DNA of 41,601 bases from assembly GCA_007693295.1 (NCBI GenBank), contig REDT01000201.1, positions 1 to 41,601 on the forward strand, in the 5' to 3' direction. The stretch's first letter is position 1, and every line of letters begins with the position of its first letter. Positions 1 to 41,601 of this stretch are shown in pieces. The notes under the pieces are model-generated. The model had not been told where the DNA came from and searched no databases. It saw only the letters and a list, made by a program, of their open reading frames with translations. This DNA comes from Balneolaceae bacterium (GTDB lineage: Bacteria > Bacteroidota > Rhodothermia > Balneolales > Balneolaceae). Made by a program: the position numbers and the translations under genes.

Positions 1-127
1 GCAGCCTATACGAACGCTTCGGGAATTCACAGTCTTGACTTTTCTGCAGTAATAGATTTTTATGATTCCGATCAAGATTCTTATCTCATAAAAAACCAAG
101 ATTAAGTCTCCCAGTGCGAAAGTCAGG
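1..127 (+). mobile_element. MITE-like element copy A (5'-truncated by window edge, internal deletion)
   Basis: This is the right-hand part of the dispersed element seen complete at 11936-12503. It shares the stretches around gggaattcac, atgattccgatcaagattctt and the terminal gtcagg. Its right end, GCGAAAGTCAGG, is the inverted repeat of the element's left end. Compared with copy B it lacks the roughly 130-nt block that carries the GTACTTTTG/CAAAAGTAC hairpin: the text jumps from the ttgactttt region straight to ctgcagtaatag. It lies about 60 bp beyond the stop codon of the minus-strand flavodoxin gene. No protein-coding role is evident. Confidence 0.75.
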
Positions 128-188
128 AAGTTTTGGTAAGCGCGCGTTCTTGCACCACAGGCCCGGCCAGCAATGGCCGACACACGCC

Positions 189-776
189 TCATCTATCCTG
201 TAAATCCAGTGCGATCCCGGCCACGCGTTGGCCCAGGTTCCTGCCTCTCTCCAGGAACTTCTCATCCATCTCTTGCGGGCTTTCGATGTTGAATGGAGCT
301 TCACCCGTGATGGCAGATGCTCCAAAAGCCTGAGTCCAGTCGGGCCCGCCCACCACAATCATCCCGAAAATGAGCATGCTCTGAAGTATATTCATTTGCA
401 CCAGCTCCTCCCCGGCTGAGATCCCTCCTGCCGTCACAAAAGCCGCGCCGAGCTTGTTCTTTAACGGCTCTCCCTCAAAAGGCCAGGAGGCGATGAAACG
501 TGAGATTTCGGGGGTAACATTGGCATTGTAAACAGGGCTTCCCACGATAATCGCGTCAGCGTTCACCAAATCCGCTTCGGTTGCCTCATCAGACGTTTTT
601 AAGATCACCGCCACACCGTCCACCGAGCGGGCTCCATCAGCAACGGCTTCGGCCAGTGCCGCCGTATTGCCCGACTCACTGTGGTAGACCACCAGAATGG
701 TGGGTTGTGCATTGGATGCGCAGCTGATTAACAGAAATGAAAATGTTATGAATAACCGAACCATATGAATACCCAT
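189..776 (-). CDS. exported flavodoxin / WrbA-like FMN protein, probable lipoprotein
   Basis: A 195-residue flavodoxin-fold protein likely to bind FMN and act in quinone or electron-transfer redox chemistry; the exact partner cannot be read from sequence. The phosphate-binding loop YHSESGNTA lies at about residues 31-39, followed by the GSPVYNANVTPEI segment typical of WrbA/NAD(P)H:quinone oxidoreductase-type flavodoxins. Unusually for a flavodoxin, it starts with a hydrophobic leader ending in L-I-S-C (residues 16-19), which fits a lipobox, so it is probably exported and lipid-anchored. A Sec site just before QPTILV is the alternative. The ATG at 776 is used; a second ATG four codons later is also possible. 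It is the last of a minus-strand run and has no obvious operon partner. Confidence 0.8.
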   Translation of the reverse strand: MGIHMVRLFITFSFLLISCASNAQPTILVVYHSESGNTAALAEAVADGARSVDGVAVILKTSDEATEADLVNADAIIVGSPVYNANVTPEISRFIASWPFEGEPLKNKLGAAFVTAGGISAGEELVQMNILQSMLIFGMIVVGGPDWTQAFGASAITGEAPFNIESPQEMDEKFLERGRNLGQRVAGIALDLQDR

Positions 777-807
777 CCTGCTTTAAAATTTGTGATGTTG
801 AATGCGT

Positions 808-1680
808 TTAATTCCCAAATGGTATCGTTACGCCCAGCCAGGGAAATCCGATAAAGCCGGCATCCCGGAGTGGGCGCCCCAGGCCAAAATCGACCGCGAA
901 GTTTTCGGGGGCCCATCGTGCGCCAAAGATACCAAATCCGCTCCCGTCAATTCCCGGCAAAAAGTAGATCTCCGCCAGCCACTGAAAGTTTTTTCCTGCC
1001 CGGTACAACCCGCTGATGTTTAACAGGGCTGTGTCGGACCATTCATCACCCGCATACCCGTATCCAAGCCCGACGGTTACGTTTCTGTCTCTGTTGCCAA
1101 AAGTTGCGTTACCGTACGCTAACCCGAACCCACCCGAATCTTCACCGATCACTCCACCTATTAAAGCGCCGGCTGCCAGGTGTACATTACCTGCTGCAAC
1201 CGGTATGGATAACTTGGGCAGCACCCAAATAGGCAGTGCCGATACCCCAAACAGAAAAACAGGAATAGTACCCGCACCAATGGAGAAGTTATCTGATACG
1301 CCATAATTCACGTTGTTAAAAAAGATCCAGGCGTTTTGGTAGTATCCGCTGCCTTTTCTCAATCCAATAGCATTGGGCGCAAAAAAGTATCGGGTGCCCT
1401 GAGGATTTTCAAACCAGTACTCTCCATCCCTGATCCGATTGGGATCCAAAACCTGCAGGTTTCTGATATTTGATCTCTCAACCGTAACGCGGCCGATACC
1501 CTCAACAAGAAGAACAATCTGCTGTTCATCTTCCAGCTCAACCGTGCCGATTAAAACACTTCCATCCAATGTGGTTATCCGAACCGTCTCTCCGGTTCTG
1601 TCCTGGGCGCTAACGGTGGCTGTAAAAGTTAAAAACAAGATGAAAATGCAAAAAAGCCGGGCCAGGTTTCGAATGGTCAT
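808..1680 (-). CDS. predicted outer-membrane protein with N-terminal SH3-like domain
   Basis: A 290-residue protein of unknown function. The ATG at 1680 gives a clean signal peptide (RNLARLFCIFILFLTFTATVSA, cleavage before QDRTGE); a TTG start six codons upstream at 1698 seems less likely. Residues about 28-70 (GETVRITTLDGSVLIGTVELEDE...VERSNIRNLQVL) resemble a small Sm/SH3-like beta barrel as found in exported Bacteroidota proteins. The remainder is rich in glycine and alternating aromatic/hydrophobic strands (GLAYGNATFG, VTVGLGYGYAG, GIFGARWAP) and ends in a strand-like VTIPFGN, suggesting a beta-barrel membrane domain. I do not recognise a named family. It is transcribed alone, between the rhodanese and the flavodoxin-like gene. 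Confidence 0.75.
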   Translation of the reverse strand: MTIRNLARLFCIFILFLTFTATVSAQDRTGETVRITTLDGSVLIGTVELEDEQQIVLLVEGIGRVTVERSNIRNLQVLDPNRIRDGEYWFENPQGTRYFFAPNAIGLRKGSGYYQNAWIFFNNVNYGVSDNFSIGAGTIPVFLFGVSALPIWVLPKLSIPVAAGNVHLAAGALIGGVIGEDSGGFGLAYGNATFGNRDRNVTVGLGYGYAGDEWSDTALLNISGLYRAGKNFQWLAEIYFLPGIDGSGFGIFGARWAPENFAVDFGLGRPLRDAGFIGFPWLGVTIPFGN

Positions 1681-1805
1681 ATAAATTATCAAGGTCAAAA
1701 ACGTTTATGAAAAGTGAATGTAAACAGAACTTTGGATCCGGCCTACAATTTAATTAGCCCAACCGATAAATATTTCATTTGAAATAAATCCGGCATCAAA
1801 AGTGT

Positions 1806-2183
1806 TCAGGGTTTACGGATTTCAAACCCCTTTTCATTCCATTCGCGCCAGCCGCCGGCCTGCGATTTGACATTTTTGTAACCCATCTTTTTGAGGTTAT
1901 CAGCAGCCAGGGCTGAGCGATAGCCGCCACCGCAGTAGAGAACAATCTCTTTCTCCAAATCCGGCACGTGCTCTTCAATATCCCTCTCAATCACTCCCTT
2001 GCTCAGATAAATCGCGTTCGGAAGGTGGCCGGCCTCATACTCCTCTTTTTCACGGGTATCTACAAGTACAAAATCCTCATTCATCTCCAGTTTTTTTGAC
2101 ACCTCCTCTGCTGAGATTTCAGGGATACGGGTAAGGGCATCGTTAACGAGTTCAACGAACTTTTGGGAGTGTTTTTTAGACAT
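1806..2183 (-). CDS. rhodanese-like domain protein
   Basis: A 125-residue single-domain rhodanese that probably transfers sulfane sulfur via a persulfide on its active-site cysteine. The fold is readable from FVLVDTREKEEYEAGHLPNAIYLSKGVIE at residues 38-66 and the active loop CGGGYR with Cys84. That loop is the six-residue size typical of sulfur transferases rather than of phosphatase-like Cdc25 relatives. The closing GYKNVKSQAGGWREWNEKGF is also characteristic. There is no signal peptide, so it is likely cytoplasmic. It lies 90 bp downstream of recN on the same strand. The physiological sulfur donor and acceptor are unknown. Confidence 0.9.
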   Translation of the reverse strand: MSKKHSQKFVELVNDALTRIPEISAEEVSKKLEMNEDFVLVDTREKEEYEAGHLPNAIYLSKGVIERDIEEHVPDLEKEIVLYCGGGYRSALAADNLKKMGYKNVKSQAGGWREWNEKGFEIRKP

Positions 2184-2273
2184 GATGATTACTTAAATGA
2201 TTGATTTTGAATAGTGAGCCGGATTTCTAATTTGAAAATCCTCACACGGGAATCAGGGGTTGATACTTCGCCC

Positions 2274-3980
2274 TTAATTCCTCATCCCGCCGCGTTCAAT
2301 TAATTCACGGGCGCTGGTTAGGGCCGAATCGGTAATCTCTTCACCGCTCATCAGGCTGGCTACTTCATGGATATGCTCTTCTTCGGTTAATGGCGTAATT
2401 CGGGTAATGGTGCGTTCACCCTCTTCCATCTTCTCAACACGGTAGTGCTTGTGGGCCTGGCTGGCAATTTGCGGCTGATGGGTAATGGCCACAATCTGAC
2501 AGTGCTCCGAAAGATTGCGCATTTCTCGTCCCACCTTTTCGGAAATATTGCCGCTGATGCCCGTATCAATCTCATCAAAAATCATCACCGGCAGATGGTG
2601 CTCTTTGGCCAGGATCGATTTAAGCGACAGCATCACCCGGCTCACCTCACCGCCTGATGCAATTTTCGCAAGAGGCTTGGGCTCTTCACCTTTGTTGGTT
2701 GAGATGTAGAACCGTACATCATCACAGCCGCTTTCGATGCAATCCACCGGTTTGCCATCTATTTCAATCCAGCCGTTTTGAGAGTATTGCCAGGCAACAT
2801 CTACCCGGAACCGGCCGTGCATGATGCCCAGGTTTTTGAGTGAATTCGCTATGTCGGCCGATAAGTTATTACCCACAACTATTCGTTGATTATGCAGCTT
2901 CATCGCGCTCACTTTTAGCCTTTTGGCCTGTTCGCGGATCTTCTTTTCAATTCGTTCAATCTCCAGGTCAAAGTTCTCGGCAATATTGAGTTCCGTCCTC
3001 ACCTCGTTGTAGTAGCTGATCAGCTCGGGGATGGTTCGCTGGTATTTTTTCTGAAGACGGTTCAGCTCCGACTGCCGGCGGCGAAGGCTCTCCAGCCGTT
3101 TTGGGTTAAATTCAATCCGGTCGCGATAGCGTTCGGCAAACTGTATCGCTTCCTGTATGCTGATCCTCGCCGTGGAGACCTCCTCGAGGTAGGTTTGAAA
3201 TTCCGGCTCAATGCGCGACATATCCTCAAGGTTCAGCTTGATGGTGTTCAGCATCTCCATCAGGCTGATATCATCCCCATTCCCGATCTCAGCTATTGCC
3301 GTTGCTTTCATATCGAGATCTTCCGCATTATCGAGAAGATTCATTTCGGCAATCAATTCGGCCTCTTCAAAGGCGTCCAGTTCGGCTTCATCCAGCTCTT
3401 TTACCTGGAACTGGTAAAGCTCAGTCTTCTCGGTAAGTTCACGCTCTCTTTTTTTCAGGTCCCTGAGCTCTTTCTGCAGAGCCGACATCGCGTAATACTC
3501 TTTCTGATACTCTTTCAGAACCGGTTTTACCGAGTCAAACTGATCAATCACCCCCAGGTGATTTTCATCCTTCAGCAACATTTGGTGATCGTGCTGCCCG
3601 TGAAGATCCACAAGCTGATCGCCCACCAGTTTCAATACGGAAATATTTACCGGCGTATCGTTGATGAATGCCCTGCTGGCCGACTGGCGGATCTCCCGCC
3701 GCAGTATAAGCTCTTCGCTGTAGTCTACAGCATTATCTTCAAGAAGGCTGGCCAGGTAGTCGTTTTGCCCAACAAGTATGGTTGCTTCGGCAATGGCTTT
3801 ATCGGCGCCCTGGCGAATCACCTCCGTGTCGGCACGCTCACCCAAAATCATATTTAATGCCCCTATAATAATCGACTTCCCCGCGCCGGTTTGTCCCGTG
3901 AGGATATTGAGGCCACGCTCAAACTGAACGTCCAGTTCGTCGATCAGGGCAAAATCTTTGATGTACAGGGATTTGATCAT
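2274..3980 (-). CDS. recN: DNA repair protein RecN
   Basis: An SMC-like ATPase acting in double-strand-break repair with RecA. With the ATG at 3980 the protein is 568 residues and starts MIKSLYIKDFALIDEL, the usual RecN N-terminus; an in-frame extension to 4070 exists but has no family counterpart. Walker A is GQTGAGKS (residues 29-36). The centre is a long charged coiled coil (YYAMSALQKELRDLKKRERELTEK and so on). The C-terminal half carries the ABC signature KIASGGEVSRVMLSLKSIL and Walker B PVMIFDEIDTGISG. It ends at an ordinary stop 90 bp before the rhodanese gene. The upstream 720 bp is non-coding and hairpin-rich. Confidence 0.96.
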   Translation of the reverse strand: MIKSLYIKDFALIDELDVQFERGLNILTGQTGAGKSIIIGALNMILGERADTEVIRQGADKAIAEATILVGQNDYLASLLEDNAVDYSEELILRREIRQSASRAFINDTPVNISVLKLVGDQLVDLHGQHDHQMLLKDENHLGVIDQFDSVKPVLKEYQKEYYAMSALQKELRDLKKRERELTEKTELYQFQVKELDEAELDAFEEAELIAEMNLLDNAEDLDMKATAIAEIGNGDDISLMEMLNTIKLNLEDMSRIEPEFQTYLEEVSTARISIQEAIQFAERYRDRIEFNPKRLESLRRRQSELNRLQKKYQRTIPELISYYNEVRTELNIAENFDLEIERIEKKIREQAKRLKVSAMKLHNQRIVVGNNLSADIANSLKNLGIMHGRFRVDVAWQYSQNGWIEIDGKPVDCIESGCDDVRFYISTNKGEEPKPLAKIASGGEVSRVMLSLKSILAKEHHLPVMIFDEIDTGISGNISEKVGREMRNLSEHCQIVAITHQPQIASQAHKHYRVEKMEEGERTITRITPLTEEEHIHEVASLMSGEEITDSALTSARELIERGGMRN

Positions 3981-4146
3981 GGGTTGAAATATTGAAAATG
4001 AATTTTGAGTAGCAAAAAGTTCTAAACCAAAATCTGATGCAAAAATACACATATCAAATGGAAGTTTCACGAGTTCATCTTAGAGAACACAGCTCCTCTT
4101 TTTAGATTTAACTTTAACTACGCTTTAAAACGCTCCTGCCGATACC

Positions 4147-4270
4147 GTGGAGATTTCTCCACTACGCACCGGAAAAACGCCGGTGCTCCGGTCGAAAAGA
4201 CAATGTACTTTTTTGGGAAGAGCGGCGGGCAACCGGTCACGGAGTAGAGCGAGGCTCCTCCTGCCCGCCG
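4147..4270. repeat. cluster of three inverted repeats
   Basis: Three hairpins follow one another: GTGGAGA-TT-TCTCCAC at 4147-4162; GCACCGG-7 nt-CCGGTGC at 4166-4185; and CGGCGGGCA at 4223-4231 with TGCCCGCCG at 4262-4270, enclosing GGAG/CTCC. The text around them (ccgtggagatttctccac and cggtcgaaaagaca) resembles short dispersed palindromic repeats I recall from other Bacteroidota-type genomes; this recollection is not verified. No T-run follows any of them in the direction needed for a textbook terminator. Confidence 0.6.
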
Positions 4271-4432
4271 ATTCAATAATGGCGCATTAATTGCGCGCCG
4301 GCGTTGCTCTGAATGTTACAATGTTGGGATATTTATACGCCGCCTACCTCAATAACAGCAGTCCTGTCTTGTCGAGCCCCTAATCTTGCCCAAATGCGGG
4401 GCAACACTATTTGAAAAGTGACAGGTCAAAAA

Positions 4433-4466
4433 GTCCCCTCTCGAGAGGGGATTGAGGGGTGTGTTC
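4433..4466 (+). repeat. isolated short copy of the GTCCCC/GGGGAC-type palindromic repeat
   Basis: The palindrome CCCCTCTCGAGAGGGG is preceded by GT and followed by attgaggggtgtgttc. The same GTCCCCTCTCGAGAGGGGAT string recurs at 29683-29702 inside the repeat block downstream of the SnoaL-like gene. This shows that the family is not confined to the heme region. Confidence 0.65.
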
Positions 4467-4700
4467 GTGAAGGCAAAAAGCTTTGATTGTAGCCCAAAAA
4501 ACAGCATTTATAAAAATCTGTCATCGGTAGCGCAATGCGGTGCTTTTCAGCATGGAGTCGAGACATCTCCTTGTTCATAGAACTACCTTAAACAACGCAC
4601 TCAACGCACTCAACGCGCTGAAGGCGCGCAACAGTTCTACGATTCTACGGTCTACCCTCCCACAACCGCGCACACCAACCATACACCCCGGCTGGACACA

Positions 4701-6161
4701 TCATCGGTACAAGACCTTAAGATAAAGCCCGGTAACAACAACACCGAGAACCAGGATCAACCCCTTCGCCAGAACCACCGCTCCGTTCAGGGTTTCTGTA
4801 AGCCACGGCTCGGCAAAAATTAGCCCGGCAACTACCGCCATCAAGCCAAAACTCTCCGGCAGGCGATACGGCACATCCATCACTCTTTTGCTGAAGAGTC
4901 CCAGTGTAGTTGCCATAGCTCCATAGCTAAGCAGCGTGGCTACAGCCGATCCAATCATGCCGTAGACCGGAATCAGCAACAGGTTGGCAACAATCGTAAT
5001 GAACGCCCCCAATAGAGTGATTTTATAAAACACCCGTGTCTTCTCTTTGATAAACACGCCGGAAGAGAAATTGATATACCATCCGTGAAACCAGTAGGCC
5101 AGCAGCAGAAACGGTACAATTTCAAGGCCGCCCCAGTAGTTGCTGTCGATAAGCGTAGCGTTTGTACCCGGGATTGCTATGGCTACTATTTGCTCTTTGA
5201 ACAGAGCAACTCCTATAAAAAGAATCGCGGAAAAAGCATTGTACCAGATAAAAGCCTGGCCAAACAGTTCACGGGAGTCTCCATCTTTTGCATGACGCAT
5301 AAAAAACGGCTGCCAGGCCATGCGATACATCTGAACGAGAAGAAGCATAAAAACTGCCAGTTTGTAGCAGGCGTTATAGATCCCAACAATATCTTCAGGC
5401 GTTGTATCCGGGCCATACAGCCTTTCTGCGTTGGCAGGATCCATATTGTTGAGCAGAAACCGGTCGAGCATCTCGTTGATCACAAAACCGATGCCGGAGG
5501 GAACAAACGGCCATCCAAACTCAAATGCCGTTCTCATCCACTTTTTACTGAAAGAGCCTTTCAGCAGATCGGCCGTGGCAACCCAAACCAGGAGCGTCAT
5601 CACAAACGAACCTGCCAGGTTTGCCAGGAATACCGCCTCAATTCCGAAGCCCAGACCCAGTATCAGGTAGAAATTAAGGGCAAGGTTAATCAGCACGTTC
5701 AGGGTTTTGAGCCCTGCAAACAGATAGGCCCGGCGGGTAAGCCGCAGCTCGGCCATGGGCACAATTGAGAGCGTATCAAACCAAAGAATACCAAGCATAA
5801 CCAGAAAGATGGCAGATGTTTCCGGCTGCAGGTTCAATACCGGCAGCAGCCACGGCATGGATACATAGAGGGCAATACAGAGAAGGGATGCAAACAGCAG
5901 CAATCCGGCCTGCAGGGTTTTAAAAACATGCGGTGCGTCATTCCGGTTCTCTGCATAGCGCAGATAGGCCGACTCCATGCCAAAGGTAAACAGCACGTTT
6001 AAGAATGCGATGGCCGCGTATACAAGACCAATCACGCCGTACTGAGCCGTGTTGAACACACCGGTATGAAGCGGCACCAGCAGGTAGTTGATAAACCGTG
6101 CCAGCACACTGCTAATGCCGTATATGAGCGTATCGGAAAAGAGTTCCTGTAGCTTTTTCAA
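4701..6161 (-). CDS. oligosaccharide flippase (Wzx / polysaccharide transport family)
   Basis: A 486-residue integral membrane protein with about twelve to fourteen hydrophobic segments. It starts MKKLQELFSDTLIYGISSVLARFINYLLVPLHTGVF, the N-terminal pattern of Wzx/MATE-like flippases that move lipid-linked sugars across the inner membrane. Other supportive segments are YGVIGLVYAAIAFLNVLFTFGMESAYLRY and the mid-protein NEMLDRFLLNNM. The substrate is unknown, and no glycosyltransferases are adjacent, so this is not a visible O-antigen or capsule cluster. It is co-directional with hit and aroQ after a 112-bp gap, so a separate promoter is possible. Confidence 0.88.
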   Translation of the reverse strand: MKKLQELFSDTLIYGISSVLARFINYLLVPLHTGVFNTAQYGVIGLVYAAIAFLNVLFTFGMESAYLRYAENRNDAPHVFKTLQAGLLLFASLLCIALYVSMPWLLPVLNLQPETSAIFLVMLGILWFDTLSIVPMAELRLTRRAYLFAGLKTLNVLINLALNFYLILGLGFGIEAVFLANLAGSFVMTLLVWVATADLLKGSFSKKWMRTAFEFGWPFVPSGIGFVINEMLDRFLLNNMDPANAERLYGPDTTPEDIVGIYNACYKLAVFMLLLVQMYRMAWQPFFMRHAKDGDSRELFGQAFIWYNAFSAILFIGVALFKEQIVAIAIPGTNATLIDSNYWGGLEIVPFLLLAYWFHGWYINFSSGVFIKEKTRVFYKITLLGAFITIVANLLLIPVYGMIGSAVATLLSYGAMATTLGLFSKRVMDVPYRLPESFGLMAVVAGLIFAEPWLTETLNGAVVLAKGLILVLGVVVTGLYLKVLYR

Positions 6162-6273
6162 TGGGCTAATTTGACAATGAGAAATCCTGCAGAGCTGACA
6201 CTCCGGGATAAATGTTCGACCAATCGTTCACGCTTTTACAGGGAAATATTTGCAGGTTAAGCATGGGAGAAAG

Positions 6274-6708
6274 TTACTTATTGGCCGCTAATTTCAGCGC
6301 TGCCTCTACTCCCAAAAGATAGCTGTTTTTGCCAAAACCGGTAATAATTCCATCCATCGCCTTCCCGGTTATTGACCTTTCGCGAAACTCCTCCCTGGCG
6401 TGAATATTAGAGAGATGTACTTCCACTTTCGGAATTTTTAAAAGTTCCAGGGCATCGTGAATGGCTACGGATGTGTGCGTGTATCCGCCCCAATTGGCTA
6501 CAATGGCGTTCACCGCACCGTTGCGGGCAGAATGAATTGCATCCACGAGATCCCCCTCATGGTTGCTCTGGATAAAGATGAAATCGATCTGCTGAAAAGC
6601 GTCTCTTACCAGCTTTTCGATATCGGCCAGTGTATCCGAGCCATATGTATTTGAATCGCGTTCACCCAACATGTTGAGGTTGGGCCCGTTTAAAATCATA
6701 ATCTTCAT
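6274..6708 (-). CDS. aroQ: type II 3-dehydroquinate dehydratase
   Basis: Catalyses 3-dehydroquinate to 3-dehydroshikimate, step three of the shikimate pathway, as a dodecamer of about 145-residue subunits; this one is 144. The signature NGPNLNMLGERDSNTYG at residues 7-23 includes the catalytic Tyr22 and Arg17 of the flexible loop. QSNHEG (from about residue 48), NWGGYTHTSVAIHDAL and VEVHLSNIHAREEFR supply the other conserved active-site and substrate contacts. Its ATG overlaps the TGA of the upstream HIT gene (ATGA, 6705-6708), so the two are probably translationally coupled. Chorismate synthase, another shikimate enzyme, is encoded at 18875. Confidence 0.96.
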   Translation of the reverse strand: MKIMILNGPNLNMLGERDSNTYGSDTLADIEKLVRDAFQQIDFIFIQSNHEGDLVDAIHSARNGAVNAIVANWGGYTHTSVAIHDALELLKIPKVEVHLSNIHAREEFRERSITGKAMDGIITGFGKNSYLLGVEAALKLAANK

Positions 6709-7103
6709 AAATCAACCTCTTTAGCGATAGCTGCAGAGATCTCTTCCATTCTGGACTCGCTTACTTTCACCTTATTTCTGAGGGCAACCTCTTGGGTATT
6801 CTTATAGATCGGTATCAGGTGAATGTGAGCATGAGGCACTTCTCGCCCATCAACCACAACCCCGGTTCTGATCGGCTTCAAAGCCCGGTCGATCGCTCCG
6901 GCAACTTTTTTTGCAAAACTCATGGTTTCTGAGAACAGGTCATCCGGCAGGTCAAAAACATAATCGATCTCTTTTTTAGGCACAACCAGCGTATGCCCTT
7001 CAGCAATCGGGTTGATATCGAGAAATGCAATATGCGATTCAGACTCGGCTACTTTATAACTGGGAATATCCCCTTTGATAATTTTTGTAAAAATAGAAGA
7101 CAT
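6705..7103 (-). CDS. HIT family nucleotide-binding hydrolase
   Basis: A 132-residue histidine-triad protein, likely a purine nucleoside phosphoramidase or Ap(n)A-type hydrolase (HinT-like). The triad motif HAHIHLIP at residues 91-98 carries three histidines, the middle ones being catalytic. The N-terminal SSIFTKIIKGDIPSYKVAES and the GHTLVVPKKE segment are typical of the family, and length agrees. It precedes aroQ with a 4-bp ATGA overlap. The upstream 200 bp is AT-rich and separates it from the divergently transcribed tRNA-Lys. The physiological substrate is not predictable. Confidence 0.92.
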   Translation of the reverse strand: MSSIFTKIIKGDIPSYKVAESESHIAFLDINPIAEGHTLVVPKKEIDYVFDLPDDLFSETMSFAKKVAGAIDRALKPIRTGVVVDGREVPHAHIHLIPIYKNTQEVALRNKVKVSESRMEEISAAIAKEVDL

Positions 7104-7258
7104 ATTGAAAATATTTAAACAACTTAAACTAAAATTGAAAAATTGGAGTTATATATATAAATGTAATAATATCTAAACAGAATGTAACACATTGTACATA
7201 CTCTTTAAAAATCTACCTAGAGGTAAAAACTTATTTTTTAAAAAATGAACCGGCTCAG

Positions 7259-7291
7259 TTTGATTTTCAATACTACAAAGCCTTATCTTTG
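7259..7291 (+). promoter_or_regulatory. promoter for tRNA-Lys, Bacteroidota-type
   Basis: TTTG at 7259-7262 is followed after 21 bases by TATCTTTG at 7284-7291. This matches the TTTG...TAnnTTTG pattern of the Bacteroidota primary sigma factor. The tRNA begins 17 bases downstream. A TTGATT-N17-TTATCT reading overlaps it but fits sigma-70 less well. Confidence 0.55.
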
Positions 7292-7308
7292 AAGTCTTGA
7301 TATGAATT

Positions 7309-7381
7309 GAATCGGTAGCTCAGCTGGTAGAGCAGCGGCCTTTTAAGCCGCGGGTCGTGGGTTCGAGCCCCACCCGATTCA
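7309..7381 (+). tRNA. tRNA-Lys (anticodon TTT)
   Basis: The acceptor stem GAATCGG pairs with CCGATTC, with discriminator A at 7381. The D-arm (AGCTCAGCTGGTAGAGC), the anticodon arm GCGGC-CTTTTAA-GCCGC and a T-arm with GGTTCGAGCCC are all intact. The seven-base loop CTTTTAA places TTT at positions 34-36, reading lysine AAA/AAG codons. CCA is not encoded. Confidence 0.97.
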
Positions 7382-7433
7382 CGATTCAAATTGTGTTGAG
7401 TGATAAAAAAAATTTTATGAATCTCTCTTGATT

Positions 7434-7473
7434 AACCCTTATCGGCTGATACCCGGTAGGGGTTATTTTTTTT
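7434..7473 (+). terminator. rho-independent terminator after tRNA-Lys
   Basis: AACCC (from 7434) pairs with GGGTT around 7460-7464, with additional pairing possible inside, followed by A and a run of eight Ts. It lies about 50 bases beyond the tRNA on the same strand. Confidence 0.6.
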
Positions 7474-7600
7474 ACCCCTCTCTGAGTACCTGCTCAAATA
7501 TCAACTATCCTTACACGAGCTGCCTTTCCAGTTGCACTGAACAGATATAAAACTGCAGCACAATTAACTCCTATTTTCAATCTCTGTTTTGTTAATGCGC

Positions 7601-7608
7601 TATATTTG
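7601..7608 (+). promoter_or_regulatory. possible -7 element (TATATTTG) upstream of ftsB-like gene
   Basis: TATATTTG is an exact TAnnTTTG match 33 bases before the ATG at 7642. No exact TTTG lies at the expected distance upstream, only TTTTCA near 7573-7579, so this is tentative. Confidence 0.35.
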
Positions 7609-7641
7609 AAGTAATTTCTAAAAAATTATCATCGCACAATA

Positions 7642-7947
7642 ATGAATACTGATTATCTGAACCCTTTGCGCTGGAAAAGATCTTTCCTGATATCGGCTTT
7701 GGTAGCCTTTATCGCTGTTTGGTTTATATTTATCGATACCTACAGCCTGTTAACCAAGTTCCAGCTTGAATCCCGAAAATCCGATCTGATTGAGCGAACG
7801 GAGGAGTACAAGGAACGCACGTCCGAACTTGAGCAAAAAATTGATGAACTGGAGAGTAATCCCGACCTGCTTGAGAAAATTGCCAGGGAAGAGTATGGCA
7901 TGCGAAAACCGGGCGAGACAGTCTATAGAATTAAATCTCCGAAATAG
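7642..7947 (+). CDS. FtsB/DivIC-like septum formation initiator protein
   Basis: A 101-residue divisome protein. FtsB/DivIC proteins bridge FtsL and FtsQ at the septum. One membrane span (about residues 14-34, FLISALVAFIAVWFIFIDTYSLL) is followed by a coiled coil rich in E/K/R (about 40-72). It closes with NPDLLEKIAREEYGMRKPGETVYRI, the diagnostic family signature. It heads a plus-strand run with the ROK kinase (68 bp gap) and lptD (13 bp gap), so division, sugar phosphorylation and envelope assembly genes are grouped. The family names FtsB and DivIC are used interchangeably for such short proteins. Confidence 0.9.
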   Translation: MNTDYLNPLRWKRSFLISALVAFIAVWFIFIDTYSLLTKFQLESRKSDLIERTEEYKERTSELEQKIDELESNPDLLEKIAREEYGMRKPGETVYRIKSPK

Positions 7948-8015
7948 ACCCTTTCCGGTTACGCTTTGCTTATTTTTCACTATTTTCGATCTTCTATTAA
8001 TTAACAGCTTCGCAA

Positions 8016-8966
8016 ATGGTATCAATAGGTATTGACTTAGGCGGTACAAACATTAAAGCCGCACTTGTAGATAAAAAGAAGGGATTTGTACACAGTATTT
8101 CTATTCCAACTCATGCAGATTTAGGGAAAGAGCACGTGTTCGACCGAATTGCACTTGCTGTAAAAGAGCTGATCGAAGAGCAAAACGCTACACCTATTGG
8201 TATTGGAATGGGGTTGCCCGGAATGGTGAGTTTAGACCGGCAAACTGTAAAAAATCCACCCAACCTGCCCGGATGGAAAGTTGAAAATGTGTCGAAAGAG
8301 ATTGAAAAGCGTACAGGCTTAAAATGTGTAATAGAAAATGATGCCAACCTTGCCGCTCTCGGATCTGCACGTTATGGTGTAGGAGAAAAAATGGAAAGCT
8401 TCATCATGATTACTCTCGGCACCGGCGTTGGTGGCGGCATCATTTACAAGAACAAAATCTACCGTGGAACTTCCGGAATGGCGGGTGAATTGGGGCATGT
8501 AATTATTAACTACCATGGACCGTTGTCTAACAGTAATACACGTGGTGGTATTGAGGCATATTTGGGCCAGCGGTTTCTAAGCAGGTTCGCCGCAGATACG
8601 ATTCGTCAACATAGCGATAACCCACTTTATGAAAAATTTCATAAGAATTTCGAAAGCCTGGAACCTGTAGATCTTCATAATGCTGCTGAAAAGGGCAACA
8701 GCCTTGCCGCTGATATTTTGCGGCAAGCCGGTGAAAAACTTGGATATGCAATCGTAAATTACGTCCATATTCTCGACATCCGAAAGATTGTGGTAAGCGG
8801 AGGAGTTGCCAAGGCCGGGAAATGGATTTTTGAACCGGCATATGAAACCGCCTCTAAATATTTAATGCCACCGTTCCGTGAAGATTTCGAAATAGTCTAT
8901 GAATCACTAGGAAATGAAGCAGCGCTTCTCGGAGCAGCCAGTCTCGCCTTTGAGGAGTTACGCTGA
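8016..8966 (+). CDS. ROK family sugar kinase lacking the zinc-binding cysteines
   Basis: A 316-residue ROK kinase, probably glucokinase-like, phosphorylating a hexose with ATP. The phosphate-1 motif GIDLGGTNIKAA (residues 5-16), the substrate/catalytic ENDANLAALG (Asp109) and phosphate-2 motif LGTGVGGGII (134-143) are all present. The ROK signature normally reads GHxxxxxxGPxCxCGxxGCxE. Here the metal-ligand histidine of GH is kept (His161), but the cysteine positions read S-N-S-N-T-R-G-G-I-E (171-180), so all three cysteine ligands are replaced by Ser171, Ser173 and Gly178. Glu180 is kept. The fold is intact, so this looks like a zinc-independent variant rather than a pseudogene. Substrate is uncertain. 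Confidence 0.9.
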   Translation: MVSIGIDLGGTNIKAALVDKKKGFVHSISIPTHADLGKEHVFDRIALAVKELIEEQNATPIGIGMGLPGMVSLDRQTVKNPPNLPGWKVENVSKEIEKRTGLKCVIENDANLAALGSARYGVGEKMESFIMITLGTGVGGGIIYKNKIYRGTSGMAGELGHVIINYHGPLSNSNTRGGIEAYLGQRFLSRFAADTIRQHSDNPLYEKFHKNFESLEPVDLHNAAEKGNSLAADILRQAGEKLGYAIVNYVHILDIRKIVVSGGVAKAGKWIFEPAYETASKYLMPPFREDFEIVYESLGNEAALLGAASLAFEELR

Positions 8967-8979
8967 TTAAGTTTCATGC

Positions 8980-11784
8980 ATGCAAATCAACCTCTCAACA
9001 AATACCCTTATCAGGCTTGTAAGTTCTGTCATACTCTTGTTTTTGTTTGGGGCCGGTTCACTGAATGCGCAGGCTGCGGCCGATACGCTTCAAATAGCTC
9101 GTCCCGATACAATACCACAGCAGACTGATGTAGCCAGGCCGGATACCCTGCCTCAACCTCAGCAGTTTCAGTCAGCCAGGCCCGACACTCTGCCTCCGGT
9201 ACAAGTTCCACCTGAAGCCGAAGCAGGAGCTACTTCACAGGTGCCTCAAACGCGCGAAGCCGGCAGGCAGGCAACTCCGGATGCAGTCAATTTTCAGGCC
9301 CGCGACTCCATTACGTTTGATTTCAGGGATCAGCGGTTTGTACAGCTCTATGGCTCGGGGAATGTAAAACACACCAGCGGTGAGTTGAGTGCGGGTACAA
9401 TTGAACTCGATTTGAACAAAAATCAAATTCAGGCAAGAACACTTACCCCGGCCGACACACTCTCCTACCCGGTACTTCGCCAGAGGGATAAAGACCTGCG
9501 CAGTACCCGAATTCTCTTCAATTATGAAACAGAAAAGGGGAAATTTGAATCTGCAGAAATGCAGGTAGACGACGGATATCTGATTGGGACCAAGGTTAAA
9601 AATGTGTCCAGAGATGAAGTATTTATTGAGGATGGAATCTATTCAACCTGCCCTCCCGATCACATGTACTATTACATTAAGGCACAGCGTATGAAAGTGG
9701 TTGATGAGGAGGAGATTTTCTTTACCAATGCGCGCCTTTTTATCCTGGATATTCCATACCCTCTCATTTTTCCTTTTGGTTATGTTCCTGCCGGAATAGA
9801 AACCCGGCGGTCGGGACTGCTTGAACCCACGTATGTTTTCCAGAACACATCAACCAGAGGGATTGGTCTACAGAATCTGGGCTGGTTTCAATATTTCAAT
9901 GATTATATAACCGGGCAAACCTCATTTGACCTCTTTACATCCGGCACATTCTTTAACGAATCGAGATTTCAGTATCGCAAAACCGGCAGTTTTAACGGCT
10001 CGATAACCATGGGTTACTCCTACGAAAGGGGCCTGGAACCTACCGACATCAATTTTCAGGAAATAACAAGCAAGCGTGTTTCTATTTCGCACGATCAACA
10101 GCTTTCTCCATTTGCCAATCTTACCGCCAATATTAACCTGAATACGGCGAACTATTTCAGGCGAAATTCTTTTGATCCGGATGAACGTGCTCAAACAAGC
10201 AGTACTTCACGAATATCTTATCGATACAACCATCCGGAAGGCGCCTATAACCTGAGCTTAACCTCTAACCTGAATCAACAGTTTACCACCAACAGAACGC
10301 GGTTAACCGGACCGGAAATGTCTTTCTCATTACGACAGTTCTCTCCTTTTAAATCAGATAGCCCGGGATTACGCGATGAGCGATGGTACGAGAGAATTTC
10401 TGTAAGGTATAACAACAATTTCCGGTCTCAATTCGACTTTAACCCGATAGATGCAGATACTGCTGATGTAAATTGGCTGCAGGCCCTCTTTAATCCATCT
10501 CAGTACCGTGAAGCTACCGGTGATGACCGCCACGTCCAGTACGGATTCATTCAGCGGGCAACCATCAGCGCCGGACAGATTATACCGAGCCAGTTTTTAA
10601 ACGTGAGTGCCAACATTAATTACAACGAGTATTGGTATCCTTCCACTATTCGAAGGGAGCTGATTGAGGAGGAGAACCGTGTGGTAACCCGGCAGGAGCG
10701 GGGCTTTGCTTCGGCACGGGATTTTTCAACCGGGCTAAGTTTCACAACTACATTTTACGGGATATCACAGATGCGAATTGGCAATTTCGAGGGGTTCCGT
10801 CATACCGTAAGGCCGAACATCAGCTTCAGCTACAGTCCTGATTTCTCCGATGAACGGTGGGGCTATTTCCGGGAAGTTGAGACCGATACAACAACCGGCA
10901 ATACGCAACAGTACTCTATTTTTCAGGGCGCCATTTTTGGGGGGCCTTCGGCCGGAGAGCAGCGCACAATGTCGTTTGGAGTAACCAATATCTTCGAGAC
11001 AAAACGCGTGCGGCGCGACTCGACCGGTGAGGTACAATCTACCAACCTACGCCTTATTGACAACCTCTCAGCCAATTCAAGCTATAACTTTGCAGCAGAC
11101 AGCCTCAATTTCGGCCGGCTCAGTGTCTCTCTCTCTTCACGGGTGGTTGAGGGCGTGAGGATGCAGGCAAATGCCTCCTATTCATTCTATAGCCGCGATG
11201 ATAACGGACGTGAGATTGATACGTTTATCTGGGAAGACAGCAACAAATACCTGCAGCCATTATCCTACAGCCTCAGCCTATCAACCAGTTTCCAGGGCGG
11301 CAGCAGAGGGCCCAGAATTACAACACCTCCATACCGCCCATATGATCCGCTGGATCAGGGTTTTTTCGGGCCCGTGGATACCCGTTTCAATTCGCAGCCG
11401 GTACAGCGGGCTGATTCACCCTGGCGAATAGGGCTCGATTTCAGCTATCGCTGGAACTACAGATTCGGACAGGATGCACAGCAATCTGCCGTTTTAAATG
11501 CGAGTAATATTCAATTTAACCTTACCCCAAAATGGAGCGTTAGCACCCGGCTGGGCTACGACTTTATTGAAAAGGAGCTTACTCCGGCACAGTTCAGCCT
11601 TCAGCGTGATATGATTTGCTGGAACCTCTCCTTCCAGTTCAACCCATTTGGTGATTTTCAGTACTACTTCTTCAGACTTTCACTTTCCAGTTCTCAGATT
11701 TCCAACCTGTTCCAGAAGTTACCCGGCCTGAACAACCTGGAGAGAAGCTCGAGCCCCTCAGGACGTTCCCCACGAGGCTTTTAA
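8980..11784 (+). CDS. lptD: LptD-like LPS-assembly outer-membrane protein
   Basis: A 934-residue protein that would insert lipopolysaccharide into the outer leaflet. It has a signal peptide (LIRLVSSVILLFLFGAGSLNAQA) and a low-complexity linker with three RPDT[IL]P repeats up to about residue 80. A periplasmic OstA/LptA-like domain follows (FVQLYGSGNVKHTSGELSAGTIELDLNKNQIQARTL). Next come the DIPYPLIFPFGYVPAGIETRRSGLLEPTYVF segment, typical of Bacteroidota LptD, and a long C-terminal beta barrel. A conserved STCPPDHMYYYIKA segment lies at the domain border. It is the last gene of the ftsB-ROK-lptD run. No LptE candidate is adjacent. A weak hairpin (CTTCAC/GTGAAG, 11809-11825) lies past the stop. 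Confidence 0.88.
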   Translation: MQINLSTNTLIRLVSSVILLFLFGAGSLNAQAAADTLQIARPDTIPQQTDVARPDTLPQPQQFQSARPDTLPPVQVPPEAEAGATSQVPQTREAGRQATPDAVNFQARDSITFDFRDQRFVQLYGSGNVKHTSGELSAGTIELDLNKNQIQARTLTPADTLSYPVLRQRDKDLRSTRILFNYETEKGKFESAEMQVDDGYLIGTKVKNVSRDEVFIEDGIYSTCPPDHMYYYIKAQRMKVVDEEEIFFTNARLFILDIPYPLIFPFGYVPAGIETRRSGLLEPTYVFQNTSTRGIGLQNLGWFQYFNDYITGQTSFDLFTSGTFFNESRFQYRKTGSFNGSITMGYSYERGLEPTDINFQEITSKRVSISHDQQLSPFANLTANINLNTANYFRRNSFDPDERAQTSSTSRISYRYNHPEGAYNLSLTSNLNQQFTTNRTRLTGPEMSFSLRQFSPFKSDSPGLRDERWYERISVRYNNNFRSQFDFNPIDADTADVNWLQALFNPSQYREATGDDRHVQYGFIQRATISAGQIIPSQFLNVSANINYNEYWYPSTIRRELIEEENRVVTRQERGFASARDFSTGLSFTTTFYGISQMRIGNFEGFRHTVRPNISFSYSPDFSDERWGYFREVETDTTTGNTQQYSIFQGAIFGGPSAGEQRTMSFGVTNIFETKRVRRDSTGEVQSTNLRLIDNLSANSSYNFAADSLNFGRLSVSLSSRVVEGVRMQANASYSFYSRDDNGREIDTFIWEDSNKYLQPLSYSLSLSTSFQGGSRGPRITTPPYRPYDPLDQGFFGPVDTRFNSQPVQRADSPWRIGLDFSYRWNYRFGQDAQQSAVLNASNIQFNLTPKWSVSTRLGYDFIEKELTPAQFSLQRDMICWNLSFQFNPFGDFQYYFFRLSLSSSQISNLFQKLPGLNNLERSSSPSGRSPRGF

Positions 11785-11935
11785 AGCAGTGGAAAGGTCT
11801 ACTTCTTTCTTCACACATAGTGAAGGGGGTTTAATCGATGAATTAACTACAGTTAAGACTCAAAGCCTTAAGCCTGCCTTCCCCTGAACCCTTCTCCAAA
11901 GTTTCCGGGACGGGCTCTTACACAGTATGGTTTAT

Positions 11936-12503
11936 CCTGACATCCGCATTTTATTACTTAGAAAATTCCCGATTTTGTTATTTAATGGGTTCTGAATGCA
12001 TGTATAAATATTTGGGTGTCCCAAGTGCTTAGTAGAAAGATTTATTCAGGATAGCTGAGAAAATGATTTGTAAACATAGTTTTGAGAATCTCTAATAATA
12101 AGGCAACCCAATAATGAACCAAGCCTGTCCGGCCTTGAATTCCCGGTTCACAAGGCGGAGCAGTGCATTACGAATCCTAAGTCACGCGGGGTACACTTCC
12201 GCCTATGAGCCGGAAATCAACAAGGCGTGACCTTGGATTCGTTCTGCATAGCTGCAGTGAACTGCTTGGGAATTCACAGCCTTGATTTTTCCCCATTGGG
12301 ATGCCTATGGCATGGTACTTTTGCACCTGTCCGACTACCGGCGGATCAAGACAAAAGTACATAGTCAATTAAATTCATCAATCTATCCTACGATTTAAAA
12401 ATCAAAGTGGAAAGTATCTGCACTAATAGACTTTATATGATTCCGATCAAGATTCTTTTCACATCAAAAAAATAAGAAATGGTGTCCCAGCGCGGAAGTC
12501 AGG
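11936..12503 (+). mobile_element. MITE-like element copy B (complete, 568 bp)
   Basis: The ends are inverted repeats: CCTGACATCCGC at 11936-11947 and GCGGAAGTCAGG at 12492-12503, 11 of 12 matching. The interior has no convincing gene. It holds a large imperfect hairpin whose arms, about 50 nt each (12137-12187 and 12225-12275), share GAATTCCC, GTTCAC/GTGAAC and ACGAATCC...TCACGC. It also has a GTACTTTTG/CAAAAGTAC hairpin (12315-12323 and 12352-12360). Copies A and C are clear homologues. Its right end lies two bases from the ribE stop codon and its left end about 150 bp beyond lptD, so it sits between convergent genes. No obvious target-site duplication was found. Confidence 0.75.
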
Positions 12504-12505
12504 TT

Positions 12506-13114
12506 TTAACCTAATCCGCTCTCTTTTTCCCTGTTTTTCAGATACTGAATAATATATTTCCCAAAGATATCGAACTCAAGGTTCACGGGATCTCCCTCTT
12601 TTTTGGTAATCAGGTTGGTATAATCCCACGTGTAGGGAATAATAGCTACCATAAATTCATTACCCTCATTCCTTGCAACGGTGAGGCTGATACCGTCGAT
12701 GGCGATACTTCCTCTTCCCACTACATAATCTCTGAACTCTTCTGAAAACTGAATCGTGAGCATCAGGTCAGCCCCTTTTTGCTGAATTTTCTTGATAATT
12801 CCTGTTGTATCCACGTGGCCCTGAACAATATGCCCTTCGATAGCTTTATTGAGCGTAAGAGATCGCTCAAGGTTCACCACACTACCCGCTTCAAGGGTTC
12901 CAAGTGAAGTTTTTCTGAGCGTTTCATCTACGCTTTGTACAGAAAAAGAGTGCTGGTCAAAAGAGACCACGGTAAGGCAAACCCCATTTACCGCTATACT
13001 CTCGTCAATATGAGTGTCTGCGGCAAACTCGCACTCAATGGTAAGCCGCTTGCCGCCATGCATTTTTTGAACATCTGATACTTTTCCTGTGTGTGATACA
13101 ATTCCTGTAAACAT
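12506..13114 (-). CDS. ribE: riboflavin synthase alpha chain
   Basis: Dismutates two 6,7-dimethyl-8-ribityllumazine molecules to riboflavin plus the pyrimidinedione. The 202-residue protein has the canonical N-terminus MFTGIVSHTGKV and two tandem lumazine-binding barrels. The first contains SIAVNGVCLTVVSFD and the second SIAIDGISLTVARNEG. The ends SLGTLEAGSVVNLERSLTL and EGDPVNLEFDIFGKYI mark the same position in each repeat. It starts four bases after the ribD stop, so the two are co-transcribed. Lumazine synthase and the ribBA enzyme are not in this window. Gene naming varies (ribC or ribE). Confidence 0.96.
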   Translation of the reverse strand: MFTGIVSHTGKVSDVQKMHGGKRLTIECEFAADTHIDESIAVNGVCLTVVSFDQHSFSVQSVDETLRKTSLGTLEAGSVVNLERSLTLNKAIEGHIVQGHVDTTGIIKKIQQKGADLMLTIQFSEEFRDYVVGRGSIAIDGISLTVARNEGNEFMVAIIPYTWDYTNLITKKEGDPVNLEFDIFGKYIIQYLKNREKESGLG

Positions 13115-13118
13115 TTTC

Positions 13119-14237
13119 TTATAAATTTGCGGTTAAGAGCATATCGGTGCCCACTTGATTCCAACTGTAGTTTTTAAATGGAACAATATCTTCCATTCTA
13201 TTTACTCCCATATTTAATAAAGATTTTGTGCCGCCTCCCAATATTTTCGGGGCAATGAAAAGCTGCAAGCGATCAACCAGCCCCGCCTTCAGCAGGGCAG
13301 TAGAGAGCTGCTGTCCGCCCTCAACCAGGAGTGAGTGAATACCCTTACCGTAAAGCTGCCGCACGGCATCCTTCAGGCGAATATGTCCATTGGTCTGTTC
13401 CGTAATCAACACATCACCCCGAAAATAGTTGCTCTGCAGCAGTTTCAGCATTGGATCCGAGTCTTCTAAGGCTTTCTTACGGTTATAGGTAATGATCGTT
13501 GTTTTCTCTTCAAACTGATCCGAAAACAGGTTTAGATGTCTTGGCAGCTCAAAAGGCCCGTCCAAAACAACTCTTTTGGGCTGGCGTCCCTCTACCAGCC
13601 GAACCGTGAGAGAGGGATTGTCGTAGAGTGCAGTATTTCGGCCCACCATAACCGCATCATCTTCGCTTCTCCAGCGGTGCACCAGTTTTCGCGAATCAGT
13701 GCATGATATCCATTTTGAATCTCCATTGGGGGCAGCTATGTACCCATCGGCAGTTTGAGCTACCTTCAGAGTAATAAAGGGCCTGGACAGTTCAATAGCC
13801 TGAAGCCACTTTTCATTCAGTTCGGCAGCTTCTTTTTTCAAAACTCCGACCTCGACGGCAATGCCTTTCTCTTTGAGTTTGGCAATACCTTTTCCGTTTA
13901 CTTGCGGGAAAGGATCTTTCATGGCAATAACAACCCTGGCAATAGGAAGGCGTGCAAGCATATCAGCACAAGGCGGTGTTTTTCCCTGATGAGAACACGG
14001 TTCAAGTGTTACATAGACCACCGCATTTTTTAGCAGTTCCCGGTCTTTTACAGCCTTCACTGCATTAACCTCTGCATGAGCGTGCCCATACCTCTCATGA
14101 TAGCCTTCTCCAATAATATTCCCCTCTTCCGATACAATGACGCATCCTACCATGGGATTTGGGGAAACGTATCCCAATCCATTAGCTGCCAGGCTAAGTG
14201 CCCGCTGCATCCATATTTTATCCTGATGGAAGCTCAT
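13119..14237 (-). CDS. ribD: bifunctional riboflavin deaminase/reductase RibD
   Basis: Catalyses two early riboflavin steps: deamination of the pyrimidine and NADPH-dependent reduction of the ribosyl side chain. The N-terminal cytidine-deaminase-like domain (residues 1-145) shows the zinc site H54-A-E56 with PCSHQGKTPPC (Cys81 and Cys90) plus SPNPMVGCVIV. The C-terminal reductase domain (about 150-372) has RPFITLKVAQTADGYIAAPNGDSKWISC, the site where GxSxWI is conserved, and HSLLVEGGQQLSTALL. At 372 residues it is full length. The 85-bp upstream gap is filled by a terminator, leaving no room for an FMN riboswitch. Confidence 0.96.
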   Translation of the reverse strand: MSFHQDKIWMQRALSLAANGLGYVSPNPMVGCVIVSEEGNIIGEGYHERYGHAHAEVNAVKAVKDRELLKNAVVYVTLEPCSHQGKTPPCADMLARLPIARVVIAMKDPFPQVNGKGIAKLKEKGIAVEVGVLKKEAAELNEKWLQAIELSRPFITLKVAQTADGYIAAPNGDSKWISCTDSRKLVHRWRSEDDAVMVGRNTALYDNPSLTVRLVEGRQPKRVVLDGPFELPRHLNLFSDQFEEKTTIITYNRKKALEDSDPMLKLLQSNYFRGDVLITEQTNGHIRLKDAVRQLYGKGIHSLLVEGGQQLSTALLKAGLVDRLQLFIAPKILGGGTKSLLNMGVNRMEDIVPFKNYSWNQVGTDMLLTANL

Positions 14238-14259
14238 GTTGTAGTATACCTGTTATTTC

Positions 14260-14296
14260 AAAAAAAAAGGGCAAGAGATCATCTCTTACCCTTTTT
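14260..14296 (-). terminator. rho-independent terminator downstream of the PpiD-like gene
   Basis: A near-perfect inverted repeat with arms AAGGG-C-AAGAGAT and ATCTCTT-A-CCCTT, flanked by nine As on the plus strand. On the minus strand it reads as a GC-containing hairpin followed by a T-run. It lies just after the stop at 14323 and before the ribD start, so ribD needs its own promoter or readthrough. Confidence 0.75.
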
Positions 14297-14322
14297 CAAC
14301 ACTTTTTTACTGGAAATATCTT

Positions 14323-16095
14323 CTATTGAAGAATTCTGTTCCTGTTGTCGGTAATTCGGGCACCTTCTTTCAGCCGCTCAACAAATACCTGGTTAAATGC
14401 CATGAATTTCTGCTGTTCCAGGTTGTTTCTGATCTCACTTCGCTGAGAAGCACTCATTTGTGACGCATCTGCCATATCGAGCTCATCAACCAGGATAACG
14501 AATACTGCATTCTCCCCTTTGATGGCACCGGACATTTCATTTTCGTTCAAGCTGAATGCCGCACCTATAACCTCAAGTTCCCGGCCTGCTCCCGGCAGAG
14601 AAGATCCGCTCATTCGAACTCCATCGGCATTCCTGATCTCTTTATCAGCTGAAGCGGCCAATTCGTTTAAATCAGAGATACCGTTCAACATCTCCTGAAC
14701 CCTGTTATAAACCAGCTCCTTTCTTTTTATATTTCGAACGGCAGTTTCAGCCTGAGATCTGACTTCGCTGAACGGCCTGACACCTTCCGGTATTCGCTCA
14801 ATCATTTGAACGACAACAAACTGATCGTCAAGTTCGATAGGTTCGGAAATCCTGTTTGTTCTCAGAGCCTCAAGGCGATTCAATAAAATCTGGCTTTGGC
14901 CCAATCCGGGTATAAAAGGATTGTCTTTCGTTGCAGAAGCTTCCCTGATTTGGAGATCGCTCCGCTCTGCTTCTTCTTCAAATCCATCAGATCGTGCATA
15001 GAACCTAAACTCATCTGCTTCTTCAGCGAGCCTGTCGATCGTTGCAATCGGATCTGCTTCTACTTTATATGAGAGCACGGCAAATTTGATCTCATTGTTG
15101 CGCTGATCAATTTTTTTGAATGTATGAGGATTGCCGTCTATCATAATTACTTCTGATACTTCACCGACCTCAAGATCGATTACCGGCCTGAACTCATCGC
15201 GAATGTCATCGACATTTACATACCCGCCTCTAAAAGGCGTTGAAGATTGGTATCTGCGCACAAAAACTGAATCATTAGTTGCGTTGGCAAAAGCTCCCCG
15301 AAGGTCTTCGATCTCCTGAACAGTATTCAGCGTATCTCTACGGGTTGGGGTTTTATCCCAACTCACATACCGGAACCTGTAGGATTCACTTCGCTGGAAA
15401 CGATCAGGGTTATTTCTGTAAAATTCTCTCATCTCCTCTTCAGAAACTGAGATTTCATCATCAGAAACTTCACTGTAGGGAAACCTGACATATCGCAAAT
15501 CAGCAAAAGAGTTGTTGCGAATAAATTCATGCTTAATATCGAGCGAGCTTACCCGCAAGCCTGAAGAGATGAAGTTGTTCATCTTTTGCTGGCGACGGTT
15601 TTCTCGAAGCTGCTGTTCGACCATAATCCATACTTCGCTGTTTTCGGGAGCTTCAATCGCTGCCCTGAGCGCCACCCTGTCGATGGTTCCGTCTTCGCGC
15701 TGAAACTGCTGCCTGATAAACGGATCAGGATTCTCGCCGGTCACCATATCCATCAGTTCACTGTCGGTAACCGAAATGCCAAGATCATTCATCTTTTGCT
15801 GGATCAGGCGGGCAGAAACCAAATCTTCCCACGCCTGATTTTCATACAGTGCGCGCATTTCCGGCGTCATAGACGAGCCGGTTTGTTCAGTAAACTGTTC
15901 GGTATAAAAACTGACCCGCTGGTTGTACTCATCCAGCGAAATCTCGTCTCCATTTACCACACCTAAGCTGGTTGGTCCCTGCGTGATGCCGCTAAAAAAG
16001 TCCACATCAGCCAAAACCCATAAAACTCCAAACGAAAAAATCAGTATCCACAATATGGAAGCGGTACTGTTCCTCATTTTTTCCATTACACCCAT
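14323..16095 (-). CDS. PpiD-like membrane-anchored periplasmic peptidyl-prolyl isomerase/chaperone
   Basis: A 590-residue protein with one N-terminal membrane anchor (ASILWILIFSFGVLWVLADVDFF, about residues 13-35). A SurA-N-type helical region follows (VVNGDEISLDEYNQRVSFYTEQF...DLVSARLIQQKMNDLGI). The centre has a parvulin-like region (DIRDEFRPVIDLEVGEVSEVIMIDGNPHTFKKID), and the C-terminal part is helical (SQRSEIRNNLEQQKFMAFNQVFVERLKEGA). This order matches PpiD/SurA_N_3 proteins, which assist folding of exported and outer-membrane proteins at the periplasmic face. The start may be Met1 or Met4. Isomerase activity is uncertain, since PpiD parvulin domains are often inactive. Confidence 0.85.
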   Translation of the reverse strand: MGVMEKMRNSTASILWILIFSFGVLWVLADVDFFSGITQGPTSLGVVNGDEISLDEYNQRVSFYTEQFTEQTGSSMTPEMRALYENQAWEDLVSARLIQQKMNDLGISVTDSELMDMVTGENPDPFIRQQFQREDGTIDRVALRAAIEAPENSEVWIMVEQQLRENRRQQKMNNFISSGLRVSSLDIKHEFIRNNSFADLRYVRFPYSEVSDDEISVSEEEMREFYRNNPDRFQRSESYRFRYVSWDKTPTRRDTLNTVQEIEDLRGAFANATNDSVFVRRYQSSTPFRGGYVNVDDIRDEFRPVIDLEVGEVSEVIMIDGNPHTFKKIDQRNNEIKFAVLSYKVEADPIATIDRLAEEADEFRFYARSDGFEEEAERSDLQIREASATKDNPFIPGLGQSQILLNRLEALRTNRISEPIELDDQFVVVQMIERIPEGVRPFSEVRSQAETAVRNIKRKELVYNRVQEMLNGISDLNELAASADKEIRNADGVRMSGSSLPGAGRELEVIGAAFSLNENEMSGAIKGENAVFVILVDELDMADASQMSASQRSEIRNNLEQQKFMAFNQVFVERLKEGARITDNRNRILQ

Positions 16096-16220
16096 GAGAA
16101 AACCTCTAAACCTTCATTAAAAATTGATAAATAAAAAAAAATTTTGAGCCTGAAAATATACAATAACATCCTGCGAAGAGCAATCTGTTTAGAGTACAAC
16201 GCAGATAAAGACATTCCATT

Positions 16221-17153
16221 TTAGAAAATGTCAATAATACTCATATGACGGAGATAACGTCCCGGATTTTCATTAATTCCCTTTACAAGATTTTTTATCT
16301 CAATGGCAAGCTCATCCAGATTATCATACATAGAGGGGTCATTCACCAGTTTACCCAACGTTCCGTCGCCGTTGTTAATTTTTTCAAGTATCACATTAAG
16401 ATTGGATGTAGCTGATTCCATTTCAAGACGAAGGCCTTCGAGTTCATTAATATTTTTTTCCAGCGATGTCATAATGCTGTCTACCCGTGCACGGTTATCG
16501 GTTGCAAGGGTATCGAGCTGGCTGAGCATACGGGTTCCTGAACTGATTGCACGGTCTATATCGTCCTGCTTGTCTTCGAGAATAGAGGCTATTTGTTGAG
16601 TTGCTTTCGACGCATTCATAAGAGTTTCATCGAGCGAGGTGCGTGCATCGTCGTCGAAGGTAGCGTTAAGCTGACGCAAAAAGATATTGAGCTCTGAGAG
16701 TGATTCCGACACATCGCCGGCAATCTCATCACCCCGGCTGCCAAGCACCTCCGTTATCGATTCAACGTATACGCCCTCGATCTCATCGCCAAACTCCACC
16801 ATCTCATCTGAATCGCCAAGCTGAATCACAACAGATTTCCCCTCTACGATACCAAGGGAGGTGAGCTGAGCTACGGAACCCTTTGGAATTTGAGTAGTGC
16901 CGTCGAGCCTCATGGTAACCCGTACGCGATTCTCCGGCGTTAATCGAACCGTCCGTACCGAACCTACCTTAACGCCCTTCACGTTCACGGTACTGCCCTG
17001 GCTGATACCGTCACCCCGGTCAAAGGTTGTGGAGATCTCAAGCGTTTGGCGAAAAATGGGCACATCTCTCATGAAACGAAAGCCCACTATCGCCACTAAA
17101 AATGCAAGCAGCACTGTAATTCCAACTTTAACTTCGTTACTCATTTTCAGCAT
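16221..17153 (-). CDS. MlaD/MCE-domain lipid-transport protein
   Basis: A 310-residue inner-membrane-anchored MCE protein. Its membrane span is about residues 11-28 (VGITVLLAFLVAIVGFRF), and a single MCE domain occupies about residues 38-115. The domain has typical GDGISQGSTVNVKGVKVGSVRTVRL and VAQLTSLGIVEGKSVVIQLG segments. The C-terminal half is a long coiled coil (SESLSELNIFLRQLN..., SIMTSLEKNINELEGLRLEMESATSNLNVILEKINNGDGTLGKLVNDPSMYDNL), the substrate-channelling needle or plug region of this family. MCE proteins form hexamers that carry phospholipids between inner and outer membranes. It lies nine bases after the ATPase gene, forming mlaE-mlaF-mlaD. The ATG at 17144 is an alternative start. 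Confidence 0.9.
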   Translation of the reverse strand: MLKMSNEVKVGITVLLAFLVAIVGFRFMRDVPIFRQTLEISTTFDRGDGISQGSTVNVKGVKVGSVRTVRLTPENRVRVTMRLDGTTQIPKGSVAQLTSLGIVEGKSVVIQLGDSDEMVEFGDEIEGVYVESITEVLGSRGDEIAGDVSESLSELNIFLRQLNATFDDDARTSLDETLMNASKATQQIASILEDKQDDIDRAISSGTRMLSQLDTLATDNRARVDSIMTSLEKNINELEGLRLEMESATSNLNVILEKINNGDGTLGKLVNDPSMYDNLDELAIEIKNLVKGINENPGRYLRHMSIIDIF

Positions 17154-17162
17154 CCGGTTTAC

Positions 17163-17903
17163 CTATCCTTTTATTTGATATTCGCTTGCTGTTACAAAAT
17201 CCAACAGCTCTTTATGATCTGAATGTTTCATATCGTCAACAGAACCAAACCAGCTCAACGTTTGCCTGTCAAGAAAAGCCACCTTGTCGGCAACCTTCAA
17301 AACGCTATGCATGTCGTGAGTTACAACGATCGAAGTTATATCGAGCGCATCCGCCATTTGATTGATCAATTCATTAATCTCTTCTGCCGTTTGAGGGTCA
17401 AGTCCTGAAGTGGGCTCATCGTACATAATATATTTTGGCTGCAACACGATTGCCCTTGCAAGCCCTACACGCTTTCTCATTCCTCCTGAGAGTTCAGAGG
17501 TCTGCTTGGAGGCAGACTCTTCCAGGTTAACGTACCTGAGTGATTGCATTACATTTTCACGAATCTCCTCTTCGCTCTGCTTTGTAAAGTACCGAAGCGG
17601 AAATGCTACGTTTTCAAACGTATTGATTGAGTCGAAAAGTGCAGAACCCTGGAACAAAACTCCAAAGAGCTGCCTCTTTTTACGTTGTTCTACGTAATCG
17701 AGCGCATGAATATCGCTTCCGTCAATTAAAACCTTACCTGAATCCGGGTAAAGAAGTGCATTGATATGTTTAATCAAAACCGATTTACCGCAGCCCGACT
17801 TTCCAATAATAGCAACTGTTTCGTTGTTTTCAATACGAAAGGACACATTCTCCCAAACCAGGAGGTCGCCAAAGCTTTTTGAAAGATTTTGAATTTCGAT
17901 CAT
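17163..17903 (-). CDS. MlaF-like ABC transporter ATPase
   Basis: The 246-residue ATP-hydrolysing subunit of an Mla-type phospholipid transporter. Walker A is GKSGCGKS, the Q-loop lies in LFQGSALFDSINTFENVAFPLRY, the ABC signature is ELSGGMRKRVGLARAIVLQPKYIMYDEPTSGLDP, and the switch histidine is in VVTHDM. The SGGMRKR signature and GSALFDSITVxENV-type segment are hallmarks of MlaF/Ttg2A rather than general importers. It overlaps the upstream permease gene by four bases (17900-17903, ATGA). Confidence 0.93.
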   Translation of the reverse strand: MIEIQNLSKSFGDLLVWENVSFRIENNETVAIIGKSGCGKSVLIKHINALLYPDSGKVLIDGSDIHALDYVEQRKKRQLFGVLFQGSALFDSINTFENVAFPLRYFTKQSEEEIRENVMQSLRYVNLEESASKQTSELSGGMRKRVGLARAIVLQPKYIMYDEPTSGLDPQTAEEINELINQMADALDITSIVVTHDMHSVLKVADKVAFLDRQTLSWFGSVDDMKHSDHKELLDFVTASEYQIKG

Positions 17904-18637
17904 AGTAAGAGTGCTGCTAAAATGAAGTCTGCAAGTAGTACAAAGATACAGCTTAATACCGTTGCATCGGTTGTGCTTTTCCCCACGCCTTCGGCGCCGC
18001 CCTTTGCATAATACCCTTTATAACAGGAGACGGACGTGATAATGAATCCAAAGACGAACATTTTCACGAAGCCGAAAACTACGTTCCAGGGATAAAAATA
18101 CATGCGTGCACCCTGCAGAAAATCGGCAGGTGGAACCGTACCTGAAAAGAATCCTGCAGCTATCCCGCCGCCTATACCAAAAATACTGGCCACAATATAT
18201 AAAACGGGGAACATGAGAATACCGGCCAATACCCTTGGAACAACCAGAAAAGAGACTGAATTGAATCCCATTGATTCCAGGGCATCTATCTGTTCACTTA
18301 CCCGCATTGTTCCAAGCTCAGTGGCTACCCTTGCCCCCACCTTGCCTGCCAGCACCAGGCTCGATATTACAGCGGCAAGCTCAATAAGGATCGATTCGGA
18401 TACAATAGCCCCGATAGTGGAAAGAGGAATAAACGCAGACTGGAGCTGGTATGCAGATTGCAGCGTCATTACAGAACCGGTAAACACCCCGGTTAATACA
18501 ATAATCGGCACCGAATCGTACCCTACCTTGACCAACTCCTGGAATAGATTTTTCCGGTAGGTGCTAAACTCCGTTGATGACCGCAGCGCCTGATAGAGTA
18601 ACGAACTGTATTTTCCTAATTCGTTGAGAGAGTGCAT
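17900..18637 (-). CDS. MlaE-like ABC transporter permease
   Basis: A 245-residue membrane protein with five to six spans. Conserved MlaE/YrbE segments are present: VPIIVLTGVFTGSVMTLQSAYQL, ELAAVISSLVLAGKVGARVATELGTMRVSEQIDALESMGFN, and VVPRVLAGILMFPVLYIVASIFGIGGG. It is the transmembrane subunit of the phospholipid transporter with the adjacent ATPase and MCE protein. No MlaB (STAS) or MlaC gene is next to it, which is common outside Proteobacteria. It heads the minus-strand unit and is divergent from aroC with a 237-bp intergenic region. Confidence 0.93.
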   Translation of the reverse strand: MHSLNELGKYSSLLYQALRSSTEFSTYRKNLFQELVKVGYDSVPIIVLTGVFTGSVMTLQSAYQLQSAFIPLSTIGAIVSESILIELAAVISSLVLAGKVGARVATELGTMRVSEQIDALESMGFNSVSFLVVPRVLAGILMFPVLYIVASIFGIGGGIAAGFFSGTVPPADFLQGARMYFYPWNVVFGFVKMFVFGFIITSVSCYKGYYAKGGAEGVGKSTTDATVLSCIFVLLADFILAALLL

Positions 18638-18758
18638 TTAATATATTGAAATCTTTATCTGCCAATTTTCTCTAAACGTGCAGACAATTTTGGCATAATG
18701 TTACGAAACTTTTGCCCAAAATGTGACCACCACAAGATAACATTTGTTTAGACAAGCG

Positions 18759-18787
18759 TTGTCAACAAAATTTTGTATCACTATAAT
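18759..18787 (+). promoter_or_regulatory. aroC promoter with overlapping inverted repeat
   Basis: TTGTCA (18759-18764) and TATAAT (18782-18787) are separated by 17 bases, a sigma-70-like arrangement 88 bases before the aroC ATG. The -35 region overlaps the dyad GACAA-GCG-TTGTC (18751-18763), which could be a binding site for a regulator. An overlapping TAATTCTG offers a weaker Bacteroidota-type -7 reading. Confidence 0.5.
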
Positions 18788-18874
18788 TCTGTATCGGTTA
18801 ACAAAAAAAGCAGATCGTTATTATATCTCTTATCTTAATGCTTTATTAATCACAGTTACGCATAATCTCATTTC

Positions 18875-20050
18875 ATGTTTCGATATTTTACAGCTGGCGA
18901 ATCGCACGGGCCGGGTCTCACCGGAATTGTTGAAGGCACTCCTGCAGGACTTCATCTTACAGAACAGTTTATAGAAGAACACCTGGTTAGACGGCAGCAA
19001 GGCTATGGCCGTGGCGGAAGGATGGCATTTGAAAAAGACCACGCCACAATTGAGTCGGGCGTTCGTTTCAGCAAAACCACAGGAGCGCCAATTACGCTCA
19101 GCATGGTGAACCGTGCATTTGAGAAAGACAAGAGCAACTGGCCAAAGGTCATGGCCAAAGACGGAGATCGCGGCGATGTAGAGCGAATTACGCTTCCAAG
19201 GCCCGGCCATGCCGACCTTGTTGGACAGCAAAAATACAAGTTTGACGATATCCGGCCCGTAATTGAGCGCTCAAGCGCACGGGAAACAGCCATGAGAGTA
19301 GCCTGCTGCTCCATTGCCCGACGTTTTTTACAGGAGCTTGGCATTCAGATTGGCGGCCATGTGGTGCAGCTCGGATCTGTCGGGTACTCTTCCTGGGATG
19401 AGGTGAGAACGATTACAGCCCCCCTTCTTGAAGAGGGGGCAGAGTCGATATTTAAAAATTCCGACCAATCGGATGTTCGCTGCCTTAATAGTACATTAAG
19501 TGACAAGATGCGCGAACTGATTAAAATTCGCAGAAAGGAGGGTACCTCACTTGGCGGTATTTATGAAATTATTGTGACAGGGCTTCCGCCCGGACTCGGT
19601 AGTTATGTTCATTGGGATAGAAAAATAGACGGGCTTTTGGCTCAGGCAATTTTAAGCACGCAGGCCATGAAGGGAGTTGAAATCGGGCTGGGTTTTGAAG
19701 CCGGAAAAAATATTGGCCATAATGTACATGATGAGATCTACCACAATGGCGAATTTAAAAGAAGAACCAACCGGGCAGGCGGGATTGAGGGTGGCATGAC
19801 AACAGGAATGCCCGTTATCTTGCGAGGAGTGATGAAACCGATACCTACCATGCTTAAACCCTTGAAAACAGCCGATATTGAAAGTAAAGAAGAGCAGGAC
19901 ACCCGCTATGAACGATCCGATGTTTGCGCCTTGCCTCGCGCTGTTGTGGTTGCAGAGAGCGTAATTGCCCCGGTTCTTGCCAACTGCCTGCTCGAAAAGT
20001 TTGGCGGAGATTCAATGGATGAGATCCGGGAAAGATTTAAGGTTCAATAG
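18875..20050 (+). CDS. aroC: chorismate synthase
   Basis: Converts EPSP to chorismate, the last shikimate-pathway step, using reduced FMN. The 391-residue protein opens with FRYFTAGESHGPGLTGIVEGTPAG, including catalytic His11. The second conserved histidine lies in LPRPGHADLVG. Other conserved segments are RSSARETAMRVA, the FMN-binding EIGLGFEAG, and NRAGGIEGGMTTGMPVILRGVMKPIPTML. It starts a compact plus-strand operon: the TPR gene follows after four bases, then the LysM and CPBP genes. AroQ, two steps earlier in the route to shikimate, is encoded separately at 6274. Confidence 0.96.
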   Translation: MFRYFTAGESHGPGLTGIVEGTPAGLHLTEQFIEEHLVRRQQGYGRGGRMAFEKDHATIESGVRFSKTTGAPITLSMVNRAFEKDKSNWPKVMAKDGDRGDVERITLPRPGHADLVGQQKYKFDDIRPVIERSSARETAMRVACCSIARRFLQELGIQIGGHVVQLGSVGYSSWDEVRTITAPLLEEGAESIFKNSDQSDVRCLNSTLSDKMRELIKIRRKEGTSLGGIYEIIVTGLPPGLGSYVHWDRKIDGLLAQAILSTQAMKGVEIGLGFEAGKNIGHNVHDEIYHNGEFKRRTNRAGGIEGGMTTGMPVILRGVMKPIPTMLKPLKTADIESKEEQDTRYERSDVCALPRAVVVAESVIAPVLANCLLEKFGGDSMDEIRERFKVQ

Positions 20051-20054
20051 CCAT

Positions 20055-20396
20055 ATGACAGACAAAATCTCAAATATTAAGCGCCTGGCCCTCTTTCTTA
20101 AGAAGAATCCCAACGATTCTTTTTCCAAATTTGCCCTGGCATTGGAACTACTTAAACAAAATGAGGTATCCAAATCACGGATTTTATTTGAATCAGTTTT
20201 AGAACAAGATCCTGAATACCTGGGCGTTTACTACCATCTGGGTAAGCTCTATGAGCAGATTGGACTTCCTGAAAAAGCAAAATATCTCTATGAAAAAGGT
20301 ATTGAGCTCTCAATCGCCCAAAAGAACACGCGAACCGAGACTGAATTAAAAGATGCCCTCGAATTGTTAACCATCGACCCCAATCATGAAGAGTAA
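20055..20396 (+). CDS. small tetratricopeptide-repeat protein
   Basis: A 113-residue protein starting MTDKISNIKRL at the ATG at 20055. A longer in-frame extension would begin inside aroC and is unlikely. Two or three TPR-like helical pairs are visible: NDSFSKFALALELLKQNEVSKSRILFESVLEQDPEY, LGVYYHLGKLYEQIGLPEKAKYLYEKGIELS, then a partial helix. There is no signal peptide, so it is probably a cytoplasmic scaffold. Its function is unknown. It overlaps the start of the LysM gene by 11 bases, which implies translational coupling. Confidence 0.82.
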   Translation: MTDKISNIKRLALFLKKNPNDSFSKFALALELLKQNEVSKSRILFESVLEQDPEYLGVYYHLGKLYEQIGLPEKAKYLYEKGIELSIAQKNTRTETELKDALELLTIDPNHEE

Positions 20397-21546
20397 ATTA
20401 TCCTGGTTTTTTGGCGCTATAATATCCATCGGATTTCTTTCGCTATTGCCCGCAGAAATTCTTACTGCTCAGCAAACTTCAGAATATCACACCGTTCAAT
20501 CCGGCGAAACGCTGTTCAGCATTTCCAGAGAATATAATATCACCGTTGGTGATCTTCGCCGCTGGAACGATCTTGATACGGATAATCTCTCAACCGGTCA
20601 AAGACTGCGTATTGCCCCACCCCGAGCACAAAATCAAATTTCACACAAAGTAGAACCGGGGGAAACACTCTTTGCGATTTCGAGAAAATATCAGGTAACA
20701 ATCGCAGAGATTCAGCAGTGGAACAACCTTCGGGATAACACGCTGGAAACAGGCAGAGAGCTTACCATTTTTATACCTGAAGAAGGTGAACAGGCCGAAA
20801 CTCTTCCACCGGCCGAGCCGGAGGAAGAGAGGGTTTCCATCGTCAGGGTTTCCGAAGCGCCAACAGGCAGTACTTACTACACCGTGCGAAGCGGAGACAC
20901 CCTGTCCAGGATTGCAAGGGAGCACGGAATGACCGTGGGTGAGTTGATGGAACTGAACGGTTTAGACAGCGACATGCTGAGGGTTGGTCAACAGCTTACT
21001 GTTCACGAAACAAGATCATCTGCACCATCCATTGCAGAAGATGCTGAGGGTTCGACCCCCCAGGGTAAATTTGTACAATACCGGGTGCAGTCCGGCGAAA
21101 ACAGCAGGAGCCTGCTGAATAAATTTCAAATGAGTGAAAGAGAGCTCATCAGCCTCAATCCCGGGATTAATCTTGATAATGTATCGGCCGGCCAACGCAT
21201 CACAGTGCTGCTGCCGCCCGACCGGTCTTTCGAGAACCCCTATCGTAAAGGCGCAGGGCTTGAAGATCTTGGCAATGTACCCGTTTTTCGATACAGTGAG
21301 AGCGATATCGCTTCTTCAACAACAAGCGGTGAGCTTTACAACCCAAATGAACTTACAGCGGCACATTCAAATATGGCCCTGGGTAACGTTATCTTTATTG
21401 AGAATCCGAAAAATGGCAAGGCCGTTTTCGTAAGAATTAATGATCGACATTCCGGCGACGGTTTAAAATTATCTCAAAAAGCTTACGAAATGCTCGGCTT
21501 CAGCTCCATAGATCAAGCTACAGTGTCTATCTATCTCGATAATTAG
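20386..21546 (+). CDS. LysM-repeat cell-wall protein with RlpA-like double-psi barrel
   Basis: A 386-residue exported protein with an N-terminal signal peptide (SWFFGAIISIGFLSLLPAEILTAQ). Four peptidoglycan-binding LysM domains follow. The first three are close to consensus: YHTVQSGETLFSISREYNITVGDLRRWN, SHKVEPGETLFAISRKYQVTIAEIQQWN and YYTVRSGDTLSRIAREHGMTVGELMELN. The fourth, YRVQSGENSRSLLNKF, is more diverged. The C-terminal 90 residues (SGELYNPNELTAAHSNMALGNVIFIENPKNGKAVFVRINDR) fit an RlpA-type double-psi beta barrel, which in some homologues is a lytic transglycosylase. It probably acts on or binds the murein sacculus in the periplasm. Catalytic competence is uncertain. Confidence 0.88.
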   Translation: MKSKLSWFFGAIISIGFLSLLPAEILTAQQTSEYHTVQSGETLFSISREYNITVGDLRRWNDLDTDNLSTGQRLRIAPPRAQNQISHKVEPGETLFAISRKYQVTIAEIQQWNNLRDNTLETGRELTIFIPEEGEQAETLPPAEPEEERVSIVRVSEAPTGSTYYTVRSGDTLSRIAREHGMTVGELMELNGLDSDMLRVGQQLTVHETRSSAPSIAEDAEGSTPQGKFVQYRVQSGENSRSLLNKFQMSERELISLNPGINLDNVSAGQRITVLLPPDRSFENPYRKGAGLEDLGNVPVFRYSESDIASSTTSGELYNPNELTAAHSNMALGNVIFIENPKNGKAVFVRINDRHSGDGLKLSQKAYEMLGFSSIDQATVSIYLDN

Positions 21547-21548
21547 TT

Positions 21549-22271
21549 GTGGCAACATCGGTACGCTCTTACGCAAACGAGACGGGTGGAATACTCTACA
21601 GCTATCTCATTTGTGTTCCCCTGCTGCTGCTCTACGAGCTGCTTATCATCATCTCTCAACCGGACACCAACTACCTTGTTCGCATTTCCGTTGATGTCTG
21701 GTTTAAAAACATCTTTACCCTGCTTGGGCTCAACACCATATCGGCCACTCTCTTTATTGCAGCCTTGATAGGAGCTTACATCGTTTATAAAAAACGATCC
21801 AGCCTCAAATCGATTAAAAAACGTTATTTCGGCTACATGCTCCTGGAATGTTTTTTCTACGCAATTGTAATCAGCCTGGCCATCGGAAATTTTTTAAGTC
21901 CCATACTTAATTTCTTTACAGGCGGGGGATTGGAAGGGTTAACTAAATTGCAGCTTATTGCCCTTTCGCTTGGCGCCGGGCTCTATGAAGAGCTCTTTTT
22001 CAGGGTCATTCTTGTAGGCCTTCTGGTACTGCTATTTAAAAAATTATTTCATAAAAATTATTATGCCTACGGCGTATCTGTAATCATTGCGGCCCTGCTC
22101 TTCAGCGGTGTGCACTACATTGGAGAATTCGGTGATAGCTGGGCATTAGGATCATTCTTATTCAGGTTTTTGTTTGGCTTAGCGTTAAATCTTATTTATG
22201 TTATAAGGGGGTTTGGTATGGCAGCCTGGACTCACGCTATCTATGATTTGATCGTAGTTCTCAGGATTTAA
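21549..22271 (+). CDS. CPBP-family intramembrane glutamic protease
   Basis: A 240-residue polytopic membrane protein of the CAAX-protease/bacteriocin-processing (Rce1-like) family. Motif 1 is EELFFR (Glu147, Glu148, Arg152). Motif 2 includes His189 in LFSGVHYIG, and the terminal HAIYDL (His229) supplies the last conserved site. The start is a GTG two bases after the LysM stop; no upstream ATG exists, and the first membrane span begins near residue 16, so the start is reasonable. It is the last gene of the aroC operon. The substrate is unknown. Confidence 0.87.
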   Translation: MATSVRSYANETGGILYSYLICVPLLLLYELLIIISQPDTNYLVRISVDVWFKNIFTLLGLNTISATLFIAALIGAYIVYKKRSSLKSIKKRYFGYMLLECFFYAIVISLAIGNFLSPILNFFTGGGLEGLTKLQLIALSLGAGLYEELFFRVILVGLLVLLFKKLFHKNYYAYGVSVIIAALLFSGVHYIGEFGDSWALGSFLFRFLFGLALNLIYVIRGFGMAAWTHAIYDLIVVLRI

Positions 22272-22463
22272 ACAATGCGTTCATCTATTAAGTTAAGTTT
22301 AATTTACAAGAGCGATCAATTCTTTCAATTGGACTGTAATGTTAAATGATATTAGATTAAATCCATTTGAACGTTACCAGCGAAATTTAGATTACATTAA
22401 GTAATTGGGATATCGACTATAACTAATAATTAAAAAGTACCAAGATCGTTCTGAGATAAAGGG

Positions 22464-23039
22464 ATGGCAGAACTAACCAGACAGGAAATTCGGAAACAGC
22501 AAGACTTCAATGAGGAGATTATTCCTCACCTGGATGCGCTATATAATTTTGGCTTGCGGCTTACTTCAGATCCCAATGACGCGGAAGATCTGGTGCAGGA
22601 TACAATTGTTAAAGCCTACCGGTTTTTCAGCAGTTACGAGAAGGGCACCAATGCCAAAGCGTGGTTATTTCGCATCCTGAAAAACTCTTATATAAACAAC
22701 TATCGAAAAAAGTCGAAGAAACCACACGAAGTTGATTATGATGAGGTAGCCTCATTCTACGAAACTATTCGCGCAGACCGAACAGAAACTTCCGACCTGG
22801 AAGACAAAATGTTTCGCGAACTGATTGATGATGATCTCTCCAGAGCCCTTGAAAAAATTCCTGAAGATTTCAGAACCGTTGTATTGCTTTGCGACGTGGA
22901 AGATTTTACATACGAAGAGATTGCCAACATGCTCGACGTGCCAATAGGAACTATCCGGTCCCGATTACACAGGGGCAGAAACCTGCTTAAGGCCCAGCTC
23001 ATGGAGTATGCTTCCAACAGGGGCTATACACACGATTAA
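22464..23039 (+). CDS. ECF-type RNA polymerase sigma factor
   Basis: A 191-residue sigma-70 family protein of extracytoplasmic-function type. Region 2 is PHLDALYNFGLRLTSDPNDAEDLVQDTIVKAYRFFSSYEKGTNAKAWLFRILKNSYINNYRKK. Region 4 is IPEDFRTVVLLCDVEDFTYEEIANMLDVPIGTIRSRLHRGRNLLK with its helix-turn-helix. No anti-sigma gene is next to it, so its control is not readable here; autoregulation is common in this group. Its stop overlaps the stop of the convergent histidine kinase in the tetranucleotide TTAA (23036-23039). The 190-bp upstream gap is AT-rich, and no convincing promoter could be assigned. Confidence 0.94.
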   Translation: MAELTRQEIRKQQDFNEEIIPHLDALYNFGLRLTSDPNDAEDLVQDTIVKAYRFFSSYEKGTNAKAWLFRILKNSYINNYRKKSKKPHEVDYDEVASFYETIRADRTETSDLEDKMFRELIDDDLSRALEKIPEDFRTVVLLCDVEDFTYEEIANMLDVPIGTIRSRLHRGRNLLKAQLMEYASNRGYTHD

Positions 23040-24325
23040 GCGGGCAAACACACTCTTATGGTCGTGCCTTTATTAAGCTCTGAACTCAGAACAAAAATCT
23101 TACCATTATGGTAATCCTCAATAATTCGTTTTGTCAGGCTTAAACCCAATCCCCACCCTCTCTTTTTGGTACTGAACCCGGGTTTAAAAATTTCATTCAA
23201 CGATTTTCGATCAATACCTGAACCGGAATCCTCCACATCTATCAACACCTGGTTGGTATCCTGAGATACAGATATAGAGACAAATGCGTTGCTCTTGGTA
23301 TCCCGCACAGCATCCATTGAATTTTTTATAAGATTCTCAATTGCCCACTGGAACAGCTCGGGATTCAATTCTATCTTGGCATTTGTTTTGATGGATTTAC
23401 GCACTTCAATATGCTTGCCAAATTGTGGCAGCCGTTTCTCCATATAAGCGATTACATCATCAATAATCGGCTCCAGGCTATGCTTTCGCAGCTCAGGCTT
23501 GGATCCAATTTTATTAAAACGTTCAGCAATACCCTTCAAGCGCGTTACGTCGTTTTCCACTTCATAAACGATAGAGAGGGCCTCTTCATCCTCCTCATTT
23601 TTATCTTTAAGAAGCTGCAGCCAGCCATACATACTCGATAGCGGCGTACCCAGCTGATGGGCCGCCTCCTTGGCCATACCCACCCATAAATTCGACTGTT
23701 CCGATCGGGTAATACTTCTGTATGTGGTATACCCTATAGCGAGAAGCAAACCGAGTATTCCAAACTGCACATATGGAAAATACCTCAGCAATTGCAGTGT
23801 GGGGCTTTCTCCGTAGTAGGCGTACTGCTGCCTTAGGTCCGGCCCCTCACCGAAATAGAGCGAAATCGGTTCATTATAGGCGTGATATTTGTCCACAAAT
23901 TCATCCCGGGTGAAATCAGATGCTAAATCATCCTCCTCCAGGTTACGTCCAATCACAACAAAACCGGATTCATCCACGAGAATTACCGGTATCTGGAACA
24001 GATCGGGCTGAATGATATTGCTAAACACAAAATCGACCTGTGATTCAGCAGCTTCTACCGTCAGGATTTTTCGGGAGAGGCTGTCGGGTATCTCCGGATA
24101 AGCCTGAAGTTCAGACGCAATCATAAAGAGATCCCTGCTCTTCTTTTCGTGAATAGGCAGGTTGTTGAACTCAAATGCTTTTGCCCATAGCTCAATACTT
24201 GCCCTCTCCTGCTCCATAATACGGTTCAGAAGAAACTGGTTGTAAACAAATGAAGCTCCGGCAAGCAGCACAAGAAGGGTTACCAGTATAATCTTGATCC
24301 GGTTGGAAGGAAGCAATCGTTGCAT
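23036..24325 (-). CDS. orphan membrane sensor histidine kinase
   Basis: A 429-residue sensor kinase with a membrane span at about residues 10-28. An extracytoplasmic domain of about 150 residues (VFSNIIQPDLFQIPVILVDESGFVVIGRN) follows, then a second span at about 185-203. The DHp domain carries the phospho-acceptor His223 in AKEAAHQLGTPLSSMYGWLQLL. The catalytic domain shows the N box ENLIKNSMDAV, G1 DVEDSGSGID and G2 GWGLGLSLTKRII. The HQLGTP variant of the usual HELRTP H-box is seen in several Bacteroidota kinases. No response regulator is adjacent. It converges with the ECF sigma gene, sharing a TTAA stop overlap. Confidence 0.92.
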   Translation of the reverse strand: MQRLLPSNRIKIILVTLLVLLAGASFVYNQFLLNRIMEQERASIELWAKAFEFNNLPIHEKKSRDLFMIASELQAYPEIPDSLSRKILTVEAAESQVDFVFSNIIQPDLFQIPVILVDESGFVVIGRNLEEDDLASDFTRDEFVDKYHAYNEPISLYFGEGPDLRQQYAYYGESPTLQLLRYFPYVQFGILGLLLAIGYTTYRSITRSEQSNLWVGMAKEAAHQLGTPLSSMYGWLQLLKDKNEEDEEALSIVYEVENDVTRLKGIAERFNKIGSKPELRKHSLEPIIDDVIAYMEKRLPQFGKHIEVRKSIKTNAKIELNPELFQWAIENLIKNSMDAVRDTKSNAFVSISVSQDTNQVLIDVEDSGSGIDRKSLNEIFKPGFSTKKRGWGLGLSLTKRIIEDYHNGKIFVLSSELNKGTTIRVCLPA

Positions 24326-24414
24326 AGGCTGATCGAAAACTCTTTTATTAAGGAATGCACCAATATGCTAAAAAGTATGCATGTTAAATAACAGAGCAAA
24401 ACCCTTCTATATTG

Positions 24415-25668
24415 TTATGCAGAAGCTTTTCTTTTTTCGTAAACGGGCGGTGCTTTCTTCTCAACAGTATCACGTGTGATGATGCATCGTTTCACGTTTT
24501 TCATTGAAGGAATGGTAAACATGATATCGAGCATGGCATCTTCAAGAATGGAGCGGAGGCCACGTGCTCCCGTTTTTCTGTCTCTGGCACGCTCAACCAC
24601 AGCCTGCAGCGCGTCGTCTTCAAATACGAGCTCCACATCTTCCATCTGAAACAGCTTTTTGTACTGTTTTGTGATAGCATTTTTTGGCTTAAGAAGAATT
24701 TCTATCATTGCATCATCCGAAAGCTCTTCCAGGCCGCAAATAATGGGCAAACGTCCAATAAGTTCGGGAATGAGTCCAAATTTCTGCAGATCTTCGGGCT
24801 CAACCTTTGTGAAGATTTTGGGATCAGACTTATCAAATTTCACCTGATCGCTGGAGTGAAAACCCATTGAACTTACTGAGAGCCTTTTGGAAATAATCTC
24901 CTCTAGTCCGCTGAATGCACCCCCGCAAACAAACAGAATATCGCTGGTATCGAGCTGAATAAAGCTTTGCTCAGGGTGCTTTCGCCCGCCTTTGGGCGGG
25001 ATATTGGCTGTTGTGCCTTCCAGGATCTTAAGCAGCGCCTGTTGTACTCCCTCACCCGAAACATCACGGGTAATAGATGGGTTATCACTTTTTCGTGAAA
25101 CCTTGTCAATTTCATCAATATAGACGATACCTCTGCGGGCACGTTCTACATCATAGTCGGCGGCCTGCAGAAGGTTGCTTAAAATACTCTCCACATCCTC
25201 ACCCACATACCCTGCTTCAGTAAGCACGGTTGCATCTGCTATGGTGATGGGCACATCAATTACTTTCGCGAGTGTGCGAGCCAGAAGTGTTTTACCTGAA
25301 CCGGTAGGGCCCAGTAAACAGATATTGCTCTTCTCAATCTTGGTATCGTCGATATTCATTTCTGAACCTGACGATATTCTCTTGTAGTGATTATAAACGG
25401 CCACAGCGAGAGCTTTCTTCGCATCATCCTGGCCAATTACATACTCATCCAGTTTCGTTTTTATTTCGAGAGGTTTGAGCATTGGCTTATACTGCTTGTC
25501 GCGCCGGCGCGACAGAGAAGCCAGGTCACTTTGAATAATACTGGACGCATCTTCCACGCAATGATTACAGATGTATACATCAGGTCCGGCAACCATTGAA
25601 TTCACTTCCTTACTTGAACGCCCGCAAAATGAGCAGTACACAAGTTCGTTATCTTTCATTTTACTCAT
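24415..25668 (-). CDS. clpX: ClpX, ATPase subunit of ClpXP protease
   Basis: AAA+ unfoldase that feeds substrates to ClpP. The 417-residue protein has the N-terminal zinc-binding domain (Cys12, Cys15, Cys34, Cys37), Walker A GPTGSGKT, pore-loop GYVGED and Walker [10 protein letters not shown]. It also carries a long C-terminal domain with [19 protein letters not shown] and [18 protein letters not shown]. It follows clpP after 29 bases on the same strand, so trigger factor, ClpP and ClpX form one unit, an arrangement common in bacteria. A short gap of 89 bp precedes the kinase start. Confidence 0.97.
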
Positions 25669-25697
25669 GGTAATACCGGTTTTGTCTGTATCTCAGC

Positions 25698-26351
25698 TTA
25701 TTTTGTTTCTTCTGTGCGACGCATTACACGGTCAATCAGACCATAATCCTTGGCTTCGTCGGCCGTCATCCACTTGTTTCGGTCAGAATCTTTCATGATC
25801 TGATCAAGAGATTGCCCTGAGTGGTCGGCTAAAATTTTGCTCAACTCTTTTTTGAGCCTCAAAATCTCCTGAGCCTCAATTTCGATATCGCTTGCCTGTC
25901 CCTGAACACCACCAAGCGGCTGATGAATCATCACCCGCGCATGCGGCAATGCATTTCGCTTGCCTTTTGCACCTGCTGTAAGTAAAACAGCACCCATTGA
26001 TGCTGCCATACCCACACATGTGGTGGCAATGTCGCACTTAACATACTGCATGGTATCATAAATCGCCAAACCGGAAGAGACTACACCACCTGGGCTGTTT
26101 ATGTAGAGATTAATATCTTTTTCCGGATCCTGAGACTCGAGAAAGAGCAGCTGCGCCACTATGGTGCTGGCTACTGCATCGTTAACCGGTGTTCCTAAAA
26201 TAACAATACGGTCTTTAAGCAGCCTGGAGTAGATATCGTAAGCCCGTTCTCCACGATTGGTAGTCTCAACTACCATAGGGATCAGGCTATTTTGAATCTG
26301 TTGTATTTCGTTCATATCCGGTATTTCAAAAATGGGTTGTCGTGTTATCAT
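25698..26351 (-). CDS. clpP: ClpP, ATP-dependent Clp protease proteolytic subunit
   Basis: A serine protease that forms tetradecameric rings with ClpX. The 217-residue protein has the nucleophile serine in [14 protein letters not shown], the catalytic histidine in [23 protein letters not shown], and the third residue of the triad in [63 protein letters not shown] is the family core. The start could be Met1 or Met13 ([14 protein letters not shown]); the second fits a short propeptide better, but neither has a strong Shine-Dalgarno sequence. It lies 18 bases after tig. Confidence 0.97.
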
Positions 26352-26369
26352 GGGATCTTACTTAATAGC

Positions 26370-27671
26370 TTATTTAACTTCTTCTTTTTCTTCCTGTTTC
26401 TCTCTCTTTTTACGAAATTCTTCCTTAGAGAGTTCATTGATTGTAACAACCTCATTCAATTTATCAAAAACTTTATTTTCGCGAATGCTTTTTCGAAGGT
26501 TGTCGAGCTGTGATGGATTTTGTGCATAATAGCTTTTCAGCTGCTCAACGGTTGCGCCATACCTGGCCGCTTCCACTCCAATAAACTCATCGATATCTTC
26601 AGGCTTAATTTCGATATCATCAAATTTCTCCTGCAGTTTTTCGCTGATAAACACCCACTTGCCTTCTCTGGCTGCCTGGTCTCTCATCTTATCTTTGTAG
26701 TCATCAAAACTGAAATCGGGGGGAAGCTGACCACCTGACTGCTGTTTGGCGTACTCAACATACGAGTCGAGAATCTGCTCTTTCATCACTTCAGGTACTT
26801 CGAAGTCGTGCGCCTCTGTGAGCGCATCAATGGCATTCTGGCGGAACATGTCATTGGCTGACTGATCGTAATAATCCTGCATTTTGCTTTTGATAAAGCT
26901 TTTGAACTCATCCACATTACTTGCCTGACCACCCGACTGCTCTTTGGCAAATTCATCGGTCAGCTCAGCTTTCGCCATTTCCTGCACTTTCTTCACGTGA
27001 ATTTCGAATCGGTCGGCTTCATCTCCTTCGCCAAGCTCCATTTTCACTACGTCGCCGGCTTTTTTACCCACCAGGTTCTCTCGAAAATCTTTTGCTCCTT
27101 CCTGTCGCATGTCAAGTTTTTGATCTTCATCCGTCTCGCCTTCAACAGGGTTTCCTTCGGCATCAAGCGTAATCGCATCAACCACCACCATGCTCTCTTC
27201 AGTGATTTCACCGTCAACCTCTTTCCAGCTCCCTTCGCGCTCGAGTGAGCGTTCAATCTCCTCTTCTACCTCTTCGTCGGTCACGTCGTGAACCATCTTC
27301 TCGATGGTGACCTTTTCCAGATCGGTAAGCTCAAACTGGGGCTTGGCGCCCACTTTGAATTTTACTTCAAGCTCATCGTTTTCCCATTTCATGTCCACCA
27401 TTTGGGTTTCACCCACCGGTTCGTACTCGGGCACGATTTTATTCTCATAAATTTCCTGAACATAAGAATTGATCTCTTCGAGCTCAATGTCGTTGCCAAA
27501 TCGTTTCTTTACCAGGCCGATCGGCACATTACCGGGCCGAAAGCCGGGCATCTGGATCTGCTTTTGATATTTTTTAAAGGCTTTGTCAAATTTTTCGGAG
27601 AGATCCTCTCTGTTAGCCTTTAAGGTTATCTCTTTATCTACGGTAGTAAGTTCCTGAACAGAAATGTCCAC
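26370..27671 (-). CDS. tig: trigger factor
   Basis: Ribosome-associated chaperone and peptidyl-prolyl isomerase. The 433-residue protein carries the ribosome-docking signature GFRPGNVP at residues 43-50. It has an FKBP-like PPIase region of about 80 residues (ITEESMVVVDAITL... ENLVGKKAGDVVKMELGE), less typical than in E. coli, and a long helical C-terminal domain ending in a charged EEFRKKREKQEEKEEVK tail. Translation appears to start at a GTG (27671). The gene is directly downstream of tRNA-Leu on the same strand with a 45-base gap and may be read from the tRNA promoter. It heads tig-clpP-clpX. Confidence 0.94.
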   Translation of the reverse strand: MDISVQELTTVDKEITLKANREDLSEKFDKAFKKYQKQIQMPGFRPGNVPIGLVKKRFGNDIELEEINSYVQEIYENKIVPEYEPVGETQMVDMKWENDELEVKFKVGAKPQFELTDLEKVTIEKMVHDVTDEEVEEEIERSLEREGSWKEVDGEITEESMVVVDAITLDAEGNPVEGETDEDQKLDMRQEGAKDFRENLVGKKAGDVVKMELGEGDEADRFEIHVKKVQEMAKAELTDEFAKEQSGGQASNVDEFKSFIKSKMQDYYDQSANDMFRQNAIDALTEAHDFEVPEVMKEQILDSYVEYAKQQSGGQLPPDFSFDDYKDKMRDQAAREGKWVFISEKLQEKFDDIEIKPEDIDEFIGVEAARYGATVEQLKSYYAQNPSQLDNLRKSIRENKVFDKLNEVVTINELSKEEFRKKREKQEEKEEVK

Positions 27672-27716
27672 TTGTTCTATATTTTATTAATTAATGATAT
27701 ATGTAAAGACTGGAAG

Positions 27717-27800
<84 letters not shown>

Positions 27801-27967
27801 TCAACATCAGATTCTAAACTATGATTTGAATCAGAGCCTAATAAAATACGATATTTCCCCTCCTGTTTCAACTCAACAGATTTCATTTTATCGAAATGAA
27901 CTTTGTGAGTGATTGATCCCTTTTTTGTAGTTTTAAGACTCAATAACAATCTAATATCTGAGCCTTC

Positions 27968-28333
27968 ATGTTTAGAAACCTTCGCTTAATTTACGTTACT
28001 ACGAAAAACCGTGAGGAAGCCCGCGCAATTGGTTCTGAATTGGTTAAAGAGAAATTGGCAGCCTGTGTTAATATCATCGACGGTATGGAGTCAATCTATC
28101 CCTGGGAAGGTGAGATTCAAAACGATAAAGAGTGCATATTAATTGTGAAAACCACCTATAGTAATGTTGGGCGAATTACCCGGCGTGTTAAGGAACTGCA
28201 CTCTTACGACGTACCCTGCGTGATCAGCCTGAACCTTGCTGAACAGGAGGGGAATAAGGAGTACCTCGACTGGCTTGTCAATTCTGTTGGCCATCCGATA
28301 CACGATTCCGGCAATAACCCGAATGAGGAGTAA
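27968..28333 (+). CDS. cutA: CutA-like divalent-ion tolerance protein
   Basis: A small cytoplasmic trimeric protein of the CutA1 family, length 121. The hallmark segments are LIYVTTKNREEARAIGSELVKEKLAACVNII, the conserved SIYPWEGEI region and the DYL-type ending NKEYLDWLVNSV. The biochemical role of the family is not fully settled: it was named for divalent-cation tolerance and is structurally like PII proteins. Its stop overlaps the ATG of the following crotonase gene (TAATG), so they are coupled. Confidence 0.93.
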   Translation: MFRNLRLIYVTTKNREEARAIGSELVKEKLAACVNIIDGMESIYPWEGEIQNDKECILIVKTTYSNVGRITRRVKELHSYDVPCVISLNLAEQEGNKEYLDWLVNSVGHPIHDSGNNPNEE

Positions 28334-29067
28334 TGGCTGTTACTGTCGAGTTCGAGAAATATACTGCCACTGCCCGCATTGATCGCCCCGGCGCAATGAA
28401 CGCTATCAATTTTGAGGTGATGGATAAGCTGGAAGCTCTTTTGGATAAACTGGAGAGCGACACAGAGCTTCGGCTGTTTATTTTAACCGGAAGCGGAAAA
28501 AGTTTTATCTCTGGCGGTGATCTCAGAGAGTTTCATCAGATAAAAGATGCAGAGGGGGCCAGGGTGATGTCGAACCGGATGCTCACTATCTTACAACGCA
28601 TTGAAAAACTACCCTGCTGGACGCTTGCCTCCGTTAATGGACACGCATACGGCGGCGGATGGGAAATTATGCTCTCTCTCGACTTCAGGGTTGCCACATC
28701 ATCCGCCAAATTCGGCTTCACGCAGGGGAAATTCTACCTGCCGCCGGGCTGGGGAGGGTTGACGCGCCTCAGCCAAACCGTTGGAAAAGAGCTGGCCAAT
28801 TACTGGCTGGCGTCACAGACGGTAATTGATTCAGATAAAGCACTTCAAAGCGGATTGATTCAGGACCGGTTCGCTGATGACGAGTACGACATTCAGCTTT
28901 CACTGCTCAAAAAGAGATTAATTTTGAACGACAGGCACTTTATTGAGCATTTAAAGAGAGGCACTCCCAAAAATATCACGGACGAGCTGGAGCCCTTCAG
29001 CCGGTTTTGGGAGAGTGAGGAGCATTTGAAAAGAGTGAACAAATTTTTAAACAGAAAATCTGAATAA
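28333..29067 (+). CDS. enoyl-CoA hydratase/isomerase (crotonase) family protein with an altered active site
   Basis: A 244-residue crotonase-fold protein acting on a CoA thioester. The oxyanion-hole segment SGKSFISGGDL and the NGHAYGGGWEIMLSLDFRVA segment are well conserved. Glu111 aligns with the first catalytic glutamate of mitochondrial enoyl-CoA hydratase (Glu144). The second (Glu164), 20 residues later, aligns with Gln131 in KFGFTQGKFYLPPGWGGL. One-glutamate crotonases are usually isomerases or carry out other reactions rather than hydration, so the reaction is uncertain. The gene follows cutA with a one-base overlap. Confidence 0.85.
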   Translation: MAVTVEFEKYTATARIDRPGAMNAINFEVMDKLEALLDKLESDTELRLFILTGSGKSFISGGDLREFHQIKDAEGARVMSNRMLTILQRIEKLPCWTLASVNGHAYGGGWEIMLSLDFRVATSSAKFGFTQGKFYLPPGWGGLTRLSQTVGKELANYWLASQTVIDSDKALQSGLIQDRFADDEYDIQLSLLKKRLILNDRHFIEHLKRGTPKNITDELEPFSRFWESEEHLKRVNKFLNRKSE

Positions 29068-29151
29068 TTCAGTCTTTTCGTAAACGATTTCACAATTCAC
29101 GCTGTTGTTTAACTGTAAATAGTTTCACATTAAACAATAAATAGAATTACA

Positions 29152-29514
29152 ATGAGTGTTAAAGAAAAAATAACCGACGTTTATAATCACGTACAAAATG
29201 GAACCGCACTGGATGCATTTGAAAAATATTATGCTGATGATGTAACCATGATTCTTGAAGACGGAACCGCTGTTGAAGGAAAAGACGCCAACAGAGACCG
29301 CGAGAATGAGTTCTTTGCCAGTGTTGAATCATTCAACGGTATGGAAGTGGTGGGCATCGCCGCTAACGAAGAGACCGGCCAAACATCTGTAGAAAGCTGG
29401 ATGGACATCACCTTTAAAGGCGGAAACCGAATGAAGCTTGAGCAAGTTGCCACCCAGGATTGGGAAGACGGCAAAATTGTGAGAGAGCGATTTTATGGTA
29501 CGCAGCAGAATTAA
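29152..29514 (+). CDS. SnoaL-like / NTF2-fold protein
   Basis: A 120-residue cone-shaped alpha+beta barrel protein. VYNHVQNGTALDAFEKYYADDVTMILEDGTAVEGKDANRDRENEFFASVESF is a typical SnoaL-like N-terminal half, and the C-terminal strand MKLEQVATQDWEDGKIVRERFYGT closes the fold. Such proteins may be enzymes (cyclase or isomerase) or ligand-binding; the specific function cannot be assigned. It is 84 bp after the crotonase gene on the same strand. Repeat element R1 begins 10 bases beyond its stop. Confidence 0.88.
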   Translation: MSVKEKITDVYNHVQNGTALDAFEKYYADDVTMILEDGTAVEGKDANRDRENEFFASVESFNGMEVVGIAANEETGQTSVESWMDITFKGGNRMKLEQVATQDWEDGKIVRERFYGTQQN

Positions 29515-29523
29515 GAGCTGATA

Positions 29524-29868
29524 GTCCCCCTTCGAAGGGGGGATGTGCAAGAGCGCTAAGCGATTGCACTGGGGGGATGTTTACGGAGCGTTGATCTGCT
29601 TCAAGGTCATTTTAAGGCTACCGGAATTTACCAGACACACCCCTGCTTTTCGATAAGCTCACTTCGTGATTTATCTCAAACCGGTCCCCTCTCGAGAGGG
29701 GATGTACTGTCCCCCTTCGAAGGGGGGATAGTCAAACACGTTCAGTGGTTGACTTGGGGGGATGTATACGGAGCGTTGATCTGCTTCCGGGTTATATCAT
29801 AGATTCAATCCCCTACCCACATCCCCCTGAACCTCCGTTGTCGGTTCTTTCCCCCTTCAAAGGGGGAC
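29524..29868. repeat. hairpin-mosaic repeat R1 (SnoaL-like/hemF gap)
   Basis: The bounds are GTCCCCC at 29524 and GGGGGAC at 29868. The palindrome CCCCCTTCGAAGGGGG occurs at 29526-29541 and again at 29711-29726, each followed by a covarying hairpin: GTGCAA...TTGCAC at 29545-29569 and AGTCAA...TTGACT at 29730-29754. A third palindrome, CCCCTCTCGAGAGGGG, occurs near 29685. Two copies of the conserved box ggggggatgt-acggagcgttgatctgcttc follow the hairpins. It therefore looks like two tandem half-elements closed by CCCCCTTCAAAGGGGGAC. No gene is present. Confidence 0.8.
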
Positions 29869-29877
29869 ATTTCTTCT

Positions 29878-30795
29878 CTAAACCCACTCTCTCGGGTTTT
29901 TAAGCACCTCAAGCAGCTCTTCCTCTTTGGTGCCGGGCTCCGGATTGAAATCGTAATCCCAGCGAACGTGCGGGGGCAGGCTCATCAGGATCGATTCAAT
30001 GCGGCCGTTGGTTTTGAGGCCGAAGAGTGTCCCGCGGTCGTGGATCAGGTTGAACTCTACGTATCGGCCGCGGCGAATTTCCTGCCAGTATTTCTGGGCG
30101 GGGTTGAAGGGCTCAGGAATTCGGTTTCTCACAATGGGAAGATAGGCGTCCAGAAACACCTTGCCCGCATCGGTCGTAAATGTGTGCCAATCTTCAAGGG
30201 TTCTGTTTTCATCCGCTCTCAGATAATCGAAAAAGAGTCCGCCAACGCCACGTGCTTCACCACGATGGCTGTTAAAGAAATAGTCATCACACTGCTTTTT
30301 GAACTTCGGATAGAGATCCGGGCCATGACTGTCGCACACATCCTTAAAAATCTTATGAAAGTGCACGGCATCCTCGTCCCACAGATAATAAGGTGTAAGG
30401 TCTGCACCGCCGCCAAACCAGCCATCTGTACGCTGCTGCATCTCCTCATCTTCATACAGCTCAAAATACCTGAAGTTGGCATGAACAGTAGGTACCATCG
30501 GGCTGCCGGGGTGTATCACAAGTGAAATCCCTCCTGCCCAAAACCAGCCTTGGTCTACGTTAAAATGCTTCTTGATGGGATCAGGCAGCTCACCATGCAC
30601 GGTTGAGATATTGACGCCACCCTTCTCAATCACACCCCCTTTCTCAATTACCCGGGTGCGCCCGCCACCCCCGCCATCGCGCTCCCAGTTATCTTCGCGA
30701 AATGCAGCCTTACCATCCACCTCTTCCAGTGCCGTGCAGATTTCATCCTGCAGAGTTTCAATGTAGGTGGTAAAGGATTGTTTGATTGAGGACAT
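29878..30795 (-). CDS. hemF: oxygen-dependent coproporphyrinogen-III oxidase
   Basis: Converts coproporphyrinogen III to protoporphyrinogen IX with O2. The ATG at 30795 (MSSIKQSFTTYIETLQDEICTALEE) gives 305 residues, the usual size; a longer frame to 30852 begins inside repeat R2 and is spurious. Conserved segments are RDGGGGGRTRVIEKGGV, PTVHANFRYFE, GWFGGGADLTPYYL, FFDYL and YVEFNLIHDRGTLFGLKTNGRIESILMSLPP. An oxygen-requiring HemF implies aerobic growth; the anaerobic HemN is not in this window. It is the last gene of the minus-strand heme cluster. Confidence 0.95.
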   Translation of the reverse strand: MSSIKQSFTTYIETLQDEICTALEEVDGKAAFREDNWERDGGGGGRTRVIEKGGVIEKGGVNISTVHGELPDPIKKHFNVDQGWFWAGGISLVIHPGSPMVPTVHANFRYFELYEDEEMQQRTDGWFGGGADLTPYYLWDEDAVHFHKIFKDVCDSHGPDLYPKFKKQCDDYFFNSHRGEARGVGGLFFDYLRADENRTLEDWHTFTTDAGKVFLDAYLPIVRNRIPEPFNPAQKYWQEIRRGRYVEFNLIHDRGTLFGLKTNGRIESILMSLPPHVRWDYDFNPEPGTKEEELLEVLKNPREWV

Positions 30796-30825
30796 TTGTG
30801 ACCTTATTAATTTGGGATTTAAAGA

Positions 30826-30980
30826 GTCCCCCTTAGAAGGGGGTATGTGCAAGAGCGTTTAGCGATTGCACTGGGGGATGTTTGCGGGGCGTTGAGCTAA
30901 ATCGGGCTTATTCCAAGACTCCTGCCTTTACCTTCATCCCCCTCGGCTCTTAAGAGCCTCTCCCCCCTTCGAAGGGGGAC
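30826..30980. repeat. hairpin-mosaic repeat R2 (hemF/hemE gap)
   Basis: 155 bp from GTCCCCCTTAGAAGGGGG at 30826 to CCCCCTTCGAAGGGGGAC ending at 30980. It carries the GTGCAA...TTGCAC hairpin at 30847-30871 and the gcggggcgttga box. It fills almost all of the gap between hemE (stop at 31005) and hemF (start at 30795), so any promoter for hemF must lie inside or across it. Confidence 0.8.
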
Positions 30981-31004
30981 AATTCATCCGCGCAATCCCC
31001 TCAA

Positions 31005-32048
31005 TCAGCGCTCATACTCCTTAACACTATCCACAAACGCGCGCGCATGATCAACCGGCACATGTGGCAAAATGCCGTGGCCCAGATTGGCGATGTAGCG
31101 CTGAACGCCGAAGCGGTCGATCATTCGTTTGGTCTGTTTTTTGATTTCGGGTATGGGTGCAAGAAGATGCGTTGGATCAAAATTACCCTGAAGCGTTATG
31201 GAGTTCCGAGTTTTTTCGCGGGCAAATTCGGGTGACGTGGTCCAGTCGAGGCCCAGGGCTGCAGCACCGCTTTTGAAGCTTAACCGCTCAAGGGCATACC
31301 ACGAACCTTTCGCAAACAGTATAACCGGCACACCCTTGATCGCCTGCGTGATCTCCATCAAATAAGGCATTGCCCATTCATTAAAATCGTCGGGACTGAG
31401 CAGACCCGACCAGGAATCAAATATCTGCACCGCCTGTGCACCGGCTTCCACCTGCGCCTGCAGATAGTCGATCGTGGCCTTTGTGAGCTCTTTCATAACA
31501 TGGCGGGATGCGTCAGGATTCTGAAACAGAAACGCTTTGGCTTTATCAAAATTTTTAGACCCCTCACCCTGAACCATGTAGCAGAATAGCGTCCACGGCG
31601 CGCCGGCAAAACCGATGAGCGGCACGCGCCCGTTCAGCTCTTTGCGCGTAAGCGTGATCGCGTCCATCACGTGACTCAATTTCTCAGGCACATCTTCAGC
31701 CAGGATGGCAAAAGCGTCATCTACGGTTTTGATCGGATTTCCCATTACAGGACCCTTTCCGGGAATCATCTGCACATCGATGTTGAGCGCCTGCGGAACC
31801 GTCAGAATATCCGAAAAGATGATGGCCGCATCCGGTTCCAGCTCATCAATGGGCTGTATGGTGATCTCACATGCCAGCTCGGGAGTTTCCACCCTTTCAA
31901 AAAAAGTGTACTTCTTTCGAAGCACCATATACTGCGGCAGGTAGCGTCCGGCCTGACGCATCATCCACACCGGCGGGCGCTCCACCTCCTCTCCTCTAAG
32001 TGCGCGAAGGAATAGGTCGTTTTTTAAATCAGGGAAGTTGTGTTGCAT
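31005..32048 (-). CDS. hemE: uroporphyrinogen decarboxylase
   Basis: Decarboxylates uroporphyrinogen III to coproporphyrinogen III. The 347-residue protein has the N-terminal signature RPPVWMMRQAGRYLPQY (Arg31, Arg35) and FSDILTVPQAL with Asp80, both in the substrate cleft. GFAGAPWTLFCYMVQGEGSKNF and the C-terminal YIANLGHGILPHVP are also conserved. It lies between repeats R2 and R3, so it may not be strictly co-transcribed with its neighbours despite sharing their strand. Confidence 0.96.
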   Translation of the reverse strand: MQHNFPDLKNDLFLRALRGEEVERPPVWMMRQAGRYLPQYMVLRKKYTFFERVETPELACEITIQPIDELEPDAAIIFSDILTVPQALNIDVQMIPGKGPVMGNPIKTVDDAFAILAEDVPEKLSHVMDAITLTRKELNGRVPLIGFAGAPWTLFCYMVQGEGSKNFDKAKAFLFQNPDASRHVMKELTKATIDYLQAQVEAGAQAVQIFDSWSGLLSPDDFNEWAMPYLMEITQAIKGVPVILFAKGSWYALERLSFKSGAAALGLDWTTSPEFAREKTRNSITLQGNFDPTHLLAPIPEIKKQTKRMIDRFGVQRYIANLGHGILPHVPVDHARAFVDSVKEYER

Positions 32049-32094
32049 GGTGTTGAGTTATAATGGTGAATATTTTTTTGGTTTGGTATTTGAA

Positions 32095-32286
32095 GTCCCC
32101 CTTAGAAGGGGGAAAGCCACGCCTCAGGCGTGGCAGGGGGATGAGGGTAAGGCTACAAGCTTATGAAATAACATAGATATAGATCAACGCTCCGCAGACA
32201 TCCCCCCAGTGCATTCGCTTAGCGCTATTGCACATCCCCTCCGCCAGCTGGCGGAGAGACAGTACATCCCCCCTTCTAAGGGGGAC
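32095..32286. repeat. hairpin-mosaic repeat R3 (hemE/hemD gap)
   Basis: 192 bp from GTCCCCCTTAGAAGGGGG to CCCCCCTTCTAAGGGGGAC. It contains GCCACGCC-TCA-GGCGTGGC (near 32112-32130), the palindrome CTCCGCCAGCTGGCGGAG (near 32239-32256), and the conserved hairpin in reverse orientation (32209-32233). In that hairpin the outer pair is mismatched (GTGCAT with TTGCAC). The final palindrome supplies the last codons and the stop of the hemD-nuclease frame. Confidence 0.8.
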
Positions 32287-32748
32287 TTTTCTTTCCTAAT
32301 TTTTCAATCCAGTACATGATTTCACTTTCTACATTTCGTAAATCTTTCATCACATCTTCATCGGTAAATCTGAGTACTTTAAAACCTGCTTCTTCAAGCT
32401 CTTTTTGACGTTCTTTATCTTTTTTCCACTGCTGCTCAAACTCATGCGAATATCCATCCAGCTCAATGATCAACTTAAGCTCTTTACACAAAAAATCAGC
32501 TATATAATTCAACACAGGTCTTTGCCGGAGAAATGTATACCCAGTCTTTGTTGAGCTTAGAAGTTCTGTCCACAGGCGGATTTCTGATTTAGTGGAATTG
32601 TTACGAAGCTGTTGGGCGAGTTGTTTGAGAGATTTGTTGTAGTATAGGAATCTGTCTTGGTCAATGCCCTGCAATTCCGATGCCTTAGCTTTTCGATTGG
32701 GGAGATTCTTCTCATCCCCCATTGCCCTCCGTCGGCTGACGGAGGGAC
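32276..32748 (-). mobile_element. candidate mobile cassette: DUF559 nuclease domain between repeats R4 and R3
   Basis: The nuclease-coding segment of the hemD frame begins at GTCCCTCCGTC...GACGGAGGG (R4, minus strand from 32748) and ends in AGTCCCCCTTAG (R3). Both boundaries belong to the same repeat family as R1, R2 and R5. The arrangement suggests that a nuclease gene plus flanking hairpins was inserted at the 3' end of hemD and became fused to it. Mobility is inference; no target duplication or second nuclease copy is visible. Confidence 0.4.
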
Positions 32749-33502
32749 ACTCCATAGCCGGTTTCTGTTCATCTAAAATCCTGACCACAAACCTCAATAA
32801 CACCTCCGTATCCGGTTCGGGGGAGACGTGGACGTGCTGACCCGATTCGATGCTCAGCTCTTCTGCAGTGGTATTTCCAATAGCAAAGAGCTCCGGGAGA
32901 TCCTCCTTCTTGCTGAACCCGCCGCTGTTTCTATATGCCTGCACGGCGCTGGGGCTGTAAAAGAGTACCGCATCAAATTTACCGCCCGGCAGATTCATCT
33001 CGTTCAATTCAGTTCTATAGACTACTACATCTTTGATAGGGATATCCGAATCTGTAAGGTAGTGCCGAAGCTCGTTCCGGCGACGGTCACCACAAAAGTG
33101 CAGAACGGTCGCATCATTGAAGTCTCGCGTTTGAAGAAAGTCGTTGATAATAAGATGTGCCAGCCCAACGCCATCCTGCTGTACCGGAGACTTCACATCA
33201 GAGAATCCAATCTCATTCAGGGCTTCCGATGTTTTGCCGCCCACGCCATAAACAGGTGCGTCATCATTTATCTTAACGCCGGCTTTTCTAAAACGCTGAA
33301 ACCCGGCCACCCCATTCCGGCTGGTAAATGCAAAAACCGGTTTTTCAGTCTCTTTCAAAATCGATTCAAAAGCAAGCCAGTCGTTTCGGAATTCAATTCT
33401 GATTGCCGGTTCAACTACCACATTCAGGCCTATACTCTCTGCGAGACTGAGCTGTTCATCGCTCAGTTCGCGGGTAACAAGTATGTTGTGGGTTTTGGTC
33501 AT
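32276..33502 (-). CDS. hemD: uroporphyrinogen-III synthase fused in frame to a DUF559 (Vsr/PD-(D/E)XK-like) nuclease domain
   Basis: A 408-residue open frame. Residues 1-248 match HemD in size and context (LVTRELSDEQLSLAESIGL, FTSRNGVAGFQRF, VLHFCGDRRRNELRHYL, FDAVLFYSPSAVQAYR). It makes uroporphyrinogen III from hydroxymethylbilane and lies next to hemC. Residues about 251-266 are encoded by repeat R4. Residues about 286-405 are a DUF559 domain with TKSEIRLWTELLSS, FLRQRPVLNYIADFLCKELKLIIELDGYSHE (the D...E-x-D nuclease core) and VLRFTDEDVMKDL. The protein ends KKSPP inside repeat R3. Normal bacterial HemD is about 245-260 residues, so the extension is extra. An internal start near Met250 or Met261 could yield a free nuclease. 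Confidence 0.85.
   Translation of the reverse strand: MTKTHNILVTRELSDEQLSLAESIGLNVVVEPAIRIEFRNDWLAFESILKETEKPVFAFTSRNGVAGFQRFRKAGVKINDDAPVYGVGGKTSEALNEIGFSDVKSPVQQDGVGLAHLIINDFLQTRDFNDATVLHFCGDRRRNELRHYLTDSDIPIKDVVVYRTELNEMNLPGGKFDAVLFYSPSAVQAYRNSGGFSKKEDLPELFAIGNTTAEELSIESGQHVHVSPEPDTEVLLRFVVRILDEQKPAMECPSVSRRRAMGDEKNLPNRKAKASELQGIDQDRFLYYNKSLKQLAQQLRNNSTKSEIRLWTELLSSTKTGYTFLRQRPVLNYIADFLCKELKLIIELDGYSHEFEQQWKKDKERQKELEEAGFKVLRFTDEDVMKDLRNVESEIMYWIEKLGKKSPP
32708..32748 (-). repeat. hairpin-mosaic repeat R4, inside the hemD frame
   Basis: On the minus strand it starts GTCCCTCCGTC, with arms CTCCGTC/GACGGAG around GGCT or AGCC, then GGGCAATGGGGGATGAG. It is a short member of the heme-region repeats; the closest match is the GTCCCTCCGCC...GGCGGAGGGGAT start of R5. 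It is translated in frame as about 16 residues (ECPSVSRRRAMGDEKN). Confidence 0.7.
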
Positions 33503-33519
33503 TTGCTTCTGTTTTTCAG

Positions 33520-33735
33520 GTCCCTCCGCCAGCCGGCGGAGGGGATGCTATATCCCCCTTAGAAGGGGGGATGTGCATGAGCGTTAAGCGAATGCACTGG
33601 GGGGATGTATACGGAGCGTTGATCAAATTCCGGTTTAATTCGGGCTTCGAACCCTTACCTTACATCCCCCTCGTCACGCCATGGGCGTGACTCTGCCCCC
33701 TTCTCCCATAGGGATCCCTACGGGGGAAGGGGGAC
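33520..33735. repeat. hairpin-mosaic repeat R5 (hemD/hemC gap)
   Basis: 216 bp from GTCCCTCCGCCAGCCGGCGG to GGGGGAC. It holds CCCCCTTAGAAGGGGG near 33554, the covarying hairpin GTGCAT...ATGCAC (33573-33597), the acggagcgttgatc box, GTCACGCC-ATG-GGCGTGAC near 33673-33691 and TAGGGATCCCTA near 33708-33719. Its last C is the first base of the hemC stop codon read from the plus strand, so the element abuts hemC exactly. Confidence 0.8.
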
Positions 33736-34652
33736 TATGTTTTCTTCATCTCCTCAACCAGCTTACCCGCTCCCTGCTCCAGCAGTTTACGGGCTGCTTT
33801 GCGGCCAAGGCCTTTTGCATCAGCTTTTGCTGCTTTCATTTCAATATCATACTGCAGGGAACCATCCACTTTCAGGGCTACAGCGTGCAGAATCACCTCA
33901 TCACCCTCAATCCAGGCAAAGGCTCCTACAGGGGCGCTGCAGCCGGCCTCCATTTCATTTAGAAGTTCACGCTCAAGCCCTGTACAGAGATCTGTATCAT
34001 TGTGATTCAGGCCTGCGGTAATCTCAATAAGATTCTCATCCTCCTCGCGCACCATCACAGCCATGGCTCCCTGGGCCGGAGCAGGAACCATCCAGTCGAG
34101 ATATTTTGCAATATTGTGATCCAGGCCTATCCGTTTCAGTCCGGCCGCTGCGAATATGGCACCATCCCAGCCATTTTCATTCACTTTGCGCAGGCGGGTA
34201 TTCACATTGCCGCGGATGTTTGTAATTTCGTGGTTTGGATAGCGATGAAGCCATTGTGCTTTGCGCCTGTTGCTGCTGGTGGCGATTATCGCTTTCACGG
34301 ATTCATCACTCAAGAAATCGGTCCCTTTGGGCGCTACAAGAGAGTCGCGCGGATCTTCGCGTTCAAGTACAGCCGAAACGATAAGCGGAAGCGGGTTTTC
34401 CGTTGGAAGATCTTTGTAGGAGTGGACGGCCAGGTCAATTTTCTTCTCCAGAAGGGCATCATCAAGGGCTTTTGTAAAAACGCCTTTCCCTCCCATCTCG
34501 GTAAGCGGGGTGGTAAGATCCAGGTCTCCTTCTGATTTTATAAAAACAATCTCCGTCTCCTGCCCTGCTTCTGTAAGCTCGTATTCAACCTTTTTTGCCT
34601 GCCAGGTTGCAAGTTCGCTGTCGCGCGTGCCGATGCGAATCTTTCTACTCAT
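33735..34652 (-). CDS. hemC: hydroxymethylbilane synthase (porphobilinogen deaminase)
   Basis: Polymerises four porphobilinogen molecules into hydroxymethylbilane. The 305-residue protein shows the N-terminal RKIRIGTRDSELATWQA, the active-site aspartate in HSYKDLPT (Asp81) and RGNVNTRLRK. Cofactor-attaching Cys238 lies in EMEAGCSAPVGAF. Its start overlaps the end of hemA by eight bases, so translation is coupled. The stop codon TAG touches repeat R5. Confidence 0.96.
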   Translation of the reverse strand: MSRKIRIGTRDSELATWQAKKVEYELTEAGQETEIVFIKSEGDLDLTTPLTEMGGKGVFTKALDDALLEKKIDLAVHSYKDLPTENPLPLIVSAVLEREDPRDSLVAPKGTDFLSDESVKAIIATSSNRRKAQWLHRYPNHEITNIRGNVNTRLRKVNENGWDGAIFAAAGLKRIGLDHNIAKYLDWMVPAPAQGAMAVMVREEDENLIEITAGLNHNDTDLCTGLERELLNEMEAGCSAPVGAFAWIEGDEVILHAVALKVDGSLQYDIEMKAAKADAKGLGRKAARKLLEQGAGKLVEEMKKT

Positions 34653-35904
34653 GCCCGTTCTTGGCTTCCAGCTTAAACATTTCAGAAACCATCTCAGCTA
34701 CTTCGTCAGAGTTATGGTGATCACGCAGATGTTCGATACTGTAGGCCGCAATTTTATTCACAATACGCCGGGTCAGGTTTTCAACTTTATCGTAGTCACC
34801 TGTTGAGATTTTATTCTTAAAGAATTTAAGTTCATCATCCCGAATCGTCTCAAATTTTCGGGTAAGAGCTTTGATGGTAGGTACCACCCGCTGCTCGTTT
34901 AGCCACATCACGTACCCGGAAAGCTCTTCATTAATAATGTTTTTAACAGCCGGGATCTCTTTCTCTCTCTTTTTGTAGGCTTCGTCGGTCACATCTCCCA
35001 GCATATCCATATTGGCAACGTCCACAAAGTCGAGCGTAGCCACATTTGGATCAATATTTCTGGGCACGGAGAGATCGAGCATTACCTTGAACTTCGGATT
35101 TTCCATAGAAGGCTGCATGTGCTCCGGCCTGATAACGGGTTCGGTTGCCCCGGTAGCCACAATTACCAGGTCGGCATCAGCAATCTGCTCAGGCAGATGT
35201 TCCATGTCGGCCACCTGGAGATTAAATTTACCGGCCACAAACTCGGCTTTGTCACGTGTCCGGTTAATGAGCGTCAATTTGCTTGCCCCGAGGTTAACGA
35301 GGTTTTTGCAGGTTACCTTGCCAATTTTACCGGTTCCCACCAGCAGTATATTTTTGCTTGTCAGGTTATCGAAGGTTCGCATTGCGAACTGAACAGCCGC
35401 ATAGGCCACTGTTGCGGCACCCTGACCCAGAGATGTTTCGCTTCTTGATCTTTTATGAGCTCTGAATACGTGCTGCATCAAGCGGTGAAACTCGCCTGAA
35501 ATCATCCCTTCGGATGCTGAATATTCATATCCCTCCTTAACCTGCTTTACGATCTGCAGGTCGCCAAGTATCTGAGAGTCTAGTCCTGTAGCCACTTTGA
35601 AAAGATGCTGAACCGCACGATCGGCTTCGTGTTCAAAACCGTATTTATGAAACTCGTCGAGATTTCCATTTGAATAGCTGGTGAGCAGCCGTATTAATTC
35701 GCGGGTGGTTGCTCCCTGCGCAAATACCTCGGTTCGGTTGCAGGTAGACACCACAAATATACTTTTAATGCCTTCGCGGCGGGCACCTTCGAGCATCATC
35801 ACCTTGCCCTTTGAGCAGAGGCTGAATTTTTCACGTATCTCTACAGGGGCGTCCCAATGATTGACACCGATTACTGTAAAATCCTGGATTGTTGGATGAA
35901 CCAT
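34645..35904 (-). CDS. hemA: glutamyl-tRNA reductase
   Basis: Reduces glutamyl-tRNA to glutamate-1-semialdehyde with NADPH, starting heme synthesis by the C5 route. The 419-residue protein has the nucleophile Cys55 in VVSTCNRTEV. It also carries GLDSQILGDLQIVKQVKEGY, the NADPH-binding ILLVGTGKIGKVTCKNLVNLGA, and a C-terminal helical dimerisation domain (YVMWLNEQRVVPTIKALTRKFETIRDDEL). It starts two bases after the hemH stop and overlaps hemC. HemL, which uses its product, and HemB are not in this window. Confidence 0.97.
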   Translation of the reverse strand: MVHPTIQDFTVIGVNHWDAPVEIREKFSLCSKGKVMMLEGARREGIKSIFVVSTCNRTEVFAQGATTRELIRLLTSYSNGNLDEFHKYGFEHEADRAVQHLFKVATGLDSQILGDLQIVKQVKEGYEYSASEGMISGEFHRLMQHVFRAHKRSRSETSLGQGAATVAYAAVQFAMRTFDNLTSKNILLVGTGKIGKVTCKNLVNLGASKLTLINRTRDKAEFVAGKFNLQVADMEHLPEQIADADLVIVATGATEPVIRPEHMQPSMENPKFKVMLDLSVPRNIDPNVATLDFVDVANMDMLGDVTDEAYKKREKEIPAVKNIINEELSGYVMWLNEQRVVPTIKALTRKFETIRDDELKFFKNKISTGDYDKVENLTRRIVNKIAAYSIEHLRDHHNSDEVAEMVSEMFKLEAKNGHE

Positions 35905-35906
35905 CC

Positions 35907-37034
35907 CTATGCAGTAACTGCTTTTCTGGTTTCTATATTATCCCATTTCACTTCTTCGCCGGGCACTTCATGCTTTAAACAGTTCAAGGCCTCCTCTGCA
36001 AGTGCTCTTATATAATCCGGGTGATCATTTAATCCCGTCATTACCCGGTAATTTTCAAACTCAAATCCCTCTTCTTCCATATCCTCAACAAGTTCTACAC
36101 CCAATTCATAGAGGGTTTCGATGTGATCGGTCACAAAAGCGATCGGTACCATCAAAAAGTTTTTAATCCCATATTCAAGGTGGCGCCTCACAAGATCTTC
36201 TGTATTTGGCTGTGTCCATTTCTGCGGACCCACACGGGATTGAAAACTGAGCCAGTAAGAATTATTCTCCTCACGCCGGGCCATAACTGCTTCCATGGTC
36301 TCTTTGATTTCTGTTGTGTAGGGATCGCCGCTTCTCACTTCCAGTAACGGTGTACCGTGTGCACTGAAAATGAGATGGGTTTTTCGCCGGGTCTCTTCGT
36401 CCATATCAGAGAGGGCCTCGTCGATCCTGTTATTTACAGAACGTAAATACGACTCATTCAGATGGTAATTCTTTACATGAAACTCAGTCCATGGTTTATT
36501 CCCTTCAGGAAATTTCTTCTTAACCACCTCTTCCCAATCCCGGAAACTGCTTCCCGTAGTGGTCCAGGAGAATTGAGGATAGAGCGGCATTAAAACCGTG
36601 TGCGTAATACCGTCTTCTACCAAATCGTCCATGATCTGATCGGCAAAAGGCAGCCAATATCGCATGCAGGTATATACCTTAACTTCATGATCGGGCAGGA
36701 TCTGCTTAAAATAATTACCCAGGCTTCTTCGCTGGGTTTCGGTGAGCCCATTAATAGGTGAGCAGCACTCTGAAACAACTTTATTCTTCCGGTTAAAGCA
36801 GTGTTTACTTCCGGTGCATCCTTTGGGGCAGCCGTTAATCTCTTTGTAGTCTTTCGCTACACTTGGCGCTCTCAATTTTGAAATGACATTTGCGAATGTT
36901 TTTTGTGTTATCCCGCCACCCAGTTTGATAATATCTTCGTCACTAAACAGATTCTTGAGAAAGATTTTTACATTATCCTCATGGGTTGGCCCACCCAAAT
37001 TCATTAATACAACTCCAATGCGCATATTTGTCAT
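35907..37034 (-). CDS. hemH: ferrochelatase with cysteine-rich N-terminal insert
   Basis: Inserts Fe(II) into protoporphyrin IX. The 375-residue protein starts MRIGVVLMNLGGPTHEDNVKIFLKNLFSDEDIIKL and holds the catalytic His226 in FSAHGTPLLE and Glu306 in DHIETLYELGVE. Between YKEING and SPINGLTE, where most ferrochelatases run straight through, is an insert of about 22 residues with Cys69, Cys73, Cys79, Cys90 and Cys91 (C-X3-C-X5-C-X10-CC). Internal cysteine-ligated [2Fe-2S] clusters are known in some bacterial ferrochelatases, so a cluster is plausible. It is first in the hemH-hemA-hemC-hemD-hemE-hemF series and has no clear Shine-Dalgarno sequence; Met4 is an alternative start. Confidence 0.95.
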   Translation of the reverse strand: MTNMRIGVVLMNLGGPTHEDNVKIFLKNLFSDEDIIKLGGGITQKTFANVISKLRAPSVAKDYKEINGCPKGCTGSKHCFNRKNKVVSECCSPINGLTETQRRSLGNYFKQILPDHEVKVYTCMRYWLPFADQIMDDLVEDGITHTVLMPLYPQFSWTTTGSSFRDWEEVVKKKFPEGNKPWTEFHVKNYHLNESYLRSVNNRIDEALSDMDEETRRKTHLIFSAHGTPLLEVRSGDPYTTEIKETMEAVMARREENNSYWLSFQSRVGPQKWTQPNTEDLVRRHLEYGIKNFLMVPIAFVTDHIETLYELGVELVEDMEEEGFEFENYRVMTGLNDHPDYIRALAEEALNCLKHEVPGEEVKWDNIETRKAVTA

Positions 37035-37379
37035 TCTATAAATTTAGTCACTTCTGATGGTTACAATTGTAAAAGAAACTGTTTTTTTATGAAGCATTCG
37101 TGAAGAATTTAGTACAGATAAACCGGCATTTTCAGGCCGAAATCTCTTGAAAATCGGTAAAAACCTCTACTGATTCAAGAAAACTCCGTTTAACACTTCT
37201 CTTTTTCGAAAGTTATTACACATGCTTTTACTTGTTGATTAAATTTAATTTAACTATCAATATCAAATTATTTTTGACAGCTGTTAACAAACTAATATAG
37301 CCCGGGTTGTAACTTAACTTGCATTATAGGTGCTACTCCAAGTAGATTCGAGAGGTTATCATTTGAATGATTTTCTCAT
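37035..37379. other. AT-rich divergent intergenic region
   Basis: About 345 bases lie between the divergent hemH and MIP-channel genes. No gene, repeat or terminator was found. A TTGACA at 37274 is followed by TAATAT with only 13 bases between, or by TATAGC with 16; neither is a convincing promoter, but promoters for both flanking genes are expected here. Confidence 0.5.
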
Positions 37380-37988
37380 ATGCTCAAATTCAGTGCCGAA
37401 CTATTCGGAACTCTTTTTTTAACGTTAGCGGTTGGTTTATCGGGAAACCCAGTGGCTGCCGGTCTGATACTGGCGGCTCTTATCTATCTTTTCTCAGATA
37501 TATCAGGCTCGCACTTTAACCCGGCGATCAGCCTTGCTGCCTGGGTATCGGGAAAGATATCTCTGGATCAGCTCCTGCTTCATCTTGCTGCCCAATTGAC
37601 CGGTGCAGTTTTTGGGGCTTTCCTTGTCTGGCAACTATCCGGTATTACCCATGTAGCAAGCCCGTCTCCTTCAACAGGGACGTATGAATTTATTGTAGTG
37701 GAATTTCTCTTTTCGTTTTTGTTTGTTCTGATCTTCCTCTTTATGGTCTATCCTGGTGAAAAGCGTCGCAACCCCATTTTTGGACTGATGATTGGCCTCA
37801 CATTCTATGGATCTTATATCATTGCAGAACCTATATCGGGCACCGGATTAAATCCTGCATTTACTTCCGCTTTTGTTTTGGCTGACTTTCTAAACAACGG
37901 CTTCTCCTACTACTACCTACCCATCTACATATTGGCTCCGCTTCTCGGAGGGTTGGTGGCATCGTTTGTATACAAGAAAATGGTTTAA
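37380..37988 (+). CDS. aquaporin-like MIP channel, divergent selectivity filter
   Basis: A 202-residue membrane channel, short for the family. Six spans and both half-helix motifs are present: HFNPAIS (Asn47) and LNPAFTS (Asn158). Channels of this family usually have arginine immediately after the second NPA as part of the selectivity filter; here the residue is phenylalanine (NPAF). The substrate therefore cannot be assumed to be water or glycerol. It is divergent from hemH, and its stop overlaps the stop of the convergent histidine kinase in TTAA (37985-37988). Confidence 0.85.
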   Translation: MLKFSAELFGTLFLTLAVGLSGNPVAAGLILAALIYLFSDISGSHFNPAISLAAWVSGKISLDQLLLHLAAQLTGAVFGAFLVWQLSGITHVASPSPSTGTYEFIVVEFLFSFLFVLIFLFMVYPGEKRRNPIFGLMIGLTFYGSYIIAEPISGTGLNPAFTSAFVLADFLNNGFSYYYLPIYILAPLLGGLVASFVYKKMV

Positions 37989-39376
37989 CCTTTTTGCAGC
38001 CTGAATGAAAAGTCTGAGCCTTCTCCCGGCTTGCTTTTTACCATCACGTCGGAGTCATGAGCGCTTAAAATACTTTTTACCACGGCAAGGCCAAGTCCGG
38101 TGCCGCCCTTATCTCTTGATCGCGCTTTGTCGGTTCTGTAAAAGCGGTCAAAAAGCCTGTCGAGATGTTCTGAAGAGATACCAATACCTGTATCTATAAC
38201 GTGCACTGACACGTGTCCGTCTTCATCCGTCACTTTGATTTCGATTTCACCCTTGTTGGTATATTTAATCGCGTTTGATACCAGGTTGTCAATTACCTGC
38301 TCAATTTTATCAGGATCGCCAACAACCACTCTGTAGTCCTGATCATACTTCAGGTTAATCCCCTTTTCTGCAGCTTCTTTCTGGTAGAGATCAACTACAT
38401 GCTTGATGGTTTTGCAGAGATCAAATTTCTGTTTTTCAATAAAATAGGAATCTGAATCGTAACGCTGAAGGGTTACCAGGTCTTTATAAAGCCTGTTAAT
38501 TCTCTCCGTTTGCCTCAAGGCAGTTTGTAAATAGTGCTCTCGCTGCTTTTTCTGAAGGCTTTCCATTTGCAGCATTTCAAGCGAGCCCGCTATGGTGTGT
38601 AACGGATTACGGATTTCGTGGGTGATATCTGCAAAAAACTGGCTCTGTTTGTCATAAAGCCGCTTCATCTCCTGATTGTCTTGCCGAAACCGCTCTGCCA
38701 TTCGATTCAGGGATGTTGCAAGCTTGCCAAATTCATCGTTTCTGTCGAGGTTCAGGGTACGTGTCACATCTCCCTCTGCAATGTCGCGCGCTGCCGATTC
38801 GAGCTGTAAAATGGGCCTCGAGATATACCTTGAAAAGAGAATACTAACCAAAATGACCAGGCCTATTGAGATAAACATACCCGTGTAGATTATCCAGCGT
38901 ATCGTTTTTATAGGTTCATAAATTTGATCTTTAAAGATACTGACCTCCAGGAAACGAGCCGGATTGTGATCTTTGGAAAGCATGGCATAGGCCTCAATTT
39001 TATCACTGCCGGGCTCATTATTCAGATACACATCCTGCAAAACCGTGAGCGTATCAACCATAGCTGCGTTAAACATTGAGGATGCCTCGATATCATCAAT
39101 GTAGGGCACCTTTGCAAAAAGATGACCCTCTTCATCGTACACCGCAATTTGATACCCTGAGGTTCTTGCCACCTCATTCAGGTTGGTTTCGAAATCATCA
39201 TCCAACCGCAGGTTTTGAATCGTTATAGCCAGCCACTCCGTATCATTTATAATCTGTTTTTCTCCCTCTTGTATCAGATAATTGCGGATAAAAAGAATGG
39301 AGTAGCTGCTTATCGCCGTTATACCGAATATGAGCAGCAGAATAAATGTCCATGCTAGTTTGGCTCTTATGCTCAT
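37985..39376 (-). CDS. sensor histidine kinase of a two-component system
   Basis: A 463-residue kinase. Membrane spans are at about residues 8-30 and 160-183, with a periplasmic sensing region between. A HAMP linker (RYISRPILQLESAARDIAEGDV) follows. The HisKA domain has His253 in FADITHEIRNPLHTIAGSLEML, and the catalytic domain has DNLVSNAIKYTNKGEIEI, VIDTGIGIS and GGTGLGLAVVKSIL. It starts inside the stop of the preceding regulator gene with an ATGA overlap (39373-39376), so the pair is co-expressed. The signal is unknown. Confidence 0.95.
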   Translation of the reverse strand: MSIRAKLAWTFILLLIFGITAISSYSILFIRNYLIQEGEKQIINDTEWLAITIQNLRLDDDFETNLNEVARTSGYQIAVYDEEGHLFAKVPYIDDIEASSMFNAAMVDTLTVLQDVYLNNEPGSDKIEAYAMLSKDHNPARFLEVSIFKDQIYEPIKTIRWIIYTGMFISIGLVILVSILFSRYISRPILQLESAARDIAEGDVTRTLNLDRNDEFGKLATSLNRMAERFRQDNQEMKRLYDKQSQFFADITHEIRNPLHTIAGSLEMLQMESLQKKQREHYLQTALRQTERINRLYKDLVTLQRYDSDSYFIEKQKFDLCKTIKHVVDLYQKEAAEKGINLKYDQDYRVVVGDPDKIEQVIDNLVSNAIKYTNKGEIEIKVTDEDGHVSVHVIDTGIGISSEHLDRLFDRFYRTDKARSRDKGGTGLGLAVVKSILSAHDSDVMVKSKPGEGSDFSFRLQKG

Positions 39377-40074
39377 GCTGTTAGCTGGTCTCTGTTCATT
39401 CCATAACCCATTCCGCGATAGGTCTTAATCATATCGGAAGCTGTACCCAGTTTCAGCCTCAGGTTTTTAATGTGCACATCTACGGTGCGGTCGAAAACAA
39501 ACCGGTCGTCGCCACCGATATGTTCAAGTATTTGCTGTCGGGTATATACCCTTTTGGGGTTTTGGAAAAAAAGCTCCACCAGAGCGTACTCAGTCGAAGT
39601 AAGTTCAATCCTCTTATCCCTTAAATAGAGATCCTTCCCGCTGGTATCCAGAAACAGCTCACCATGCTGAATCCATTTACTGTTTTGCGGATTTTGGCGC
39701 CGCAACAGCGATTCGATATGAGCCTTAACCAGTTTCAGGCTGGCCGGCTTGGAGATGTAATCATCCGCTCCCAGTTCCAAACCCTCAATCTCATCTTTCT
39801 CCTTGTCTCTGGCGGTGAGAAAAATTACCGGTATATCGCTCAAAACAGGATGTTTACGAATAATCCTGCAAATCTCTTTTCCGTTCACATGAGGCACCAT
39901 AATATCCAGCACAGCCAAATCTATATCACCTGCATTCTTTTCAATTAACTCAAGTGCTTTATTTCCATCATGGGCCAGCAATACGTTAAAATCGTTCATC
40001 TCAAGAAAGTTTGACAGCATTTCAGCCGGTTCAATCTCATCTTCTACCAATAAAATCGTGTGTTTATGTAGCAT
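39373..40074 (-). CDS. OmpR-family response regulator
   Basis: A 233-residue transcription regulator paired with the adjacent kinase. The receiver domain has the acidic pair in LLVEDE, the phospho-acceptor Asp57 in LAVLDIMVPH, the threonine of FLTARD and the lysine of SKPAS. The C-terminal winged helix has LTSTEYALVELFFQNPKRVYTRQQILEHI, DRTVDVHIKNLRLKLG and IKTYRGMGYGM. The ATG at 40074 is preferred; an in-frame TTG three codons upstream exists. It is divergent from the SDR gene and could regulate it, which the sequence does not prove. Confidence 0.95.
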   Translation of the reverse strand: MLHKHTILLVEDEIEPAEMLSNFLEMNDFNVLLAHDGNKALELIEKNAGDIDLAVLDIMVPHVNGKEICRIIRKHPVLSDIPVIFLTARDKEKDEIEGLELGADDYISKPASLKLVKAHIESLLRRQNPQNSKWIQHGELFLDTSGKDLYLRDKRIELTSTEYALVELFFQNPKRVYTRQQILEHIGGDDRFVFDRTVDVHIKNLRLKLGTASDMIKTYRGMGYGMNRDQLTA

Positions 40075-40229
40075 ATGTCTCAATAAAATTTCATTTCAGA
40101 TCGCGATACCCTTTTGAATCAGGGTTAATTTGATAAATATCACATGATGTCTGAAGATTTCATTCACAACTTTTATAGTTGGAGGTTAATAAAGTATATT
40201 TAGCAATACAATCTGAACAAAGGTACAGA

Positions 40230-41024
40230 ATGGACAATCAAAAAAAGGTTATTTGGATTACAGGCGCTTCTTCGGGGATTGGTGAGGCGTTAGCCTATGA
40301 ATTTAACAAAAAGGGAGCACACTTAATTCTCTCGGCGCGCCGTACCAAGGAACTTGAACGCGTGCAGGCTGCCTGCGATAATAGCGAAGAAACCGTAAGA
40401 ATATTGCCTCTCGACCTAAAACAGACGGAGAGCATGCAAGCTAAAACAGCTGAGGCCTTAGAGTTATTTGGCCATATTGATATGCTGATTAATAATGGCG
40501 GTGTGAGCCAGCGAGCCTATGCGGTTGATGCAAAGCTGGAGACTGTTCGTGAACTGATGGAGGTAAATTTTTTCGGCACCATCGCCTTAACCAAAGCTGT
40601 ATTGCCTGAATTTATCAGGCAGAAATCGGGGCATATCGTAGTAATCAGCAGCGTAATGGGTAAAATCGGCACAAAATACAGATCGGCCTATGCTGCTTCA
40701 AAGCACGCCCTGCACGGCTGGTTCGACTGTCTTCGGCAGGAAGTTTATGAACATAATATTGATATAACTCTCGTCTGCCCCGGTTTTGTAAAAACCAACG
40801 TAACTGTTAACGCCCTGAATGCCGAGGGTGAGAAGCATGAAAAAATGGAGAGTGCTCATAAAAACGCAATGCCGCCGGAAGAGTTTGCCAAACGTCTTCT
40901 CCCAAAACTTGCCCGACAGAAAGAGGAGGTTTATATAGGCGGTTCTGAAATTCTTGCAGTATACATGAAGCGACTGGCCCCAAAACTTTTAAACCGAATT
41001 CTAAGACGGGTAAAAGTCACATAA
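40230..41024 (+). CDS. short-chain dehydrogenase/reductase
   Basis: A 264-residue NAD(P)-dependent oxidoreductase of the SDR family. From the ATG at 40230 it reads MDNQKKVIWITGASSGIGEAL with the TGASSGIG nucleotide motif at residues 11-18. It continues with LINNGGVSQRA and the catalytic serine, tyrosine and lysine in VISSVMGKIGTKYRSAYAASKHALHGWFD. The C-terminal part (VCPGFVKTNVT) is conserved as well. A TTG-initiated extension to 40179 is unlikely. The substrate is unknown; the sequence resembles the DHRS7-like membrane-lipid or steroid SDR branch only in a general way. Confidence 0.92.
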   Translation: MDNQKKVIWITGASSGIGEALAYEFNKKGAHLILSARRTKELERVQAACDNSEETVRILPLDLKQTESMQAKTAEALELFGHIDMLINNGGVSQRAYAVDAKLETVRELMEVNFFGTIALTKAVLPEFIRQKSGHIVVISSVMGKIGTKYRSAYAASKHALHGWFDCLRQEVYEHNIDITLVCPGFVKTNVTVNALNAEGEKHEKMESAHKNAMPPEEFAKRLLPKLARQKEEVYIGGSEILAVYMKRLAPKLLNRILRRVKVT

Positions 41025-41175
41025 CGTTATCTCGAGATAAGAGTTAATTTATACCGACAACTGTCGGGAAGAAGTGGGAAGCGATCCCGAAGGCTTTCGG
41101 GAGAGCAGGAGGATGGCATCTAATGCAGTGATATTTGATTCTAATAGTATCTTTTGAGCATCAAATGCACTTTTC

Positions 41176-41601
41176 CCTGAACTCCGCATTTTTTTTACAT
41201 AGAAATTTTCCGGTATTGATAATTAATGGGTTCTGAATGCATGAATGAACATTTGGGTGTCCCAAGGGATTAGAAGAAATATGTATTCAGGATAGCTGAG
41301 AAAATGATTCGTAAATATCGTTTTGAGTCTATTGAATAAAAAAGAAAACCCAATTACTGCACTAAGATTGCCCGGCCTTGAATTCCCGGTTCGCAAGGTG
41401 TAGCAGTGCATTACGAATCCTAAGTCACGCAGGGTACGCTTCCGACTAAGGACCGAAAACCAACAAGGCGTGACCTTGGATTCGTTCTGCGGAGCTGAAG
41501 CGAACGGTTTCGGGAATTCACCGCCTTGATTTTTTGGTACTTTTGTACCTGTCCGACTACCGGCGGATCAAGACAAAAGTACATAGTCAATTAAATTCAT
41601 C
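41176..41601 (+). mobile_element. MITE-like element copy C (truncated by window edge)
   Basis: The left terminal repeat CCTGAACTCCGC (41176-41187) matches the left end of copy B. The following text is homologous throughout, including ttcaggatagctgagaaaa and gcagtgcattacgaatcc. The hairpin arms lie at 41380-41430 and 41468-41519. GTACTTTTG (41537-41545) pairs with CAAAAGTAC (41574-41582), as in copy B. The window ends before the right terminus. It lies about 150 bases downstream of the SDR stop. Confidence 0.75.

Follow-up and report, generated by a model that had tools for sequence, protein, structure and literature searches.

In-frame fusion of HemD with a DUF559 nuclease in a Balneolaceae bacterium points to a palindrome-bounded mobile gene

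The heme cluster of the window and its fused hemD

The window, meaning the whole 41,601-nucleotide stretch that was analysed (contig REDT01000201.1 of a Balneolaceae bacterium), carries a heme cluster with hemH, hemA, hemC, hemD, hemE and hemF (hemH assigned by sequence alone). No methyltransferase was identified among the hem-cluster ORFs scanned with Pfam. The HemD of relatives terminates at about residue 245-250; here the frame (32276..33502, minus strand) continues unbroken into a DUF559 nuclease domain, giving a product of 408 aa. The features of this region are the following.

29511..29868, no strand: gene-less repeat, two adjacent copies downstream of hemF (from the sequence and the genome repeat count)
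30822..30989, no strand: gene-less repeat between hemF and hemE, one end of which forms part of the open frame upstream of hemF (IPPSKGD)
32095..32290, no strand: gene-less, hairpin-ended (MITE-like) repeat between hemE and the nuclease, opposite in orientation to the repeat found there in the sister species
32269..32284, no strand: right-side palindrome CCCCCTTCTAAGGGGG, which provides the stop codon of the fusion (sequence, genome repeat count)
32276..33502, minus strand: whole HemD-DUF559 fusion ORF, 408 aa (sequence, Pfam, AlphaFold2)
32309..32632, minus strand: DUF559 nuclease domain (Vsr-like/EDxHD fold), residues 291-398, conserved family residues intact (Pfam, Foldseek)
32713..32746, minus strand: left element end, translated; palindrome CCCTCCGTCAGCCGACGGAGGG plus CAATGGGGGATG, encoding the linker CPSVSRRRAMGD (sequence, relatives)
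32753..33502, minus strand: hemD (uroporphyrinogen-III synthase) portion, residues 1-250 (Pfam HEM4, Foldseek 4es6, end of HemD in relatives)
33514..33735, no strand: gene-less repeat between hemC and hemD (sequence)

Pfam places HEM4 at residues 20-236 (E 2.4e-31) and DUF559 at residues 291-398 (E 4e-30), both far over the cut-off. DUF559 is the sole Pfam domain of the hairpin-bounded unit, and an overlapping match to the related MTES_1575 model stays below its cut-off. Between the two domains the linker is a translated perfect palindrome, CCCTCCGTCAGCCGACGGAGGG (32725-32746), followed by GGGGGATG, and the stop codon TAG sits within the next palindrome, CCCCCTTAGAAGGGGG (32269-32284). The earlier note had described just such a frame, from HemD through a repeat into DUF559 with its stop in the next repeat, and the unbroken ORF and the Pfam matches bear it out. 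The left end (GTGTCCCCCTTCGAAGGGGGCAATGGGGGATG) is identical in the sister species (G001), closely similar in G024, and has an ssDNA fold z of -4.0. The AlphaFold2 model of the fusion consists of two confident domains (most residues >90 pLDDT) and a disordered stretch at residues 255-280 that corresponds to the repeat-coded linker. An assembly chimera or error was considered as the source of the fusion and dismissed, because the independent assembly of a second genome, from another genus (G100), contains an in-frame HemD-DUF559 fusion of this kind (446 aa).

Foldseek matches the first domain to HemD structures (4es6) and the second to the DUF559 protein 3hrl (TMt 0.86). The second domain also matches the catalytic domain of the homing endonuclease I-Bth0305I (3r3p; prob 1.00, TMt 0.82, rmsd 2.9, 26% identity), so that on structural grounds the window nuclease has the EDxHD/Vsr catalytic fold; the Vsr HMM itself matches it weakly. 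The Vsr/EDxHD nuclease group is known to include a phage homing endonuclease (PMC3943268). Residues E17, D46, E57, D59 and H63 are invariant in 12 divergent DUF559 sequences, the window copy included (domain numbering). Substitution rates (pN 0.11-0.17 vs pS 0.68-0.81) indicate that the nuclease is under purifying selection. Its matches to defence-system models are weak. Carriage by phages or plasmids was dismissed as a main route, with 2 phage and 37 plasmid records, each below 60% identity.

Cognate repeats with and without a nuclease gene

The 3.56 Mb genome holds 42 copies of the palindrome CCCCCTTNNAAGGGGG and 0 of the reversed control. Eight of these exact copies fall in 4.1 kb of the heme cluster (29511-33735), far denser than elsewhere, and several of them are the paired ends of gene-less units of 115-175 nt. 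Across all fetched loci, the distance between successive palindromes takes two forms: 96-172 nt where no nuclease lies in between, and about 415-563 nt where one does. The simple pattern used did not recognise a nuclease in a few pairs whose spacing is close to the longer class or slightly under it. Read inward, each end consists of the palindrome, a variable stem-loop or few-base spacer, and then GGGGGATG or its clade-specific equivalent, with the complement at the opposite end.

The repeat at 32095-32290 is inverted between the window species and its sister (locus L005), as if recombination between its ends had flipped it. In the same pair, the core of the hemD-site palindrome (32725-32746) is CCCTCCGTCAGCCGACGGAGGG here and CCCCCTTCGAAGGGGG in the sister, with conserved flanking bases; point mutation does not easily explain this difference, which suggests a swap of the whole palindrome. 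Elsewhere in the window, 11949-12379 and 41190-41601 form a long direct repeat (83-99% identical), and the contig ends inside the second copy, probably through an assembly break at the repeat.

All three DUF559 genes of the window genome lie between hairpin repeats, of three different kinds. DUF559 is present in 65 of the 92 genomes of the family. At 39 of 59 DUF559 loci of the family the inverted-repeat score between the flanks exceeds the 99th percentile of control windows (p 4e-25), as it does at 48 of 79 further named loci in Bacteroidota, Planctomycetota, Deltaproteobacteria and KSB1 (p 2e-24); these 79 include Pontibacter, Rufibacter, Pedobacter and Fodinibius and are partly the same places as the first 59. 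The contig scan for DUF559 loci was built on a closer alignment, the broad alignment of 12 sequences being too diverse, and many of the compared genomes are MAGs. Recognisable terminal repeats are absent at about one third of the loci tested, which would be old or degenerate copies or have other life styles, such as those in RecG and restriction enzymes.

The kind of repeat also goes with the nuclease. When loci in different genomes and at unrelated sites are paired and only noncoding flanks compared, pairs that have at least 10 flank 10-mers in common make up 73% where the nucleases are 65% or more identical and 3% where their identity is below 50%, a difference reached by none of 5000 permutations. 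The window palindrome has a median of 10.5 copies in genomes with the window's nuclease clade and 0 in those without it (p 1.4e-8). On this comparison, hairpin type follows nuclease clade, and nuclease and repeats match each other and travel together.

Alternatively, DUF559 could be mere cargo of segments that a Y1 (RAYT-like) transposase, or another enzyme encoded outside the unit, moves in trans. Y1 transposases are indeed found in 65 of 92 genomes, and the number of Y1 genes correlates with palindrome copy number. However, none of 20 Y1 loci has the window palindrome in its fetched flanks (mostly 2 kb on each side), the Y1 flanks inspected by eye hold other repeats or none, and the median palindrome count is 1 in genomes with Y1 only, compared with 11 in those with both Y1 and the nuclease clade. 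Since the repeat type moreover tracks the nuclease clade, we regard the cargo explanation as unlikely, though it keeps some weight. About half of the fetched Y1 genes (L158-L177) have terminal inverted repeats of their own, of kinds other than the tested DUF559 palindrome.

Gain, loss and in-frame entry of the segment

In many members of the genus, hemD and hemE are separated by just 17-68 nt without such a repeat. A nuclease lies between them in seven genomes of two genera, in frame with HemD in the window genome (G000) and G100, and as a separate ORF in G101, G007, G013, G008 and G025. The hemD-site nucleases are monophyletic (support 93/96) for the six of seven in the tree; the G100 copy, absent from the tree because of the pattern-matching, is 81% identical to that of the window. 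Their hosts are not grouped together in the HemD tree, so one old insertion followed by losses and repeated insertion are inseparable on these trees. Three pairs of relatives differ in the presence of the gene (G000/G001, G008/G002 and G025/G014), an allele with the nuclease thus being matched by a sister allele without it. The sister species G001, whose HemD is 96.8% identical, retains the two element ends at the hemD site without the nuclease gene; G024 likewise has both ends and no gene. G002, sister of G008, has a single palindrome in place of the element, and G014, related to G025, has one palindrome and a G-run.

The earlier note proposed that a nuclease gene flanked by hairpins had recently inserted at the hemD 3' end and kept the frame open. 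Its inserted element stands. What does not hold up is a one-off, recent event in the window species without wider meaning: the sister species does lack the nuclease at this site, which the note would have counted in favour of a recent insertion, but it retains the hairpin ends and a read-through HemD tail. This tail (type CPPLKGAMGDD) is common to G000, G001, G024 and G100, so the open frame predates the species. With the same in-frame fusion in another genus (G100) and the same nuclease clade at hemD-hemE in five more genomes, the relatives largely refute a one-off insertion, which we consider very improbable. Instead, the HemD fusion looks older than the window species, its sisters having lost the nuclease gene.

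Pairwise comparisons indicate that the segment bounded by the palindromes has a history of its own. Between G007 and G013 the sequence outside the element is mostly 77-90% identical (77-87% for the flanks) and that inside 92-98%, and the change in identity falls at the outer palindrome edges; dS is 0.12 for the nuclease compared with 1.02 for the adjacent HemD. Beyond the right palindrome, G007 has an apparent remnant of an older nuclease copy, with traces in G013. In another clade and at another locus (G011 vs G021), the element is 97-99% identical and the flanks 60-85%. There the high identity starts at the left palindrome and stops near the gene end, before the right palindrome, a boundary that could fit a conversion tract. 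G075 has two copies, 3.25 kb apart, that are 99.6% identical over 540 nt. In G094 a DUF559 element lies in frame between domains of PheT (994 aa ORF), and PheT is uninterrupted in five relatives, which fixes the direction as gain. No palindrome is present at the PheT site in the four relatives whose site was read. Neither the PheT insertion nor the G075 copies show a clear target-site duplication, and the palindromes at both ends obscure it. From these comparisons, gain, loss or replacement of the palindrome-bounded segment is independent of the neighbouring sequence, and the segment leaves behind gene-less copies with the same ends as well as single palindromes.

Hosts other than HemD are entered in frame too. 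In Aliifodinibius salipaludis, Fodinibius salsisoli, F. halophilus and one congeneric species, a clade-A DUF559 is joined to the N-terminus of HemF. These fusions have no ATG or GTG from the interior of the nuclease domain to the HemF core; a single in-frame TTG is found in two of the species only, 8 or 16 codons ahead of the conserved RFRHDDW, which is too late to start a full HemF. As there is no plausible start for HemF alone, the HemF of these Fodinibius-group species is most likely produced as a DUF559 fusion. Further in-frame hosts are HsdM, HsdR, RecG, RNase H, an M23 peptidase, type ISP and type IIG restriction enzymes, N-formylglutamate amidohydrolase and a glutamine amidotransferase, and strong terminal repeats are seen at many of these loci. 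No Hint/intein splicing family was detected in ten fusion ORFs scanned. As judged from these cases, the element enters genes in frame and the host gains an appended or inserted nuclease and a disordered linker, with no splicing domain. What allows in-frame entry is that translation can pass through the palindromic ends (PPSKG, PPLKG).

Throughout the phylum, many unrelated host proteins have a DUF559 domain in frame, either within them or next to them, as in pheT (L284), hsdM (L285-L286), recG (L287-L289), RNase H (L297) and L291, L294 and L300. The RecG-DUF559 cases come from three genera, and their repeats are no longer visible. In L070, L074 and L102 the domain is part of type IIG restriction-modification-like ORFs of 1330-1484 aa, placed in L074 between DUF7149/DUF7814 and the Eco57I/TaqI_C domains; these are possibly old captured insertions.

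It could be argued that the nuclease fusions of HemD and HemF serve the cell, for instance in heme-linked DNA repair or defence, given that both of these heme genes are hit in the family, that the frames remain open in several species and that the nuclease is under purifying selection. Against such an adaptation, the partners are unrelated (HemD, HemF, PheT, RecG, HsdM, RNase H, peptidase), the side of attachment varies, the closest relatives lack the fusion and the linkers consist of the mobile repeats, all of which makes it highly improbable. An ordinary VsrA-like mismatch endonuclease gene with terminators or chance repeats beside it is scarcely credible: the Caulobacter DUF559 protein does behave as a Vsr repair enzyme (PMC12907096), but here inverted hairpins stand at both ends and also genome-wide without the gene, gene-less copies with both ends exist, and the hairpins mark the borders of segment transfer. 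Transcription terminators as such were dismissed for the hairpins, which are inverted at both ends and also bound transferred segments.

A candidate mobile element and its relation to known systems

We therefore consider it probable, from genome comparison, that the extra domain of HemD represents the coding portion of a mobile element of very small size, namely a Vsr-like DUF559 nuclease gene with inward-facing palindromes of its own type on either side. The element is best read as homing-endonuclease-like and about 430-560 bp long, with gene-less derivatives, located near or in host ORFs without splicing. Its mobility and its cognate repeats emerge from comparison among genomes; for the mechanism we infer cleavage of palindromes and copying by repair. 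Translated either within a fusion or from a start located in the end repeat, the nuclease would cut or nick DNA at a cognate palindrome copy or at a site not yet occupied. The element would then be copied in by repair or by ectopic gene conversion, with the repeats as template. Since the palindromic core is a direct and an inverted repeat at once, slippage or recombination between the two ends could delete the gene and leave one palindrome. In the window, the hemD element would have been inherited with its frame open and the sister species would have lost the gene, with no service to HemD required of the nuclease. As the PheT site is free of palindromes in relatives, a pure model of homing into palindromes misses some insertions, and the PheT case would need nuclease integration at palindrome-free sites, or a helper.

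Like the EDxHD homing endonucleases, the element has a small, selfish-looking nuclease gene that one allele carries and a sister allele lacks, shows conversion limited to a segment, and inserts beside or inside conserved genes; with I-Bth0305I it shares the catalytic fold (TM-score on target 0.82). Unlike the I-Bth0305I type, it has terminal palindromic inverted repeats and dozens of gene-less copies, no DNA-binding extension past the ~110-residue domain, and a chromosomal location in Bacteroidota and relatives rather than in phage, and site-specific cleavage is only putative here.

RAYT genes are a known case of palindrome-flanked enzyme genes, and CGTC palindromes are reportedly without a dedicated transposase (PMC3733652). 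The DUF559 element resembles the REP/REPIN plus RAYT (TnpA-REP) 'REPtrons' in that one small enzyme gene is flanked by matching palindromes that are also found alone in the genome, with many non-autonomous copies. Its enzyme, in contrast, is a PD-(D/E)XK/EDxHD nuclease and not an HUH Y1 transposase (PF01797), which is absent from the DUF559 unit, where Pfam finds DUF559 only. Both kinds of enzyme coexist in these genomes, and the window palindrome is absent from the flanks of the 20 Y1 genes.

Palindromic repeats that can be translated within host proteins are also typical of the Rickettsia palindromic elements (RPE); the DUF559 palindromes bring a nuclease domain along, whereas to our knowledge RPEs carry no gene. 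As with inteins that contain a homing endonuclease, the nuclease is found in frame within essential host proteins (PheT, RecG) and likewise in the ORFs of HsdM and HsdR, but the fusions lack a splicing (Hint) domain and the nuclease stays in place, apparently in a loop or linker. Terminal inverted repeats (39/59 and 48/79 DUF559 loci) recall classical insertion sequences; no known transposase (DDE, HUH, serine or tyrosine recombinase) was found in the DUF559 unit with Pfam. The Pfam family and fold are those of Caulobacter crescentus VsrA and gonococcal NGO0050 (3hrl). VsrA, characterised as Vsr-like, is a proposed mismatch-repair enzyme, and its description makes no mention of palindromic repeats (PMC12907096). 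In the open-access literature we found no description of DUF559 together with palindromic or inverted repeats or with mobility, most subscription papers and preprints lying outside that search.

The element would thus be a homing-endonuclease-like or REPtron-like variant, with a fair chance of being its own class. The chances seem about even that it represents a separate class of mobile DNA, in which a Vsr-like nuclease, as the only enzyme, would recognise its own end palindromes, spread itself and gene-less derivatives, invade genes in frame without splicing, and mobilise part of the palindromic repeats that lack a dedicated transposase. On that same reading, at about 430-560 bp it would be among the smallest elements encoding their own enzyme.

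Palindromic repeats are common in bacterial genomes, and the DUF559 family offers a testable enzyme for such repeats, since it is consistently bounded by matching palindromes, with which it transfers as one piece, and since copies lacking the gene are left behind. Caution is called for with annotated 'DUF559 fusion' proteins, many of which may be insertions and not functional designs. The in-frame invasion of important genes (HemD, HemF, PheT) without splicing illustrates how selfish DNA can create multidomain proteins.
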